Of a stretch of DNA of 64,000 nucleotides, positions 1 to 64,000 are shown one piece after another; the stretch's first letter is position 1, and the number at the start of each line of letters is the position of its first letter. The stretch covers positions 1 through 64,000 of the forward strand of contig NZ_CP107902.1 of NCBI RefSeq assembly GCF_036013935.1, given 5' to 3'. The notes below the pieces were generated by a model that saw only the letters and a list, made by a program, of their open reading frames with translations, was not told the DNA's origin and searched no databases. The translations under genes were made by a program, and so were the position numbers. The DNA comes from Streptomyces sp. NBC_00461 (GTDB lineage Bacteria; Actinomycetota; Actinomycetes; Streptomycetales; Streptomycetaceae).

Positions 1-230
1 GCGCGCTGGGCCAACGAAAAAGCCGGCGCGTTGCGCCGGCTGTGCCGCCCGCTCCGCGGGCGCAGGCGTGGCAAGCCACGCCATGTCAGTTTCCGCTTCG
101 CTCCAACTGACATGCAATAGGCCCGCGTTGCGGTCCTGTTCCGGCGGCAAGCCGCCGGTCGAGCCGCTTCGCGCCTCGACACAGGTCCGCTTCGCTCCCC
201 TGCTGAAAGGCTCGCTAACGCGAGCCTAGC
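1..230. repeat. Telomere-like palindrome array
   Basis: At least six hairpin-forming inverted repeats follow one another: 21-41 (9-bp stem, 3-nt loop), 46-62 (7-bp stem, TCC loop), 65-82 (8-bp stem, AA loop), 83-113 (9-bp stem, 13-nt loop), 141-158 (8-bp stem, AA loop) and 208-227 (8-bp stem). Such crowded short-loop palindromes are typical of the single-stranded 3' overhang region of Streptomyces linear replicons. The order does not match the common telomere beginning CCCGCGGAGCGGG as I remember it, so this may be a non-canonical type. The helicase gene next to it supports the reading. I infer that base 1 is at or very near a replicon end. Confidence 0.75.
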
Positions 231-522
231 TGGCTGCAAAGGTGAGGTGTGCGGTGCCTGACTTCCTTTCTTTCCCGGGTACTTGACATATCATCACGAA
301 TTCCTGACGGCCCGTAATTTTTGAGGGCCTATTGTCCCATACTGCTGGTGGCGCGATGGGGGTCTTCGGGGTTCATGTGCAGAGGCCGTCATGTATGCGG
401 CACGCTCGGTTGTAGCGTGTGATGGCCTCGCAACTCGCAACTTGAGGCCTTGCATCATAATTTCTCTGTAGAGACTCTACCCTGAGGGCTCACTGCCCCC
501 GTAGATCGAAAGGCGGGATCTC
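231..522. other. Non-coding stretch before the helicase gene
   Basis: No ORF with streptomycete codon bias lies here. The stretch is less GC-rich than its surroundings and includes a TTGACA at 283-288 without a convincing -10 box. It probably holds the helicase promoter and 5' leader. Confidence 0.4.
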
Positions 523-2946
523 ATGCCGAGGAAGCAGCGGCTCCGTCCTCATCAGGTCGAGGCAGTTGACGCGGTGGTCCGCGCGCTCGGGTCTCCGGCG
601 AGCGGAGAGCTCGCAGACACGGCGGTGCGTGCGCAGGTCATTGCACCTCCGGGGGCTGGCAAGAGCCTGATCGCAGTCTATGCGGCGCAGGGGCTGCGTG
701 CCGAACGGGTGTTGGTTCTGGTGCCCACGCTCGACCTGCTGGGTCAGATGGTGGGTGTATGGCGTGCCGGCGGGCGTGGCGGCCGGTTATTCGGGGTGTG
801 CTCTGAGCGCGAGAAGGCCGCTGTGGGGGTGCGGTGCACCACGGATGCGGGTGAGTTGGCGGGGTGGCTCGCGGGTGAGGGCCGGGTGACGGTGTTCGCC
901 ACGTATGCGGCGGCGGGCCTGGGTGTGCTGGAGCGTGCACATGCGGCCGGTGCCGGGCGTTGGGATCTGATGGTGGTGGATGAGGCGCACCGGACGGCGG
1001 GGGGGTTGGGGAAGCCGTGGGCGGTGGTGCATGACGATCGGCGGCTGCCGGCGGTGCGGCGGTTGTACATGACGGCGACTCCGCGGTTGTGGGAGTTGCC
1101 CGGGCTGGAGGGGGCAACCGGTGGGGCGGGGCAGCTGGTGGCGTCGATGGACGATGAGGAGATCTTCGGGCCGGTGGTGTACCGGTTGACGATGTCGGAG
1201 GCGATCGAGCGGGGGTTGATCGCGCAGTACCAGGTGGTCTGCGTGGATATTGCTGATCCGCAGCTGTCGGCGGTGCGGTTGGTGGGCGCGGAGGCGTTCA
1301 CGGATGAGGTGCGGGGGGTGCGGTTGGCGGCCTTGCAGACGGCGGTTTTGAAGACTGCTGCGGAGCACCGGCTGCGGCGGGTGCTGACGTTTCATCACCG
1401 TACGAATGAGGCGGAGGCTTTCGCCGGCGGGCTGGGGCGGGTGGCCGCGGCGTTGTGGGAGGCCGATGCGGGATCGTTCGCGGAGCCGGATGCGGTGTGG
1501 GCCGACTGGCTGTGCGGGGAGCATCGGGCGGTACACCGGCGGCAGGTGCTGGAGACCTTTTCCGCGGGGCTGGTCGAGGATGCCGTGATGGAGCTGTGCG
1601 TGCTGTCGTCGGCGCGTGTGCTCGGCGAGGGGGTCGATACCGCGGCGTGTGATGCGGTGGTGTTCGTGGATGCGCGGGGCTCGACGCCCGATGTGGTGCA
1701 GGCGGTGGGCCGGGCGCTGCGGATGCAGCCCGGAGAGGGCAAGGTGGCCTCGCTGGTGGTGCCGGTGTTCCTGGAGCTGGGTGAGGAACCGGACGAGATG
1801 CTGGCCTCGCGGTCGTATACGCATCTGGTGAAGGTGCTGACCGCGCTGCGTGCGCATGATGCCGAGGCCGTCGAGCAACTCGCCGTCTCCCAATCTCCCA
1901 GCCGGCAGGCTGCCGCGGGCGGGACGGCAGGTGGGGTGGTCAGTGGGGCGGCGCAGGGACTGCTGCGGTTCTCCACGGCCCGGGATCCGGTGCAGTTGGC
2001 GGCGTTCATCAGGGCGCGTGTGCTGCGGCCCGAGGGCGAGTACTGGCGGCGGGGGCTGCAGGCCGCGATGGCTTACGCTGCCGATCACGGGCACCTGCGG
2101 GTCCCCTACGGGTCTACCGCTCCCGATGGTTTCGCGCTGGGGGTGTGGATCGCCAAGCAGCGCGTCGCCTACCGCCAGGGAACCCTGGCCGAAGAGCGGG
2201 TGAAGGAGCTGGATGCGGCCGGGATGGTGTGGTCCCATCTCGAGGTGGCCTTCTCCGAGGGCCTAGCCGCGGCACGCGGCTGGGCAGGGGAACACGGGCA
2301 CCTCCTCGCCCCCACCGAGGCAACCTGGCAGGGCTACCCCGTGGGGATCTGGCTGCGAGACCAGCGTGCCGCCGCGCGACGAGAACGAGCGGCACAGAAC
2401 GGGCCTGACGGGGGTCGGGCATCGGGGAAGGCCGACAGCGCGCGGCGGTGGGGGGAACTGGAGAAGATCGACCCTGCCTGGTGCCCCGCCTGGGACATCG
2501 CCTGGCAGCGGTGCTTCCACCTTGCCCGCACCCACGTCAACGGCGGTGGAGAACTGCCCGCTGGGCCCGGGGAGCTCGTCGTCCAGGGCGAGGACCTCGG
2601 GCGGTGGGCCGGCACCCAGCGCACAGTTGCCGTATGGGACGGCTTGCTGCCAGCGCAGCAGTGGCTGCTCACGCAGGTGCTGCACCTGACGCCGGACGAC
2701 GATCAGCCTCAGCCAGGCCCTGCCCCGAGCAAGACGCGGGCGCAGATGTGGGCTGCCAACCTCGCCGCCGCCCGCCAGTACCACCAGCGGGAAGGACATC
2801 TGAACGTCCCTCGCCAGCACGTGGAAACCGTGGACGGCGACGACCGTGCGCTGGGCGTGTTCATCGCTAACTGCCGGGCCCGCAAGCAACGCCTGGCCTC
2901 TGAGCGAGTACGGGAGCTCAGTGCCGTCGGGATGAAGTGGGGGTGA
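523..2946 (+). CDS. Telomere-associated DEAH-box helicase with HA domains
   Basis: An 807-residue SF2 helicase. Motif I (APPGAGKS) is at residues 41-48 and the Walker B DEAH box at about 152-156; an ITAT-like motif III appears as MTATPR, and a QAVGRALR motif VI closes the helicase core. The C-terminal third carries about three helicase-associated repeats of roughly 65 residues (WRRGLQAA...LGVWIAKQR...ELDAAGM pattern; around 500-565, 575-650 and 735-807). AAAGGCGGG lies about eight bases before the ATG. Helicases of this layout (TtrA-like) are typical first genes next to Streptomyces telomeres and have been linked to conjugal transfer of chromosome ends. The reading frame is intact. Confidence 0.88.
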   Translation: MPRKQRLRPHQVEAVDAVVRALGSPASGELADTAVRAQVIAPPGAGKSLIAVYAAQGLRAERVLVLVPTLDLLGQMVGVWRAGGRGGRLFGVCSEREKAAVGVRCTTDAGELAGWLAGEGRVTVFATYAAAGLGVLERAHAAGAGRWDLMVVDEAHRTAGGLGKPWAVVHDDRRLPAVRRLYMTATPRLWELPGLEGATGGAGQLVASMDDEEIFGPVVYRLTMSEAIERGLIAQYQVVCVDIADPQLSAVRLVGAEAFTDEVRGVRLAALQTAVLKTAAEHRLRRVLTFHHRTNEAEAFAGGLGRVAAALWEADAGSFAEPDAVWADWLCGEHRAVHRRQVLETFSAGLVEDAVMELCVLSSARVLGEGVDTAACDAVVFVDARGSTPDVVQAVGRALRMQPGEGKVASLVVPVFLELGEEPDEMLASRSYTHLVKVLTALRAHDAEAVEQLAVSQSPSRQAAAGGTAGGVVSGAAQGLLRFSTARDPVQLAAFIRARVLRPEGEYWRRGLQAAMAYAADHGHLRVPYGSTAPDGFALGVWIAKQRVAYRQGTLAEERVKELDAAGMVWSHLEVAFSEGLAAARGWAGEHGHLLAPTEATWQGYPVGIWLRDQRAAARRERAAQNGPDGGRASGKADSARRWGELEKIDPAWCPAWDIAWQRCFHLARTHVNGGGELPAGPGELVVQGEDLGRWAGTQRTVAVWDGLLPAQQWLLTQVLHLTPDDDQPQPGPAPSKTRAQMWAANLAAARQYHQREGHLNVPRQHVETVDGDDRALGVFIANCRARKQRLASERVRELSAVGMKWG

Positions 2947-3129
2947 GGGACCGGCGCATGGCGTGCTGGTGACTTGCCTGACAGAATTCCCGCCGCGCGG
3001 TTGCAGGAACAGCTTGCCTCCCTCTGGGGCAGCATCCCGTTGCGTTGACCCGGCGCCCGCAAGCGTCTCTCCCTGCGGTCTGGGCCGCTTCAGTACAAGC
3101 CCAGCCCGCCTCCGCCTCCACCACCCCCG

Positions 3130-3446
3130 TCAGAGGCCGCCGACGACGCCCGCCGCTGGGACTCCAAGTACGGCGGCGGGAACTGGAGGGCCAGCTCCGT
3201 CACCAGCTGCCTGGAGAAAGAGGCAGCCCCGCTGCTTCAGGACTCCTCCACTGACCAGGTCGGACGCAAGCTGTTCTTCATCACCGTTGAACTGTCCAGC
3301 GTGGGCTGGACAGCCTTCGACGTCGGCGAACACGACGTCGCCCAGCGCCACTTCACCCAGGCCCTGCGCATCGCCCGCGTCGGCGGCCGTGCAGCTTCCC
3401 GCCGGGGCTTGGTCGCTCGTGTCGCTGTGTCTCGTCGTCCTGCTTG
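3130..3446 (+). pseudogene. Fragment of a streptomycete XRE/TPR-type regulator
   Basis: An open frame from 3130 to the TGA at 3446 has no start codon. It reads [17 protein letters not shown]... followed by [28 protein letters not shown]. This matches, from memory, the conserved middle of the large Streptomyces family of HTH regulators with tetratricopeptide-like C-termini (RWDxxYGGGxWR, then GWMAFDxGxxxxAQRYxxQALRLA). The N-terminal HTH and the rest of the TPR part are missing, so only about 85 residues remain. Confidence 0.55.
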
Positions 3447-3459
3447 ACCCGGGCCATCC

Positions 3460-3491
3460 GTAAGTCGTAACTTACGTAAGTGGTGACTTAC
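3460..3491. promoter_or_regulatory. Two adjacent palindromes, probable ArsR operator
   Basis: GTAAGT-N4-ACTTAC occurs twice back to back (3460-3475 and 3476-3491). Each is a perfect 6-bp-arm palindrome with a 4-nt centre. The second covers the start codon of the ArsR-type gene, so binding there would block transcription or translation start. Sites of this kind are usual for autoregulated ArsR repressors. That the adjacent gene is the ligand is inferred from position. Confidence 0.7.
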
Positions 3492-3800
3492 GAGGATGCC
3501 TTGTCCGCGCTGGCCGACCCGACCCGGCGGGCCATCTTCGAGCGTCTCGTCGACGGTCCCAAGGCAGTGGGGCAGCTGGCTGAGGGCCTGCCCGTGAGCC
3601 GTCCCGCGGTCTCCCAGCACTTGAAGGTGCTCAGGGAGGCCGGGCTGGTCGTGGACCAAGCGGTCGGTACGCGACGCGTGTACCAGCTCAACCCGGCCGG
3701 GCTGGGTGCTCTGCGCGCCTGGCTCGACCTGTTCTGGGATCAGGCACTGGCCGCTTTCACCGCGGCCGCCGAGAGCGAAGGACAGCACGAATATGACTGA
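3480..3800 (+). CDS. ArsR-family winged-helix repressor
   Basis: 106 residues. The frame opens with MVTYEDALSALADPTRRAIFERLV and contains the winged-helix core (VGQLAEGLPVSRPAVSQHLKVLREAGLV) and a short C-terminal helix. No metal-binding Cys pair is visible, so this is the metal-independent type usually paired with SRPBCC proteins. Two GTG codons (3480, 3483) could start it. No Shine-Dalgarno is present because the operator palindrome occupies that space, so a leaderless transcript is plausible. The stop overlaps the ATG of the next gene, which indicates translational coupling. Confidence 0.85.
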   Translation: MVTYEDALSALADPTRRAIFERLVDGPKAVGQLAEGLPVSRPAVSQHLKVLREAGLVVDQAVGTRRVYQLNPAGLGALRAWLDLFWDQALAAFTAAAESEGQHEYD

Positions 3801-4254
3801 TGGCCCCGTCCGCAAGAGCGTGACCGTCCAGGCACCGATCGAGAAGGCATTCACCGTCTTCACGCAGGGCATGGACAACTGGTGGCCCCGCAGCCACAAG
3901 ACCGGTGAGGGGGAGCTGAAGCAGGCGGTCCTCGAAGGCAGGGAAGGCGGCCGCTGGTACGAGATCGACACCGACGGCAGCGAGTGCGAGTGGGGCCGGG
4001 TGCTGACGTGGAAGCCGCCCACCCTCCTGGTGCTGGCCTGGCAGATCGACGCCACCTGGCGCTTCGACCCGCAGCTGAGCACCGAGGTGGAGATCCGCTT
4101 CTTCTCCGAAGGGCCGGATCGCACCCGCGTGGAGCTCGAACACCGTGACCTGGACCGCTTCGGCGAAGCCCAGGACCAGGCCCGTGCCGCGTTCGAATCG
4201 CCGGGCGGCTGGCCGCGTCTCCTCGACGCGTTCGCCCAGGAAGCAGCCGCATAG
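3793..4254 (+). CDS. SRPBCC (AHSA1-type) ligand-binding protein
   Basis: 153 residues. KSVTVQAPIEKAFTVFTQGMDNWWPRSH opens a START/SRPBCC fold, GGRWYEIDTDGSECEWGRVLTWKPPTLLVLAW forms the central sheet and GWPRLLDAFAQ the C-terminal helix. This is the AHSA1 (activator of Hsp90 ATPase homologue) branch, which in bacteria binds small hydrophobic ligands; the ligand cannot be told from sequence. The ATG overlaps the upstream stop (ATGACTGA), so it is coexpressed with the ArsR repressor and is probably controlled by it. Confidence 0.82.
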   Translation: MTDGPVRKSVTVQAPIEKAFTVFTQGMDNWWPRSHKTGEGELKQAVLEGREGGRWYEIDTDGSECEWGRVLTWKPPTLLVLAWQIDATWRFDPQLSTEVEIRFFSEGPDRTRVELEHRDLDRFGEAQDQARAAFESPGGWPRLLDAFAQEAAA

Positions 4255-4339
4255 CCGCCAAGGCGGCATGCCCCCGCGGTGCGGTGCCGGACAAGGGCGT
4301 GGAATCTGTGGTGCACAGGCCCTCCCGTCTCGATTGACA

Positions 4340-4540
4340 GCGAGGTCGGGAGGGCCGCTCTGGTGCGCTCGGAGGCGCTCTTGGCCACCGTGAAGGCGGA
4401 CACCGCGGCTGTCGAACGGCGCCTTGCAGCAGGCGAGTCGACCTGCCCGAAGTGCAGCGCAGTCCTGCGCGAGTGGTGCTGGGGGCGGTGCCGCCGGCTG
4501 CGGGCCGGCCGGGTCGGCGGGGTACCAACCATCCGTGGGC
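4340..4540 (+). pseudogene. Possible remnant of a zinc-ribbon HTH protein
   Basis: A frame in this stretch reads AAVERRLAAGESTCPKCSAVLREW, with one CxxC. It resembles the start of streptomycete transposase-like zinc-ribbon/HTH proteins (DUF6431 type, from memory). No start codon with a Shine-Dalgarno is visible, and the frame runs into IS630 debris within 60 codons. Low confidence. Confidence 0.3.
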
Positions 4541-4544
4541 GGGG

Positions 4545-4795
4545 CGTCGTAGAACTTCCAGGACCCGCTGCATCTTGGCCAGGTAGTCCGGGCTCGGTGG
4601 AGCCTTCCACGTCGTGGCCATCTGACAGGGCACTTTTGAGCTCGAGAAGGATGCGGCGCAGAGTCTCCCGGCTGATGTGCCGCGACTGCCCTCCGGGCGA
4701 CAAGGTGCGGCGAGCTTGGCCGGGCTCCGGGTCGGGAACGCGGCGATGCCGCCAGCCGGCGGAGGACGTCCGGTAACCCCGGGTTGCGCTGCGTG
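4545..4795 (-). pseudogene. IS630-family transposase remnant
   Basis: Read on the minus strand in shifting frames, the segment gives RHISRETLRRILLELK, then ATTWKAPPSPDYLAKMQRVLEV, then FYDAPPTDGWYPADP. This is the HTH-to-catalytic-core passage of IS630 transposases (HISRETLRRIL ... TWKxSxDPDFxAKxxRxLxLYxxPP). At least two frameshifts separate the parts, and the DDE core is absent. Confidence 0.6.
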
Positions 4796-4904
4796 ATCAT
4801 CCGCGGATCAGACGAGGCGGTCGTACTCGGGCCGGAGGAGGGCGGCGGGGGTGTTCAACGCCTCACCCTCTGCCCTGCTTCGGTTCGTTCGCGCCCTGAG
4901 CCGG

Positions 4905-5471
4905 TCAACTGGATTGCTTGCCCACTGGTTCGTCTCCCTCCGGCGCCATGGCGCGCAGCCAGGCGCCGGAGATCTCCTCGATCACCTCTTCCGGCGGCAT
5001 GCTGAAGCCAGCCTGCATGGCCAGCGGCCGTGTCAGGAGATGAACGAGGACGGGCCCGGCCAGAAGCTGGAAGGCCAGGATCGGCTCAATCCGTCGCAGC
5101 CGTCCGGCCTGCATTTGGCTGTTCAGGTACCGGGCGAGGTCGGGAAAGCCCCGAGCCATCCCGTGCCTCACGCCCTCACCGACATCCGGGCCTTGCTTGA
5201 CCAACTCGAACACGATGTGCAGCAGCAGGCCGCCACGTCCTTCCATGGCGTGTGCCATGGCGTGGACCACTGCGGGGATCACATCGCCGGGGTCCGCCTC
5301 GGGCATCGCGTCGATGACGTCCGACACGACCGCCCACGGCGAGTAAGCCTTGATCAACTCGTCGAACAGTGCCGCCTTCCCCGGGAACAACCGGTAAACC
5401 GTGGCCCGGGAGACCCCGGCGGCGGTGGCCAGATCGTCCATCGACAGCTCTGCCAGTCCGTGCCGGCCCAC
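4905..5471 (-). CDS. TetR-family regulator, probably 5'-truncated
   Basis: 188 residues from a GTG at 5471. The N-terminal HTH reads LSMDDLATAAGVSRATVYRLFPGKAALFDELI, followed by an all-helical ligand-binding domain ending with GDEPVGKQSS. The homologous frame continues upstream of the GTG to a stop at 5607-5609 and encodes TLYRLFGSRQALLREAG plus PRQLILDAALEQVGRHG. The annotated start therefore probably lies inside a longer ancestral protein with a second, partial HTH, and no start codon exists in that extension. No partner gene is adjacent. It may be non-functional. Confidence 0.6.
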   Translation of the reverse strand: MGRHGLAELSMDDLATAAGVSRATVYRLFPGKAALFDELIKAYSPWAVVSDVIDAMPEADPGDVIPAVVHAMAHAMEGRGGLLLHIVFELVKQGPDVGEGVRHGMARGFPDLARYLNSQMQAGRLRRIEPILAFQLLAGPVLVHLLTRPLAMQAGFSMPPEEVIEEISGAWLRAMAPEGDEPVGKQSS

Positions 5472-5784
5472 CTGCTCCAGTGCCGCATCCAGGATCAGCT
5501 GCCGTGGCGCAGGTGCCGCTGCGCAGCCGGCCTCGCGCAGCAGCGCCTGGCGGCTGCCGAACAGGCGGTAGAGGGTCCAGAGCCTCGTCCCGCCCCATCT
5601 GCTTACTCACCCCGCAGGCTACCGGCGCCGCTCACCCCGCGTCCGGCAAGCCGGGAACGCGATGGGTGTGCAGTCCGGGGCCTGAGGTGCTTGAGGGTGA
5701 ACTCACGCCGGGCGTAGGGGCTGGCCTGGGGTGTGGCCCGGTCCGCCAGGGAGTCCGCTCCGGGGATGTCTCCGGCGCGGAGTT

Positions 5785-6095
5785 ACGCATCGTCGACGGG
5801 GGTGTAGGCCAGTTGACCACCTGCTGACCTAGCGAGGACGTCGATGGCCTCCTCGAAGTACCGTAGGCGGTAGTGGTGCCGATGCCGAAGCCTGCGGCGA
5901 GTTGGACGTAAGTACGGCCGGAGCGCAGGTGTACCAGAACGAGAGGGCCTGGCGGCCCGCGCTCCCACGGCGCCATCATGTTCCGCCTTCCTGGCCGCGG
6001 GCCCGTAGGCGGGCGGACAGGTAGCGCAGAGTCGAGGCGGACACATCGAGGCCTGACGGGTAGACAAGCACGCGGAAGCTCCTGATGGGCACGTG
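5785..6095 (-). pseudogene. IS5-family transposase N-terminal remnant
   Basis: The minus strand gives, in two frames, VYPSGLDVSASTLRYLSARLRARG and then LVLVHLRSGRTYVQLAAGFGIGTTTAY and RYFEEAIDVLA. This matches the start of streptomycete IS5-group transposases (LSxxTLxxxSxLIRxHR ... ALLVLxxLRxGxTYxxLAAGFGxGTTTAxRY). The DDE domain is gone and at least two frameshifts are present. Confidence 0.6.
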
Positions 6096-6244
6096 ATCTC
6101 GGTCGTGAACCCGTCTATCAGCGGCTTCTTCACGTCCACACACCACCCCTCCAGCCCAACTGACGGCCTCTCCGGTGACATTGGAGAAGGATCACTGTCC
6201 ACGCCACCCAATCAGTGTTTGTGAAGCGTCAGTAGGATCACGTC

Positions 6245-6460
6245 ATGCCCTCCCCGACAGCCCGCCGCCACCTGCTGTCTACCCTGCTGGTCGTAGCACT
6301 GGCCGCATTCGGCTACTACGCCCTGCAGCCCGTCCGAGAAGCTTGTGCGCTCAACTCCGGCCCCTATGGCTCCACCTTCACCCCAAACAACGCCCACGCA
6401 TCCGGCGATGGTCCTTGCGGTGAAGAGCGCACGAGGTTCCTGACCTGGCTCGGGCGATAG
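6245..6460 (+). CDS. Small membrane-anchored hypothetical protein
   Basis: 71 residues with good codon bias. A basic start (MPSPTARRH) is followed by one hydrophobic segment (LLSTLLVVALAAFGYYAL) and an extracytoplasmic tail containing two Cys. AGGATC lies about eight bases before the ATG. I do not recognise a family. The size and layout fit a small secreted or anchored protein, but chance cannot be excluded. Confidence 0.45.
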   Translation: MPSPTARRHLLSTLLVVALAAFGYYALQPVREACALNSGPYGSTFTPNNAHASGDGPCGEERTRFLTWLGR

Positions 6461-6838
6461 GCACCCCCGACCGGTCGAAGCCGCTGACTTCAGGTTTCCG
6501 CTGGTCAGGAGCTGACCAGCAACTGGCCCCGCCACCCTCGCGGATGACCGGGCCAGGTAGAAGAAGCTGCTGACAGGCCGCCCTGGGGGTGGAGCGGGCA
6601 GCGACACCCCCAGGGTTGGCCATACGCCTTCGTGACGCCACTGTGGCACACGACGGACCTGCGTCACGATCCATACCGCACAACCGAACTCCGTTGGTAC
6701 GACGCCAAGTCGCCGGTTGATCAGACAAACAGGCAGTTTTCCTCTGCGTTCGTCGTCACCACCAAGGCCACCTCAGCTCGTTCCCTGCACAGTGCTGTGC
6801 TGGCAACGCATCGGTCCTCATATCGCCACCCGACCGGA

Positions 6839-6850
6839 GAGAGCGCTCTC
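6839..6850. promoter_or_regulatory. LacI-type operator palindrome (box A)
   Basis: The perfect 12-bp palindrome GAGAGCGCTCTC lies 326 bp upstream of the first GH16 gene. It belongs to the set of eleven related sites described in the findings. A second site lies closer to the gene at 7046. Confidence 0.6.
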
Positions 6851-7045
6851 AACGACCTTGCGCATCAATGGGAACCGATCAACCAACGAATGGATCCCCG
6901 ACCGCTCCTCGCACATCCTTAAGCGGGCCACCGGGGCAATACCCACTAAAAATAGACACTTCTCCAGCGCTCGATACAGACCGCGGAGGAGCTAGAGGCA
7001 AGCCCCCCGCAATTTTGCCTTCACGGAATGGTCACAGTGTGAATT

Positions 7046-7059
7046 TGAGAGCGTTCTCA
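7046..7059. promoter_or_regulatory. LacI-type operator palindrome (box B)
   Basis: TGAGAGCGTTCTCA, one mismatch from a perfect palindrome, is 106 bp before the ATG of the first GH16 gene. This is a usual position for a repressor overlapping the promoter. Confidence 0.7.
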
Positions 7060-7164
7060 GCTTCAAGTGTTGACCACTTGTGGGACTCAGGAGGACAGTG
7101 TGGCTCGCGGATGCCGCCGAATCCGCTTCCTCACCAACCCCTCTTGTTTGGAGGCCACTTCGGC

Positions 7165-8148
7165 ATGCCCAAGAAACACATCAGGAAGCCCCGCCATCGC
7201 TCTGTGGCCGTGATCGGCTCGCTGGCCGGCCTCGCCCTGCTCGGCTTCGGCCTGTACGGACTCGCCGACGCCTCGGTGGCCAAGCCGTCCGGCGGTTGGC
7301 ACAAGGTATGGAGCGACGACTTTTCCGGCGCAGCCGGCACGCTCCCCTCCAGCAAGAACTGGATCATGGATACCGGCACCAGCTACCCCGGCGGCGCCGC
7401 CAACTTTGGTACCGGCGAGGTCCAGACGTACACAAAGGACACCGCCAACCTGCAGCAGGACGGCTCTGGCCACCTGAAGATCACCCCGCTCCGCAACGCC
7501 ACGGGCAAGTGGACCTCGGCCCGCATCGAGACCAAGCGCAGCAACTTCGAACCACCGGCCCACGGCAATCTGCGCATCCAGGCCCGCATCCAGCTGCCGA
7601 ACGTCACCGGAGCGGCCGCGGATGGATATTGGCCCGCCTTCTGGACACTGGGCGCCCCTTTCCGGGGCAACTACAAGAACTGGCCGGGCATTGGCGAGTT
7701 CGACGTGATGGAGAACGCCGCCGGCCAGAACAAGGTGTCAGGAACACTGCACTGCGGCACCGACCCCGGCGGGCCCTGCAACGAGACGCAGGGCTTGGGT
7801 GACAGCCGTGCCTGCCCGACGACCGCCTGCGCCGGCCACTTCCACACCTACACCTTCGAATGGGACCGCAGCAGCAGCCCCCAGCAGCTGCGCTGGTACG
7901 TCGACGGCGTGCGATACCACACCGTCTCCTCCGACCAGGTCGACGCGGCCACCTGGGACGCGGCCACCGGCCACGGGCACTTCATCCTGCTCAACGTCGC
8001 CATGGGCGGCGCTTTCCCAGACCCGGTCGCCGGACACGCGACACCCAGCTCCACCACCCGCCCCGGCGTCCCCATGAAGGTGGACTACGTCGCCGTCTAC
8101 AGCTCCCGCGGCTCTGCCTCCAGCGCTCCCAGCCCGGGTAACTCGTAG
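7165..8148 (+). CDS. Secreted GH16 beta-glucanase 1
   Basis: 327 residues. A basic, hydrophobic signal peptide (HIRKPRHRSVAVIGSLAGLALLGFGLYG, broken here only by the reading) precedes a single GH16 domain. The retaining catalytic signature EFDVME gives nucleophile Glu178, Asp180 and acid/base Glu183. WPAFWTLG and SARIETK are typical of the laminarinase-like (endo-beta-1,3-glucanase) branch, though beta-1,3-1,4 activity cannot be excluded. GGAGG lies about ten bases before the ATG; longer upstream extensions of the frame are not needed. No carbohydrate-binding module is present. Two LacI-type boxes lie upstream. It is closely related to the enzyme at 27443. Confidence 0.88.
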   Translation: MPKKHIRKPRHRSVAVIGSLAGLALLGFGLYGLADASVAKPSGGWHKVWSDDFSGAAGTLPSSKNWIMDTGTSYPGGAANFGTGEVQTYTKDTANLQQDGSGHLKITPLRNATGKWTSARIETKRSNFEPPAHGNLRIQARIQLPNVTGAAADGYWPAFWTLGAPFRGNYKNWPGIGEFDVMENAAGQNKVSGTLHCGTDPGGPCNETQGLGDSRACPTTACAGHFHTYTFEWDRSSSPQQLRWYVDGVRYHTVSSDQVDAATWDAATGHGHFILLNVAMGGAFPDPVAGHATPSSTTRPGVPMKVDYVAVYSSRGSASSAPSPGNS

Positions 8149-8540
8149 GCCGAGGCAGGGCACGTAGAAGCCAGGATTCCGTGACGATGAGAATGTCTCG
8201 GCCGCCTGACCGTCGGTGCCCGGCGGCAGTGACCCTGCCGCCGACTTCGCGCAGCCGGGCGGCGGTACGAAAGCGTCCTCGGCCCGGACCGCGCAGAACC
8301 GATGTCCAGGCGTGCGGGCGCTCTCCGGGGAGGCGAGGAAGGAACGGCCGGCCGGAGGTAACTGTCTGCGCTGTGGTCGCGTCCGTGGCTTTCCCTCGCC
8401 GCCCCGGCACCTCACCAGATCAGCGAAAGGAGACGGTGCGCATGCCGCCGCCTGACATGCCATCGGGTGCCCAGGGGCCCGGCTGCGCTCGCCCGAGCAT
8501 GACCCTGGCCAGCCACCCGGGCGCCCTGTGCGAGATCCCC
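8149..8540. other. Gap without a recognisable gene
   Basis: Both strands have open frames here, but none shows a family motif and a start with a Shine-Dalgarno together. AAAGGAGAC at about 8416-8424 before the ATG at 8442 may be the start of the broken HAD gene that follows. Confidence 0.35.
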
Positions 8541-9050
8541 GCTCGAGTCCCAGGTGCTGCTCTTCGATTGGTACGGCACCCTCGCGGGCAGCACCGGGTG
8601 AACTTCGGAGCACTCAGACGCGCGTTGCGCGCACATGGCAGCAATCTGTCGCGGGAGTGGTTTCTGGCGCGGACCGGGATGTCGGCAGTGGAGATGGTGG
8701 CGCACGTGGCTGAGGAGACCCGTTGGCCCATCGATGTGATGGCCGTGGTCAGCGAACGGGATGCGTACTACCTGACGCATGTCGCCCGGGTCCGCCCGGT
8801 GCCCGACGTTCTCGCTCTGGCGAGGGCCCAGCAGGGGGTCAGGCGCCTGGCCCTGGTCACCGGAGGAGGGCGGGCCACTGTGCTGCCCACCATCGGACAC
8901 CTCGGCATGCAAGAGCTCTTCACCACCCTGGTCACCCGCGAGGACGCCCCCGGGGCAAGCCCTTCCCCGATCTCTACGGCGTCGCGCTCCAGCGCCTGGG
9001 CGTTCCGGCAAGGACCCTATCCAGATGGGATGTTCGTCCTGCCGTACCAA
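8541..9050 (+). pseudogene. HAD-superfamily hydrolase, two frameshifts
   Basis: Three frames must be joined. The first gives VLLFDWYGTLAGST (motif I with the Asp nucleophile, FDxYGT as in 2-haloacid dehalogenase-like enzymes) and hits TGA. The second gives VNFGALRRALRAHG...LARAQQGVRRLALVTGGGRATV (motif II region). The third gives GKPFPDLYGVALQRLGV (motif III Lys and motif IV Asp). Each shift is a one- or two-base indel, so the decay is recent or partly due to sequencing error. The family is clear; the substrate is not. Confidence 0.65.
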
Positions 9051-9317
9051 GGAATACTGACCGGCGCCCGGTATACATCCGGGCCGCCTTCCGACATCCC
9101 GGTCGGCATCCGATGAGACGCATGCCCCGCCGGGGCGATCGTGCGAGGCTGGCAGATCGACCCGTTCGAGGCAGCCGCCCACCTGCTCACCCTGGCGGGA
9201 ACCTGCGGGCCGTTGAGCCTTGCACCGGTTGCCACAGTCTCCACCCAGTGAACGTCCGCTGGTCACGGCAGGCGCTGACCGAGCCCGCCTTCACCCGGCG
9301 CTACTGAACTGACGCAT

Positions 9318-9425
9318 CGACGATCAGCGCAGCGCCCGCACGACACAGGCGCCCGGTACTACCTCGACGCGCGTGCCGGCACCGTGGTGCTGATCAACAC
9401 TGCATCTGCACCGCACCCACCCGTG
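9318..9425 (+). pseudogene. Displaced 3' end of the sigma-linked membrane protein
   Basis: One frame reads DTGARYYLDARAGTVVLIN. This is almost the same as the C-terminus of the protein at 34167-34994 (DTGVWYYLDARAGTVVLFN). Only about 30 codons are shared, and the rest of that gene is absent here. This is a duplicated fragment. Confidence 0.6.
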
Positions 9426-9526
9426 ACCCATCACCGGTGCCTCCGTGCCGCCGTTCGGCATGCATGCAATCAGAAGCGGGCGTCAAGACGCCGGAGTCCC
9501 ACCACCAGCGCACACAGGAGGCGCCA

Positions 9527-10357
9527 ATGAGCTCACGGAGAGCGATCACCCCGTCCGAACCCACTGTTCCATCTGCGCGCTCCCGCCCTGCGGGACCACG
9601 GACAGTGCGGGCTTCCCCGTCCCAGGCGGCCGATGCGCAACCGCAGGACGGCGCGGTGGTGGACAGTCCACCGTCCCCGGCCGGGTCTTCGGGCGCACGG
9701 CGCAGTCGACGCCGGTGGCAGGAGGTGCTGGTGCTGTGCGGCATGGTGTTGATCCTTGCGCTGGGGATCAAGACCTTCTTCGTGCAGGCGTTCTCCATCC
9801 CCTCGTCCTCGATGCAGAACACTCTGCAGCCGGGCGACCGGGTCCTGGTGGACAAGCTCACCCCCTGGTTCGGAGCCACCCCGAAACGCGGTGAGGTCGT
9901 CGTCTTCCGAGACCCCGGGGGCTGGTTGACCGAGCCGACACACCAGACGCGCAACCCTGCCCTGCGCTTCCTGAACAGCACGCTCAGCTTCGTTGGCCTG
10001 ATGCCTTCTGCGAATGAAAAAGACCTCATCAAGCGGGTGATCGCGGTCGGCGGGGACACCGTGGAGTGCCGTCGCGGAAGCCCAGTGAAGGTGAACGGCA
10101 TCCCGCTGAAGGAGCCATACATCTTCCGGGGCGCGACCCCGTGCGACGACCTTCCGGCAGGCACCGTCAAGGTGCCCCCGGACCACCTGTGGGTCATGGG
10201 CGACCACCGCAACGACTCCTGGGACTCCCGCGCCCACGTCCACGAACCCGAGGGCGGCTTCGTCCCCGTGGACCACGTGATCGGCCGCGCCTTCGCGGTG
10301 GTCTGGCCAATCCCACGCTGGGCCGCCCTGCCCGCGATCGAAGAACACTGGAAATGA
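9527..10357 (+). CDS. lepB: Type I signal peptidase
   Basis: 276 residues. A long Pro/Ala/Ser-rich cytoplasmic N-terminus precedes one membrane helix (about 66-87) and the S26 catalytic domain. The nucleophile is in IPSSSMQNTL (Ser95), the general-base Lys in IKRVIAVGGD (Lys169), and box E is GDHRNDSWDSR. It cleaves signal peptides of Sec and Tat substrates at the outer face of the membrane. The ATG at 9527 is preceded by AGGAGG; the frame is open back to 9437. It is an extra copy outside the usual chromosomal signal-peptidase cluster and may serve the many secreted proteins of this window. Confidence 0.9.
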   Translation: MSSRRAITPSEPTVPSARSRPAGPRTVRASPSQAADAQPQDGAVVDSPPSPAGSSGARRSRRRWQEVLVLCGMVLILALGIKTFFVQAFSIPSSSMQNTLQPGDRVLVDKLTPWFGATPKRGEVVVFRDPGGWLTEPTHQTRNPALRFLNSTLSFVGLMPSANEKDLIKRVIAVGGDTVECRRGSPVKVNGIPLKEPYIFRGATPCDDLPAGTVKVPPDHLWVMGDHRNDSWDSRAHVHEPEGGFVPVDHVIGRAFAVVWPIPRWAALPAIEEHWK

Positions 10358-10939
10358 AACCCACAGAGCCAAACTGCGGGGCTTGCCCACTCCCCGCGCT
10401 TGCGCCGACTTCTCCAACCGGACGGGCGCCCCACCAGTTTGATGCACGTCACAGCGGAGGCTCTGCGACGCCGGCTCCGCACCTGCGACCTTCCGTCCTG
10501 GATGTGTCCCGCTGGAGTGCTGCACACCCGGCATCATCCGCCGGACGGGGAGCGCCCATTTAGGCTGGCCCATGTACGAGACCGCCGAGGCCTGACCAGG
10601 TCAAGGCCCGGCGACAGTCGCCGAGTGGTCTCGCAGGCCGGGGCCGTGCCACTGGTGGAGACAGTCTGCACAACCGTCCCCTACTCGGCTCGGGCAACAC
10701 CTCGGCTCCGTCCCATCTGGGACGGAGCGGCTGCAGACAACCCGCCCCAGCGCTGGGGTGCCGCGGTCCACACGGGATCGCTGGCCTGTTTCCGCTCCCC
10801 CCAGCCACCGCTTCAACCAGCACCAGTCTGCGGCCCGCTGACGTGTCAAAGCCCACGGTCGTGCTGGTCCCCCGAAGACAGGCCATGGGCGACACCGCAG
10901 GGTCGTCGACGGACCGCCGGAACCGATCACCGAGGCAGT
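10358..10939. other. Gap without a recognisable gene
   Basis: Open frames exist on both strands, but I see no motif, credible start or repeat in them. The left part may hold the signal-peptidase terminator; the right part is probably decayed sequence downstream of the broken hydrolase. Confidence 0.35.
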
Positions 10940-11667
10940 TCATGCTGTTTGCTCGGCGAACGCTTCGGCAAGGAACTGGCTCGCGGTCGCGAACGAGCGG
11001 TGGTCGGCGCGTTCGTCGTGGGCCACGCCGGGCGTTGCGCCGGGCTGGGCGTGCCGGTGGGTGAAGCCGTGCAGGGCGCCGCCGTACATGATGAGCTGCC
11101 AGTCCGCGTGCGCCTCCTCCATCTCCTGAATGAACGCCGCAACGTCCGCTTGTGGCACGTGGGGATCTGAAGCGCCGTGGCAGGCAAGGATCTTGGCGCG
11201 GACGATGTGCGGCTGTGCCGGAGCCGGTGTCGCGAGGCTGCCGTGGATGCTGACGGCGCCTGCGATCTCCTCCCCGGACCGGGCCAGCGTCAAAGCGGCC
11301 ATTCCTCCGAAGCAGACCGACTGCGGCGAAGCGTCCGTCGGTGTCCGGGCAGTCCCTGAGCGCGTCCAGCCCAGCCCTGGCGCGCCCGGCCAACGTGGCG
11401 GGGTTGTCGCGCAGGGCTGTCACACAGTTCATGATCCGCTGGCGGTCACCGGCCACGCCGTCGCCGTACATATCGCAGGCCAGCACAACGTAGCCGAGTG
11501 TCGCCCAGCGTTGCGCCTGGTCGCGTGCGTGGTCGTCCAGACCCGCGCCGCCGTGGATGAGCAGGATGCCAGGTCGCGGCTTCTCCCATGCCTCATCGCG
11601 GATACAGCACTCCCGTCAGGTAAATCTCTGCGTCCTGGTAGGCCAAGGTGCGGCCGGTCAGCGGCAT
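10940..11667 (-). pseudogene. Dienelactone hydrolase-family gene, frameshifted
   Basis: The gene starts at an ATG (11667) with AGGAGAG upstream and reads MPLTGRTLAYQDAEIYLTG. A shift then leads to PGILLIHGGAGLDDHARDQAQ and GYVVLACDMYGDG, and a second shift falls at the nucleophile elbow (FAAVGFCFGGMAALTLARSG only when frames are joined). The end is intact (ILACHGASDPHVPQADV...ALHGFTH, supplying Asp and His). Dienelactone hydrolases are alpha/beta hydrolases with a Cys-Asp-His triad. Two single-base-scale indels break it; resequencing could restore it. Confidence 0.7.
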
Positions 11668-11815
11668 TGGGCTCTCCTAGAGATCTTTAACGGTGCGGGT
11701 TACGGCGGTTGGATGTGCCTGAGCGCCTCGACGGCGCGGGTGAGGCGGTTGGTCTTGGCGTCGAGTGGCGGCTCTGTGCGCTGGTATGTCAGTGGCGCCG
11801 GTTATGTTGCTGGGC

Positions 11816-12367
11816 ATGACAAGTTGGATCAACTGCGGCGTCATAGCGTGGCTGGAAGAAGAGTGGTGCGTGGACGACGAAAGTGTCCTGGTCTACTTCA
11901 AGGGGACCGGCCTGGCCACCATGGCCGATGGCTTGTCCGCGCACGACCGGCCGCCGTTCGCCTACGGCAACGGCACGGCACCCGGTGACTGGGGCGTGAT
12001 CGTTCACCACATGTTCAACCCGTCCCGTGGCGACTTCGACGAGATCGACTACCGCGAACTGTGCCCCCAGGGCGCTGAGCTGATGGTGTTCGTTCCCAAC
12101 CCGTCCATTGCCCAGGCCCACCGGCCCAAGGCGTACCACTACAAGGACGGCCAGATATCGTCCTGCATCGACTACGAAGGCCCCGACTACGTCGGAGACT
12201 ACTGGCCCAACAAGCTGGCCTCCCTCATCACGGCGGCCGGACTGGACCACGAGAACGAGACCTACGAGGAGCAGCTGACCCAGCTGATCTGTGACCACCT
12301 GGGGCTGCCCGCACTGGATCGTGACACCATCACGGTGGACCGCGACCTGGTGGTCTCCTACTTCTAG
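11816..12367 (+). CDS. Hypothetical protein, acidic, intact
   Basis: 183 residues starting MTSWINCGVIAWLEEEW. No signal peptide or membrane segment. The layout (N-terminal Trp-rich stretch, a middle EIDYRELCPQGAELMVFVPN, and a C-terminal LTQLICDHLGLPALD) loosely recalls streptomycete DUF6461-like proteins, but I am not certain. In-frame ATGs occur slightly upstream; none has a clear Shine-Dalgarno. It stands alone between remnants. Confidence 0.6.
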   Translation: MTSWINCGVIAWLEEEWCVDDESVLVYFKGTGLATMADGLSAHDRPPFAYGNGTAPGDWGVIVHHMFNPSRGDFDEIDYRELCPQGAELMVFVPNPSIAQAHRPKAYHYKDGQISSCIDYEGPDYVGDYWPNKLASLITAAGLDHENETYEEQLTQLICDHLGLPALDRDTITVDRDLVVSYF

Positions 12368-12379
12368 GAGACCTTTCCG

Positions 12380-12956
12380 TTACGGAGGTTGGAGGTCGAG
12401 CGCGGTTTTGGCGATGAGTCCCTCGATGAGGCGGGGGCGGTACTGCATCCGCTTCAGCCGCGTCTTCACCAACGCGGTGAGCTGGTCGAGGCTGTGTTTG
12501 GTGAGGTTGGCCAGCGACCTCTTCAGGTGTGACCACACGCCCTCGACCGGGTTGAGTTCGGGAGGGTACGGGGGCAGCTGGTAAACGGTCAGCCATAATC
12601 GAGCGTCGATCAGCTCGTGCATGGCGCGGCTGACGTGCGTGTTCAAGTTATCCCACACCAAGACGATGGGGCCGTCGAGCTGCTGGTGCGCGGCATCCAG
12701 CAGGCGGGCGTAGTCGGTCTCGGTGAAGCCCTTGCGGCGGCCCTTGGCGGGACCACGCTCGAAGTGGATGCGGTAGATCAGCCGAGGCCGATGACCGTCT
12801 TTGGCGCAGATCAGCGCCGCCATCGAGACGCGTTTGGTGCCTGCGGCGGTGACGTGCACCACCGGGGTGTGGCCCCGTCGGCCCCAGGTGCGGCCCTTGG
12901 GCGGCCTCAGGCCCTGGCCGGCTTCGTCCTCGAAGCAGAGCCAGGCGCCCAAGTCC
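12380..12956 (-). pseudogene. IS630-family transposase, N-terminus lost
   Basis: The DDE domain is complete: WLCFEDEAGQGLRPPKGRTWGRRG (first Asp), IVLVWDNLNTH (second) and LPPYPPELNPVEGVWSHLKR (Glu). The frame remains open upstream, but from 12957 it encodes ISAs1 sequence in the wrong frame, so the HTH half has been replaced. The 3' end of the gene and of the element is near 12380. Confidence 0.8.
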
Positions 12957-13113
12957 GCCGCAGTTGCCGGTCGGTGTGGGTGCGTCGTGCGGCGGCGATG
13001 TTGACGTGCCCGGCCAGTTTGAGGGCGCCTCGGATCAGGTCGCGGAGGCGGCCAGGACAGCGGGGGTGTTGTGGGCCCTGACCTGGGACTTGTCCTCGTT
13101 GAAGGTGACATCC
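12957..13113 (-). pseudogene. Fragment of the ISAs1 copy seen at 23 kb
   Basis: This stretch is nearly identical to 23095-23250, the 3' part of the ISAs1 transposase (DLIRGALKLAGHVNIAAARRTHTDRQ), with a one-base deletion (gaggcgg against gacggcgg). It joins IS630 sequence on the left and a different ISAs1 element on the right. Confidence 0.8.
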
Positions 13114-13154
13114 CAGGGCCGTTGCAAAGTCTGACGAACTTGAATCCTTGCTGG

Positions 13155-14320
13155 TCAGGTCAATCCGAGGAGATCGAGTGGACGACGGAAGGGCTCGTAG
13201 GACATCTCGCGGATCCCGGCGGCGATGTTGGCGTGGCCTGCCGCTCGCAGGACGTTGATCGCAAAGCTGCGGAGCGTGGCCATGTTCTGCGGCCCGTACC
13301 CGGTGCGGATCTTCGAGGCGTCTTCGGCGAAGGTGGTGTCGCGGACGAAGTGGAGCCTGTTCTCGATCACCCACTGGGAACGGGCCAGCTGTCCGAGCCG
13401 CTGGGGGGATGCCTGGCGGGCTGTCAGGTCGGTGAGCGCGTAGACGGTCTGCCGGGTGACCTTGCAGGTCCTGATGTCGGTGCGGTGGCGCAGGATTTTC
13501 ACGGCCTGGACCGCGTGGGGAAAGTCCAGGCCGAGCTCGGTGACCGTCAAGGCCCTGGTCGCCCTCGTCTCCTTGCGGCCGTGCCCCGTCTCGCGGTCGT
13601 AGCGCCGGGCGGTGGCATGCTTCCACGGCAGTGCCCTCAACTGCCGCAACAACCCGGGCTGGTTGGCCTTGACCACCAGCAGATAGTGCGCCTGCTTCTC
13701 CTCCACCAGGAACCGGGCGTGGGCGCGCTGAGTGTGCAGCGCGTCGGCGGTCACCGTCACGCCCGCCAGGTCGAACGGCTCCAGCAGGGCAGCGGCAGGT
13801 GATCTCGTCGGTCTTGTCCGGCACCCGCAGCTGGGCGACTGTCTGCCCGGCGCCGGTCATCGCGGCCAGCAGGTGCGCGGCCGGGCCGGTGACGGTGCGC
13901 GAGCCCCGGGCACTCTTGCCGTCCACCGCGAGGGTGCCGGCCCCGGCCGGATCGGTGCCGAGCAGGTCGGCGAGCCCGCCCGGGCAGACCGCATTCAGGA
14001 CGCGGCGCACGGTCGCTGCGCTCGGCGCTACGCGGACGCTGAACACCGTGGCCACGCGGGCGCCGAGCCGGGCGAGGGCCGCCTGCGGGGCCGACTTGGC
14101 CCACTGGCCGATCGACGTGAACGAGCGGGCCCCGGCCAGTACGGCGGAGCAGGCGATCAGCAGCACGCTCACGAACGAGTAACGCCTCCCGCGCCGGTGG
14201 CGCGGATCGGCCAGCGTGGCCAGTCGCTGCGGCAGATGCGGGAGCGCGCGGTGCTGACGCGAGGGCGACTTGATCAGGCAGACGCTGGCAGACTGACGGC
14301 TGGCTTCCTTGCGGATCTTG
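13155..14320 (-). pseudogene. ISAs1-family transposase, frameshifted
   Basis: Joined frames give an almost full transposase: an N-terminal HLPQRLATLADPRHRRGRRYSF, then TLAVDGKSARGSR (first catalytic Asp), then VTVTADALHTQRAHARFLVEEKQ (second Asp, with the ISAs1 DALHTQ signature) and SQWVIENRLHFVRDTTFAED (catalytic Glu region). A one- or two-base indel near 13800 separates the halves. CAGGGCCGTTGCAAAGTC at 13119-13136 is a likely element end. It is a different ISAs1 member from the copy at 23 kb. Confidence 0.75.
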
Positions 14321-14394
14321 AGGCGTAGACACCTTCATGATCGACAAGGGCCGTGTCCGTCTGCGTTCGGGGCGCATCAACACGAGATCATCGC

Positions 14395-14426
14395 GAACCG
14401 GACATCCAGGGGAGAACGCCGGGGCC
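14395..14426. repeat. ISAs1-type terminal sequence, left side of cluster
   Basis: 29 bases (14395-14423) are the exact reverse complement of 23031-23059. The two lie just outside the microcin C-like operon and point towards each other as the ends of two IS copies in the same orientation. Confidence 0.75.
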
Positions 14427-14459
14427 GTGGCGCAGCCTGTGGCGCCATCGAGCAGTGAT

Positions 14460-15221
14460 TCAGGCGGACTTGACGGCGATCCAGCCGCCGAAGTTCATCC
14501 ATCTCCAGAAACAATCGATGCGGTGGAACCCCGCCTGTCGCAGGAGCTCGACATTCCATTTGGCGGTCACAGGCACCAAAACGCCTTCAAGGGACAGAGC
14601 CTTGCGATCGATATCTTCAGGACTATAACCGTTCTGCATTTTAAGCTGATGGTAGAGCTTGACCATCAGATTGTTCATATCGGAGTCGGAACCCAGCACC
14701 TTCTCCACCAGAACAAGGGCCCCACCGGGTGCCGTATGGTCGTAGATCTGCCGCATGATGCGTTGCCTGTGCTCGATAGGGATGAACTGGAGAGTGAGCA
14801 CAGCCAAGGTCAAGTCGGCCTGCACGTCAGGGTAGAAGTCGCGCATGTCCCGCTGGTGCACCTCGACGGAGCCCTCCACACAGCCGACCGCGAACCGCTG
14901 CCGCAGGGCCTTGGCCATCGGCTCTGACGCCTCAAGGCAGACGAACCGCCCATCGCCTTGGAGCGCTGCGACGAAAGGGGCGATCGCTTCTCCTCGGGAA
15001 GCTCCGCAGTCGACGATCGTGGATCCCCGTCGGACGAATTCCGAGCCGCAGGCGAAGACAGTGTTCCGCATGACCTCGTACTGCGGGATACTGCGGGCCA
15101 GCATGTTGTCAAAAACACGCGTGACCTCCGGGTCGAAGGTCCAGCGGCCCTGTGGGACAACGCGGTCGACCTCGCCGGCCGTGGGCCAGACGTCCTGACG
15201 GTGGGGGGCGGGAAACGCCAC
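14460..15221 (-). CDS. CmoA-like SAM enzyme, MccS candidate
   Basis: 253 residues from a GTG preceded by GAAGGAG; the upstream ATG at 15236 has no Shine-Dalgarno. It aligns along its length with E. coli CmoA as I remember it: GRWTFDPEVTRVFDNMLARS, VDCGASRGEA (SAM motif I), LTLQFIPIEHRQRIM, APGGALVLVEK, KMQNGYSPEDIDRK and FWRWMNFGGW. CmoA makes carboxy-SAM from SAM and prephenate. In Yersinia and Bacillus microcin C-type pathways a CmoA homologue (MccS) supplies carboxy-SAM to the methyltransferase half of MccB, and a fused MccB is encoded three genes upstream. By my unaided alignment the position of CmoA Arg199 is Ala here, so carboxy-SAM synthesis is not assured. Last gene of the operon. Confidence 0.8.
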   Translation of the reverse strand: MAFPAPHRQDVWPTAGEVDRVVPQGRWTFDPEVTRVFDNMLARSIPQYEVMRNTVFACGSEFVRRGSTIVDCGASRGEAIAPFVAALQGDGRFVCLEASEPMAKALRQRFAVGCVEGSVEVHQRDMRDFYPDVQADLTLAVLTLQFIPIEHRQRIMRQIYDHTAPGGALVLVEKVLGSDSDMNNLMVKLYHQLKMQNGYSPEDIDRKALSLEGVLVPVTAKWNVELLRQAGFHRIDCFWRWMNFGGWIAVKSA

Positions 15222-15253
15222 GGCAGACTCCTTCAATGTGATGAGCGAGATGA

Positions 15254-16453
15254 TCAGCGGATATCTGTTCCCGGCTCACGCAGACGCGCGAATTCGGTGC
15301 CGAACTCCGGGAGCGCATACACTGCCGGGCGAGGGCGAACCCAGACGTTGGCGCTGGGGATGTCATAGCCGCCGGCGGCGCCGATGATGACGCGGTCCCC
15401 GGGGCGGAGACCAGCAGGGCCGACGATCCGCGCAGCGAAGAGGTCCGACTCGTAGCACATGGCGCCGTAGAGGTCATAGCGGAGGCTGCCTTGATTGCCT
15501 GGCTGGAGGAACTCCACCGGGTGGTGCCATCCGTTGATTGAGCGGACCAGGTTCGTGCCTGCGTCCAGCACGACCACATCCCGGCGGTGACGCGGTTTGC
15601 GGACGGCGACCGAGGCCACCAGCACCGCGTGGTCCTCGACCAGACTGCGGCCGGGCTCGATCACCAAGTGCAAGGCCTCAAGGGGGAGCCCGAGCGCACG
15701 GCACTCGGCGGCAACCTCCTTGGCGTACACCGACCACGGGGGCAGCGGCACTCCGGGGGCACAACTAGCGGCGGGGAACCCACCGCCGATGTCCACGGTC
15801 AGTGGTTCGGCGGACTGAGCGAGCAGATCGCTGAGTTGCTCTCGCCAGTGACGGAGAACAGCGCGATAGGGCTCTGCCTCCAGCGGGTGGAGTCCGGTGT
15901 TGAAATGGATGCCACGCACAGGAATGTCTGCGGCGGTCAGGATGCGACGCGCCTGTTCGACCTCGCTGGGCAGCAGCCCGAACCGGGACCAGCGCCGTCG
16001 TCCCCGGGGCACCGCAAGCCGCAACGACACCCGCGGGCATGCGCCCCCGACCGCCCGGTCGGCGAGCGCCTGCACCTCCGCAATGCTGTCGGCTTGGATG
16101 AGGACACCCAAGGCCACAGCCTGGTCAAGCTCGGAGGGGAGCTTCACCGGCCCATCGAAGTACACCTGGGACGGAGCGAAGCCGTCGGCCAGAGCCGCCG
16201 CCAACTCGGCTCCCGATACGACTTCGGCTGCGGCACCGCACTCCCTCAAGAGCGTGGTGACGCCGGGCAGAGCGTTTGTCTTGTACGAATACGCCATCGT
16301 GAAGCGGGGGAACTCCTGGCGCCAGGCCTTGGCCATCGCGAACGCGGTCTGCTTGATCGCTTCCAGGTCGAACAGGTAAAACGGCGTGGAAAGCTCGACG
16401 GCCGCGTGCACGCCGGACCTCAGGCGCTCGGAGATCAACGCTTGGCCCGCCAA
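15254..16453 (-). CDS. PLP-dependent decarboxylase, MccE N-domain-like
   Basis: 399 residues, fold-type III (ornithine/diaminopimelate decarboxylase family). The N-terminal barrel carries the PLP lysine in AYSYKTN (Lys58), IHFNTGLHP, a Gly-rich phosphate loop DIGGGFP and VIEPGRSLV. The C-terminal domain has YGAMCYESDLF, the partner-subunit active-site Cys region. The most likely role is decarboxylating the 3-amino-3-carboxypropyl group placed by the preceding enzyme, as MccE's N-terminal domain does in microcin C. Unlike E. coli MccE it has no fused acetyltransferase. The TTG start at 16453 overlaps the upstream gene end by about 19 bases; a GTG further in is an alternative. Confidence 0.85.
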   Translation of the reverse strand: MAGQALISERLRSGVHAAVELSTPFYLFDLEAIKQTAFAMAKAWRQEFPRFTMAYSYKTNALPGVTTLLRECGAAAEVVSGAELAAALADGFAPSQVYFDGPVKLPSELDQAVALGVLIQADSIAEVQALADRAVGGACPRVSLRLAVPRGRRRWSRFGLLPSEVEQARRILTAADIPVRGIHFNTGLHPLEAEPYRAVLRHWREQLSDLLAQSAEPLTVDIGGGFPAASCAPGVPLPPWSVYAKEVAAECRALGLPLEALHLVIEPGRSLVEDHAVLVASVAVRKPRHRRDVVVLDAGTNLVRSINGWHHPVEFLQPGNQGSLRYDLYGAMCYESDLFAARIVGPAGLRPGDRVIIGAAGGYDIPSANVWVRPRPAVYALPEFGTEFARLREPGTDIR

Positions 16454-17247
16454 ACACCGACCATGAGCCCCTGGAAAGAGCGGTGCTCGTCCAGCACTAG
16501 CCGAGTCTCCCGCAGGCGGTGGAAGCAGGCGTCGCGCACCGGCCGCGAGACGCCCGCCAGGGCCGGCACCCGACCGTAGACGGACTTCCGGACCGTCCGG
16601 GTGACACGACGCGGGCCCAACGACGGGGTGTCGCGCAGCACCTCGTCCACCAGTTCGAACTTCTGGGAGAAAAAGTCAACCCAGAAGCTGCGGTCACGCC
16701 CGGCGTCGGTGCGGAACCCGATGGCGTCGGCCACCTGGTCCAGCAGGTGAGCGGGCGGGCGCTTCCGGTAGTAGAAGGCGGAGACGCACAGCAGCCCGCC
16801 GGGGCGAAGGACGCGGTGCACCTCGTCGAGGGCCCGCTCGCGCTGTTCTATGAAGCCGAAATTGCAGCCCCCCAGGACGTGTGTGAACGAGTTGTCAGCC
16901 AGCGGCAGGTCCGCGGCGTCGGCGACCTGGTACGAGAAGGCAGGGTTGTGGTTGGCGTACCCACGCGCCTGCCTGACGGAGTCTTCGGAAATGTCGATGC
17001 CGTGAACGGATGCCCCGGTGAGCCCATGAGTGGTGCGGCCCGACCAGCCTGTTGAACAAGCCAGGTCCAGCAGGTGGGAGTTGCTGTCGATCGATGCCAT
17101 GGAGACCCACTCGTCGACCGTCCGGAACGCGCCAGGCGGGGTGTTGTGCTGGCCGAGGAAGGCGACGAAGTCGGGGTAACTCTTGTCGAATACGGCACTG
17201 ACACCGGGCTGGCGGAGGTCCAACCGCCCCGGGGTGCGAACAAACAC
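16435..17247 (-). CDS. SAM-dependent transferase, MccD candidate
   Basis: 270 residues from a GTG with AAGGAGATC six bases upstream; the frame is open further back across the peptide gene, but that part has no coding character. A class I fold is visible: LDLACSTGWSGR (motif I), VHGIDIS (acidic loop), DLPLADNSFTHVLG and LDEVHRVLRPGG. Beside the PLP decarboxylase it is best read as an MccD-type 3-amino-3-carboxypropyl transferase acting on the phosphate; an ordinary methyltransferase is the alternative. The next gene overlaps its end. Confidence 0.8.
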   Translation of the reverse strand: MFVRTPGRLDLRQPGVSAVFDKSYPDFVAFLGQHNTPPGAFRTVDEWVSMASIDSNSHLLDLACSTGWSGRTTHGLTGASVHGIDISEDSVRQARGYANHNPAFSYQVADAADLPLADNSFTHVLGGCNFGFIEQRERALDEVHRVLRPGGLLCVSAFYYRKRPPAHLLDQVADAIGFRTDAGRDRSFWVDFFSQKFELVDEVLRDTPSLGPRRVTRTVRKSVYGRVPALAGVSRPVRDACFHRLRETRLVLDEHRSFQGLMVGVWRAKR

Positions 17248-17264
17248 TCTTGATCTCCTTTGTC

Positions 17265-17303
17265 GCTGCGGGGTGCCGGGCTCGGGGCCCGGCACCCCGC
17301 AGC
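17265..17303 (-). terminator. Perfect hairpin after the precursor gene
   Basis: Two 17-base arms, perfectly complementary, enclose a 5-base loop. The hairpin starts seven bases after the precursor stop codon and ends just before the Shine-Dalgarno of the next gene. There is no U-tract, as is usual in Streptomyces. It could stabilise the short peptide mRNA and limit read-through into the downstream enzymes. In E. coli a terminator between mccA and mccB has a comparable role. Confidence 0.8.
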
Positions 17304-17309
17304 CAGTGA

Positions 17310-17378
17310 CTAGTTCATCCAGCTGCGCTGGTTGCCCTTGATGCGGATGATCCGGCGGATCTTCAGAACGATGCTCAT
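17310..17378 (-). CDS. Precursor peptide ending in Asn (MccA-like)
   Basis: 22 codons. The peptide begins MSIVLKIRR, continues with Ile, Arg and Lys, and ends QRSWMN. GGGAGGTGG lies eight bases before the ATG. Microcin C precursors end in Asn, whose carboxamide is nucleotidylated by MccB; E. coli MccA is the heptapeptide MRTGNAN. This peptide is longer, strongly basic (seven Arg/Lys) and has no acidic residue, so it may resemble a cell-penetrating carrier. It lies directly after the ThiF/MccB gene and before a strong hairpin. No Cys, Ser/Thr cluster or leader cleavage motif suggests another RiPP class. Confidence 0.85.
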   Translation of the reverse strand: MSIVLKIRRIIRIKGNQRSWMN

Positions 17379-17431
17379 GGTGGGTGCCACCTCCCTTCCG
17401 TGGATTCGTTGGGCCTGGGAACCGATGCCGA

Positions 17432-19273
17432 TCAGAAGTTCGCCCGGGGCGAACTCTGGGCACCGGTGCTCTCGGGGCGAAGAACGAAGGCCAGGAAGTA
17501 CGGGATTCTGGATGCCTTCGCCCAGATCTCGGGATGCGAAGAAGCGACTTCGTCCTGAGGCTGCGGTTCGTAGAGCTCGGTGATCTGGAAGCCGGCTTGG
17601 CGGAATGCGGCGAAGTAGGTCTGGACAGTCCGATGGTGGGTGGTTATGGCGTCCATGACGATGTCGCCTTGCGATCCTTCGCGGTGCTTGGTGACCGGGC
17701 CTTCCGTGAAGTAGTGCTCCAGCCGAAGATCCTCGTACTGCCACTGGCCGCGGTCGTTCCTGCGGTTCCAGCTGGCGCCGTCCTTTATCGGGTGGGGCAC
17801 GGTGACGACGACTGTCCCGTCCTGACGGACGGCGCGGCGCAGGTCGGCCAGTACAGGTGCGAGGTCAGCAACATGGTCGAGGACGTTGTTACACACGACC
17901 AGATCGAACTCGGCCTCGTAGGGGGGCAGCCGATCGCCTGCTACGGTGCTCACCCGGCTGACGAGCTCGTCGGGGATGTTCTGCCGCAGCATGTCGAGCA
18001 TCCGGGTTGACCGGTCGAAGCCCACGACTTGGGCGCCTAGGCTCGCGAGCATCCGTACCTGCTCACCGGTGCCGCATCCATAGTCGAGGGCCTTGGCGCC
18101 AGGCTTCACAGCGGTGAGTTGTTCCATCAACGGATCCAGGACCACCGAGTTGAGCGACGCGTCTGCGCGGTCGGACTCGTACAGATCCTCTAGCGCCACG
18201 CTCTGGACTGCCGTCGACCAGCGTGGGTCGGGAATGACAGGTCCGCAGGAGGTGCAGTCGGAGCGTCGCGGGAAGTGTTCGCTGTGCAGCCTGTAGGAAC
18301 GGGAGTCGAGCATGAGCCTGGTTCCGGCGGAACGGCAGTCACCGCCGAGGAGGCAGCGCAGTACCTCGTTGGCTGCCATGGCTGCCACTATGAGGTTGAG
18401 CGGGCCGTAGCTGCCTGCCTGCAGCCCTAGGTTGAGGTTGGGACCGGGCTTCTCACCGGGTTCGAGGTACTGCTCGAGTTCGCCGATGTCCCGAAAGCAC
18501 TCGTAACAGGCCGTGGTTCCGGGGAGCACCAACGGTCCAACAGCGCCGAAGGACTCCAGGTACCCCGCGGCCAGGTAGCCGAAGGAATGCCTGCGCGCGG
18601 CGTCATCGATCCACTCATGCAGTTCGTCGGGGCTGTCGGCGGAGAGCACGGCGAGGTCGCATTGCGCCAGGTGCTCGTCGAACAGCTCGGGGCCGGCCGG
18701 GGCGCGGACCGTAGTGATCTCGACCGTGGAGTTGAGTCGGTTCAACCGCTCTGCCGCCACCTCGACCTTGGGTCGGCCCACGCTGTTCTCGTCGTAGAGG
18801 AACTGGCGGGTCAGGTTGCTCAGTTCAACGTGGTCGCCGTCCGTGAGTATCAGTTGCCCAACCCCGGCGGTGGCAAGCAGGGTGGCCACGTTGCTGCCGA
18901 TGCCGCCGGTTCCGACCACAGCGACGGTCGCATTCGACAGGACCTGCTGGGCGTCGGCCGGGTCCAGGCCCATCATGTCGAAATACAGCAGGTGACGGGC
19001 GTACCGCGTGCTGTCCGGTATCGGGGCACCGATCACACGGGCGTCCGCGAGCTGAGCGAGCATGTCCTCGGCCCCCTCAGGGCTGAACCCTGCGTCAACT
19101 AGGTGCGCGACCGCCGCGCCGCGGTCGGTTGGGGCGGAAAGCAGGGCGACCAGATCGGTGAGGAAGTCGGGGGCGTCCAGGATCTCGGTACCGTTGGGTG
19201 GCAGGTGGCCGATCCGGAGTGTCGTTCCGAGCTTGCGCACTTCCAGATAGGGCTTGATCTGCAGCGTGTTCAT
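17432..19273 (-). CDS. ThiF/MccB-like adenylase fused to methyltransferase
   Basis: 613 residues. Residues 1-90 form a small N-terminal domain that may clamp the peptide. The E1-like domain follows: VVGTGGIGSNVA (ATP loop, 120-130), LTDGD (144-147), NLTRQFLYDE (Arg156) and two CxxC pairs (Cys256/259 and Cys340/343) for a structural zinc. From about 390 a class I SAM domain begins (LDYGCGTGEQV, 396-405; DLVVCNNVLDHV). MccB enzymes use NTP to attach a nucleotide to the precursor's terminal Asn. In Yersinia and Bacillus MccB, a C-terminal SAM domain carboxymethylates the cytosine with carboxy-SAM. The same two-domain order here predicts a modified cytidine product. The ATG is preceded by a weak purine-rich site; the S51 peptidase gene ends 21 bases upstream. 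Confidence 0.88.
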   Translation of the reverse strand: MNTLQIKPYLEVRKLGTTLRIGHLPPNGTEILDAPDFLTDLVALLSAPTDRGAAVAHLVDAGFSPEGAEDMLAQLADARVIGAPIPDSTRYARHLLYFDMMGLDPADAQQVLSNATVAVVGTGGIGSNVATLLATAGVGQLILTDGDHVELSNLTRQFLYDENSVGRPKVEVAAERLNRLNSTVEITTVRAPAGPELFDEHLAQCDLAVLSADSPDELHEWIDDAARRHSFGYLAAGYLESFGAVGPLVLPGTTACYECFRDIGELEQYLEPGEKPGPNLNLGLQAGSYGPLNLIVAAMAANEVLRCLLGGDCRSAGTRLMLDSRSYRLHSEHFPRRSDCTSCGPVIPDPRWSTAVQSVALEDLYESDRADASLNSVVLDPLMEQLTAVKPGAKALDYGCGTGEQVRMLASLGAQVVGFDRSTRMLDMLRQNIPDELVSRVSTVAGDRLPPYEAEFDLVVCNNVLDHVADLAPVLADLRRAVRQDGTVVVTVPHPIKDGASWNRRNDRGQWQYEDLRLEHYFTEGPVTKHREGSQGDIVMDAITTHHRTVQTYFAAFRQAGFQITELYEPQPQDEVASSHPEIWAKASRIPYFLAFVLRPESTGAQSSPRANF

Positions 19274-19294
19274 GGCAGGTCCAACTTTCGGGTC

Positions 19295-19999
19295 TTAGAA
19301 CGTCAGGAGGCGGGACGGAAGCGCTGTCTCGGTCACCTTGCCGTCGGTGCCGCAGGTGACTCGGTGGAGCGTTGCTCCGGCCTTCCTGGCCACTACCTCG
19401 GTGGGGAGGCCATCGGTGAACAGGGCTGCCGCTGCGTCGTCGAGGGCCCATCCCGCCGGGAGTGTGCCGGAGGCGACCGCGTCCAGGTAGGCGGGGAGGC
19501 GTTCGGCCTCGCTGTCGTAGTGCGGGCACAGGCTGCCGGGCAGCAGCCCGAGGCCATCCCGCAGGGGGGCCACCGGACCGAAAGAGTCGGTGAGGCAGGC
19601 ATCCATCCAACAGGCGGCACCGGCGCTGATGCCGCACAGCAGCACCCCTGCCTGGTAGGCCCCGTGAAGGATTTCGTACAGGCCGTGCAGTCGCCACACC
19701 GCAAGCAGATTCGCCGTGTTGCCACCGCCCACGTACACCACGTCCTGCCCCAGGAGGCAGCTGCGGAGGTCCAGGTGAGCGCGGCGAAACAGCGTAAGGT
19801 GGGTCGGCTCGCAGTCCCGCCGGCCGAAGGCGGCGTGGAATCGGTCGATGTAGCCCGTCGAGTCTCCACTTGCGGTAGGGATGAAGCAGACCTTCGGCCG
19901 TTCCTTACTCACGACGTCGAGGACGAAATCGTCGAGCAGGGGGTCGGGGTCGTCGGAGAACCCACCGCCTAGCAGCACAATCCTTCGCGGACGGGACAT
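19295..19999 (-). CDS. Peptidase S51 (PepE/cyanophycinase-type)
   Basis: 234 residues. IVLLGGGFSDD opens the domain, VYVGGGNTANLL follows, and the nucleophile elbow is LLCGISAGAACW (Ser125). PepE-type enzymes cut dipeptides with N-terminal Asp. Processed microcin C is an aspartyl-nucleotide with a free Asp amino group, so an enzyme of this class could destroy it and give self-immunity; that is my inference. E. coli uses an S66 peptidase (MccF) for this. The ATG at 19999 has AGAGGAAG upstream and the MFS gene stops five bases before it, so coexpression is likely. Confidence 0.82.
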   Translation of the reverse strand: MSRPRRIVLLGGGFSDDPDPLLDDFVLDVVSKERPKVCFIPTASGDSTGYIDRFHAAFGRRDCEPTHLTLFRRAHLDLRSCLLGQDVVYVGGGNTANLLAVWRLHGLYEILHGAYQAGVLLCGISAGAACWMDACLTDSFGPVAPLRDGLGLLPGSLCPHYDSEAERLPAYLDAVASGTLPAGWALDDAAAALFTDGLPTEVVARKAGATLHRVTCGTDGKVTETALPSRLLTF

Positions 20000-20004
20000 G
20001 GTGC

Positions 20005-21306
20005 CTACTTCCTCTCCGGGCACAGTGACTCAGCTCCCGGTGGCCGCTGTCTCCAGCGGCTCCGAAGCGTCGACGGTGGATCGGGGCGGCTCCTGAGCCG
20101 ACGAACCTGCGGCACGAGCAGCACCACAACGGGCACCGACAGGGCGAGCAGCAGGCTCGCGCCGCGCAGGGTCGCATGCTGGCCGGCGGCCGCGGCGGCG
20201 CTGCCCGCAATCAGGTAGCCGAAGGGGCGGAGGCACGAGGACCCGATCCGGTCGAACGCCGCCACCCGACCTAGCCGGTCCTGCGGTGTCTCTCGCTGCA
20301 ACGTTGTCTCCCAGAAGGCGTCGGCAGCCGCGAACCCGGCGCCTGCCAGAGCCGTGGCTGCCATCAGCGCGGGGAGCCAACCGATCCCTGAGAGCGCCGC
20401 CATCGCCGGCGTGCAGACGAGCAGAGCCACCTGCATGGCGACGAGCGGTCGAGCCGGTCTGAGCCGTAGGGACAGCATGCTCCCGATCAGCGAACCGGCG
20501 CCGAAACCGGTCACGAGGACTCCCCACGCGTCGGCACCCCCCAGCGAGGAGCGAGCGATGACGGGACCCAACGTGAAGAACCCGGCGAAACACGCTTGGA
20601 AGAGCAGCCCCTGGGCGATGCCTGCCACCAACCAAGGACGTGAGCTCACCTCGTGCCAGCCTTCGGCGAGTTCCCGTCCGACCCTACGTGGCAGTCCGCC
20701 GACCTTGGGCTCGACCTGGCTCCGGTGGCGGAGCGCCAGGAGCAGGGACGCGGACAGCAGAAATGTCGCCGCGTCCGTCAGTAGCGCCCAACCAGGTGCT
20801 GCGGCGGCCACGAGAACACCGGAGACCGCGGGGCCCAGCATGCCGGCCGCGTTGCTGACCAGGCCGAGCAGGCCGTTGGCGCGCTGCAGTTCGCTGCCCG
20901 GCACGGTCACTGGGGTCAGGCCGGTGGCTGCCGGGGGGAAGAACGCGCTGGCAGCCCCCAGCATGGCCTGCAGCACCACGATGAGCCAGACCGTTGCGTG
21001 GCCGCTGAGGACCGCCGTCGCCAGGGTGCCCTGAACGATCGCGCAGACCAGGTCGCTGGAGACCATGACACGCGCTCGGGGCAGACGGTCGGCCCAAACT
21101 CCGCCGAACACCAGGAAGACGACATTGGGGAGCGTTCGGGCGGCCAGCACGAGGCCCAACGCACCAGCGGACGGCACGGACTGAAGCACCGCAAAGGCGA
21201 CTGCTACCAGGGCGAGTTCGGTGCCGAACCGGGAGAGAGCGTGCGCGGCCAGCAGACGGCGGAAGTCCGGGTGGCGCAACGGAGCGAGAGTCGGGGGAAG
21301 TCTCAC
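20005..21306 (-). CDS. MFS exporter (MccC-like role)
   Basis: 433 residues with about twelve hydrophobic segments and the intracellular loop GGVWADRLPRARVM (motif A form GxxADRxxRR). It belongs to the enterobactin-exporter/macrolide-efflux (MFS_3) group. The GTG at 21306 overlaps the preceding stop (GTGA) with GGAG nine bases upstream; the frame extends 345 bases further upstream over the previous gene and is not credible there. In microcin C operons an MFS pump (MccC) exports the product, and the same role is inferred here. Confidence 0.85.
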   Translation of the reverse strand: MRLPPTLAPLRHPDFRRLLAAHALSRFGTELALVAVAFAVLQSVPSAGALGLVLAARTLPNVVFLVFGGVWADRLPRARVMVSSDLVCAIVQGTLATAVLSGHATVWLIVVLQAMLGAASAFFPPAATGLTPVTVPGSELQRANGLLGLVSNAAGMLGPAVSGVLVAAAAPGWALLTDAATFLLSASLLLALRHRSQVEPKVGGLPRRVGRELAEGWHEVSSRPWLVAGIAQGLLFQACFAGFFTLGPVIARSSLGGADAWGVLVTGFGAGSLIGSMLSLRLRPARPLVAMQVALLVCTPAMAALSGIGWLPALMAATALAGAGFAAADAFWETTLQRETPQDRLGRVAAFDRIGSSCLRPFGYLIAGSAAAAAGQHATLRGASLLLALSVPVVVLLVPQVRRLRSRPDPPSTLRSRWRQRPPGAESLCPERK

Positions 21307-22463
21307 CGGGAACTCCAGCGATCGTCCTGGTCCACGCGGGCTTCCCACCACCGCACGGGAGGCTCGCCGAGACCAAGAGGCTTGACAAATCGGTATGCCT
21401 CGAAGGGCGACAGTGTGATCGCCAGGTCGTAGGGGCGGCCGTGCTGGTCGTACAACTCCCGAATCCGTGAGCGCACCGCGGACGAGATGATCCCACCGCT
21501 GCCGGGGCTCACCGCCCGGTCGAAGGCATGGTCGGCTTGCAGGAGCAGGAAGGTGTAGGGCTCGCCGAAGCTGTGCCGGGCATGATCCGCCGGATAACAG
21601 GGCGCCATCGTCACGAGAAACATCCGCTCGCCGGCGAAAGTGAAGTACCACCCCTGACGCTCGGGGGACCGCAAGCCGCGACGGCCGCGGCCGTCCTCGG
21701 CAGCGAGCCCATCCAGCACTTGGCGCGTCGTAGCCGCCAACCGATCCACCGAATCCCCGAAGGAACCTGGCAGGGCCAGGACGAGCCCATCCACCGGATC
21801 CCGGCGGGCAGCCTCAGCGAATCCGCGCACCAGGGGCGCCCACGCACGGACAGCGTCGTCGATACAGCGTCCGGTCCACGAGGCCATCCAGATGACGGAG
21901 CGCCGGGCAAAGACGCACTGCGTTCGCCCCAGTACGCGGCCAAAGGCTTCAGCTTGTTCGCCAGACACCGGAGACCAGTCGCCGCAGTCCACACCACCGC
22001 CTACCTTGAGCGAAACTTCTGCGTGGCCAAGGCCACCCTGCCCGGACGCGCATGCGGCACGCAGGGCTCCGATCCGTGCGGACACTCGCCCCAGCAGCAC
22101 AGCAAGGGATGCCTTTCTGAGCCTCAACCGCTGCCAGGCCGTCAACCGCACCGCTCCCGAGTAAGCGTCGACGAGTCGCTCGATGGTCGCAGTGTCGGCA
22201 CGCAAGCCCTCGGCAATGCGGCCTCTCCCCATGGGCAGAGAATATGGAATCGCATGCTTTCCGATCAGTCGTGCCAGCTCAGCGGCTGCCCCTTCAGCGG
22301 AATCGAGAAATGCAACTGTCTCGGCGCGACTCCCCAGGAATACCTGAGCTGCCGACTCACTCAGCAGCCGAGCTGTTGAGCGCATTCCTGTTGCGGGGGC
22401 AGGATCCCGGAAATCTTGCTCGGTCGCCGCCTGCGAAATTGCAACCTGCGACTGTTTTGGCAT
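21303..22463 (-). CDS. YqcI/YcgG-like protein, first operon gene
   Basis: 386 residues from an ATG with a strong GGAGGTGA. The C-terminal half has TQCVFARRSVIW and WYFTFAGERMFLVTMAPCYP, which resemble the YqcI/YcgG family (CxFAxxA and FxFxG...VxxHP). The N-terminal 150 residues are helical and not recognised. No signal peptide. Its function in this operon is unknown; possible roles are an extra tailoring step on the peptide or nucleotide, or immunity. The gene ends in a 4-base overlap with the exporter. Confidence 0.65.
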   Translation of the reverse strand: MPKQSQVAISQAATEQDFRDPAPATGMRSTARLLSESAAQVFLGSRAETVAFLDSAEGAAAELARLIGKHAIPYSLPMGRGRIAEGLRADTATIERLVDAYSGAVRLTAWQRLRLRKASLAVLLGRVSARIGALRAACASGQGGLGHAEVSLKVGGGVDCGDWSPVSGEQAEAFGRVLGRTQCVFARRSVIWMASWTGRCIDDAVRAWAPLVRGFAEAARRDPVDGLVLALPGSFGDSVDRLAATTRQVLDGLAAEDGRGRRGLRSPERQGWYFTFAGERMFLVTMAPCYPADHARHSFGEPYTFLLLQADHAFDRAVSPGSGGIISSAVRSRIRELYDQHGRPYDLAITLSPFEAYRFVKPLGLGEPPVRWWEARVDQDDRWSSR

Positions 22464-22534
22464 CTGTTCACCTCCGGTATGCGCCGCGCTCACTGCATCG
22501 CTCCTATTCCACCGTGTGGCGCAAACTCACGCCG

Positions 22535-22876
22535 CTACCAGGCCGAAAGTTCAAGTGCCACCCCATTACGGCGAACGAGAAGGCGGTGTTGCCGCAGATG
22601 GAACCGCTTGCCGAAGTCGGCCGGAATTGGCTCGTACGTCAGCCAGAGGGGCGCGATCAGTTTCGCCATATTGCGTCCATCGGGCCGAGCGCTGCAATTC
22701 TTGCAGAAGCTGGCCACGCTTACCTTGTATGCGGGCGCCACGCCCTTGGCGATGCGCGCCATGTGTCGGCCATCGTCACGTGCCCCGTGCCGCCCGTCCC
22801 GGTCGCCCCACCAAGCGACTGCCAACTGAATCGGTTCTCCAACCAGCCCGCGATTGCACGCGGCAGCTGCGCCCAA
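22535..22876 (-). CDS. Small hypothetical protein upstream of the operon
   Basis: A 113-codon frame with reasonable codon bias ending NGVALELSAW. It contains CKNC and no membrane segment. It lies 71 bases upstream of the first operon gene on the same strand. No family is recognised and no good Shine-Dalgarno is seen at its GTG/ATG candidates. It could be a short leading gene of the operon or a truncated remnant. Confidence 0.35.
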   Translation of the reverse strand: MGAAAACNRGLVGEPIQLAVAWWGDRDGRHGARDDGRHMARIAKGVAPAYKVSVASFCKNCSARPDGRNMAKLIAPLWLTYEPIPADFGKRFHLRQHRLLVRRNGVALELSAW

Positions 22877-22936
22877 CCTGTGGCACGGGCTGGGAGATCG
22901 ACCTGCATACGAAGATGCTGCGTACTCCTCCCGTCA

Positions 22937-22975
22937 CGTCCGGTGCCGGCGGATTCGGACGGCGAGCGGTCATCT
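22937..22975 (-). pseudogene. Start of an IS701-type transposase gene
   Basis: The minus strand reads MTARRPNPPAP, matching the start of the IS701 remnant at 34 kb (MTARRPYPPAL), over about 35 bases of similar DNA. Nothing further of that gene remains. Confidence 0.4.
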
Positions 22976-23026
22976 TCAACCCGAAGCACGGCGCTTGACT
23001 CCTACTACCGGCCTACGACAACCCCA

Positions 23027-23060
23027 GGGGCCCGGCGTTCTCCCCTGGATGTCCGGTTCA
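23027..23060. repeat. ISAs1-type terminal sequence, right side of cluster
   Basis: The left end of the ISAs1 copy that follows. 23031-23059 is the exact reverse complement of 14395-14423. It sits directly after the transposase stop, on the side facing the microcin C-like operon. Confidence 0.75.
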
Positions 23061-23891
23061 TGGTGATCTTGTGATGCCGTAGAGGGTGAGGACTCGTTGC
23101 CGGTCGGTGTGGGTGCGTCGTGCGGCGGCGATGTTGACGTGCCCGGCCAGTTTGAGGGCGCCTCGGATCAGGTCGCGGACGGCGGCCAGGACAGCGGGGG
23201 TGTTGTGGGCCCTGACCTGGGACTTGTCCTCGTTGAAGGTGACATCCCGGCACCAGTGGACGGTATTTTCCACGGTCCAGTGCCCGCGAGCCCAGGAAGC
23301 GATCTCGGCGGCGGTGGCCTGCTCGGCGGGCAGGTCGGTGATCGCGTAGACGGTCTCGGTGGACCACCGTTTCACTCCGGCCTTGCGGCGCTTGCGCGTG
23401 ATCCGCAGGACCTGGCGGGCGTGCGGGAACAGCAGGCCGTTGACGGTGACGATCTGGACGTGGCGTTGTTCGTGGCGTCCGTGCGCGTCCTGCGAGTCGT
23501 GGTCGTCGCGGTGGATGACCGGGATGTCCTTCCAGGGCAAGCCGGCCAACTGCGCGGCGAGCTTCCGCTGGTTGGCCTTGATCGTGAACAGATAGCGAGC
23601 GCCGCGTTGTTCGACCAGGTAGTGGGCGTGGGCGCGTTGTGCGTGCAGGGCGTCCACAGTGATCACGGCCCCGGTCAGGTCGGTGTCGTCGATCTGGTCC
23701 AGGAGCGGGGCGAACTCCGGAATTTCGTTGGTCTTCGCGCCGATTTCACGGCTGGCCAGGGTGATGCCGTCGCCGTGACGGACGGCAGACAGGACGAAGA
23801 CACAGCTGCCGCCGAGCTCGAGCGCCGTCACCGTGCGCGGGCCCGCACGGAGGACTGGATCCGCAGCCGCCCGTGCCACCGGCCTGCGCAA
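23058..23891 (-). pseudogene. ISAs1-family transposase, N-terminus missing
   Basis: About 265 of some 370-400 expected residues remain. AVITVDALHAQRAHAHYLVEQRGARYLFTIKANQ carries the second catalytic Asp and the DALHAQ signature, and RGHWTVENTVHWCRDVTFNEDKSQ the Glu region. The first DDE Asp (DGK motif) lies in the missing part. The 5' end joins a truncated sigma-like gene near 23900, so the element has lost its right end. Confidence 0.8.
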
Positions 23892-23899
23892 CCATCCCC

Positions 23900-24891
23900 T
23901 GCACCCGCACAGAAAAGGTGGGGCTGGAGATCATGCCGATCGCCGATAAGGGCGGCGCCGAGTCGACGGTGTCCGGCCAGGACCCGCGGGATGGCCGAGG
24001 GCGAGCGCCATGCCGCAGGCTCGAGGAACTGTAAGGGCCGCTCATGGCAGGGCCCTCACGCGCCCGTCGTCGGGCAGGGCGGGAGTCGAGGTAGGCCCGG
24101 GCAGCCCGGCCGAGGACCGCCTCGGCGATCAGTACGCCAACGCGGTCCTCGGAATGGTCGAGTTGCTCGGCCGCGTACCGGCAGTGCAAGCAGCCGGCGA
24201 TGTGGCGCTGGAGATCGGGCACCAGGTGGGTGCCACCGCGCTGGACGGACACGTCCAGCAGCCGGCTGAAGCGCAGACAGCTCTCGTAGGCGGCGAGGTC
24301 GCGGTGCGCGGCAACGCACGCCGCACGGAAGCGCACCCGGGAGGACTCGAGTTGAGCCGCGGCCGTCATCGGGGTGAGACCGAGGAGGGTGGCCGGGACC
24401 GCGGGCCCCTCCGCCTCGACCTCGGCGTGCCACAGAAGGCAGCGCGCCGGTTCAGGCAGGCGCTGGAAGGCCTGGTGGACCAGGCGGCGGTTTTCCGGCG
24501 TGGACGGGCGGGCCACGGATGGCTCGTCACGACCACGGAGTGCTGGATGCAGTGACGTCTGGCGCCTTGCGTCGTCGGCCCACTCCGCAGCAATGCGGTC
24601 GACGGTGACGAGCAGTTCGGGACGCCAGACGGCCATGGGCCCACGCCACCGAAGCGCGCCGACGAAGAGCCGGGTGAACGCAGCCGCCGAGAGGATGCCC
24701 GCGGCCTGATCGGACACCGTGCACAACTCGGCGTATTCGACGACTGGTTGCCAGTGACGAGCCAGCAGCTCCTCGAAGGACCAGTGTGCCGGCTGGTTTC
24801 CCGAAGGTTTTCTCACCTCCCTCGTCAGCTCCTCGTCCGAAAGGTCGCGCTGATGACCAGCGTGGGAAGACTTCGGATGGGGTGCATCCAT
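23900..24891 (-). pseudogene. Sigma-like/anti-sigma membrane sensor, 3' truncated
   Basis: About 310 native residues from an ATG at 24891. The N-terminal half resembles an ECF sigma factor (LLARHWQPVVEYAELCTVSDQAA...RLVHQAFQRLPEPARCLLWH). It is followed by HIAGCLHCRYAAEQL, an HxxxCxxC anti-sigma zinc motif, and then a basic stretch where a membrane helix and outer domain would be expected. The ISAs1 copy cuts the gene there. Its full-length relative at 28532 ends in a carbohydrate-binding module. It is downstream of a GH16 gene on the same strand, the same order as at the 27-30 kb locus. Confidence 0.6.
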
Positions 24892-25286
24892 ACCGAGCGT
24901 TTCCTTTCCCCGTTTTGTCACGCGCGGTGTCCACGACGCGGACGTTGCCGTGCGTTCCTGTCGGTGCCGGCTGCTGCACGACCTTCCAGAAAGTGGCCGT
25001 TGCGTCCGCGAGGAGCGTGGATGGCTCGTATTCCTGCCATGCTCCGGCCAAGTTCCTGGCGGTTGCAGCCACGCCCAGGAATGGGAGGGTTCACTAAACG
25101 GTCAGCCGCAGTGTCGGGCCGGTGGAAACATCGGACCGTGAGGGGCGAACAACGCTGAGGGTTAATCGGGTCGACGATTATCAAGAGGCAATTGCCGCGC
25201 TTGGTTGTCGTGCGTGCGCTTCATGCGCAGGAAAATCCCGAGGTGAAACGGCCCCGCGGGCGCGGGGTGATCAGTTCGTCTGGCTG

Positions 25287-26258
25287 TTACTTGGCGGCGG
25301 TGCCGGCGGTGCTGTCCGAGCTGTATACGGCGACGTAGTCCACGAGCATGGACTTGCCGGACTCGGTGGTGGAGGTGGGCGTGGTGGCTGCGGCGGCCGC
25401 GTCGGGGAAGGCGCCGCCCATGGCCAGGTTCAGCAGCAGGAAATGCGCATGTCCCGTGGCGGCGTCCCAGGTGTTCGCGTCCACTTGGGAGGAGTTGACG
25501 GAGTGGTACTGCACGCCGTCGACGTACCAGCGTAGTTCCTGCGGGGAGGTGCTGCGGTCCCACTCGAGGGCGTAGGTGTGGAAGTTGCCCGCGCAGGCCG
25601 TGTCGGGGCAGTCGCGGCTGGCGCCGATGCCGGTGTTCTCGTTGCAGGGGCCGCCGGGGCTGGTGCCGCAGTGGAGGGTGCCGGAGACCTTGTTGGCGCC
25701 GTTGGCGTTCTCCATGATGTCGAACTCGCCGATGCCCGGCCAGTTCGTGTAGGTCCCGCGGAAGGGAGCGCCCAGGGTCCAGAAGGCGGGCCAGTAGCCC
25801 TGTGCCGCGTCGCCGGTGACGTCGGGGACCTGGATGCGGGCCTCGATGCGGAGTTTGCCGCCGGCCGGCGGTTCGAAGTCGCTCCGCTGGGTCTCGATCC
25901 GGGCCGAGGTCCAGTTGCCGGCATCGTCCTTGATCGGGGTGATCTTCAGGTTGCCGTCGCCGTCCTGCTGCAGGTTGGCCGGGTCGGAGGTGTAGGTCTG
26001 GGTCTCGCCGGTGCCCCAGTTGGCCGCGCCGCCGGGGTAACTGGTCCCGGTGTCGATGATCCAGTTGTTACTGGAGGGGAGGGTCCCGGCTGCGCCGGAG
26101 AAGCCGTCGCTCCAGATGAGGCTCATGCCGCCTGGCGTTGACGGCTCGTCGGCGCTGGCGAGGCCGTACAGACCGCCGCCGAGGAGGGCCAGACCGCTCA
26201 GGGCACCCAGCGCCGTCTTGAGCAGTCGATGGGAAGTTCGTGCGTGCTTGCGGTGCAT
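25287..26258 (-). CDS. Secreted GH16 beta-glucanase 2
   Basis: 323 residues. The signal peptide ends near YGLASA; the GH16 domain has EFDIME with Glu178, Asp180 and Glu183 at the same positions as the two other GH16 enzymes here. GGAGGTCA lies nine bases before the ATG. It differs from the other two mainly in its signal peptide (MHRKHARTSH). No binding module is present. Box C lies 107 bp upstream, so it is probably repressed by the LacI regulator. Confidence 0.88.
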   Translation of the reverse strand: MHRKHARTSHRLLKTALGALSGLALLGGGLYGLASADEPSTPGGMSLIWSDGFSGAAGTLPSSNNWIIDTGTSYPGGAANWGTGETQTYTSDPANLQQDGDGNLKITPIKDDAGNWTSARIETQRSDFEPPAGGKLRIEARIQVPDVTGDAAQGYWPAFWTLGAPFRGTYTNWPGIGEFDIMENANGANKVSGTLHCGTSPGGPCNENTGIGASRDCPDTACAGNFHTYALEWDRSTSPQELRWYVDGVQYHSVNSSQVDANTWDAATGHAHFLLLNLAMGGAFPDAAAAATTPTSTTESGKSMLVDYVAVYSSDSTAGTAAK

Positions 26259-26364
26259 CAGGAGATGACCTCCACAAGAAGGGAACAGGAGGTGGTAGCG
26301 GATTCAACAGAAGTCCGTGTCCGTCACTGTGGCCTCTTGTTACGACGACGTCAACACTTATGGA

Positions 26365-26378
26365 TGAGAGCGCTCCCA
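26365..26378. promoter_or_regulatory. LacI-type operator palindrome (box C)
   Basis: TGAGAGCGCTCCCA lies 107 bp upstream of the start of GH16 glucanase 2 on the minus strand. It is intermediate between the boxes in this window and the CebR box TGGGAGCGCTCCCA known from Streptomyces. Confidence 0.65.
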
Positions 26379-27304
26379 AAAACACAATGTGTTCAGTTCG
26401 TGAAGCTAAGTTGAACAGCTGTCAGGTCCAAGGGCCTTTTCGCAACCGACTCGGCCGGACGATGTGAGTCGCTCCGGGTCTGGCTCCACAGCTCCCGGAG
26501 CGGTTCCGATGACGTAGGTGCGTTGCGTATTGCGCCTGGATAACCGTGCTCTCGGGCCAGGCGCCAGAGGATGAGGGTGCCTCTTTGGAAGGCGCTGGAT
26601 CTCGGCCCAAGTGGCCTGTATATCCGGGAGGTTGACGAATTCGCCAGCCTGCACACCCTTGCGGAGGATGTCGGCCACGGCGGAGAAAACGGCTGCGCTG
26701 AAGGCAGTCGGCCGAGTGCCGCGGGGCGGGAGCCGTGCGGCACCGCTTGCGGAGGCTCCCGCCCCGCATCGTCGTGCGCCTGCGGTCCAACCGGGGCACA
26801 GTCACTGAGCTGGAGTGCCAAGTATTCGTCCCCCACGGTGGCGAGCCGTACGCACTTGCCCTGGACGGGGAACCCACCCACTTCTCCGGCGGCCACCGCT
26901 TCACTTTCACTCCGGATGCCGGCGCGCCGGTGCCGTGCGCCGAACAAGGCGGCGAAGCAGGGCCGAGGCACGCGGACGCGCGGACCCTGCCCGAGATCAA
27001 CGGAATGCGTCCCCGGCCGTACCTACCTGTCAGCGCCTGCCCGATCGACCATGTGCCAAGGTAGACGCTTCTCATCGCCTGTGCTCCTTCAGCCGTGCGT
27101 GCTGGTCGTGAAGGGGCGGCGGACCTTCACCCGGCCGCCAGGGGGTGGCAGTTGGCGCCCCGGGAGGGGCGTAGCCAAAGGTGTCGGCGTGCCATCAGCA
27201 GGGACGACGTCGGCCGGGGGGAGGCCCTTGCGGCAGCACCGGAAGACACCTGCCTCCCTCTTCGTATACCTCTGGCCTGCGTTCGGATCCTGGCCGGAGT
27301 CAGC
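26379..27304. other. Gap between two GH16 genes, possible TetR remnant
   Basis: On the minus strand near 26620-26720 a frame reads VADILRKGVQAGEFVNLPD, which looks like the C-terminal domain of a TetR regulator. Its HTH is absent. On the plus strand 26735-27064 is open with moderate codon bias but no motif. I see no intact gene. Confidence 0.35.
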
Positions 27305-27305
27305 T

Positions 27306-27319
27306 TGAGAGCGTTTTCA
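27306..27319. promoter_or_regulatory. LacI-type operator palindrome (box D)
   Basis: TGAGAGCGTTTTCA lies within an interrupted longer palindrome (TTGA...TCAA), 124 bp before the ATG of GH16 glucanase 3. Confidence 0.65.
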
Positions 27320-27442
27320 AGCACAGGCCTTGACCGTCCGGGTCGGCGAACGCCAGAGTGGCGGGGACGAATTTCCGCCAACCCGTTGGTGGCCGGATCT
27401 CGCCGCATTCCCACGTTCCTTCCGCGCGGAGGCCACCCGTCC

Positions 27443-28396
27443 ATGCCCAACAAGCACATCAGGAAGTCTCGTGGCCGATGCGTGGCCGTGATCGGATCTC
27501 TGGCCGGTCTGGCCCTGCTCGGCTTCGGACTGTACGGCTCCGCCAACGCCTCCGAGCCGAATCCGCCCAGCGGCTGGCACCGGGTGTGGAGCGACGACTT
27601 CTCCGGTCCGGCGGGAGCTCTGCCTTCCAGCAGCGACTGGATCATCGACAGCGGCACCAGCTACCCCGGCGGCCCTGCCAACTGGGGCACCGACGAGGTC
27701 GAGACATACACATGGAACACGGGCAACCTCCAGGAGGACGGCCAGGGCAATCTGGTGATCACCCCGATCAAGCTCTGGGACGGCCGGTGGACATCAGCCC
27801 GCATAGAGACCCGCCGCAGCGACTTCCAGCCGCCGCTCGGGGGCAAGCTGCGCATCGAGGCCCGCATCCAGCTGCCGAACGTCACGGGCGAGGCCGCCCA
27901 GGGCTACTGGCCCGCCTTCTGGGCTCTGGGCGCCTCCGTGCGCGACAACCCCCACAACTGGCCGAGCGGGGGTGAGTTCGACGTGATGGAGAACGTCAAC
28001 GGCCTGAACAAGGTGTTCGGCACCCTCCACTGCGGCATCGATCCCGGCGGCCCGTGCAACGAGACCAGCGGCCTCGGCGCGGGCCACGCCTGCCCGAACA
28101 CGGCCTGCGCCGGCAACTTCCACACCTACAGCTTCGAGTGGGACCGCGCCACCAGCCCCCAGCAGCTGCGCTGGTACCTCGACGGCGTGCTCTACCACGT
28201 CGTGACCTCCGACCAGATGGATGCCGCCACCTGGAACGCGGCGACCAACCACGGCGACTTCATCCTGCTGAACCTCGCCATGGGCGGCAGCTTCCCCAAC
28301 CAGCTTTCCGGCGGCGCGGCCACCCCCACCTCCGGCACCGTCTCAGGCACCCCCATGAAGGTGGACTACGTGTCTGTCTCCAGCGCCACCGGCTGA
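27443..28396 (+). CDS. Secreted GH16 beta-glucanase 3
   Basis: 317 residues. Its signal peptide is nearly the same as that of glucanase 1 (MPNKHIRKSRGRCVAVIGSL). The catalytic signature EFDVME again falls at 178-183. GGAGGCC lies about ten bases before the ATG; the frame is open back to 27095 without a credible start. The loop before the catalytic strand differs (WALGASVRDNPHNWPSG), which may change substrate length preference. Box D lies upstream, and a sigma-like sensor gene follows 135 bp downstream. Confidence 0.88.
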   Translation: MPNKHIRKSRGRCVAVIGSLAGLALLGFGLYGSANASEPNPPSGWHRVWSDDFSGPAGALPSSSDWIIDSGTSYPGGPANWGTDEVETYTWNTGNLQEDGQGNLVITPIKLWDGRWTSARIETRRSDFQPPLGGKLRIEARIQLPNVTGEAAQGYWPAFWALGASVRDNPHNWPSGGEFDVMENVNGLNKVFGTLHCGIDPGGPCNETSGLGAGHACPNTACAGNFHTYSFEWDRATSPQQLRWYLDGVLYHVVTSDQMDAATWNAATNHGDFILLNLAMGGSFPNQLSGGAATPTSGTVSGTPMKVDYVSVSSATG

Positions 28397-28531
28397 CACC
28401 GGCTGCGCCACCTCGCAGGCAGCCGCCTGGCCAGGTCCCCCCGGCCCGCAGCCGTTGAGGCCTGTTCCCCTCGAGGGGCATACCTCACCCGTACGAGCGA
28501 CATCCCCGTAACACCGTGGGGAGATTTCGGA

Positions 28532-29983
28532 ATGAGCACTTTCATGGCCGACCAGTCGTTGCATCCGACGCCGCCGCAGATGTCCGCACCCGAGGCGAAG
28601 ATTGAAGGAGCACTGCTGGAGGATTACCGGGAAGCGGTCCTCTGCTACGCCCGCCTGTGCACGACCGGTCTCGCGGAGGCCGAGCAACTGGCGGACGAGG
28701 CGTTCTCGCTGGCTGCCGAATGGCGGCGCCAGGGCGAGCAACTGCCGTGGCTGCCCCTGCTGCTCATGGCGGTGCTCGAGACGGCGGACGGGTGGCTGAC
28801 GCAGGGGCGGATCGAGTGGCTCAGCACGGAGCTGAGCGGCTGGCTGTGCGAGCGGTCGGCACAGCAGTCCCGCGCCCCGGAACAGCCGCTGGCGCTGCAG
28901 GCGTTGCAGCGGATGGCGCCGGCGGACGCGGAGCTGCTCTGGGTGGCGCTGGTCGAGGGCCTGAATGTCCGCAGTGACGCCAGAGCCGGCACGTGGGCGC
29001 CGAACAGGGAGCGGGAGGTCGCCCGGGTCAAAGCCGCATTCCGTCAGCGCTGCCTGTGGGTGCGTGCGGTGGAGGTGGTGGACTCGGACGGCCAGTGCCG
29101 TGGCTACGTGGGACTGCTGGAGGCGGTGACGCGGTCGCCGCACGAGCGGTCTCCGGGCGACCTGCAGCAGCATCTGGCAGGTTGCGCGCGGTGCGCCGAG
29201 ACCGCTGTGTGCCTGCGGGTGTCCGACGACCTGCCCGGCGTGCTGGTCACGGCTGTCCTGGGCTGGGGCGGGGAAGCGTACCTGGACCGACGCAAGATCG
29301 CGGCGAGGCGGCAGCGGGGCGGGCGGGCGGCCATGGAGCGGCGGCGCAGGGCAGCGGGGTGGCAGGCCTCCCTGCGGGGACGGCCGGCCTGGGCGGGCGC
29401 CGCAGTCCTGCTGGCCGCGATCGGGATGGTCAGCGTCCTCAGCAGCCTGCCGTGGGAATCGACGCCCGGGTCGGACCAGGGGGCGGCAGGGGACCGCGGG
29501 GCGGGCCCGGCCACCAGCGCCGTCGCACCACAGGCACCCCCCATCGGACGCCCGACTGCGTCGGCGACACACGCCGGCACTTCCGCGTCGTACACCGCTT
29601 CAGCCGCTCCCATGCCCGTCACGAGCGGCGTGTCGCCGTCACTTTCGGCCGGCTCGACGATGGAACCGGACGCCTACTGCACGGCGAGCTACACGTTGGT
29701 GAAACAGTGGCCCGGCGGCTTCCAGGCCGAAGTCCGGATCACGCCGCGGGCAACGATGACCGACTGGAGGGTCCAGTGGACGTATGGGGACGGCCAGCGC
29801 GTGACGCAGATGTGGAACGGAGAATTCACGCAAAACGGCTATATGGTCCTGATCACCCCCGCCGAGTACGACGGCACCGTCGCGGCCGGCAACACCCTCC
29901 CGCTGGGCTACCAAGGCACCTCGAACTCCTACAACTCGGCGCCCGAGTACATCACCGTCGACGGTCACGCCTGTCAGAGCTGA
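28532..29983 (+). CDS. Sigma-like/anti-sigma membrane sensor with CBM
   Basis: 483 residues. Residues 20-200 resemble a degenerate ECF sigma factor. HLAGCARC (His214, Cys218, Cys221) is an HxxxCxxC zinc anti-sigma motif. A membrane helix lies at about 287-305, then a Thr/Ser/Pro/Ala-rich linker. The last ~105 residues (from YCTASYTLVKQW, ending NSAPEYITVDGHAC) look like a family 2 carbohydrate-binding module with two end Cys. The layout suggests a one-protein device that senses polysaccharide outside and controls transcription inside, comparable in idea to the RsgI proteins of Clostridium thermocellum. GGGGAG is upstream of the ATG. Function is inferred. Confidence 0.75.
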   Translation: MSTFMADQSLHPTPPQMSAPEAKIEGALLEDYREAVLCYARLCTTGLAEAEQLADEAFSLAAEWRRQGEQLPWLPLLLMAVLETADGWLTQGRIEWLSTELSGWLCERSAQQSRAPEQPLALQALQRMAPADAELLWVALVEGLNVRSDARAGTWAPNREREVARVKAAFRQRCLWVRAVEVVDSDGQCRGYVGLLEAVTRSPHERSPGDLQQHLAGCARCAETAVCLRVSDDLPGVLVTAVLGWGGEAYLDRRKIAARRQRGGRAAMERRRRAAGWQASLRGRPAWAGAAVLLAAIGMVSVLSSLPWESTPGSDQGAAGDRGAGPATSAVAPQAPPIGRPTASATHAGTSASYTASAAPMPVTSGVSPSLSAGSTMEPDAYCTASYTLVKQWPGGFQAEVRITPRATMTDWRVQWTYGDGQRVTQMWNGEFTQNGYMVLITPAEYDGTVAAGNTLPLGYQGTSNSYNSAPEYITVDGHACQS

Positions 29984-30295
29984 GCGGCGATGACGGTGTG
30001 ACGGCACCGAGCGCGGCCAACCCGGCCGCCGCCGGGCGGCAGTGCCGGCGCGACCCAGGGAGCCGTCCGGTACTGGCTTCTCGCGCCGCGCAGGGCCCGC
30101 GACGGGGGACGGCGCAGCGCGGCGCTCGTGGCGCCTCGGCAACCATCTCCCCATGGCGAGGCGCCCCTTCACGCTGCCGACCGCTCATCGGAGGCAGGGG
30201 GCGGCCGTAACCTCGTGCCACCCCTCGTGCTGTGCGATGCGGTGGAAGTCCCGGGTGGGCACGGGCAGATTCGAAAAGGCCGTCGCCTGCATCGG

Positions 30296-30309
30296 TGAGA
30301 GCGCTCTCC
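30296..30309. promoter_or_regulatory. LacI-type operator palindrome (box E)
   Basis: TGAGAGCGCTCTCC. It now precedes only transposase fragments, so the gene it once served may have been lost. Confidence 0.5.
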
Positions 30310-30790
30310 TCTTTGCTCGGCCGCTTGAATGGCGTCCCGCCGGATGAGATAAGCGATCACGGAATCGAGCTCGTGCGTCAGGCGGCCGAGCACATGCTGG
30401 CAGGAGCTGATCGAGGTGGAGCTCAGCAGCCGGGATCGGGGCTGAGTGGAACGAGCACACCGCCACCCGCACCAGCTACCGCAACGGCCACCGCGACGAT
30501 GTGGAGCACTTCGACGGGTCCGGCATCCGCGTCAGCTCCTCGCTCCACTGGGTGCACGTCGCCTGCACCACCCACCTGACCTGGTACAAGGCCCACACCC
30601 AACGCGGCAAGGCCGGCATGGCGGATGCCGGAGTTACTGCCGCACTTCACCGGCACCACCGTCACCCCGGATCGCGACCTGGATCACCGACTTCTACGAC
30701 ACACGCCGCCTGCACACGATGTGTGGCTTCGAGAGCCCGATCGACTACGAACACGACGCTGGGCCGACCCGGCAAGGGGTTGGCTGCATA
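30310..30790 (+). mobile_element. Patchwork of IS256, IS66 and IS3 fragments
   Basis: Successive frames read ISDHGIELVRQAAEHML and AEWNEHTATRTSYRNGHRD (IS256/Mutator N-terminal part), then EHFDGSGIRVSSSLHWVHVA and HTQRGKAGMADAGV with LLPHFTGTTV (IS66 core), then WITDFYDTRRLHTMCGFESPIDYE (IS3 C-terminal integrase part). All are short and frameshifted, and none is functional. Confidence 0.65.
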
Positions 30791-30870
30791 GGAAGGTCTC
30801 CACGACTCGACGGGATTGACAAGGCACTCCTTGACCGGACCTGCCCAGGACAGCACAATGTGCCCACTCT

Positions 30871-30884
30871 TGAGAGCGTTCTCA
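30871..30884. promoter_or_regulatory. LacI-type operator palindrome (box F)
   Basis: TGAGAGCGTTCTCA, 46 bases before the start of the Tat-exported protein gene. It has the same sequence as box B. Confidence 0.7.
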
Positions 30885-30916
30885 AGTAGGTACGACACGG
30901 ATCCCGAGGAGTCCCC

Positions 30917-32350
30917 ATGGCTGGTGTGGCACATCAACGCGAGGAGCACGGCATTCCTGCAGAGAGACGAGCCCGGGCCATCACCCGTCGGGCGCTCATC
31001 GGTGCCAGCACCGCCGCAGCCGCCCTGACCGTGTTCGGCAGTGGCATGGCTCGCGCCGCAACCGGCCCAACTCCCGCCGCTGAGACGGGAGATGCCCGGA
31101 TGCGCGGCTACGCCTTCCTCGACGCCGCCATGGACGGCTACCCCGACCACGGCAGCATCCGCCTGGCCCAGAGCTACACCGATCAGGCCGGACTCTTCAG
31201 CACCGCGTTCACCTACGACAACGCCCTCACGATCCTGGCCTACCTCGCTTGCCCGGGCGCCGGCGCCCGGGCCAGAGCCGTAGCCCTCGGTGACGCGCTG
31301 CTGTACGCACAGGCCCACGACCCGCAGTACGCGGACGGCAGGCTTCGGCAGGCGTACAACGTGGGGCCGTACGTCTTCTACGACGGTTCAGCGCAGCCTG
31401 ACGGGTTTGTCCGCACGGACGGCACCGTGAACGTCGGCACTCAGTTCGGCTTCACCGGTACGGCTGTTGGTGACATGGCGTGGGCGGGTATCGCGCTGGC
31501 CGCGCTGGCCGGCTGTACGAAGGCGGGCCGCTTCCTCGCAGGTGCCGTACGGATCGGCGAATGGGTCGAGGCGCACACCCGCACCGATGAGCCGCTCGGC
31601 GGCTACAAGTTCGGGGTCGACGGCGCCGACAAGAAGCTGCCCTTCACCTCCACCGAACACAACATCGACCTGACCTGCCTCTTCGGGCGTCTCGCCCGGC
31701 TCACCGGCAACGGCGTCTGGCTGGAGCGACGGGCCCGCGCAGAGGCGTTCCTCGCCAAGATGTGGGACGCGTCCGGCGGGTTCTTCTACACCGGCACCAA
31801 CGACGGCGTCACCATCAACACCTCCCCGATCCCCGAGGACACCCAGACCTGGAGCTATCTCTCGCTCCACGACCGCCGCCGCGCCAGGTCGGTGGACTGG
31901 GCGGCGGGCAATCTCGCGGTGCTGGACACCGTCGACCGGCCCAATAGCACGGTTCCCGCCCGCGAGTCGTACGAAGGCGTCACCTTCAGTTCAGCCTCCC
32001 TCGTGGCGAACGAGGACGCACCGATCGCACCGTTCCAGCCCAAACCCGACCGCAGCGGTGTGTGGTTCGAGGGCACCGCCCACCTCGCCCTGGCCCTGCG
32101 CGAGCGCGGCGCGGCCGGCGACGAACGGCGCGCCGCTCGCCTCATCGCCTCCATCGAGCGGGCCCAGGACCGGCTCGGCGCGGGTCAGACCGTGGGCAGC
32201 AAGGCCCTTCCCGAGCGGTCGGGTGTGGTGTCCGCCAGCAGTCCCCTGGACACAGGTTTCGGCTTCGGCTACTACCCCTACCGGCACACCGGCGCCACGG
32301 CCTGGTACCTGCTCGCCGCAGTCCGCGCCAACCCGTTGCGCGGGCACTGA
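30917..32350 (+). CDS. Tat-exported putative carbohydrate-active protein
   Basis: 477 residues. A twin-arginine signal (ITRRALIGAS) and a hydrophobic segment end at an AMARA-like site. The mature part shows repeated helix-rich motifs with aromatic residues (SYTDQAGLFSTAFTYDNALTILAYL, TEHNIDLTCLFGRLARLTG, PEDTQTWSYLSLHD, GFGYYPYRHTGATAWYLLA), as in (alpha/alpha)6-barrel glycosidases. I recall similar unannotated streptomycete Tat proteins but no characterised member. GAGGAG precedes the ATG. Box F just upstream ties it to the beta-glucan regulon, so an oligosaccharide hydrolase role is the best guess. Confidence 0.75.
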   Translation: MAGVAHQREEHGIPAERRARAITRRALIGASTAAAALTVFGSGMARAATGPTPAAETGDARMRGYAFLDAAMDGYPDHGSIRLAQSYTDQAGLFSTAFTYDNALTILAYLACPGAGARARAVALGDALLYAQAHDPQYADGRLRQAYNVGPYVFYDGSAQPDGFVRTDGTVNVGTQFGFTGTAVGDMAWAGIALAALAGCTKAGRFLAGAVRIGEWVEAHTRTDEPLGGYKFGVDGADKKLPFTSTEHNIDLTCLFGRLARLTGNGVWLERRARAEAFLAKMWDASGGFFYTGTNDGVTINTSPIPEDTQTWSYLSLHDRRRARSVDWAAGNLAVLDTVDRPNSTVPARESYEGVTFSSASLVANEDAPIAPFQPKPDRSGVWFEGTAHLALALRERGAAGDERRAARLIASIERAQDRLGAGQTVGSKALPERSGVVSASSPLDTGFGFGYYPYRHTGATAWYLLAAVRANPLRGH

Positions 32351-32373
32351 GCGTCCCGAAACCTCGCACGACC

Positions 32374-32409
32374 CCGGCTGATCGGGCGGTTGACCGCCAG
32401 ATCAGCCGG
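32374..32409. terminator. Hairpin after the Tat-exported protein gene
   Basis: A 10-bp and a 6-bp stem separated by one mismatch, with a TG loop, start 24 bases after the stop codon. It overlaps the remnant of a LacI-gene 3' end. Confidence 0.5.
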
Positions 32410-32445
32410 ATCGGAATGACCACGAGAGCCCTCGCGTCGGCGAAC
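32400..32445 (-). pseudogene. Remnant of a LacI-gene 3' end
   Basis: The minus strand reads VVIPIRLIWRSTA, close to the last residues of the LacI regulator at 55614 (VVTPTRLIRRGTA), and the DNA is alike over about 30 bases. It suggests that a second regulator copy once lay here. Confidence 0.4.
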
Positions 32446-32467
32446 ACCCCGTCAGGCAGTCCGCCGT

Positions 32468-32731
32468 TCAGCCTCCGCGGCAGCCCAGCAAGGAGTCACC
32501 GACCACCGCACGCACGCTCTCCCCGGCAAGCTCCAGGCGGTTCAGGTCCCGCACCGCAGAGACGATGTGGGTCGAGTCGGTGCGCTGCCTGCCCTCCGCT
32601 GCGACCACAGACACTGCTCCGTCAGCCTCCAGCAGCAGGTCCAGGACCCTCTCCTCCAGGTGGTGCTCAACCACCCGGGTGCGGAACTGGGACAGCACGA
32701 TGAAGTCGAAGCCGGTGTCGGTCAGCTCCAA
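32468..32731 (-). pseudogene. IS1182-family transposase fragment
   Basis: The minus frame reads LTDTGFDFIVLSQFRTRVVEH...GRQRTDSTHIVSAVRDLNRLELAGESVRA, the N-terminal third of IS1182-group transposases (first catalytic Asp in QRTDSTHV). The rest is absent. Confidence 0.7.
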
Positions 32732-33171
32732 ACCCGGATGATGCCCCGCCGAGTGGTGTAGCCGCGAGCGCGGCGAAGGTGCAGGTCGCGCGTGCCGCCT
32801 CCCGCCCGGCGCCGGCAGCCGCCTGACTCTTCGTCAGCTCGGGCCCTCGGCGGCCCGTGGGGCGACCTCGCTAAGGGCTGTCCTACCTTTCACGCGTGGG
32901 TCTGATCCGGTCGTTCGTAGGATCGGAGGGCCCGGCGGGCTCCGGGTACGGCTGTAAAGGCTGAGCCGCTGGATGGCTTACGGGACTTGGCCGCCCGGGG
33001 CCCCGCGACGACTCGACCGACAATTGGGAGACGCGACTCGATCGCTGCTGTAGGACAACGTCGGCGAGGTCGTCTGCGGGATCGGTGTACGAAGAGCTGG
33101 CGGAGGTGACCGTGGCCGAGATTTGGGCCGGGGTGGACATCGGAATGAGGTTCCCCATGGGCTGAGGAGGC
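32732..33171. other. Gap without a recognisable gene
   Basis: Short frames only. GAGGAGGC at the right end is the Shine-Dalgarno of the integrase remnant. Confidence 0.35.
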
Positions 33172-33840
33172 GTGTTGGGCAGCGCGGTGGTGCTGGAGGA
33201 GAAGTGGCCGGTCCTTGGCCGGCATGAGCGAGCGGCCGAGTGGCTGCGGGTGTGGACGGATCTGGGAAGGGCCCCGCGGACGATCGACGCCTACGCGCTG
33301 GGCCTGGCCGAGTACCTGCTGATCTGCGAGCGGGACGACGTCGACCCGGTGACGGCGGGCAGGCTGCACGTGGCCGCGTTCGTGAAGGACCTGTCCACGC
33401 GTCCGAGCCGCCGGGGAGCGAACGTGGTCGTGCTGGACTCTGGGGCTGGTCTGGCGAACGCGACGCTGCAGCAGCGGCTGGTGCCGGTGCGGTTGTTCTA
33501 CGACTACCTGATCGAGGAGGGGCTACGGGAGTCGAACCCGGTCGGCCGCGGCCGCTACACGCCGGGCCGGAAGTTCGGTAGCCACGAGCGGGGCCTGGTG
33601 CCCCACCTGGTGAAGCTGCCGTGGATCCCCAGCGAACAGCAGTGGCTTGATCTGCTGGACGTCGTGCGCGAGGAGCCGGTGCAGAACCGGGTGATGCTCG
33701 CCCTGCCTACGACGCCGCTCTGCGCCCGCGAGGAGCTCTGCTCGCTGCGGACCGAGGACGTCGATCCGGCTCATTGGACGCTTCGGATCAGGGCGGAGAC
33801 GACGAAGACCCGTCGCGAGCGCGTGGTCCCGCCTAAAGTT
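33172..33840 (+). pseudogene. Tyrosine recombinase/integrase, 3' truncated
   Basis: From a GTG with GAGGAGG upstream. The N-terminal SAM-like DNA-binding domain is complete (RTIDAYALGLAEYLLIC...LVPVRLFYDYLIEEGLRESNPVGR). The catalytic domain begins (NRVMLALPTTPLCAREELCSLRTEDVD...AETTKTRRERVVPP) and then breaks off. The HxxR and Tyr parts are replaced by an IS701 fragment. In relatives the segment before EELCSL reads GLRREEL; here the catalytic Arg position looks altered (LCAREEL). Confidence 0.75.
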
Positions 33841-34110
33841 GGCGCCCAGCCACATCGGCAGTGTCGCCGTCATCATCAAAACGAACGTCGGACACCACTC
33901 GGACAGGAAGAGCTGCAGCCGCTGCACTCCCAACATCCCGCGCCGGTCACCGGCTCCGCCCCGGCCAGGCAGGTGATCGTCTCGTTCCGCTCCCGTGGCG
34001 CCGGCAGGTCAGATACTCACGTCGCTGTGCCGGGCTGAAGAACAGGTCGTCGAACGGGGCCGCGTACTCCTCCAACGCCCCCAGCGCGGGCGGATACGGA
34101 CGGCGAGCAG
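33840..34110 (-). pseudogene. IS701-family transposase N-terminal fragment
   Basis: The minus strand starts MTARRPYPPALGALEEYAAPFDDLF, then SPAQRREYL. After frameshifts come LAPRERNETITCLAGAEPV, VQRLQLFLSE and a piece with VRFDDDGDT. This is the start of streptomycete IS701 transposases up to near the first catalytic Asp. Confidence 0.65.
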
Positions 34111-34166
34111 TCATCTACGACCAAGCCAACCTGCCGTCAACCCACACCACTGCCAGATGTAACGAA

Positions 34167-34994
34167 CTACCGGTAAGAAGTGTGGATGGAACAGTAACCG
34201 GGGTTGAACAGCACCACGGTGCCGGCCCGGGCATCGAGGTAGTACCAGACGCCGGTGTCGCTGCGGCTGCTGCGCTGGTCGTCGACTCGCCAGCGGTCCA
34301 GGCCGGTCTCCCGCAGGCTGCTCTGCGCCGCGGCGTGCACGGAGGCGTAGGACGCGCAGGGGGCATACGGTTTGCGGCGGGACGCCGCGCCTAGGCGGGT
34401 GTCGATTCGGTGCTGCAACTGGCTGACCTGGAGGAGGGTTGCCCCCGCGTAGATCGGGCCGTCCGGAGGTCGTACCAGGCCCAGGACCCCGCAGGCCTGT
34501 GCGTCGGTCATGTCGGCGGGGCGCGGGTAGACGGTGATCAAGCCGCTGCTGGCCTCTGCGACGCAGGCCACCAGATGCGCAGGGGCGCTCCGGGGCGACA
34601 TGCCGCCCGTGGACCGTTGCCCGACGGACTTGGGCCATTGGGCACGGCAGGCTTCTTCCGGCGTGGCCGCGTCGCCGAGGTCGGTGACGAACCCGGGTGA
34701 ATGGAAGAACGAGAAGTCGGTGGCGCACAGGATCGAGGTGACCGGCGCGGGGGGAGCGGGTTTACGGGCGACGACGGCAAGCGCGGCCGTGCCGCCGACG
34801 ACTGCGAGAGTCGAGGCCAGGATGGCGACCCGCCAGGTCGGCCGCCTGCGTTTGCCCCCCGGCCGGTCGAGCGCGTGCTGGGCACTGTCGAGGATGTGCT
34901 CCAGGCCGGTTTGCTTCCTTCCCGCATCGGAAATGACGCTGCGGGCGGGGTCGGCGTCCTGCATCAGGGTCCGCACCTGCTCAGTCATGCGCAT
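34167..34994 (-). CDS. Sigma-linked membrane protein, possible anti-sigma
   Basis: 275 residues. A cytoplasmic N-terminus of about 50 residues is followed by a membrane helix (WRVAILASTLAVVGGTAALAVVA) and an outer domain with six or so Cys (ILCATDF, EEACRAQ, LVACVAE, QACGVLG, YAPCASY, PGYCSI). The start overlaps the end of the ECF sigma gene, the usual arrangement for a membrane partner. No zinc anti-sigma motif is seen, so the mode of control is open. Its 3' end is duplicated at 9318. Confidence 0.7.
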   Translation of the reverse strand: MRMTEQVRTLMQDADPARSVISDAGRKQTGLEHILDSAQHALDRPGGKRRRPTWRVAILASTLAVVGGTAALAVVARKPAPPAPVTSILCATDFSFFHSPGFVTDLGDAATPEEACRAQWPKSVGQRSTGGMSPRSAPAHLVACVAEASSGLITVYPRPADMTDAQACGVLGLVRPPDGPIYAGATLLQVSQLQHRIDTRLGAASRRKPYAPCASYASVHAAAQSSLRETGLDRWRVDDQRSSRSDTGVWYYLDARAGTVVLFNPGYCSIHTSYR

Positions 34995-35533
34995 CGGGCA
35001 TCTCCCTTCACTACGGCGTTGGCCAGATCAGACGTGTGTTCCGCGTCCTGCTGAGACAGGGCCTGTTGAAGTCGCCTGCGTGCGCGGTGCAAACGCACCG
35101 CGCACGCCGCGGCCGTACAGCCGAGCACCTTCGCGGCGTCGCGCACGGACAGCCCCTCCCATCCGATCAACGCGAGAAGTTCCCGGTCCGCCTCGCTCAG
35201 TCCCTGCCAGGCCCGGTGCACCCGGTGACGGGCAGTCACCTGCTCGGCGACATCCCGGGACACAAGAACCGCATCCGCCATTGGGCCGGGCAGCTCCTCG
35301 CTCCTGTTCTGCTCGCGCAGATGGTTCGCCACGACCTTCCGGGCCACCCCGTACAGCCACGGAAGCGGCTGCTGCGCAGGCACCTCTCCCATCCGCCGCC
35401 AGGCCACCATGAACACCTCGGCTGTGACATCGGCTGCCGCGTCGGCGCCTGTTCGCCGCCAGGCGTAGCGCAGCACTCGGTCATAATGCTCGGCATACAT
35501 CACCCGGAACTGATCCGGATCCGGTGTAGCCAC
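34985..35533 (-). CDS. ECF RNA polymerase sigma factor
   Basis: 182 residues from a GTG preceded by GGAAGGAG. Region 2 reads YAEHYDRVLRYAWRRTGADAAADVTAEVFMVAWRRM with PLPWLYGVARKVVANHLREQ; region 4 reads GLSEADRELLALIGWEGLSVRDAAKVLGCTAAACAVRLHRARRRL. The protein directs RNA polymerase to an unknown set of promoters. It overlaps the membrane protein gene downstream, which probably controls it. Confidence 0.9.
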   Translation of the reverse strand: MATPDPDQFRVMYAEHYDRVLRYAWRRTGADAAADVTAEVFMVAWRRMGEVPAQQPLPWLYGVARKVVANHLREQNRSEELPGPMADAVLVSRDVAEQVTARHRVHRAWQGLSEADRELLALIGWEGLSVRDAAKVLGCTAAACAVRLHRARRRLQQALSQQDAEHTSDLANAVVKGDARCA

Positions 35534-35588
35534 AAGCTCTCCTTCCCTGGGCCCCCACACCCTCTCTATGTCGGCGAGGGGCGGATCC

Positions 35589-36083
35589 TTACAGGCGTGA
35601 GCGAGTCGATGCGACGGCCGCCACCAGAAATCCCTTCCTCTCGGCGAACGCCAGGAACTCAGCCCTCTGCTGATCGGTGAACGCCTCCTTGGGCAGGATG
35701 AGGGCCTGATGTGTGGACAGCTTCAGCAACCACGCGTCGCGATGGTCGACAACACGTTGGACAGCTGCCCACCGCCAGTTGCTGCTCCGGTCGGGAAGTG
35801 ACAATCGGAGGCTGTCCTCCGTCAGTTCGGCGGTCATGCGGCTTCGCCGGATGTACCGCACTCCCAGCCTTGCTCTCCATTCGAGAACCAGCCCGAGGAT
35901 CACGGGTGTCGAGATCATCAAGGCGATCGAGAAGACGCCGTGCAGCCCACCCGTCACGGAGACGATGAGCACGTCTCCGACAACCGACACACAGGCGAGT
36001 TTCAAGAACAAGGGCCGCACCAGGTAGCGCGAGATCCGCAGCGTACGCCGCGGATCCGGCTCAATGACGAGTGTGATGTCCAA
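35589..36083 (-). CDS. YcxB-like membrane protein
   Basis: 164 residues from a TTG preceded by GGGAGGA. Two hydrophobic segments (LKLACVSVVGDVLIVSVTGG and FSIALMISTPVILGLVLEW) precede a C-terminal domain with SLPDRSSNWRWAAVQRVVDHRDAWLLKL and ALILPKEAF, the YcxB-like pattern. Its role is unknown in the family. It lies upstream of the sigma gene on the same strand but with a 55-base gap. Confidence 0.75.
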   Translation of the reverse strand: MDITLVIEPDPRRTLRISRYLVRPLFLKLACVSVVGDVLIVSVTGGLHGVFSIALMISTPVILGLVLEWRARLGVRYIRRSRMTAELTEDSLRLSLPDRSSNWRWAAVQRVVDHRDAWLLKLSTHQALILPKEAFTDQQRAEFLAFAERKGFLVAAVASTRSRL

Positions 36084-36446
36084 GCGGTCCTCCCGCGGAA
36101 GCCCGAGAATGTCCGAAGAGCTGACGAACCGGCCCCAGTGTTCGGCGGCCTCAGTCAGGCCGGGCTCCGTCCGCGTCCGCCTGGAGCAGGGCCCACGGAG
36201 CGGCTGCCGGGCTTCCCCTGACGAGGGAGCAATCCGGGCTCGTCCCAGTGGCCGGCTGACTCTTAGGAGATTCGGTTTTCAGCGTGCTCAATCGATCCCC
36301 ACCAGGGTCGGCAGGGCGGAGGCCGACGAACGGTGCAGCGACTCTCGCTGATACCGCTCCGACTCTGTCACGGCAGGGATCGACTGCCTTTGTCGCTTAC
36401 TGACAGATGTTTGAACATGCGCGCCTGGCCGTTCAAGAAGCGGTGA
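36084..36446. other. Gap without a recognisable gene
   Basis: No coding frame with a start and motif is seen. It holds the end of the AraC gene's transcript and the upstream region of the YcxB-like gene. Confidence 0.4.
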
Positions 36447-37490
36447 TCACGCGTGGTCGGCGCACTGGCAGGTGTGGCCGGCAGCCGCCGCTCCCCAGGC
36501 CGGGCTGACACCATCGGGCTGGCCAGCGACGTGGTGCAGTGCGCGCCAGGTACCGGGTGTGATGCCGTAAGCCGCCTTGAACGCCCTGGACAGGTGGGCG
36601 CCATCGGCGAAGCACCACCGTCGGGCGATCGCGCCGATGGGCTGACCGGCCAGGCTGGGTGTGGTCAGATCGCGGCGGCAGCGCTCCAGGCGGCGTTGCC
36701 GGATCCAGCCCGCCACGGTGAGCCCGTGCTGCTCGAACAGCCGGTGCAGGGTCCGGGCACCGATGTGGTGGGCGGCGGCGATCGTGGCCGGGGACAGGTC
36801 GGCATCGCCGAGCCGATGGTCGACGAATGCCTGGATCCGGACCATCAGCAGGCGCCGCTCGGCGTCGCGGGTCGGCTCACCCGGAGCGTCCGAGACGTGG
36901 GCCACGAGCAGACTGACCAGGTCCGTGAGGACCCCGGACAGTTGTACCGCCTCCGCAGGGGAATAGTGCTCCGTGTCATCGGCCATCCGGGTGACTGTCG
37001 CCCTGAGCAGCGAGGGGATGCCGACTTCTCCGGTGATCCGTACCGCGGTCACACGTGCGGCCCTGTCCGGTGGGACGGGAACGAGGCTTCGCGGCAAATC
37101 CACCATCAGCAACCGAGCGGGACCGGCCTCGACGCCGCGCCAGCCTCGCAGCGGCCGAGAGGTGTCATACAAGGCCATGTCCCCAGAACCCAGGGTGGCT
37201 TCGCGTCCGCCCTGGCGCACTCCGGTGTGTCCGCGCAGGCCGAGGAGCAGGCGATAGCCCTCCGGATCGGACTGCCGAATCAGACGGGGACCTCGTCGCA
37301 CCTCCATGGAGATCGGGCCCAGAGCGGTGAAATCCGTGACGGCGATGGCGCCGAAGGAGGTCATACGCACTCTCGCGGCGAAGTCGGCGGTGTCGCTGCG
37401 CACGTCGATGGGCTCGGGCACGTGACGGGTGGCCTCCCGGAAGTAGGCGAAACGTTCCTCGGGCGGAAGATGCTCGGTGGTCAGCAACAC
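36447..37490 (-). CDS. AraC-family regulator
   Basis: 347 residues from a GTG with AGGAG eight bases upstream; the open frame to 37559 has no better site. The N-terminal part resembles the AraC-binding-like domain (PF14525 type) (PPEERFAYFREATRHVPEPIDVR). The C-terminal double HTH reads ATIAAAHHIGARTLHRLFEQHGLTVAGWIRQRRLERC and PIGAIARRWCFADGAHLSRAFKAAYGITPGTWR. The target genes are unknown. Box G lies 190 bp upstream, which may place it in the LacI regulon. Confidence 0.88.
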   Translation of the reverse strand: MLLTTEHLPPEERFAYFREATRHVPEPIDVRSDTADFAARVRMTSFGAIAVTDFTALGPISMEVRRGPRLIRQSDPEGYRLLLGLRGHTGVRQGGREATLGSGDMALYDTSRPLRGWRGVEAGPARLLMVDLPRSLVPVPPDRAARVTAVRITGEVGIPSLLRATVTRMADDTEHYSPAEAVQLSGVLTDLVSLLVAHVSDAPGEPTRDAERRLLMVRIQAFVDHRLGDADLSPATIAAAHHIGARTLHRLFEQHGLTVAGWIRQRRLERCRRDLTTPSLAGQPIGAIARRWCFADGAHLSRAFKAAYGITPGTWRALHHVAGQPDGVSPAWGAAAAGHTCQCADHA

Positions 37491-37679
37491 GTGCAGTACT
37501 CCTGGAGAGACAACGCCGGGCGAGCACCGTGGCCTTCGCCGCACCGTTGACAGCGTCACGGGCTCACGGCACTTCAGGTGGTCGCCTCCACAAGAGGAAA
37601 CCGGGAGAAGCAGCGGCGATCCACGGACGCCGCCTCAGTCACCCCGATCCCTGCGGTGGAGGCGTCACCTCATTATTGC

Positions 37680-37693
37680 TGAGAGCGCTCCCA
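37680..37693. promoter_or_regulatory. LacI-type operator palindrome (box G)
   Basis: TGAGAGCGCTCCCA, the same sequence as box C, 190 bp upstream of the AraC gene on the minus strand. On the plus strand only remnants follow. Confidence 0.55.
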
Positions 37694-37794
37694 AAGGGAC
37701 GAACAAGCACAGCGCCAAGACGTTCCGTCGAGCATCGGGCTGGGGCACCGGACGCCCGACCTCCCCGCTGTCGCTTCTTCGCGCTCCGTGCTGC

Positions 37795-37905
37795 ACCCGG
37801 TGACCCTCGGCGCGGACCTGCGCGAGCGCGGGATCGGACTGCACGTCATCGAGCAGGGCATCGACACGTCCACCATGGAGGGAACCACGAGCGGTGCGAC
37901 GTCGG
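37795..37905 (+). pseudogene. Serine recombinase (resolvase) fragment
   Basis: The frame reads LGADLRERGIGLHVIEQGIDTSTMEG, the passage after the catalytic core in resolvase/invertase proteins (LxARGIGFxxLxEGIDTxTxxG). The catalytic Ser and the HTH are missing. Confidence 0.55.
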
Positions 37906-38463
37906 GACGGGTTTGCCGCCCCGGCCAACGGAGCCTCCTGGGCCACGGCAACCGACGGACACGGCTTCGCTTCTGCAGCGGACACGAGACAACAGGGCCC
38001 TGTCCTGACCGGACACCGGCAGCAGCTGTGGATCGGGCACGCCCACCGCAACGACCCGCCAGCAGCTCCGCTGCCACTCGAACCCTACGAGGGTGACGGG
38101 CAGACCACCGGATCAATCAATCGAACCCCGTTGACGAGTCGAGGCCCACAACGGAATTCGTCAGAGAGGCGGGTAAGTCCAAGGCATCGCCCAGCAGTCG
38201 GCTGTGACACCACTCATTCGCCCCAGCAGGCCAGGCAAGCATCTTCAAACACATGGCAGCGAGCGACAAGCCCGGCCGTCCTCCGGGGTGACATGGTTAG
38301 GTGCGGCGCCGACGAGAGGCGCTGCGCTGCCGCTCCTCACCGCTGCTGAGCGCCGTGAACTACGGCGTTTCTCGGCGTGCCGCCATTCTGCAGATCAAGG
38401 CCAGGTGAGGCCGCGACAGATTCCGACCGCTACGAGCAACGGGGAGACCCACATGCCACTGAG
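37906..38463. other. Gap with no intact gene
   Basis: The stretch holds short frames on both strands without motifs or start sites. It is probably a decayed mobile-element region. Confidence 0.35.
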
Positions 38464-39048
38464 TCAGAGGTTGACCTTGCCCTCGAAACCACCGAGGTCG
38501 TTGTCGTAGTACCAGTTGGGGCCCGTGTAGCTGGAAAGCGGCAAGTCGTTCCAAAGGTCGGAGTCGTAGGCCAGGAAGAACTCCACCGATCTGGTGAGGC
38601 AGTTGTCGGTGCCGGCGTCGTAAGGCCGCGAGTACGCCGACTTGACCTCATCCTTGGCAGCGGTCACCGAGCTGTGGCCGGTGTTCCTGCAACGGTAGGT
38701 GTCGTAATACCCCTTGCCGCCCTGGGCCCTGAAGGTGTCCAGCATGGTCTTCCAGTTGCTCTCCTTCTGCCAGTTGTGGCTGGGGTCCTCGGTCGCGCCA
38801 TAGATCCAGTCGTCGGCCCCGCCGACCCGGAATGCCCAACCGACGTGACCGGCGATCCAGGCGCCTTCCGTAGCGTTGAACATGCAGACGCGACCGGCGC
38901 CCACCGCCGTCGCGGGGTCCGCTGCGGCCAGCGTGACGCCGCCGACCACGACGGCGACTGCTGCAGTCAGCGAAGACAGCCGGCGTATGGTGTTGCGGCC
39001 GATGCCGCTCGCCTTCCCACGACGTGCAGTTGCGCGATGCGGTCTCAT
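38464..39048 (-). CDS. Secreted protein, possible papain-like fold
   Basis: 194 residues. A long signal peptide (SSLTAAVAVVVGGVTLAAADPATAVG) precedes a mature domain with GHVGWAFRV near its start and DNCLTRSVEFFLAYD near its end. A His followed later by an Asn-Cys pair recalls circularly permuted NlpC/P60-like enzymes. I recall similar small secreted streptomycete proteins, none characterised. AAGGAGATC is nine bases before the ATG. The catalytic assignment is speculative. Confidence 0.7.
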   Translation of the reverse strand: MRPHRATARRGKASGIGRNTIRRLSSLTAAVAVVVGGVTLAAADPATAVGAGRVCMFNATEGAWIAGHVGWAFRVGGADDWIYGATEDPSHNWQKESNWKTMLDTFRAQGGKGYYDTYRCRNTGHSSVTAAKDEVKSAYSRPYDAGTDNCLTRSVEFFLAYDSDLWNDLPLSSYTGPNWYYDNDLGGFEGKVNL

Positions 39049-39130
39049 GGTTTGATCTCCTTGTCATCGAGGTGGCGCTCGCTGGCTCTGTCCGGCGAGG
39101 CGCCGCCGCCCTCGCGAGGCCCGGCGCATG

Positions 39131-39335
39131 TGCCGGGCGCTTGCCGCTTATGCGTGGCGTGGCGTGGAAACGCTAGGCCGAGGGCGACGACCCTGATAGC
39201 CGGACAATGGGACTACTCGGCTGTGGTGCAAATACGTGACTCGCTCGGTGCAACCCGAAGATCAGACAGTGCGTTCACCGAGGCACATGGAATCAGTTGT
39301 GCCCGTCACCGCTTGCGGAGAAGATGTGGACGCTG
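39131..39335. repeat. Promoter-region repeat, copy 1
   Basis: About 205 bases are clearly alike to 49691-49898 with scattered mismatches (shared blocks include GACTCGCTCGGT and GAGGCACATGGAATC). Copy 1 lies between a secreted-protein gene and the response-regulator gene. Confidence 0.7.
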
Positions 39336-39388
39336 ATCGAACAATGTCGGAATCAAGCCCCCAGGGCTACGGGCGATGCTGGAGTGAC

Positions 39389-40054
39389 ATGATCGATGTG
39401 GCGATCATCGATGACCATCCCATTGCCAGATGCGGCGTTGAACACGCTCTCTCCGCCCGGCCCAACGTACGGGTCACCCAGTCGATCGGCTCACCCGATG
39501 AGCTGGACACCGGCGCGTCCCCGCCGGACGTACTGCTGCTGGACCTGTACCTGAACGTGGACACGCCCTCGCTGCCCGCGGTGGCGGAACTATCCGCGTG
39601 GACCAAGGTTCTGGTGATGTCCGCCTCAGGCCGGCCGCGAGACGTCGTGGGAGCCATCCAGGCCGGTGCCCGGGGGTACCTGACCAAGCACTCCAGCATC
39701 GAGATGTTCGCGCAGGCCGTGGAGACCGTCGCAGCCGGCGGATTCGCGATGTCCTCCGAACTCGCCGACGTGATCCACAGCGAGCTCGGCGCCGGCCCGG
39801 ACGCCCGTTCCCGTCACGGTGCGTCGGACGGCGGTGCCGATGCCCCGCAGCTGTCGGCGCGTGAGGAGGAAGCCCTGGCCTACATCGCCCGGGGCTTCAC
39901 GCACGCCCAGACCGCCACCCGCATGGGCATCAGCAAGGCGACCGTGGACACCTACGTCGAACGCATCCGCCGTAAGCTGCAGTTGGGCAACAAGGCCGAG
40001 CTGACCCGCGCCGCCCTGCAACGCCAGGGCAAGCAGACCGCAGGAACGGAGTGA
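39389..40054 (+). CDS. NarL/LuxR-type response regulator
   Basis: 221 residues. The receiver domain has Asp8-Asp9 and the phospho-acceptor Asp52 (LLLDLYL), and YLTKHSS supplies the conserved Lys. The C-terminal LuxR-type HTH reads LSAREEEALAYIARGFTHAQTATRMGISKATVDTYVERIRRKL. GGAG is before the ATG at 39389; the 51 extra codons upstream lie in the repeat and look non-coding. It overlaps the kinase gene. Confidence 0.9.
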   Translation: MIDVAIIDDHPIARCGVEHALSARPNVRVTQSIGSPDELDTGASPPDVLLLDLYLNVDTPSLPAVAELSAWTKVLVMSASGRPRDVVGAIQAGARGYLTKHSSIEMFAQAVETVAAGGFAMSSELADVIHSELGAGPDARSRHGASDGGADAPQLSAREEEALAYIARGFTHAQTATRMGISKATVDTYVERIRRKLQLGNKAELTRAALQRQGKQTAGTE

Positions 40055-41289
40055 CCCTGACCCGCGTGCGGACCAACCAGTCAGCGCAGTCCGTGAAGGT
40101 GCCCGAGGCGACCGCGGCACAGCGCAGCGAGCGCATGCTCACGCTCACTGCCGTACTCTTCCGCGCGACCGGGATCCTCCAGGTCCTGATCACCGTCCTG
40201 TCCCACAGCGCCCAGTACGCGCGCCCCGGGTGGGTCCTGACCGTCGCCCTGACCGTCTGCCTGGAAAGCGTGCTGCTGAGCGTCTACTGGCTGCGTCGCC
40301 GAAAGATCACGCCGGTCACGATGAGCGCCGACATCGCTCTGTGCGTCGCGGCCCTCGCCGCCAACGCGGCACTCACTGATACGCAGGATGCCCTGACCTG
40401 GGCGTACTTCATGTACGGCTTCACCATCCTGACCAGCATCGGAATCGGCGTCGCCTACCTCCGGTACGTTGCCGTCCTCGCCGCGACCACCGCGCTGGCC
40501 GCCGGATACGTCCTCTCGTCCTTGTTCTTCGGCTTGGAGCGCCCCTGGAACGCTCTTCCCGACACCATCAGTTACTTCGCCGACACCTCGGTCACCTGGA
40601 TCGTCGCGCGTGAACTGCGCCGTTCCGCCGGTGAACTGGACACCACGCGTGCCAAAGCCGTCGCCGACGCGGCCGCGTTGGCCACCGAACGCGAGCGCCT
40701 CCGGCACGCCAGGGCCCTGCACGACCGGGTGCTGCAGACCATGGAGACACTGGCTCGCGGTCACTGGATCGCCGACGACCGGCTGCGCGCCCAGGTCGCC
40801 GGCGAGGCCACATGGCTGCGCGCCCTGGTCCGCGGTGACCCGATCGACCACGAACATGACCTGCTCACCGCTCTACAGGCAGTGGTGTGCCGCAAGACTG
40901 AACACGGCCTCGACGTCCAGCTCGTCGACGGCTCCTTGCGGCAGCAGGATGCCGTCCGCGCCGGTCTGGCAGCCGCATCGGTCGCCGCTCTGTCCGGCGC
41001 GGTCGAGGAAGCACTGACCAACGTCGCCAAGCACGCCGGCGTCGACAGGGCCGTACTCCACGCAGCCGCCACCCCTACGCAGGTGACCATCAGCATCGTG
41101 GACCATGGGCGCGGCTTCGACCCCGCTCACCAACCCGTCGGGTGGGGCCTGCCCCAGTCCATCCGCCGCCGGCTCCTGGAAATCGGCGGCCACGTTCACC
41201 TGGAATCCGCCCCAGGCGCGGGAACGAGCGTGGAACTGACCCTGGACATCACGAACCAGGGCAACGACCAGAGCCTGCCGACCAGTTGA
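40051..41289 (+). CDS. Sensor histidine kinase (NarX/DesK type)
   Basis: 412 residues. Five or six membrane helices (about 30-165) lead to a coiled-coil dimerisation part with the phosphorylated His224 in RALHDRVLQTM. The HATPase domain follows (AVEEALTNVAKHAG N-box; VDHGRGFDPA G1; GWGLPQSIRRRL). The GTG start overlaps the regulator's stop. It phosphorylates the preceding regulator; the signal is probably sensed in the membrane since there is no outer domain. Confidence 0.9.
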   Translation: MTLTRVRTNQSAQSVKVPEATAAQRSERMLTLTAVLFRATGILQVLITVLSHSAQYARPGWVLTVALTVCLESVLLSVYWLRRRKITPVTMSADIALCVAALAANAALTDTQDALTWAYFMYGFTILTSIGIGVAYLRYVAVLAATTALAAGYVLSSLFFGLERPWNALPDTISYFADTSVTWIVARELRRSAGELDTTRAKAVADAAALATERERLRHARALHDRVLQTMETLARGHWIADDRLRAQVAGEATWLRALVRGDPIDHEHDLLTALQAVVCRKTEHGLDVQLVDGSLRQQDAVRAGLAAASVAALSGAVEEALTNVAKHAGVDRAVLHAAATPTQVTISIVDHGRGFDPAHQPVGWGLPQSIRRRLLEIGGHVHLESAPGAGTSVELTLDITNQGNDQSLPTS

Positions 41290-41542
41290 GGTTTCCGGGG
41301 CCTGTGAAGCCCGGTGCGTCCCAAGCGCACTTCGGCGCCAGATGGCGATGACTCAGCTGCCGCGGCTGTGCTGTGGGTCGTAACACCTACACGCGGGAGT
41401 GGCACAAACAGTGGGCATGACCCGTCCCACTGAAGTGCAGCACGCTGTGCCAGCCGGGCATTGGCTCCGGTCTCCCGCCCCTCTCACGTGGCTGGCCACT
41501 GGCCGTGCCGCGGGAGGACTTCGCGCTCGGGAAGGGACAGCA

Positions 41543-42454
41543 ATGCCTGTTGTTGCGCATCAGCACACCCGGCGACACGGTGTTCTCGCGTTGGGTACCG
41601 CGGTACTCCTCGCCACAGCGGCGGTCATGACGGCTGGCGCTCCCGCCTTGGCGGCCACCGGGTCCTCCGCCACCGCTCACGCCGCGCCCACGTCGACCCT
41701 GACAGCCGGTCACCAGTTGACGGCGGGGCAGTCACTCACCGTCGCCTCAGGGGAATACCGCCTGACGATGCAGGGCGACGGGAACCTGGTGGAGTACACC
41801 CTCGACAATGTACCGCTCTGGTCCAGCCGCACGGCGGGCAACGCCGGCGCACGCGCCGACATGCAGGGCGACGGGAATCTGGTCGTCTACAGCAGCGCCA
41901 ACAAAGCCCTGTGGGCGTCGAACACCAACGCTCACGCCGGCGCTTATCTGACCCTTCAGAGTGACGGGAATACCGTCGTCTACAGCAACACCAACAAACC
42001 CTTGTGGGCCGCGGGCACCAACATCGTTGTCGGCGGCAGCAACGACTACCCGTACGCCAACAGCAGCATCGATGTCAGCGACGGAGCGGGCTTCCTGACC
42101 AGAGAGTGCACTTCGTTCGTCGCCTGGCGGATACGCCACAACCTCAAGATCGCAGACTTCAGCAATGGCTGGCACGGCGGCTGGTTCGGCCACGCCGGAA
42201 CCTGGGTGGCGAACGCGCGCAACCTCGGCCTGGTCGTCAACAGCACGCCCGCGGTGAACAGCGTCGCCGTCCTGCCGGCGGGAGTCGATGGTGCAGGCTC
42301 CATGGGCCATGTTGGCTTCGTGCTGGGCGTGGGCAACGGCACGGTCGACGTGGAGGACTACAACTACGCCGACAGCTACGACGGTTACCGGTACTACTCA
42401 TACAGCCGGCATACCATCGCCACCGCCGGGCTGTCGTTCATCCACTTCCGCTGA
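41543..42454 (+). CDS. Secreted lectin-CHAP peptidoglycan hydrolase
   Basis: 303 residues. A signal peptide (to about residue 33) is followed by a bulb-type mannose-binding lectin domain with three QxDxNxVxY-type motifs (MQGDGNLVEY, MQGDGNLVVY, LQSDGNTVVY). A CHAP domain follows, with Cys in RECTSFVAWRIR and His in GHVGFVLGV. CHAP enzymes cleave peptidoglycan peptides or amides; the lectin part suggests targeting to mannose-rich surfaces of competitors or hosts. GAAGGGA is upstream of the ATG. Confidence 0.85.
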   Translation: MPVVAHQHTRRHGVLALGTAVLLATAAVMTAGAPALAATGSSATAHAAPTSTLTAGHQLTAGQSLTVASGEYRLTMQGDGNLVEYTLDNVPLWSSRTAGNAGARADMQGDGNLVVYSSANKALWASNTNAHAGAYLTLQSDGNTVVYSNTNKPLWAAGTNIVVGGSNDYPYANSSIDVSDGAGFLTRECTSFVAWRIRHNLKIADFSNGWHGGWFGHAGTWVANARNLGLVVNSTPAVNSVAVLPAGVDGAGSMGHVGFVLGVGNGTVDVEDYNYADSYDGYRYYSYSRHTIATAGLSFIHFR

Positions 42455-42460
42455 TCCGCA

Positions 42461-42492
42461 TGCCTGCGGCGTCCTCTGGGATGCCGCAGGCA
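42461..42492. terminator. Hairpin after the lectin-CHAP gene
   Basis: TGCCTGCGGC and its reverse complement are separated by 12 bases, starting seven bases after the stop codon. Confidence 0.65.
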
Positions 42493-42872
42493 CCGGCCGC
42501 GTTGACCGCAATGTGACACGACGTGCTGCCCGACTAGCGCCTCATGTGGCCGCTTACCCGCCTGGCCGCTCTGTCCGCGATCACGCTGTACCGGTGGTAA
42601 CGCTGCCTGCGCTTCGCCGCGGGACGTCGCGGGCTCGCCGCCTTGGTCCCTCCTGCACGAAGGAATGTTCTGCCTGTCGGCCCTGCCGTTCGAAGACTCT
42701 CGTCGAACTCGATCGGGGGGTGTCAGGCTCTCGCCTTCTGGCGCGTGCACCCACGCTCCCAGCACTTGGCCCATGCACGGCGGTCCCGGGTCATGCAACC
42801 TCCCGGAAGCAAACGGAGTATTCCAAAGCGGAGAGGCGCCGCTCCCATCTGCCCGTCTACAGAAGGAGAACT

Positions 42873-43568
42873 GTGTCCGCGACAAGGATCAAGAAGCTCG
42901 CGACCACGGTCGCTGCGGGTGTCGCGGCGGTAGGCATCACTGCTGCCGCTGCGGCCGCCTCCGACGCCTCTCATCGCTCCAGCACCCCCGCTGTCAGCCA
43001 CCGCGCCGCCTCGGCTGCGCGACAGTCCGTTGGCCACCCCACACCGTCTGGAGCCCCAGCGCCGCGGAGTGTTGTGGTGGGGCGGGGTGTGCTGGGAGGC
43101 AAGCCGTGGTCGGTGACGCTGACGTACTACGCCACGTTCCCCAAGGGCTTCACCCCGCCCTCTCCGTCCGGCTTGCTGCACAGCCCGGCACCCAAGGGGC
43201 ACAGCCTGCTGTGCACGAACGTCGTCATCGACGGCGCGCCGGAGGGACATACAACCGACCCCTGGGCAGGCTGCACCGTGGTCGACGGCACCCGCGACAC
43301 CGACCACACCACCGGCGCCTCACTGGAGGGCAACACCGACAAGGGCAACACCGGCAGTCGGCTGTTCCTGGTCCATCCCGACGCCGCCGTCGCCCATGCC
43401 ACGATGACCTTCCGCGACGGCCGGCACGCGACCGCAAAGGTGGCCGCCGTCCCCGGCACCGCCTACCGCGCCTACGCAATCCCCATCGCCTCCGGACAGA
43501 GCATCGCCGCGGTGGATGAATACGACGCCCACAACCGCCTCCTGAACCACAACACCCAGTGGCGCTGA
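42873..43568 (+). CDS. Secreted copy of the anti-sigma sensor domain
   Basis: 231 residues from a GTG with GAAGGAG upstream. A signal peptide (LATTVAAGVAAVGITAAAAAA) and a short linker precede a ~167-residue domain from SVVVGRGVLGG to LNHNTQW. This domain is identical, except for one Lys/Glu difference, to the outer domain of the membrane protein at 44190. It has two Cys (LLCTNV and AGCTVV) that could pair. I do not recognise the fold. The sigma gene follows directly, so the three genes probably form one unit. Confidence 0.8.
   Translation: MSATRIKKLATTVAAGVAAVGITAAAAAASDASHRSSTPAVSHRAASAARQSVGHPTPSGAPAPRSVVVGRGVLGGKPWSVTLTYYATFPKGFTPPSPSGLLHSPAPKGHSLLCTNVVIDGAPEGHTTDPWAGCTVVDGTRDTDHTTGASLEGNTDKGNTGSRLFLVHPDAAVAHATMTFRDGRHATAKVAAVPGTAYRAYAIPIASGQSIAAVDEYDAHNRLLNHNTQWR
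43061..43562. repeat. 502-bp direct repeat, copy 1
   Basis: Matches 44489-44990 base for base except for one A/G difference near position 43102. It covers the sensor domain of the secreted protein. Confidence 0.9.
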
Positions 43569-43617
43569 CCCCGTGTCCGGTCGGGGGCCGGGCCGACCAC
43601 CGGCCCCCGACCACGGG

Positions 43618-44193
43618 ATGCAGGACATTTCCACGATCTCAGACGGCAGGGACAGGCACTTCGTGTACCTCGGCAGGAACGGCGACGACGACACCGAATT
43701 CGTCCAGTTCGCCACCACGCGCTGGTCGCAACTGGTGCGCACCGCCTACATGCTCACCGGCGACTTCCACGAAGCCGAGGACCTTGTGCAGACGACGCTG
43801 ATCAAGGTGTACACGCAGTGGCGGCGGCTGCGCAGGGACGAGACTGACGCGTACGTGCGACGCGCCCTGATCAACAACAATCGCAGCCGCCATCGCAAGC
43901 ACCGCGTCGTTCACCTGCTCATGCCCTTCCTCCCGGACGCCACGGAACCCGATGAGGCCGCGGGCAGCGAAAAGCGGGATGTGCTGCTCAAGGCTCTGTC
44001 CGAGTTGCCCCCGCGGCAGCGCACCGTCGTCGTGCTGCGCTACTGGGAGGATCTGAGCATCGAAGAAGTCGCTCATGCACTGGGCTGCTCCGAGGGGACA
44101 GTCAAGAGCCAGGCCTCGCGTGCACTGGCCAAGCTCAGAACGCACCCGGCACTGGCCATCCAGTCCCTCACCAGCCTCGGAGATGCCCCGTGA
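43618..44193 (+). CDS. SigE-family ECF sigma factor
   Basis: 191 residues from the ATG at 43618; a GTG at 43573 is an alternative, and neither has a good Shine-Dalgarno. Region 2 reads RWSQLVRTAYMLTGDFHEAEDLVQTTLIKVYTQW; region 4 reads ELPPRQRTVVVLRYWEDLSIEEVAHALGCSEGTVKSQASRALAKL. This is the actinobacterial SigE-like (SACE-type) subfamily. The stop overlaps the GTG of its membrane partner. Confidence 0.88.
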   Translation: MQDISTISDGRDRHFVYLGRNGDDDTEFVQFATTRWSQLVRTAYMLTGDFHEAEDLVQTTLIKVYTQWRRLRRDETDAYVRRALINNNRSRHRKHRVVHLLMPFLPDATEPDEAAGSEKRDVLLKALSELPPRQRTVVVLRYWEDLSIEEVAHALGCSEGTVKSQASRALAKLRTHPALAIQSLTSLGDAP

Positions 44194-44996
44194 CCCGGCC
44201 GTCCCCCCCAGCAGACAGCGACAGCACCCCCCAGCATGAGCAGGCCCTGCGCCGCGCTCTGGCACGCACGGCCCACCAGCGGCAGCCGTCCGCCGCCCCT
44301 GTGCAGCAGATCCTCAAGGCCGGCCGGTCTCGCCGCGCCCACCGCCGCGCCGCCGTGGCGTCCGCAGGCGCAATCCTCGCCGTCTGCCTGACCGTGACTC
44401 TTTTCCTACCCGGCACCGAGGCGGAGAACATTCGCCCGCAGCAGCAGACAACCACCGCTTCTTCGCCCCGGCCCTCTCCATCGGCGGTGCCGCGGAGTGT
44501 TGTGGTGGGGCGGGGTGTGCTGGGAGGCGAGCCGTGGTCGGTGACGCTGACGTACTACGCCACGTTCCCCAAGGGCTTCACCCCGCCCTCTCCGTCCGGC
44601 TTGCTGCACAGCCCGGCACCCAAGGGGCACAGCCTGCTGTGCACGAACGTCGTCATCGACGGCGCGCCGGAGGGACATACAACCGACCCCTGGGCAGGCT
44701 GCACCGTGGTCGACGGCACCCGCGACACCGACCACACCACCGGCGCCTCACTGGAGGGCAACACCGACAAGGGCAACACCGGCAGTCGGCTGTTCCTGGT
44801 CCATCCCGACGCCGCCGTCGCCCATGCCACGATGACCTTCCGCGACGGCCGGCACGCGACCGCAAAGGTGGCCGCCGTCCCCGGCACCGCCTACCGCGCC
44901 TACGCAATCCCCATCGCCTCCGGACAGAGCATCGCCGCGGTGGATGAATACGACGCCCACAACCGCCTCCTGAACCACAACACCCAGTGGGATTGA
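44190..44996 (+). CDS. Membrane anti-sigma-like sensor protein
   Basis: 268 residues from a GTG overlapping the sigma stop (GTGA). About 50 cytoplasmic residues (EQALRRALARTAHQ) precede one membrane helix (AAVASAGAILAVCLTVTLFL), a Thr/Ser/Pro linker and the same outer domain as the protein at 42873. It lacks a zinc anti-sigma motif. The arrangement indicates that the outer domain senses something and releases or holds the sigma factor; the free secreted copy may compete for the ligand or be the partner. Confidence 0.8.
   Translation: MTRPSPPADSDSTPQHEQALRRALARTAHQRQPSAAPVQQILKAGRSRRAHRRAAVASAGAILAVCLTVTLFLPGTEAENIRPQQQTTTASSPRPSPSAVPRSVVVGRGVLGGEPWSVTLTYYATFPKGFTPPSPSGLLHSPAPKGHSLLCTNVVIDGAPEGHTTDPWAGCTVVDGTRDTDHTTGASLEGNTDKGNTGSRLFLVHPDAAVAHATMTFRDGRHATAKVAAVPGTAYRAYAIPIASGQSIAAVDEYDAHNRLLNHNTQWD
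44489..44990. repeat. 502-bp direct repeat, copy 2
   Basis: Second copy of the sensor-domain repeat, 1,428 bp from the first. Near-identity at synonymous sites indicates very recent duplication or ongoing gene conversion. Confidence 0.9.
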
Positions 44997-45034
44997 ACTC
45001 CTTGTTCCCACTCTCCTCGGAGGCACTTTCAGCC

Positions 45035-45072
45035 GGCGTGCGGGACGACGGCCGGGGGTCTGCCCGCACGCC
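45035..45072. terminator. Hairpin after the sigma/anti-sigma unit
   Basis: GGCGTGCGGG and its complement enclose 18 bases, starting 39 bases after the stop codon. Confidence 0.55.
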
Positions 45073-45199
45073 CCATATGCCCATACCCGCTACTCCACGC
45101 GGCGGGCGTCGACTCCGCTTCCGACAGCGTCACTGTGCGGAATGACGTGACGCGAGGGTGGGGCATCGACGAGCCGAGCCAGCCACGCCGTTTCTTGGT

Positions 45200-45358
45200 G
45201 ACTCCTCCCCCAGCTGAAGCCGGGGGCTTCTCGCTATGCCGGGTTGGCGTCGCGACGGACCAGCCCGGCCCGTAGCACGTGGGTGGCTGCCACGGTGTCG
45301 GCGTGCGCGTGGTGGCCCCAGGCCACGCAGTGGAATTTTTCCTGTGCGGGTCGGTTCT
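45200..45358 (-). pseudogene. IS605-type TnpB 3' end and right-end hairpin
   Basis: The minus strand reads ENRPAQEKFHCVAWGHHAHADTVAATHVLRAGL and a stop. This is the last zinc-finger/RuvC III part of TnpB (usually FxCxxCGHxxxADxNAAxNI), with the second Cys of the pair changed to Trp here. It is followed by the GAAGCCCCCGGCTTC hairpin that ends such elements. The nuclease body is missing. Confidence 0.65.
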
Positions 45359-45396
45359 CCCTGGCGGTGTGCGTCAGGAACCCCGTTACCTTCTAG

Positions 45397-45918
45397 ACCG
45401 TCGTCGTCACGGGCACCGACGCGGCCGCGGTGATCGTGCCCAAGCTCGCGAAGAACCTGGCCAGCCTGCTCGACCAGCGCAAGGAACTGGCCTCGGACAT
45501 CGAGGAGTTGCTCAAGTCGCACCCTCTTTCCGAGCTCCTGACGTCGATGCCGGGGATAGGCGTCAGGACCGGAGCCAGGATCCTCATCGACGTCGGTGAC
45601 GGCACCGCCTTCCCGACCGCGGGCCACCTCGCCGCCTATGCCGGGCTCGCTCCGGTGACCAGGCGGTCGGGGTCCTCGATCCGCGGCGAGAGCCCGTCCC
45701 GCAGAGGCAACAAGCACCTGAAACGGGCCTTCTTCCTCGCCGCGTTCGCCTCGCTGTCCGACCCGGCCTCCCGGGCCTACTACGAGCGGAAGAAGGCCGA
45801 GGGCAAGCGGCACAAGCAGGCCCTGATGTGTCTCGCACGCCGCCGCGTCGACGTGCTCTTCGCAATGCTCCGCGACGGCACGTTCTTCGAACCTCAAGCC
45901 GTCCCCCAAGCCGCCTGA
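45397..45918 (+). pseudogene. IS110-family transposase C-terminal half
   Basis: The frame opens after a TAG at 45394 and contains the Transposase_20 domain: LTSMPGIGVRTGARILIDVGD, FPTAGHLAAYAGLAPVTRRSG, RRGNKHLKRAFFLAAFASL and the catalytic-Ser region near SIRGESPSRRGN. The N-terminal RuvC-like DEDD domain is absent. Confidence 0.8.
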
Positions 45919-46479
45919 AACATCACCAATCAACCGACCCGCCCCTTGACGAAAGAGATAGGGCCCCCATCCGGCATCGTTGATCGACTTGTTGAGCCCG
46001 GCTTTGGCGGCGGCCCCGTCGTGCAGGAAGCCGCCCGGCTGGTCGGTGCCGGGCTTGGGTTCTGGGGCCTTACTCATGTTGCGGATCTTCCTGCGGCGGC
46101 GCACCGCTGAGCATCGTCAAGGGCTACGTCGAGAACCAGAAACGCCCGGCATGACCGTCACCACAGACGCAGCGATCTGCGGCGCTTCGCCCCTCCGGGC
46201 CAAGGATCGCGCTCCCGCCCGCTGACGGCCGAGCCTCCCTGCGAAGAACAAGGGATGGCGGCCAGCGCTGCGGACATGGAGCCGCAGCCGGACGAGGCCG
46301 GCCTTGAAAACGTGATCGGCACCACGCCGCTGCCGGTCCGGCTGACCATCGAGGGAACGCCATGCGGACTCCCGCCGGGGGCCTGGCCTCCTACCGCATC
46401 GTGCAGCTAGGCGATGAATCCCACTCTTTGATCTCCTTGTCTTCGATGCGGAGCCGGACGGCGGTTTCGCCAATGGCGA
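45919..46479. other. Gap with no clear gene
   Basis: The left part is the IS110 element end. A 51-codon frame from the ATG at 46255 (MAASAADMEPQPDEAGLENV) has good codon bias but no recognised family and no Shine-Dalgarno. Confidence 0.35.
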
Positions 46480-48126
46480 TCACTGCCGAGGAACCGTGCC
46501 GAGCAGGGCGAAGATCCGCCAGGCGGAGAGCGTGGCGTACACGTCACAGGCCTGGGAGGAGGCGGAGTCACGGAACAGTGACGGAGTGCCCGGGCAGCCC
46601 TGCAGGGAAGTCAGCCGGTCCGCCATCAGGGTGCGTTGGGCCGCGGTCGGGTGCCAGCCCGTGGCGTGCGCGGCGCTGAGGGCCGCCTCGGCCTGGTGCA
46701 GGGAGCCGGTCCGCAGCAGCTCCATCCCCTGTCGGGCAAGGGCGTCGGACGAGGGTGTGTTGGGCAACTCCGCGAGTCGGCCGTCCTTTTCGAGCCCGCT
46801 GACGGCGAGGTAGGTCGCGTAGCGGTGCTCGGCGGTGTCTGCCGGCCACGGTGTGATGTCCACGCGTGGAACCCGCAGATGGGAGCTGCGCAGGGCGGCG
46901 CTCACCTCGGACCACTGCTGGGCGGTCCCGGCGGAGAGTGGTGGCACGTCCTTGACCGCCTGTGCCGTGAGGGTCCGCCGGTCCGGGGTGCCGACGCTTC
47001 CCCCCGCCGCCTCCAGCACGGCCAGCCAGACGGCCTGTGCCCCTTGCCCAGAACGCTGCACGGTGCCGCGGTGCGCGCGCAGGGCCGCTGCGAGCTGCGG
47101 GTCCTGCGTGGGCAGTCCGGTCAGCGTCCGCAACGCCTCGACCTGGAACGACGCCTCAAGGTCTCCGTCTCGTTGCTGCACGGCCGAGAACAGACCGCTG
47201 GGGAGTCGGCGCGTCCACAGATACCGGCGCAGTGCCGCCGAACGGGCCGGCTTCGCGTGCAGCACAGTGAGGGACTCCGTGAGGGCATCGGCGATCTGCG
47301 GGTCTCCCACGGGCAGCGGTGAGGGGTCGAGGTTCGCCAGCAACTGGTCGCGCCGCCCGCTCAGCTCGACGTCGGCGATCCGGGCCAACCGGATGTAGGA
47401 GCAGGTCTCCAGGAAGGCGTCGCCGGACACAGGGCCGTGCTGGTTCGCGCCGGTGCGGGACCACCAGGTCCGCAGGGTGTTACGCAGTGCGGCGGGGGCC
47501 GGCAGTCCCAGGGCGGCGCGGGCCTGGACCAGGTGCAGTCGCTGAGTGAGGCTGGTGGCCGCGGCGCGGGTTCCGTCGGTGTCGAGCCAGCGCCGGGTGG
47601 TGGTGGCGGCGTTTCCCGTGAGGGGGGCGCCGAAGGTCTTGAGGGCCCGCAGTGCGGCTGTCGTGGCGGCCAGTTCCGCGCCTCTGTCGGGTACGCGGGT
47701 GTGCTGCGCCGCCGGGTCGGCGAAGTCGCCCCGCGGGGTGTGCATCGCCCGCAGCGCGGCAACGTCGGACGTGTCGTGCAGGCGCAGGTGCAGGGTCTGC
47801 TCGAGGAGCGCCAGATACAGCCGTCCCCAGAGCTGATCCCCCGTGATCTGGTCGGCGAAGACCTTCCGCGTCACGGGTTCGCTCAGCTGCCCGGGCTCTC
47901 CGAGGGCCGACAGCGCGGCCAGTCCGTAGGCGGAGTCGTACAGCCCGGGCCGGTCGGGGACGCTCGCGGAGTAGAGGCCGTCGTCCCCGCGAAGCCGGGC
48001 GAGGTCCGCCGCAAGGCGGCTCTGCTGCAAGGTCGTCGCGGGACCGGCCGCACAGCCGCCGAGGGCGCCCAGGAGCACGAGCACGGCGGCGAGCACCGCC
48101 ACCGCCCCGCGGAGGCGAACCTGCAT
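46480..48126 (-). CDS. Lipoprotein with helical-barrel-like repeats
   Basis: 548 residues. The signal peptide ends in LGGC, a lipobox with Cys25, so the mature protein is anchored to the membrane's outer face. The body has repeats of the GLYDSAYGLAALSALG kind, as seen in prenyltransferase or terpene-cyclase-like alpha/alpha toroids, without recognisable catalytic residues. It is first described here as an uncharacterised lipoprotein. No genes that would explain its role are adjacent except two small secreted proteins upstream on the same strand. Confidence 0.7.
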   Translation of the reverse strand: MQVRLRGAVAVLAAVLVLLGALGGCAAGPATTLQQSRLAADLARLRGDDGLYSASVPDRPGLYDSAYGLAALSALGEPGQLSEPVTRKVFADQITGDQLWGRLYLALLEQTLHLRLHDTSDVAALRAMHTPRGDFADPAAQHTRVPDRGAELAATTAALRALKTFGAPLTGNAATTTRRWLDTDGTRAAATSLTQRLHLVQARAALGLPAPAALRNTLRTWWSRTGANQHGPVSGDAFLETCSYIRLARIADVELSGRRDQLLANLDPSPLPVGDPQIADALTESLTVLHAKPARSAALRRYLWTRRLPSGLFSAVQQRDGDLEASFQVEALRTLTGLPTQDPQLAAALRAHRGTVQRSGQGAQAVWLAVLEAAGGSVGTPDRRTLTAQAVKDVPPLSAGTAQQWSEVSAALRSSHLRVPRVDITPWPADTAEHRYATYLAVSGLEKDGRLAELPNTPSSDALARQGMELLRTGSLHQAEAALSAAHATGWHPTAAQRTLMADRLTSLQGCPGTPSLFRDSASSQACDVYATLSAWRIFALLGTVPRQ

Positions 48127-48246
48127 GATCCTTGGTCTCCTGCTGGTCGAAGGCGTGGCAGGGCCACAGGGCGAGAGGGGGACGAGAGGGGTGCGGAGTC
48201 GGCGGACGGATGCCCGCCGCGAGAACGGCGGGCACCGCAGGATGGG

Positions 48247-48762
48247 TCAGCCGACGCAGGCCTGGCTCTGCCCGTGAATGCCCAGCGAACTGGAACTGGC
48301 CGAGGCAATCGAGCAGACCTGCTCCCACGTGGTGTTCCAGGACGGGTACATGTACCCGTTCAGGTCGGCCTCGTAGGTGTTGCCGTTCTCCCAGTACTGG
48401 CTGGTGCTGTAGGTGGACACGTTCGGCGTGCCGGTGCAGTTGCCCTCCGGCCCGCCCGTACTCACGCCGACGCTGCAGCTCCACGTGAACGTCCCCACGG
48501 AACTGGCCAGGGTCGCCGTGTTACGGATGCGGGTCATACTCTGGAACGCGGCCCCGTGGTACGTCCAGGCGGAGGTCACCCACTTCGTGGGGTGGGCGAC
48601 GCCGAAGTCCTTGTAGACACGCGCCTCGATCGTGTAGCCGGGCGACATCGCGGCGTCCTTGGTGGCGTTCTCGGCCGTGGCGAGGGGGGCAGTGGCCAGT
48701 ACGGCACCTGCGACGGTGCAGGCGGCGATGGCGAGCCGGAGAGCAGTGGTCGTGCGCTTCAC
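48247..48762 (-). CDS. Small secreted protein, unknown
   Basis: 171 residues with a clear signal peptide (LAIAACTVAGAVLATAPLATA). The mature part has many Trp, Tyr, Ser and Thr and four or so Cys (WSCSVG, GNCTG, QVCSIA, ACVG), probably paired. A beta-rich secreted fold is likely. Family unknown. Confidence 0.7.
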   Translation of the reverse strand: MKRTTTALRLAIAACTVAGAVLATAPLATAENATKDAAMSPGYTIEARVYKDFGVAHPTKWVTSAWTYHGAAFQSMTRIRNTATLASSVGTFTWSCSVGVSTGGPEGNCTGTPNVSTYSTSQYWENGNTYEADLNGYMYPSWNTTWEQVCSIASASSSSLGIHGQSQACVG

Positions 48763-48796
48763 GATGTGGCTTCCTCTCTGAGATGGTGCCCTACGG

Positions 48797-49327
48797 TCAG
48801 TTCCACGTGTAGCCGATGTACGGACTGTCGATGACGTAGGACTGGTTGCCGCTCGCGATGGTCAGCTCGCTGTAGTACGGCTGGTTGTACTTCTGACCGC
48901 TGAAGGTCGGGCCGAGGAAGTGGCCGGTGCCGCAGAACCGCTGCCAGTCGCCGGTGGCAAGCTTGTTGGCGTTCGCGTCGCGGAGGTCGATCTCCAGGTA
49001 GAAACACCCGTTGGGCTTGGCGTCGATGTAGGCGTCGGAGTTGAAGTCCACACCAGCGAACCCTGTGTCGCTGGTACAGGCGCTGGCCGTGAAGGGCCCC
49101 CTTGTCTCCTTGTTGCAGCCGCCGGGATGCCAGACGATCTTCGGGGCGACCGTGGAAGGCCGGAGCGCGGCCTCGCGGCCAACTGTCGTCGTGAAGCCGG
49201 TCCGTGAGGCCGCGTTGGCCACGACCGTACCGGTGTGCGACGGGGCCGCCGACGCGGTGACGCAGGTGGTCGCGCCGGCAGCCAGTACCAAGGCGGCGAC
49301 GGCGGCAGCATGACTGATTCTGTTCAA
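48797..49327 (-). CDS. Small secreted protein, unknown
   Basis: 176 residues with a signal peptide (AAAVAALVLAAGATTCVTASA). Four Cys in the mature part (GGCNKE, SACTSD, NGCFYL, RFCGTG). It ends with a Tyr/Asn-rich stretch. It lies 34 bases upstream of the previous secreted gene on the same strand, so the two may be cotranscribed. Family unknown. Confidence 0.7.
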   Translation of the reverse strand: MNRISHAAAVAALVLAAGATTCVTASAAPSHTGTVVANAASRTGFTTTVGREAALRPSTVAPKIVWHPGGCNKETRGPFTASACTSDTGFAGVDFNSDAYIDAKPNGCFYLEIDLRDANANKLATGDWQRFCGTGHFLGPTFSGQKYNQPYYSELTIASGNQSYVIDSPYIGYTWN

Positions 49328-49489
49328 GGGTCTCCCCCATGGTTCCGGCCCCTGTCAGGTCAAGGGGCGGTGGTTGCTTTACAGGTGCAGGTCTCGGTTC
49401 AGCGGTGACGCGCATGCGGCGGTGCACGGCGTCGTGGAAGAGGGCTCCGTGCCACACCTGGTGGCCGTTTCCCAGAGACCTGCGCCCCG

Positions 49490-49580
49490 TACACAGCTCT
49501 CCCTTCGGCAGGTCGGAATGGGAAGGAGCGGAGCCTGTGCGACTCCGAATACTCCGTTGCCCGTTCCGGGGTTGCATCGC
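49490..49580 (-). repeat. Relic of a secreted-protein leader
   Basis: Read on the minus strand, this resembles the leader of the gene at 42873: ACGGAGTATTC, a GCTCC-rich middle, then GAAGGGAGAGCTGTGT in the place of the Shine-Dalgarno and GTG. The frame that follows soon stops. Confidence 0.45.
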
Positions 49581-49690
49581 CGCATCGCCTCTGCAGGAAA
49601 GATCAGCGGATCGACGAGGGTTGAGGCGAATCCAGACTCGGCGGACTCTGTCCGCCGAGGAGCCGTCACCGTGGCGCAGCGCCTGCCGGA

Positions 49691-49898
49691 CTGCCGGGCG
49701 CCTGCCTGTTCGCCGTGGCGTGGAAAGGCTAGGCCGACGACCGGCGATCGCGGCAGCCGGACAATCGCACTACTCGGGTGTGGTGCGAAGACGTGACTCG
49801 CTCGGTACAACCCGCGGGTCACACGGGGGAGGTTTTCCGAGGCACATGGAATCGGCTGTGCCCTTCACCGCTTCCCGAGAAGGTGTGGACGCTGATCG
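49691..49898. repeat. Promoter-region repeat, copy 2
   Basis: Related to 39131-39335 over about 208 bases. Here no two-component genes follow, so only the upstream region is present. Confidence 0.7.
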
Positions 49899-49988
49899 TC
49901 AGTTGCACACCCCGAAGCAGGGAGGTCGCGAGCTGAGCGCTCATGCGGAGCTCCGTGAGGATGCGCCAGACATCTCACGTCGGAGAGG

Positions 49989-51071
49989 TCATGCTCGCTG
50001 GCGGCTCGTTCGCGGTTGACGAGCCGGTTCACCTGCTTCTGGGTCTGGGGAGGGAGTGCTTACGGGCGGGCGACATCGTGTGTCTCTTCGCCAGCGAGCC
50101 GGTGGCATGCCGTAGCGGTTCTTGAACGCGCGGCTGAATGCCGCCTCGGACGTGTAGCCAACGCTCTCCGCAATGAGCGTGAGCGGAAGGGAGGTGTCAC
50201 GGAGCAGGTCGGTGGCGGCGCCCAGGCGTACGTGCGCGAGATAGGTTGCTGGCGGCTTCCCGACGCGAGCGACGAACCGCGCAGCGAACGCCGACCGTGA
50301 AAGGTTGCACGCTCGGGCCAGCTCGTCGACTGTCCAGTCGTGGCCGATGTCTCGGTGGATAGCGCTCAAGGCCAGGCTGATCTGGGGGTCGAACGCACCG
50401 GCCAGCCAGTTCGGTTCGGCGTCCGAGCCAGCGGCCCAGGCGCGCAGAATCTGAATGAAGATCAGATCGAGGATGCGGGCGACCATCACCGCCGATCCTT
50501 GAGAGGGCGATTGCATCTCGAATACGAGCATCCTGTGTGCGACTTCGAGCCCTTCGAGCGCTGGACCGCGGTCACCGCGCAGTATGATCACGGCAGGCAG
50601 GCACCGGAGCAGGTGGCTCGCCTGTGGGGCGCCGATCGTGAATGTGCCGCAGAGCCAGCGCGCCGGCTCGGGTGCGCTGGTACGCACGATCGCTTGCGCG
50701 CGCTTGCCTGCGTCGCTGATGTGGTGCGTGTCACCGCGCGGGAGCAGGACGACATCGCCGCGGCTCAAGTGCTGGACGTGCGGGTCTCCGTCGACCCGAA
50801 GCACGAGTTCGCCTGCTTCTATGATGTGCAGGCTGCCGATATCGGCGAAGCCGATCGAGAAATTCCGCGGCGGAGCGTACGCAACGATCCGTTCTCCGCT
50901 CAGACGGGCGCTCCGGAGAAGCTCCGAGAGCAAGTCGTGCATTTGACCATCTGCGTTGAGGCCGAGTGCGGCGTCCTCAAGCGCTGGCGGATCGGCAAAC
51001 GCTTGCGGCGATCGGAGTAAACCCTCTGGCATCGCTGGACGATCGGCAAGATTTCCCGGCGGAGCGGTCAT
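49989..51071 (-). CDS. AraC-family regulator with cupin domain
   Basis: 360 residues. An AraC-type cupin domain (cupin_6-like) with RGDVVLLPRGDTHHISD lies N-terminally; the C-terminal double HTH reads WTVDELARACNLSRSAFAARFVARVGKPPATYLAHVRLGAA and PLTLIAESVGYTSEAAFSRAFKNRYGMPPARWRRD. The ATG at 51071 fits; a second Met is 13 residues in. It is transcribed away from the EthD gene and probably controls it through the shared 185-bp region. Confidence 0.88.
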   Translation of the reverse strand: MTAPPGNLADRPAMPEGLLRSPQAFADPPALEDAALGLNADGQMHDLLSELLRSARLSGERIVAYAPPRNFSIGFADIGSLHIIEAGELVLRVDGDPHVQHLSRGDVVLLPRGDTHHISDAGKRAQAIVRTSAPEPARWLCGTFTIGAPQASHLLRCLPAVIILRGDRGPALEGLEVAHRMLVFEMQSPSQGSAVMVARILDLIFIQILRAWAAGSDAEPNWLAGAFDPQISLALSAIHRDIGHDWTVDELARACNLSRSAFAARFVARVGKPPATYLAHVRLGAATDLLRDTSLPLTLIAESVGYTSEAAFSRAFKNRYGMPPARWRRDTRCRPPVSTPSPDPEAGEPARQPRTSRQRA

Positions 51072-51256
51072 GGTCGCTGTCCATTCCTCTGACTAGGTTT
51101 AGCAAACAGTGAGTGGGGCCATGACTCTGGGCACTCTGTCATGTGCCAACTTCTTCCATCGGCGAAGCACCTATGCCACTGGAATTGCTGACATCGTCGT
51201 CCGAGTCTGGGCCCGCTCGCTTGTATCAACCGAGACCAACAATCAAGAGGCCATCC

Positions 51257-51577
51257 ATGACGGAGCAAGGCAAGCCGACCAAGATCAGCTTTGTCTATTC
51301 CAACCCCACCGACCCGGACACCTTCGAGGCGGCTTACCCCGACCAGCTCGCGCTCGCGCGCAAGCTCCCCGGACTGACTCGGCTGCAGACGTCGAAGGTG
51401 TGGCCCAAGGAAGACGGCAGCCCGACCCCGGCGTACCGACTGTTGGACCTGTACTTCGCCGACTACGCGGCGGCCAGCGCCGCCGCCGCAGAGGCGGGTC
51501 CCCTTGTCGCCGCTACCAAAGCGCACGCCACCGGAGGAGTAGTGATCGCATTCGCGGAAGTCCTCGAGGACGCTTAG
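51257..51577 (+). CDS. EthD-family protein
   Basis: 106 residues. [40 protein letters not shown] and the end [13 protein letters not shown] fit the EthD (dimeric alpha+beta barrel) family. Such proteins accompany oxidative degradation pathways or act as small-molecule-handling accessory proteins. AGAGG is upstream of the ATG. The likely regulator is the divergent AraC gene. Confidence 0.82.
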
Positions 51578-51582
51578 TCTAG

Positions 51583-51608
51583 CGCCAAGATCCATAGAGA
51601 TCTTGGCG
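51583..51608. terminator. Hairpin after the EthD gene
   Basis: CGCCAAGATC and its complement enclose six bases, five bases after the stop codon. Confidence 0.65.
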
Positions 51609-51619
51609 AGGGGTTGTCC

Positions 51620-51935
51620 GGCTGGAGGCCGGGCAGCCCCCTTTCGCTGGGGTGGCCGGGGCGAGTTGCCAGGTTCCGCCTGTCTGGGTGAGTCCGAGGT
51701 TGATCAGGCGGCGGAGGTTGAGGGCGGCTGCCCGGGCGTGGGGCCAGGTGTTGTTGGCGATGGCGCCGCGGTAGCGCAGGCGGCAGTTGCCGTGCTGGAC
51801 GAGCCAGGCGACCGCACGTTCGACCGGTGCTCTCCAGCGGCGGTGGGCGACCTGTGTCAGCGGCGGCCTGGAGATCGTGGTGCCGACGCATGGCCCGCGA
51901 TGCCCGCCCCATCGGCGGTCTCACGCCACTATTCC
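51620..51935 (-). pseudogene. IS1182-like transposase 3' fragment
   Basis: The minus strand reads [33 protein letters not shown] and [22 protein letters not shown], the end of the DDE domain of IS1182-group transposases (catalytic Glu in PVERAVAWL). The start of the gene is missing. Confidence 0.65.
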
Positions 51936-51941
51936 GGAGGG

Positions 51942-52380
51942 ATGAGATATCCCGATGGCGGTGGGCTGACGGCCGAGGAGCGGGATCGTCGTGAGCAAGT
52001 CCGGCTTGCGGCGGCTGACTTGATCGAGGCGGGGGCCAGTGACCGGGAGGTGGCCCGGCGGTTCCGGGTGACCCGGATGCCGGCGAACCGCCGGCGCCGG
52101 GCCCTGGCCTCGGGCGGCCGCCAGGCGCTGGTCTCCAAGGGCCCCGGTGGCGCCCGCTGCAAGCTCGATACCAGCCAACTACGTGCCCTGGAAGCGGTGT
52201 TGGAGGCTGGTCCGGCCGCGTGCGGCTGGAGTGACCAGTGCTGGACCTTGGCCCGCATCGGCGAGGTCGTGCGCCGCCGGTTCGGGGCCGAGTACACCCT
52301 GGCCGGGCTGGACCTGCTGCTGCACCGCACCGGCTGGAGCGTGCAGGTGCCGGCCCGGAGGGCCACCGAGCGGGACAGAG
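51942..52380 (+). pseudogene. IS630-family transposase N-terminal half
   Basis: The frame reads [41 protein letters not shown] (split here by the reading), then [29 protein letters not shown] and [23 protein letters not shown]. This is the paired HTH half of IS630-type winged-helix transposases. The DDE half is replaced by unrelated sequence after 52380. GGAGG is upstream of the ATG. Confidence 0.7.
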
Positions 52381-52389
52381 GTGTAAGTG

Positions 52390-53330
52390 CGCCGTACCAG
52401 GAGAGCGTGGACGCGCGGTCGGCGGGCCGGTAGGCGGTGATGTACACCTTGCGGTTGGGCCGGGCCGGCCCGTTCACGGTACCCCAACTCATCACGCTGC
52501 AGCGCGGGTTGTTGCGCATCACCAGGTCGCCGAACTTCTTCTCGCCTGGCAGGTAGACCGGCACTGAGTCCAGTTGGTGATGTGCGCCTTGGCGTCGCCG
52601 CATCGGGTACGGATGGGGTCCATGCCGTCGCCGGGGTGCGCGGTGTCCGGCGACCGGGCAGCGATGCTCTGCCAGGCCGACGGCGTCGCCGAAGCGTCTC
52701 CACCGCCCGTTGCCTGGCCGTGGGAAGCCCCGGCAGCAGTATGGCCACCGTTCCCGCCACCCCCAGGGCGACTCCGCACACCAGGGTCGCCGCCAAGCCC
52801 CCCAGATGACGTCGGCCGGGGCGCGCGCTGCCGGTGCCGTCGCCGGCCCAACGTCCGGTGGCGGACTCAATGGTGGCGCTGACCGGGGGCTGGTCCCGCT
52901 CATCGGTACGTGCCTTGGCCTCGGTCAGTTCCGCCTTGACGGCCTGCCAGTCCCGCTACCACTGCGCGCGATCCCCTCCACAGGCACCGACGTACGCCAG
53001 CGTGACATCCAGAGACGGCAGCAGTTGTCCGCCGGCCGCGCGTCGGACAATGCGGTCACCGAGTACCAGGGTGTCCCGGGCGAGCTGCCGATAGGGCCTG
53101 CCGACGGGCGCCACCGCACGACATGGGGGGGCGACCCCGCCCCGGCGGCTGCGGCGATCAGGGCCGCGTGCAGAGCAGGCTGCGCCCGGTCGGGGCGGGG
53201 ACGTGCAGCCGCTCGGTCCGCGACGCCGAAGTGGCCGAGCAAGCAGCGCAAGGCCAGTCCGCCGTGCCGATCGCTGCCGCCGCCAGCGTGGCCTGTGTGC
53301 TTCCGCGTGACGGGATGGCCCCCGAGGAGC
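52390..53330 (-). pseudogene. XRE-type protein with DUF2690, frameshifted
   Basis: Joined minus-strand frames give an HTH-like end (LLPSLDVTLAYVGACGGDRAQWYRDW), a linker, a membrane helix (GLAATLVCGVALGVAGTVAILLPG), DGMDPIRTRCGDAKAHITNW, and then SVPVYLPGEKKFGDLVMRNNPRCSVMSWGTVNGPARP. The last two parts fit the DUF2690 outer domain (DPxxTxC...LRxSxxCxxxWxR). At least two frameshifts break the gene. Full-length relatives are common membrane HTH proteins in Streptomyces. Confidence 0.6.
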
Positions 53331-53408
53331 AGCCGGTCGGGAGGCGGATCCGGGGGGAGATCCGCGCCCGCCCTGTCCCCTGCAGCGCAGATGGTCAACA
53401 CTTGCACT

Positions 53409-53422
53409 TGAGAGCGCTCTCA
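53409..53422. promoter_or_regulatory. LacI-type operator palindrome (box H)
   Basis: TGAGAGCGCTCTCA, a perfect 14-bp palindrome, 129 bp before the GTG of the degenerate secreted-protein gene. Confidence 0.65.
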
Positions 53423-53550
53423 TATTTGGGTATTGTCGCCGCTGAAGGAAGGCTGAGGCACTTCGAGGCGTGCACCTCCTGGACGTGGACGCAGTATCTG
53501 AGGTCGGAGAGTCGCCACCCCTTCCCCTTCCGGCCCATCGAAGGAGAGCT

Positions 53551-53930
53551 GTGTCCACAGCTCAGGTCAAAGGACTGGCCATGGTCCACCGCAGAGGCAT
53601 CGCGATGGTGAGCGTCACCGCTGCCGCTTCAACCGCCGGTTCCGGCGGACAGCAGCACAACGACGCCTCGCCTGCCCGGCAGACCATCGTCGAAGCGGCA
53701 GCAGCCGTGGCGTCGCGGTCACCGGTGACGGGCCGGGCCACGCTGGGTGGCAGGCTGCGGTCGGTGGCGCTGGGCTTCTCAGCGTCATCCTGCTCGTCAC
53801 AGGCGACGCGGAAGTGCCTGCTGGGCGCGCTGATCGTCGCGTCGGCCCCGCAGAGCGCGGAAGCGCCTGCAGGGCCTCCTGCGCAGGCACGGCAGGTCGG
53901 ATTCAAGGCATTCCCGGACGGTGGCCATCC
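53551..53930 (+). pseudogene. Degenerate third copy of the secreted sensor protein
   Basis: The start (GTG after GAAGGAGAGCT) and the first codons (MSTAQVKGLAMVHRRGIAMVSVTAAAS) parallel the gene at 42873. RATLGGRLRSVALGFSA corresponds to GRGVLGGKPWSVTLTYYA. Later residues diverge, the frame runs into the next gene, and the signal peptide is damaged by polar residues. It is probably no longer functional. Confidence 0.45.
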
Positions 53931-53977
53931 CGGCAGCAACGCCGCCACTCAGCCTCTCCCGATATCCGGAGTTCCCC

Positions 53978-54493
53978 ATGAGCTACAAGGTCGCCGCGAA
54001 CCCCGCGGACAGTTCTGACCCTCCAGGACCCGGAGCCGGCATCCCCGGCCCGCCCGTTGGCGTCCCCGCCCCGCGTGACGGACGTTCGCTGGCCCTGTCC
54101 CTGGCTCTGCCATGGACATCAACTGCGGCCGGCAAAGCCCGGACCCTGATACGTGTCAGTCTCCTCCACACAGGCGTCCCCGACTTCCTGACCCAAACAG
54201 TGGAGTTGCTCGTCACAGAACTGGTAACCAACGCCTTGCGCCACGCCGCCCCTCCCCTGAACCTGAGCGCCATCTACCGGCAGGCCGCAACCCCCGTCCT
54301 CAGCTGCGCGGTCAGCGACGGCAGCAGCGAACTGCCGGCGCTCTGCCACCCCTCGATGACCTGCGAAAGCGGACGCGGGCTGGTCCTGGTCGACAGCCTC
54401 TCCGACCGATGGGGCAGCCACCGGACCCCGGGCGGGAAGATCGTCTGGTGTGAACTGAACCTCTCGCTGCACCCCCGAGCTTTCATGGTCTGA
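53978..54493 (+). CDS. Anti-sigma-type ATP-binding protein (RsbW-like)
   Basis: 171 residues. A Pro-rich N-terminus precedes a HATPase_c_2 domain with LLVTELVTNALRHAAPPL (N-box), AVSDGSSELPAL (G1) and ESGRGLVLVDSLSDRWG (G2). Streptomyces have dozens of these stand-alone kinase-like regulators, which bind STAS proteins or sigma factors. The ATG at 53978 has GGAG nearby. No partner gene is adjacent. Confidence 0.85.
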   Translation: MSYKVAANPADSSDPPGPGAGIPGPPVGVPAPRDGRSLALSLALPWTSTAAGKARTLIRVSLLHTGVPDFLTQTVELLVTELVTNALRHAAPPLNLSAIYRQAATPVLSCAVSDGSSELPALCHPSMTCESGRGLVLVDSLSDRWGSHRTPGGKIVWCELNLSLHPRAFMV

Positions 54494-54579
54494 CCTGGTC
54501 ACAACAGTAAGCTGCCGGATGCCGCGATGGCGGAGGTCGGCAGGAGACCTTGCACTGGCCGGAATGAGTCGAGGAGCCG

Positions 54580-54933
54580 ATGCAGCGACGGCGGGCAGTC
54601 TCCCCCGAGAAGCGGTACGCGCAGCTGGTCGCGCAGTTCGCGGAGCTGGACGGGGTAACCATCCCTGGCGACGAGCCGGGACGGGAGGGAAGGTTCGGCG
54701 CTGCTGCGCTCAAGGTCGGCGGGAAGATTTTCGCGATGCTCGCGCAGGGCCATCTCGTGGTGAAGCTCCCGCGGGCCCGGGTCGACGAGTTGGTGGATGC
54801 CGGTGAGGGCGAGCGCTTCGACCCGGGGCACGGGCGGCTCATGAGCGAGTGGCTCAGCCTGAACCCCGGCTCGGAGCTCAGCTGGGACGGACTGGCCCAT
54901 GAGGCCCTGGACTTCATCAGCCCTGCCCACTGA
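54580..54933 (+). CDS. TfoX N-terminal/YjbR-like protein
   Basis: 117 residues. RYAQLVAQFAELDGVTIPGDEPGREGRFGAAALKVGGKIFAMLAQGHLVVKLPRARVDELV (read in parts) and FDPGHGRLMSEWLSL match the small TfoX-N/YjbR fold in Streptomyces. Function in these bacteria is unknown. GAGGAG precedes the ATG. Confidence 0.8.
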   Translation: MQRRRAVSPEKRYAQLVAQFAELDGVTIPGDEPGREGRFGAAALKVGGKIFAMLAQGHLVVKLPRARVDELVDAGEGERFDPGHGRLMSEWLSLNPGSELSWDGLAHEALDFISPAH

Positions 54934-55613
54934 GCCGCACAAGGCCGACTTCCCAGCCCCGGGCGAGGCGCACACCGCCGATCCGGCGGCAGCGCAGGGG
55001 CGCCCTCGCACGGGCCTGGGGCATCGTGCGAGGCCGGCAACTCGAAGACTGCCTCGGACGACTTGTCAACTCTCTTTTGTCCTCGGCCCTGGGGAGTTGT
55101 CCGAGCTACTGAACTGTTGACCGTGCAGACCCGATCCTGGCCATAAGCGCGTCGACAGAGATCTCTCCGTCACGCGCGGCGGCCTCGCAGAAGTCGCTGA
55201 AGGCCTGGCCGGCGGAACATCACTACACCGATTGGGACTCCTGTCAGCCGGGCAGCCGGTACTGGCACTTCCAGCTGACCGAGGCCACCTCCCACATCCT
55301 CCTGGCGCTGCTCCTGGGAGTTGTCACCACGTGGTGGGTGTCAGACGTCGGGCGGCCTGACCCAGACGCCCTGGCGTGGCTGGTGGTTGCGGTGGCGACG
55401 GGTCTTCGACCGGATCGGTCGACGCGGTGGCAACCGGCATGCCGAGGCAGGTAGTCCACCATCCTCCCTGACCAGTGGAACTGCCTGATCAGGCACTCGA
55501 CGCAACGCCGGCCGCCAAGGGAGGCAGAACCAACCGAGTCGACCAGGCCCTTGCGATCACCTGTGTCAGGGCATCTCCCCCGACCCCAGAGGAGGCGGAG
55601 GCTGGCGTCAGGC
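54934..55613. other. Gap with a membrane-protein remnant
   Basis: Around 55220-55360 a plus-strand frame reads SRYWHFQLTEATSHILLALLLGVVTTWWV, the end of a membrane protein gene of a kind common in Streptomyces, without a start. Nothing else is recognised. Confidence 0.35.
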
Positions 55614-56663
55614 TCAGGCTGTACCCCGCCGGATCAGCCGGGTCGGGGTGACCACGGAGGACAGCGGACGGCCGCCGCTGCCATCCTGCGTCCGCTGGTC
55701 GAGGCTGCGCAGCAGCAAGCGCACCATCAGCCGGCCCATCTCCTCGATCTCCTGACGGACCGTCGTCAGCGGCGGGTCGGTCAGCTCGGCCACCGAGGCC
55801 ATGTCATCGAAGCCGACGACGGCCACGTCGTCCGGCACCCGCCGCCCGTGCTCTCGCAGCACGCGCAGCGCGCCGGTGGCCATGAGGTCGGAGGCGACGA
55901 AGACGGCGTCCAGCTCAGGCGCCCGCTCCAGCAGCTCTGCCATGGCGCGGGCGCCGCCCGCCTCGGTGAAGTCCCCCTCGATCACCAGCCGGGGGTCGGC
56001 GTCCATCAGGATGTCGTGGTAGCCGTCGAGCCGGTCCACCGAGGCCGTCTGATCGAGAGGCCCGCTGATCGTCGCGATGTGCCCGCGCCCCAGTGACAGC
56101 AGATGGCGGACGGCCTCGCGGGCGCCGCCACGGTTGTCCGAGTCGACGTAGAGGAGGCTGCGGTCTCCCTCCGCGCCCGGCCAGCCGGGACGGCCGCCGA
56201 AGACGGTGGGCAGCCCCACCCGGCGGGTGATGGCGGGCAGCGGGTCCTCGGCGTGCAGGGAGAACAGCAGGGCGGCGTCCACGTGGCCGCCGGCGAGGTA
56301 GCGGCCGATGCGGTCGTAGTCGGCCGTGCCCTCCACCAGCAGCAGGACGAGCTGGGTGTCGTGGGCGGTCAGCTCCCGGCTGATGCCGAGCAGTTGCTGA
56401 GCGAAGAAAGGGTTGGCGAAGACCTTGGTCTCCGGCTCCGCGACGATGACGGCGACCGCGCCGGTGCGGCGGGTGACCAGGGCACGGGCCGCCTGGTTCG
56501 GTACGTAGCCCAGCTCCTCCACGGCCCGCCGTACCTTCTCCACCAGAGCCTCGCGCACCCCGCTGCCCCCGTTGACGACACGAGAGGCGGTGGCCCGGGA
56601 GACGCCGGCCCGTTCGGCGACGGCTTCCAGGGTGGGCCGGGACGCGGAGATCTGGTCGGACAA
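55614..56663 (-). CDS. LacI-family repressor of the beta-glucan regulon
   Basis: 349 residues. The LacI HTH and hinge read TLEAVAERAGVSRATASRVVNGGSGVREALVEKVRRAVEELGYVPNQAARAL (in parts); the effector domain has VFGGRPG, YVDSDNRGGA and PLTTVRQEIEEMG, as in sugar-responsive members. It is downstream of a GH1 gene and sugar ABC transporter genes. Box I lies 63 bp upstream, which fits autoregulation. I propose it as the protein that binds the GAGAGCGCTCTC boxes; the effector is probably a gluco-oligosaccharide such as laminaribiose. Confidence 0.9.
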   Translation of the reverse strand: MSDQISASRPTLEAVAERAGVSRATASRVVNGGSGVREALVEKVRRAVEELGYVPNQAARALVTRRTGAVAVIVAEPETKVFANPFFAQQLLGISRELTAHDTQLVLLLVEGTADYDRIGRYLAGGHVDAALLFSLHAEDPLPAITRRVGLPTVFGGRPGWPGAEGDRSLLYVDSDNRGGAREAVRHLLSLGRGHIATISGPLDQTASVDRLDGYHDILMDADPRLVIEGDFTEAGGARAMAELLERAPELDAVFVASDLMATGALRVLREHGRRVPDDVAVVGFDDMASVAELTDPPLTTVRQEIEEMGRLMVRLLLRSLDQRTQDGSGGRPLSSVVTPTRLIRRGTA

Positions 56664-56725
56664 GGGAACGCTCCTCTCGGGACGGGAACAGCGTAGCTCC
56701 CGGCAGGCGAGTGTGAGCGACCGGG

Positions 56726-56737
56726 GAGAGCGCTCTC
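56726..56737. promoter_or_regulatory. LacI-type operator palindrome (box I)
   Basis: GAGAGCGCTCTC, a perfect 12-bp palindrome, 63 bp before the LacI gene on the minus strand. Confidence 0.75.
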
Positions 56738-56867
56738 GCCCCTTTCACCCTACAGAAACGGCCCGGTCACATCGGCGCCGCGCGCCTCTGGCCGTAGGCC
56801 GTGCGCGCCCTGGACCCACCGCGGGCGGCTCACGGGGATCGGCCACGTCGGTGCTGTGACGGCCCGC

Positions 56868-58271
56868 TCACCTGAGCGGCAGGCTGCCGTGCGCCACGAC
56901 GTCCGCGTACCAGCGGGCGCTGTCCTTGAGGGTGCGGCGCTGGGTGGCGAAGTCGACGTGCACCATGCCGAAACGCTTGCTGTAGCCGTAGGCCCATTCG
57001 AAGTTGTCCAGCAGGGACCACAGGAAGTAGCCGCGGACGTCCGCGCCGGCCGCCATGGCCCGGTGCACCGCCTCGAGATGCGAGCGCAGGTACGCGATCC
57101 GTTCCGGGTCGTGGACCTCGCCCTCCGGGTCGGTGTAGTCGTCGTAGGCGGCGCCGTTCTCCGTGACGATCAGCGGCGTGTCCGGCAGCTCGTCGCGCAG
57201 CCGGGTCAGCAGTTCGTACAGGCCGCCGGCGTCCACCGGCCAGTCCATGGCGGTGCGCGGGCCCGGTGCCTGCAGGAAGCGTGCGTGTGCCGGTGCGGCG
57301 GGCCAGGGCGAGGGCGCGGGGTGGGAGCCGGCGGCGACCACCGTGGGCGTGTAGTAGTTAATGCCGAGGGCGTCGATGGGCCGGGAGGTGATCTCCAGAT
57401 CTCCGTCCCGGACGAAGGACCAGTCGGTGAGTAGCCCAGTGTCGGCCCGCAGGTCCCGTGCATAGTGCCCGCGGAACACCGGGTCCAGGAAGATCCGGTT
57501 GGCCAGCGCGTCGATCCGGCGGGCCGCGTCCTGGTCGGCGGGGCTGTCGCTGAGCGGGCGCACCGCGGCGAGGTTCAGGGTCAGCGACACCTCGGACGAC
57601 GGGTGCACCAGGTCGCGCAGTACGCCGACGGCCAGGCCGTGGGCGAGATTCAGGTGGTGCGCGGCCCGCAGTGCGGCTTCCGGCTCGGTCCGGCCGGGTG
57701 CGTGGACGCCCTCTGAGTAGCCGAGGAACGCCGCGCACCACGGTTCGTTGAGCGTCGTCCAGGTCCGTACGCGGTCGCCGAGCGCGCCCGCCACGAGCGC
57801 GGTGTAGTCCGCGAACCGCTGGGCCGTGTCGCGCTCGGGCCAGCCGCCGGCGTCCTCGAGTTCCTGCGGGAGGTCCCAGTGGTAAAGGGTCAGTACGGGG
57901 CGGATGTGGTGGGCGTGGAGCTCGTCGACCAGGGCGCGGTAGAAGTCCAGGCCCTTCTGGGCGGCGGGGCCGCGCCCCGTCGGCTGGACACGGGGCCAGG
58001 ACACGGAGAAGCGGTAGTCGGTCAGGCCCAGCTCGGCCATGAGCGCGACGTCTTCACGCATGCGGTGGTAGTGGTCGGCGGCGATGTCTCCGGTGTCGCC
58101 GTTGCGGACCTTCCCCGGTGTTCTGCTGAAGGTGTCCCAGATCGACGCCGTCCGGCCGCCCTCGTTCGCGGCCCCTTCGATCTGGTAGGCGGCGGTGGCG
58201 GCGCCCCAGCGGAACGTCGGCGGGAACGTCAACGGGGAGGCGGTAACCAGGTGAGGGGCAGTCGTGGTCAT
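56868..58271 (-). CDS. GH1 beta-glucosidase
   Basis: 467 residues. [15 protein letters not shown] opens the GH1 barrel, the acid/base Glu is in [15 protein letters not shown] and the nucleophile in IVTENGAAY; the end is [22 protein letters not shown] ([17 protein letters not shown]). No signal peptide, so it splits imported gluco-oligosaccharides in the cytoplasm. The ATG at 58271 has GGAG upstream; the open frame further up is not needed. It lies 316 bases after permease 2 on the same strand and before lacI. Confidence 0.93.
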
Positions 58272-58586
58272 CAGGGCTCCGTGGGGGTCGTTGATGTCGT
58301 GTGGAGTGGCGCTGCACGGCCTTGCAGCGCTCAGGAGACGAACCGGGCATCGGCCGGCCAGGTCTCGCCCCCGGTCATGCACCGTGCGGTGGGGGCGTTT
58401 CCGTTGTGGTTCAGCGCCCTGTCATCGGGGCAGTGGATCGGCCCCCGCCCAGCGGCTGTTCGGCCCGAGCGCAGTGAGGCGGGGCGTGATGGCGCGCGTC
58501 GGGGCAAAGGGCTCGAAGAGCGGGGGCCGGCTTCAGGGGGCGCTGCGCGCCCGGCCAGTCAGCGCAGTGGGGGCGTGGGCGGCGTG
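58272..58586. other. Intergenic stretch before the GH1 gene
   Basis: No gene. It may hold a secondary promoter for the GH1 and LacI genes, but no box of the GAGAGCGCTCTC type is present. Confidence 0.4.
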
Positions 58587-59492
58587 CTATCCCTTCACCG
58601 CTCCCTGCATGATGCCGCCCACGATGTGCCGGCCCAGCAGGCCGAAGACGAGCAGCACGGGCAGCGTGCCGAGCAGGGTGCCGGCCATGATGACGGACTG
58701 GTCGTGGACGTATCCCCCGCCGAGCTGGCGCAGGGCGACCTGCACGGTCGGCTCCTGTGAGGACAGGGCGATGATCGGCCAGAAGAAGTCGTTCCAGGAG
58801 GCCATGAAGGTGAGCATCGCGAGCACCGCCATGCCGGGCCGCGCGATCGGGATGACGATGCTCCAGAAGATGCGCCGTGTGGAGGCGCCGTCGACCCGGC
58901 CCGCCTCGATCAGCTCGTCGGGCAGCGTCTGCACGAGGTACTGCCGCATGAAGAACACGCCGAAGGCGGACACGATGCCGGGCAGGATGACCGCCTGGAG
59001 CTGGTTGACCCAGTGCAGCTTCGCGATGACCATGAACAGCGGGATCACGCCGAGCTGTGGCGGGATCATCATCGTGCCGATCGTCAGGGCGAGCAGCGCG
59101 TTGCGCCCTTTGAACTGCAGCTTGGCGAAGGCGAAGCCGGCGAGGGTGGAGAACAGGACGGTGCCCACCGTCACCGCCCCCGAGACGATCAGTGAGTTGA
59201 GCAGCGCCTTGCCGATGTCGGCCTGCTCGAGCACCTGCTGGAAGTTGTGCATCAGGCTGCCGCCGGGCAGCAGCGCCGGCGGACTCTTGGCCAGGTCGGC
59301 GTTGGAGCGGGTGGCCGCGACGATCGTCCAGTAGAAGGGGAAGGCGGAGATGAGCGCGGCGACGATGAGGATCGCGTAGGCGAGACGGCCGCCGTGCTGG
59401 TGGCCTCCCGCCCGCCCCCCGCGCGGGCGGCGGGCCGGACGGGCTGCAGGGGCGGTCTTTTCGGTGCGCCGGGGCGTGGCCAGGGTGGTCAT
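58587..59492 (-). CDS. Sugar ABC transporter permease 2 (MalG type)
   Basis: 301 residues with six membrane helices and the EAA loop EAGRVDGASTRRIFWSIVIPIARP, which contacts the ATPase. The ATG at 59492 overlaps the stop of permease 1 (ATGA). A Pro/Arg-rich N-terminal cytoplasmic extension of about 40 residues precedes the first helix. No ATPase gene is in the cluster, so the shared MsiK ATPase probably powers it, as known for other Streptomyces sugar importers. Confidence 0.93.
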   Translation of the reverse strand: MTTLATPRRTEKTAPAARPARRPRGGRAGGHQHGGRLAYAILIVAALISAFPFYWTIVAATRSNADLAKSPPALLPGGSLMHNFQQVLEQADIGKALLNSLIVSGAVTVGTVLFSTLAGFAFAKLQFKGRNALLALTIGTMMIPPQLGVIPLFMVIAKLHWVNQLQAVILPGIVSAFGVFFMRQYLVQTLPDELIEAGRVDGASTRRIFWSIVIPIARPGMAVLAMLTFMASWNDFFWPIIALSSQEPTVQVALRQLGGGYVHDQSVIMAGTLLGTLPVLLVFGLLGRHIVGGIMQGAVKG

Positions 59493-60436
59493 CGCTGGGC
59501 CTCCTTGCGGGTGCGGCGGCGCGCGATCACGGTGTTGATGAGCACCAGCAGCAGGATGAGGACGAACATCACCCACGCGGTGGCGGCGGCCCGGCCGAGG
59601 TGGAAGAAGCCCCAGCCCTCCTGGTACATGTACAGGCCGAGGGTCTGGTACTGGTGCGAGATGCCGCCGGACATGCTGCCCTCGAACAGCAGGGGCTCAC
59701 CGAACAGTTGGGTGGCGCCGATGGTGGACACCACGACGGTGAACAGGATGGTGGGCCGCAGCCCGGGCAGGGTGACGTGCAGGAACTGCCGCCAGCGGGA
59801 CGCGCCGTCCAGCTCGGCGGCCTCGTACAGGTCGGCGGGGATGGACTGCATGCCGGCCAGGTAGATCAGCGCGTTGTAGCCGGTCCAGCGCCAGACGACG
59901 ATCGTGGAGACGGCGATCTGCGAGGCGAGGGTGCCGGACTGCCAGTCCACCGGGTGGACGCCGACCAGGCCGAGCAGATAATTGATCAGGCCGAAGTCAC
60001 GGCCGAAGAGCTGGGCGAAGACCAGGGTGGCGGCGGCCACCGACGTGGCATACGGCAGCAGCATGGTGACGCGGAAGACGGTGCGGCCGCGCAGCTTGTA
60101 GTTGAGCAGGTGGGCCAGTCCCAGCGCCATCATCAGCTGCGGGACGGTGGAGATGACTCCGATGGTGAAGGTGTTGCGCAGCGCGGTCCAGAAGTAGTCG
60201 TCGCCGAAGAGCGCGGTGTAGTTGCCCAGGCCGCGCCACTCCAGCTGCCCCGGCGTTTGGAGTTCGACCCGGTAGAGCGAGACGTAGGCGGTGTAGAGCA
60301 GCGGGAACAGCCCGAAGGCGGCGAACAGCGCGAAGAACGGGGCGATGTAGGTGTACGGCGACAGCTTGGCCAGGCGCCGCCTCAGGGTGGCCGGCGGCCG
60401 CGCGGTCCGCGGCGGGGCGGCGGCGGTCAGGGTCAT
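59489..60436 (-). CDS. Sugar ABC transporter permease 1 (MalF type)
   Basis: 315 residues with six membrane helices (first at about 28-50: YIAPFFALFAAFGLFPLLYT) and the EAA loop EAAELDGASRWRQFLHVTLPGLRP. It pairs with permease 2, with which it overlaps by four bases. The ATG is preceded by GAAGG. Confidence 0.93.
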   Translation of the reverse strand: MTLTAAAPPRTARPPATLRRRLAKLSPYTYIAPFFALFAAFGLFPLLYTAYVSLYRVELQTPGQLEWRGLGNYTALFGDDYFWTALRNTFTIGVISTVPQLMMALGLAHLLNYKLRGRTVFRVTMLLPYATSVAAATLVFAQLFGRDFGLINYLLGLVGVHPVDWQSGTLASQIAVSTIVVWRWTGYNALIYLAGMQSIPADLYEAAELDGASRWRQFLHVTLPGLRPTILFTVVVSTIGATQLFGEPLLFEGSMSGGISHQYQTLGLYMYQEGWGFFHLGRAAATAWVMFVLILLLVLINTVIARRRTRKEAQR

Positions 60437-60493
60437 GGGTCAGACCTTCGGTCGGGGGCAGATCGTGGGGTCGGGGCACGCACGTCGGATGTG

Positions 60494-60531
60494 GGGCGCG
60501 AAGGACCGCTTGGGGGCGGTCCTTCGCGCCC
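60494..60531. terminator. Hairpin between binding protein and permease genes
   Basis: A 16-bp perfect stem (GGGCGCGAAGGACCGC and its complement) with a 6-base loop lies 71 bases after the binding-protein stop. Such hairpins keep the binding-protein message more abundant than that of the permeases. Confidence 0.75.
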
Positions 60532-60601
60532 GGGAGACAGCCGGCTGACCGGGCGCGCAGGGCGGCGGGTCGGGGGCGTGCCCTGCACACCCGAGGAGGC
60601 G

Positions 60602-61906
60602 TCAGCCGACCGCGTTGTCGATGCCCTTCTGCGCGTGGCTCCAGGCGGTGGCGGAACTGGTGCCCTTCTGCTCGACCTCACCGAGGGCATTGGTGATCTG
60701 CTGGTCCACGTCCCTGTCGTGCACGCCGAGCACCTGCACGGGAGAGGTCTGCGCCGCCGTGCCGAACAGCTCACCGATCGGCGCGTTGCTGAAGTAGGGG
60801 TCCTTGACGCCCTGGACTCCGGCGATGGCCCCGAGGTTGGAGGGGAAGCTGCCCTGTTTCTTGAAGAGCTTCTCCTGCTGCGGTGCCGCCGTCAGCCACT
60901 TGATGAAGGCGTACGCCTCCTTCGCGTGCGGCGAGGTCTTGGGGATGGACAGGTAGGAGCCGCCCCAGTTGCCGGAGACTCCGCCCGGCAGCGGGGCGAC
61001 GTCCCACGTGCCCTTGCCGGCGGTGCCGGCCTGGCCCTTGATGTAGCCCAGCATCCAGGCGGGGCAGCCGATAGTGGCGAAGGAACCGCTGCTGAAGGCC
61101 TGGTTCCAGGACGGGGACCACTGGGTGAGCTTGGCGCTCAGCCCGTCCTTGGCGGCCTTGACCGAGGTGTCCCAGGCGCTCTTCACGGCCGCGTTCTTGT
61201 CGTAGACGAGCTTGCCGGAGGCGTCGTAGTAGCGCTCCTTCTGCTGGCCGATCATCAGCGAGTAGAGACTGCCGATGCTGTCGATCCAGTGGCTCTTGGC
61301 GCCGGCCTTGGCCTTGTACTGCTCGCCCAACTTCAGGTAGCCGTCCCAGCTGGCCCACATCTTGGCCAGCTCGGTGCGGCCGGTGGGCAGTCCCGCCTTC
61401 TTGAACAGGTCGCTGCGGTAGCAGATCGCCTCCGGGCCGACATCGGTGCCCAGGCCCAGCGTCCGGCCGTCGGCCGTGGTGGCGGCCGCCCACTTGGCCT
61501 TGGAGTAGTCACCCTTGAGGTCCTTGGCGCCCAGCGAGTTCAGGTCCACGAACTTGTCGGACATCTGCTGGGTGACCGAGGCGGTGCGGCCCACCTCGAT
61601 GCCCTGGATGTCAGCCAGACCCCCACCGCCGGCGAGGTGAGTGTTCAGGGCCTGCCAGTAGTCGTTCTCCTGCTCGGTGCTGGTCTCCTTGATCGTGACA
61701 TTCGGGTGGAGCTTCTCGTACTCCTTGTACAGGCCGGCTTCCTTGAAGCCGAAGGTGCCGAACAGGTCGATGGTGAGCGTGACCTTGCCGTTGTTGTCCG
61801 CGGACGACCCGGACGACCCGGATCCACAGGCAGCAAGGAGCACACCGGCAAGTGCGACCGCCCCGAGTCTGAGGGTGGTACGTCTGGCGGCTCGGGAGAT
61901 GAGCAT
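60602..61906 (-). CDS. Sugar-binding lipoprotein of the ABC importer
   Basis: 434 residues. The signal peptide ends in LAAC with lipid-modified Cys27, followed by a Gly/Ser-rich linker. The body is a cluster B/family 1 solute-binding protein (VTLTIDLFGTFGFKEAGLYKEYEKLHPNVTI, YRSDLFKKAGLPTGRTELAKMW, read in parts). GGGAGG precedes the ATG at 61906. Box J 43 bp upstream and the GH1 partner indicate a beta-gluco-oligosaccharide ligand. Confidence 0.92.
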   Translation of the reverse strand: MLISRAARRTTLRLGAVALAGVLLAACGSGSSGSSADNNGKVTLTIDLFGTFGFKEAGLYKEYEKLHPNVTIKETSTEQENDYWQALNTHLAGGGGLADIQGIEVGRTASVTQQMSDKFVDLNSLGAKDLKGDYSKAKWAAATTADGRTLGLGTDVGPEAICYRSDLFKKAGLPTGRTELAKMWASWDGYLKLGEQYKAKAGAKSHWIDSIGSLYSLMIGQQKERYYDASGKLVYDKNAAVKSAWDTSVKAAKDGLSAKLTQWSPSWNQAFSSGSFATIGCPAWMLGYIKGQAGTAGKGTWDVAPLPGGVSGNWGGSYLSIPKTSPHAKEAYAFIKWLTAAPQQEKLFKKQGSFPSNLGAIAGVQGVKDPYFSNAPIGELFGTAAQTSPVQVLGVHDRDVDQQITNALGEVEQKGTSSATAWSHAQKGIDNAVG

Positions 61907-61948
61907 GGAAGCCTCCCATGGCTTCGGGACGGGATGCGAGGCGCCTTT

Positions 61949-61962
61949 TGAGAGCGCTCTCA
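61949..61962. promoter_or_regulatory. LacI-type operator palindrome (box J)
   Basis: TGAGAGCGCTCTCA, a perfect 14-bp palindrome (TTGA...TCAA extends it to 16), 43 bp before the binding-protein gene. This is the main operator of the transporter operon. Confidence 0.8.
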
Positions 61963-62382
61963 AGCAGTGCCCTGGAGACTGCCGCAGGGGTGCAGACTCC
62001 GTCAAGACTCAAAGACGTAACGGAATAGATTGAGCCATGAGGTGCGGGCGCTCGCCATCAAGGCTGCAGCCATAGCCCGGGGCATGCCAGCCCTTGCGAC
62101 CTACGAATCAACGCGCCGTGACCTTTACCCTTTCCAGCGAGGCACTCGGCAGGCAGCCGAGCCGTCGGCCTGTCAGGCAGGAGCGGATCCGGATCCCGCT
62201 GCCGTCTGCACCTGGCCTGAAAGAGAGAGTGGCGGCGCCAGGAGCCGAACTCGGGTACGGCACCTCGCGCCGCTGCGAGTTCAAGAGATCATTGGCCTCG
62301 GAGCGCAAGACCTGCCAGGATCCTGGGCGTGAGGTCTGGGGACACGGGGCCCGATTCGCATCTCGAGGAGGACAATCGGCGA

Positions 62383-62783
62383 GTGACTCGACCCGAGGAC
62401 CGATTGCTCTCCCTGGAAGGGATCGAAGACGATCGCTGGGGGCCTGCGACGTACGACTCCTACCTGGTCACCACGGTGCATGCCCTGCGCCACAAGCCCA
62501 TCGGCGCGCTGAGCGTCCAGGACCTGAGGCTGCCGATCGGGCAGAACATCGGTCTGACCCACCTCCTGCCGCGGCCATGGAGATACTCCGAGCGGATCTT
62601 ATGGCCGCCGACGACTTCTACGAAGGGGACCTGCTCTCCGCCGTCATGACCAGCCGGACACCATGGGCCGACATGCCGGCGACGGCGCGCGAGCTGCACT
62701 CGATCGTCTCCGGGCTCAAAGGGCTGGACCCCTGGCTGCAGGAGCAGGCCGACACCTTCCTCGATGCCGTCGCGGACCTATGA
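62383..62783 (+). pseudogene. CdiI-type immunity protein, frameshifted
   Basis: From a GTG with GAGGAGG upstream, the first frame reads LLSLEGIEDDRWGP and LVTTVHALRHKPIGALSVQDLRLPIGQNIGLTHLLPR. After a one-base shift near 62570 the second reads AMEILRADLMAADDFYEGDLLSAVM. This fits the contact-dependent inhibition immunity family (CdiI_2: LRxKPxxxLxxEDLRxLIGQxxGLxxLxPxAL...DxxYEGDLL). No toxin gene is present. One indel breaks the frame. Confidence 0.65.
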
Positions 62784-62918
62784 CGCGCCCCTGGGGGTGA
62801 GGGGTGACCTCGCTGCGGTCGCGGCCGGAGGGACTGGCCGAATCAGAAGAACTATGCGACTCGAGGGGCCGGGCGCCGCTCCCTCCTCGGGCAGGTGCGT
62901 ATCCGGAAGCGAGGTTCT

Positions 62919-62932
62919 CGAGAGCGCTCTCT
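62919..62932. promoter_or_regulatory. LacI-type operator palindrome (box K)
   Basis: CGAGAGCGCTCTCT contains the perfect 12-bp core. It lies 46 bp before the remnant of a short-chain dehydrogenase gene. Confidence 0.55.
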
Positions 62933-62977
62933 GGCAACGTCGAGCGGGGACGGCTCTGCGCGGCCAGGGTGCACGGC

Positions 62978-63088
62978 ATGACAGATCGTATGGGCTCCGC
63001 CGTGTCTCGAGTGGCGTGGGTGACGGGCGCCAGCCGGGGAATCGGCAAGGGGATCGCGCGGGCCTTGGGTCAGGCCTGGGAGTCCTAG
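62978..63088 (+). pseudogene. Short-chain dehydrogenase N-terminal remnant
   Basis: 36 codons: MTDRMGSAVSRV and the NAD(P)-binding start VAWVTGASRGIGKGIARALG, then a stop. The catalytic YxxxK part is missing. Box K upstream suggests that the lost gene was part of the regulon. Confidence 0.6.
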
Positions 63089-63126
63089 CTCAGACACCAG
63101 GGAGCAAGTAACCCGTCGGTAGCTTT

Positions 63127-63480
63127 CAGGGCTTCGCGGCGGAGGCCCTCTTCTGTTGGCGGGGCACGGTCTTGGTCTTGTTGAGGTGTCCGTACACCGT
63201 CGAGCGGGGTACACCGAGTGAGCTTGGGTCGGCGCCCGCCGACCCGGCCGCGGGCGCGTGCGGAGGCCAGGCCGTCCATCGTGTTGGCGACGATCAGTTC
63301 GCGCTGGAACAGGTCGGCGATCTGTTGGACGGTCTTTTCTCTGGCGTCGTAGAGCTGCTGGGCGAGGGCGGCCTGGTCGGGAACGAGGGCGGCGACAAGT
63401 GCTGCAACGCCGGATAGGAGTGGAACCAGGAGTTGTAAGCCCCGGTCGGGGTGGCCTGCGTCATCGGACGGCATCGGCAT
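63127..63480 (-). pseudogene. Rearranged resolvase tail fused to a membrane start
   Basis: The frame starts MPMPSDDAGHPDRG, continues with a hydrophobic segment (LLVPLLSGVAALVAALVP) and then gives resolvase pieces out of order: AALAQQLYDAREKTVQQIADLF before ELIVANTMDGLASARARGRVGGRRPKL. In normal resolvases the second comes first. A frameshifted VPRSTVYGHLNKT (HTH end) follows. The gene overlaps the end of the XRE gene upstream. Confidence 0.55.
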
Positions 63481-63649
63481 GGAAAATCTCCTCTACAGGT
63501 CTGGAAAAGAAGCCGGCCAGCGGAAGTGAGGGCGTGTAGCGGCCGGTCTCGACCGAATTGATGGTCTGGCGCGACACCCCCATGGCCTGGGCGAGCTGAC
63601 TCTGGGAGAGCTCGCGCTCCACCCTGAGACGGCGCACGTCGTTCCTCAC
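63461..63649 (-). CDS. Small XRE-type HTH regulator
   Basis: 62 residues. LRVERELSQSQLAQAMGVSRQTINSVETGRYTPSLPLA is a complete XRE HTH of the short YgzD-like kind, and FFSRPVEEIFHADAVR is the usual end. Between them about six residues found in relatives (xKIARx) are missing, so the last helix may be shortened. Such regulators usually precede a small membrane protein gene, which here is represented only by the damaged frame downstream. Confidence 0.7.
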   Translation of the reverse strand: MRNDVRRLRVERELSQSQLAQAMGVSRQTINSVETGRYTPSLPLAGFFSRPVEEIFHADAVR

Positions 63650-63856
63650 TGCTTACCATCCCTGGATGTCGACGCCTCCACTTTCGATGAAAAGTTGGCT
63701 TGACATGCCGCAGGCATCAAGCGGGCTTTCCATCGTTCCGCCCGAGCCTCCGACCTGCCGCCGACCCTGCCACCCGCCTGCCGAACCCGTTGCCACCATC
63801 AACCCTGCTCCGTATAGTCCTCTGCACGATAGAGTTCTCGCCGGTGGGGAGTATCC

Positions 63857-64000
63857 ATGGAGCCAGAGGCAGGATTGACACGGGGCGCGGACCGCCTGGA
63901 GGCAGCCGGATTCGGTGCCCGAAGCGGCGCGGCCATACTGGATGCGGTGGTCGCCTACGCGATCCTGCTGGTCTGCGGATGGACCTGGATGTTCGTTTCG
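63857..64000 (+). CDS. RDD-family membrane protein, 5' part only
   Basis: The first 48 codons are present. AAGFGARSGAAILDAVVAYAILLVCGWTWMF looks like the RDD-type first helix (GFxxRxxAxxxD, with the Arg-Asp signature). GGGGAG precedes the ATG. The window ends inside the gene. Confidence 0.55.
   Translation, partial: MEPEAGLTRGADRLEAAGFGARSGAAILDAVVAYAILLVCGWTWMFVS

What the first reader, a model, noticed from the sequence alone, without database searches (positions are those of the whole stretch)
14427..22463. Microcin C-like peptidyl-nucleotide operon in a streptomycete
Eight minus-strand genes, mostly overlapping or closely spaced, contain nearly every element of a microcin C-type pathway. 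They are a short peptide ending in Asn, an MccB-like ThiF enzyme with a C-terminal SAM domain, a CmoA-like enzyme (MccS role), a SAM enzyme with a fold-III PLP decarboxylase (MccD/MccE pair), an MFS exporter (MccC role) and a self-protection peptidase candidate. The predicted product is a basic peptide linked through Asp to a nucleotide, probably a carboxymethylated cytidine bearing an aminopropyl group. Such a compound would be taken up, processed and then block an aminoacyl-tRNA synthetase. I know this class from enterobacteria, Bacillus and a few others, not as a characterised Streptomyces product.
Basis: partly seen in the sequence, partly recalled or inferred. Interest (0 to 1): 0.95.

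Follow-up and report, generated by a model that had tools for sequence, protein, structure and literature searches.

The report
Streptomyces microcin C-type antibiotic operon
A streptomycete carries, near both ends of its linear chromosome, a complete set of genes for a microcin C-type Trojan-horse antibiotic (a small peptide tied to a modified cytidine nucleotide), gene for gene like one already studied in Nocardia; one gene of unknown role looks like an oxygen-inserting heme enzyme.

The parts
21303..22463 (-). mccX: YqcI/YcgG family protein (386 aa), likely thiolate-heme N-oxygenase fold in residues 160-359, with a helical N-terminal extension
20005..21306 (-). mccC: MFS exporter (433 aa)
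   Evidence: MFS_1 1.9e-36; 51% to N. vaccinii MccC; no detectable similarity to E. coli MccC
19295..19999 (-). mccG: S51 peptidase, self-immunity (234 aa)
   Evidence: Peptidase_S51 5.9e-43; 61% to N. vaccinii MccG with Ser125/His160/Asp188 on its triad
17432..19273 (-). mccB: bifunctional nucleotidyltransferase (ThiF part) and carboxymethyltransferase (C-terminal SAM domain), 613 aa
   Evidence: PDB best hits E. coli MccB 3e-43; tree; ThiF and methyltransferase domains; 54% to N. vaccinii MccB
17310..17378 (-). mccA: 22-aa precursor MSIVLKIRRIIRIKGNQRSWMN
   Evidence: sequence; similarity to N. vaccinii MccA
16435..17247 (-). mccD: SAM-dependent aminocarboxypropyl transferase (270 aa)
   Evidence: 42% over 256 aa to E. 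coli MccD, 1e-73; 53% to N. vaccinii MccD
15254..16438 (-). mccE1: fold-III PLP decarboxylase (394 aa), TTG start assumed
   Evidence: Orn_Arg_deC_N 5.7e-26; 28% over 388 aa to the N-terminal part of E. coli MccE, 4e-40; 57% to N. vaccinii MccE1
14460..15221 (-). mccS: CmoA-like carboxy-SAM synthase (253 aa)
   Evidence: TIGR00740 CmoA 153.2 bits, below its cut-off of 193.3; best PDB hits YecO and CmoA; 68% to N. vaccinii MccS
14378..14430 (.). left insertion-sequence end facing the operon (53-nt inverted repeat arm)
   Evidence: 87% complementary to 23024-23076
23024..23076 (.). right insertion-sequence end facing the operon (53-nt inverted repeat arm)

Best explanation
This is a complete microcin C-type peptidyl-nucleotide operon of the N. 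vaccinii / M. abscessus / Y. pseudotuberculosis kind. MccA is made as a 22-mer. MccB turns its C-terminal Asn into isoAsn joined by a P-N bond to CMP. MccS makes carboxy-SAM, which the C-terminal domain of MccB uses to carboxymethylate the cytosine. MccD puts an aminocarboxypropyl group on the phosphate and MccE1 decarboxylates it to aminopropyl. MccC exports the compound. In a target cell peptidases release an isoAsn-carboxymethylcytidylate that blocks aspartyl-tRNA synthetase; MccG hydrolyses that warhead in the producer. MccX is probably a thiolate-heme N-oxygenase-like protein with an unidentified substrate. Shown here by sequence: gene set, order, homologies, catalytic residues. Shown elsewhere for orthologues: cytidylation and carymethylation by MccB-Nva, MccG hydrolysis, AspRS as target of studied compounds. 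Inferred: that the same happens in this strain, the aminopropyl group, export, uptake, target range, and any role of MccX.
For: Collinearity and 48-68% identity with the N. vaccinii operon over seven proteins plus the precursor; MccB tops PDB matches as E. coli MccB and groups with N. vaccinii and M. abscessus MccB; MccB has both ThiF and SAM domains; MccD 42% and MccE1 28% to E. coli MccD and MccE; MccS best to CmoA; MccG triad kept; experiments on the orthologues in PMC9239234 (parts 1-4 of 5 read). A mass calculation by the same chemistry gives 553.165 for the processed compound, as in that paper.
Against: No product, transcript or activity is known for this strain. MccC shows no similarity to E. 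coli MccC. The MccS match is below the CmoA model's cut-off. MccX has no assigned role in the published pathway, so the end product may differ. Whether a 22-mer is trimmed as in Yersinia is unknown; only one PF01523 (TldD-type) match was found in the genome.
Confidence: 0.88

Rival explanations
1. The operon makes a microcin C-type compound whose final form differs from the N. vaccinii prediction, for example because MccX oxidises it or the aminopropyl step does not occur.
For: MccX has the fold and heme-ligand Cys of N-oxygenases; the aminopropyl group is by analogy also in PMC9239234.
Against: Orthologous mccX is said to be present in Y. pseudotuberculosis, whose processed compound weighs m/z 553.16 without extra oxygen (PMC9239234; my calculation 553.165, or 569.160 with one oxygen). 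MccD and MccE1 are both well conserved.
Confidence: 0.25
2. The operon is a silent or decaying acquired element that makes nothing.
For: It lies between two insertion-sequence copies at a chromosome end and is rare: of 392 genus genomes only the own one has a full-length match at E <= 1e-60.
Against: All eight frames are open with good ribosome sites and no TTA codon, catalytic residues are kept, and related operons occur in other genera. The promoter scan found nothing above chance, which says little in Streptomyces.
Confidence: 0.1
3. The ThiF enzyme performs another peptide modification, such as macrocyclisation (as the IndF-type enzymes named in a listing), and the product is not a nucleotide conjugate.
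For: ThiF-like enzymes serve several peptide pathways; the precursor contains Trp (RSWMN).
Against: MccB-type grouping, the carboxymethyltransferase, MccS, MccD, MccE1 and MccG partners, and the in vitro result for the 54% identical orthologue (PMC9239234).
Confidence: 0.02

Closest known systems
Nocardia vaccinii NBRC 15922 mcc operon (PMC9239234; locus L005)
   Same: Same genes in the same order X-C-G-B-A-D-E1-S, 48-68% identity, related 21-aa precursor ending in Asn
   Different: Window precursor is 22 aa with another C-terminal half; window MccX has an in-frame N-terminal extension of about 155 aa, the deposited N. vaccinii protein (209 aa, P0063) has not
Mycobacteroides abscessus mcc operon (PMC9239234; MccB = P0021)
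   Same: MccB 51% identical, same branch; mccG in the same place according to the paper
   Different: Operon not examined here
Yersinia pseudotuberculosis mcc operon (PMC9239234 and passages of PMC6495379)
   Same: Bifunctional MccB, MccS, MccD, MccE1, MccX according to the paper; carboxymethyl-cytidylate product
   Different: 42-aa precursor trimmed to 11 aa; immunity by acetyltransferase MccE2, no MccG; not examined here
Escherichia coli microcin C7 operon (L025, plasmid of ATCC 25922)
   Same: MccB 32%, MccD 42%, MccE N-part 28%
   Different: 7-aa precursor MRTGNAN, adenylate, no carboxymethyltransferase, MccS, MccG or MccX; MccC not similar; MccE carries an extra acetyltransferase part
AglA and other YqcI/YcgG heme N-oxygenases (for MccX only)
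   Same: Fold over MccX 160-359; AglA Cys44, Arg166, Arg200 fall on MccX Cys183, Arg296, Arg331
   Different: About 20% identity; AglA Lys196 and Arg179 not kept by my reading; substrate unknown; no reductase gene in the operon

Membership tests
microcin C-type peptidyl-nucleotide RiPPs | short precursor gene ending in Asn next to mccB | tested here: met
   22-aa frame ending AAC-TAG, 53 bp after mccB; similar to N. vaccinii MccA
microcin C-type peptidyl-nucleotide RiPPs | ThiF enzyme of MccB type rather than ThiF/MoeB | tested here: met
   (35-row tree; 28 of the 49 proteins used, one own ThiF match, L022, not recovered)
microcin C-type peptidyl-nucleotide RiPPs | exporter in the operon | tested here: met
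   MFS protein, 51% to N. vaccinii MccC, but not similar to E. coli MccC; transport not tested
microcin C-type peptidyl-nucleotide RiPPs | product is a peptide joined by a P-N bond to a nucleotide and inhibits AspRS | not testable with these tools
   shown for orthologues in PMC9239234 only
carboxymethyl-cytidylate subtype | C-terminal SAM domain on MccB plus CmoA-like MccS | tested here: met
carboxymethyl-cytidylate subtype | MccD and MccE1 for the aminopropyl group | tested here: met
   (homology only)
N. vaccinii-type mcc operons | mccG between mccC and mccB and the same gene order | tested here: met
MccG immunity peptidases | Ser/His/Asp triad of MccG-Nva | tested here: met
   Ser125, His160, Asp188 align with Ser133, His168, Asp196; no S51 tree was built
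YqcI/YcgG thiolate-heme N-oxygenases (MccX) | family profile and fold | tested here: met
   PF08892 over cut-off; AglA first in profile, Foldseek and VIA-align comparisons
YqcI/YcgG thiolate-heme N-oxygenases (MccX) | axial Cys ligand | tested here: met
   C183 in 15 of 15 MccX rows and the aligned Cys in 13 of 13 YqcI rows (14 loci fetched, 13 aligned); that Cys is AglA Cys44 through L026
YqcI/YcgG thiolate-heme N-oxygenases (MccX) | Arg166/Lys196/Arg200 contacts to heme propionates | tested here: inconclusive
   Arg166 and Arg200 equivalents kept in 15 of 15, Lys196 equivalent not
YqcI/YcgG thiolate-heme N-oxygenases (MccX) | heme binding and N-oxygenation | not testable with these tools
   needs purified protein

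The most novel reading that the evidence does not exclude
[quoted passage not shown] The same module would be shared with peptide-free relatives such as L057, where an MccX domain is fused to a lysyl-tRNA-synthetase-like domain beside MccD and MccE1 homologues and no MccB was found: a possible route to an amino-acid-nucleotide without a ribosomal peptide.
Probability: 0.3. Interest if true: 0.75.

Novelty: new member of a known kind. Interest (0 to 1): 0.5.

Why it matters
It places an intact, two-copy carboxymethyl-cytidylate microcin C-type operon in a Streptomyces genome, with a defined precursor, masses and enzyme set that can be tested directly in laboratory hosts. The MccX assignment turns the one unassigned gene of the published operons into a concrete biochemical hypothesis.

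Tried and rejected

Literature limits: the listings showed no paper on this cluster in Streptomyces, but I opened only some of those papers, the two most likely to list it (PMC8323819, PMC4010828) are not held, and supplements could not be opened. So I do not claim that it is not in print. What I saw: PMC9239234 parts 1-4 of 5; PMC12866846 part 1 of 7 and passages; passages only of PMC10849742, PMC2922099, PMC7157772, PMC7136475, PMC12250964, PMC6495379.

Full report
OBSERVATION. Eight open minus-strand genes lie at 14460-22463, in the order mccX, mccC, mccG, mccB, mccA, mccD, mccE1, mccS. Spacing is operon-like (4-bp overlaps X/C and D/E1, gaps 5-62 bp). The precursor reads MSIVLKIRRIIRIKGNQRSWMN and ends in Asn.

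IDENTITY OF THE OPERON. A scan of genome contigs with an alignment of 21 MccB-like proteins returned 7 loci. One, L005, is the N. vaccinii operon of PMC9239234. Its proteins are collinear with the window: X 48%, C 51%, G 61%, B 54%, D 53%, E1 57%, S 68% identity over the aligned stretches. Its MccA (MKIVLKLKRIVRGAGPIIVSN, the peptide named in the paper's methods) lies in the same slot. The local alignment of the two precursors scores 39 against a mean of 19.5 in shuffles, with 12 of 10,000 shuffles reaching it. In PMC9239234 (parts 1-4 of 5) recombinant MccB-Nva makes the peptidyl-cytidylate and its carboxymethylated form, MccG-Nva protects E. coli and cleaves the processed compounds, and the aminopropyl group is assigned by analogy. 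The paper names M. abscessus as another carrier and calls the mccX product a protein of unknown function.

ENZYMES. MccB: the best PDB hits are three E. coli MccB sequences (3e-43 to 5.3e-43), then ThiF (1.9e-24); MoeB is at 3.2e-20. In a 35-row tree of the ThiF part (28 of the 49 proteins, window included, plus 4 locus proteins, E. coli MccB and ThiF, and the strain's MoeZ), ThiF and MoeZ separate at 100/100. The window falls in a 14-row branch (100/99) with N. vaccinii P0016 and M. abscessus P0021; its nearest row is P0009, labelled Actinacidiphila glaucinigra. The program flags six long rows, E. coli MccB among them, and one own-genome ThiF match (L022) gave no frame in my script and was left out. 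Gly121-Gly126, Arg156, Lys169, Asp213 and Cys256/259/340/343 lie in invariant columns of the 21-row alignment, apart from Leu/Thr at unlisted positions; their roles (ATP site, zinc) are recalled. MccD and MccE1 are 42% and 28% identical to E. coli MccD and the N-terminal part of MccE; MccE1 lacks the C-terminal part, and MccC has no detectable similarity to E. coli MccC. MccS matches the CmoA model at 8.9e-45 but below its cut-off; its best PDB hits are YecO and CmoA. MccG Ser125/His160/Asp188 align with the triad mutated in MccG-Nva.

WHAT MCCX MIGHT ACT ON. For the nucleotide: MccX is present in 3 of 3 loci read here with a carboxymethyltransferase-type MccB (window, L005, L006) and in 0 of 4 minimal loci (L007-L010); S. 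pinicola has MccX with an Arg-free precursor, and no MccD or MccE1 was found there, though its contig ends 6.5 kb downstream. Against: the published processed Yersinia compound (m/z 553.16) has no extra oxygen. MccX-like genes also occur away from MccB: 0 of 8 further loci (L044-L048; L057-L059, where only gene-called frames were compared and the MccX frame of L058 was not recovered) show an MccB match. In L048 the neighbours are a methyltransferase, Ham1, a LOG-type protein, a FemAB-like protein, P450 and an amino-acid-ligase-type ATP-grasp protein; L046 and L047 share several of these by eye. L044, L045 and L059 have other neighbours, L045 and L059 apparently NRPS genes by eye. So the context is mixed.

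RARITY AND PLACE. At E <= 1e-60 MccB matches occur in 3 of 392 genus genomes, own included, the other two over the ThiF half only; in 4 of 394 family genomes, own included, one of the others full-length at 44%; and in 1 of 396 phylum genomes, the own one. These samples overlap. The window is bases 1-64000 of a 10.37-Mb contig whose other end repeats it inverted, without a mismatch over the first 80 kb compared, so the operon is present twice. It is bounded by insertion-sequence ends forming 53-nt inverted repeats (87%), with transposase frames on both sides. The two copies share identical blocks of 84 and 68 nt; other shared stretches reported are 79-81% alike. This fits an old composite transposon, an inference. 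GC of the operon is 66.5% against 68.1% for the window.

SECOND TYPE. Four records (three Streptomyces, one labelled Microtetraspora glauca; L007-L010) carry a small A-C-B set: a 19-aa precursor ending in SGRAFN, an MFS gene and an MccB about 42% identical to the ThiF half, without the C-terminal domain. By comparison with E. coli these may make simpler nucleotide conjugates; inferred only.

VERDICT. Its value lies in the Streptomyces host, the two-copy chromosome-end location and the testable heme-enzyme assignment for MccX.

Noticed in passing
   Followed up: partly
L007:8543-8602, L008:8527-8586, L009:8542-8601, L010:4227-4286 (+): Minimal A-C-B mcc-like sets in Streptomyces with a conserved 19-aa precursor such as MLKIIKVVAARAVSGRAFN.
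   Followed up: partly
L006:12586 (+): Streptacidiphilus pinicola carries tandem copies of its mcc precursor gene (MLKIVKKPVVKTDSIMVHN), at least two complete, between mccS and mccX.
   Followed up: partly
window 1-64000: The whole window lies in a terminal inverted repeat of at least 80 kb, identical at both ends of the 10.37-Mb chromosome.
   Followed up: yes
window 12910-14430 and 23024-23891: Two related insertion-sequence copies flank the operon with transposase frames on the same strand, sharing identical 84- and 68-nt blocks, as in a composite transposon; a second transposase type (DDE_3) lies at 12380-13108.
   Followed up: partly
L005:6860-7300: Upstream of N. vaccinii mccX another frame encodes a stretch resembling the N-terminal extension of the window's MccX, as if the gene were split there (by eye).
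   Followed up: no
   Followed up: partly
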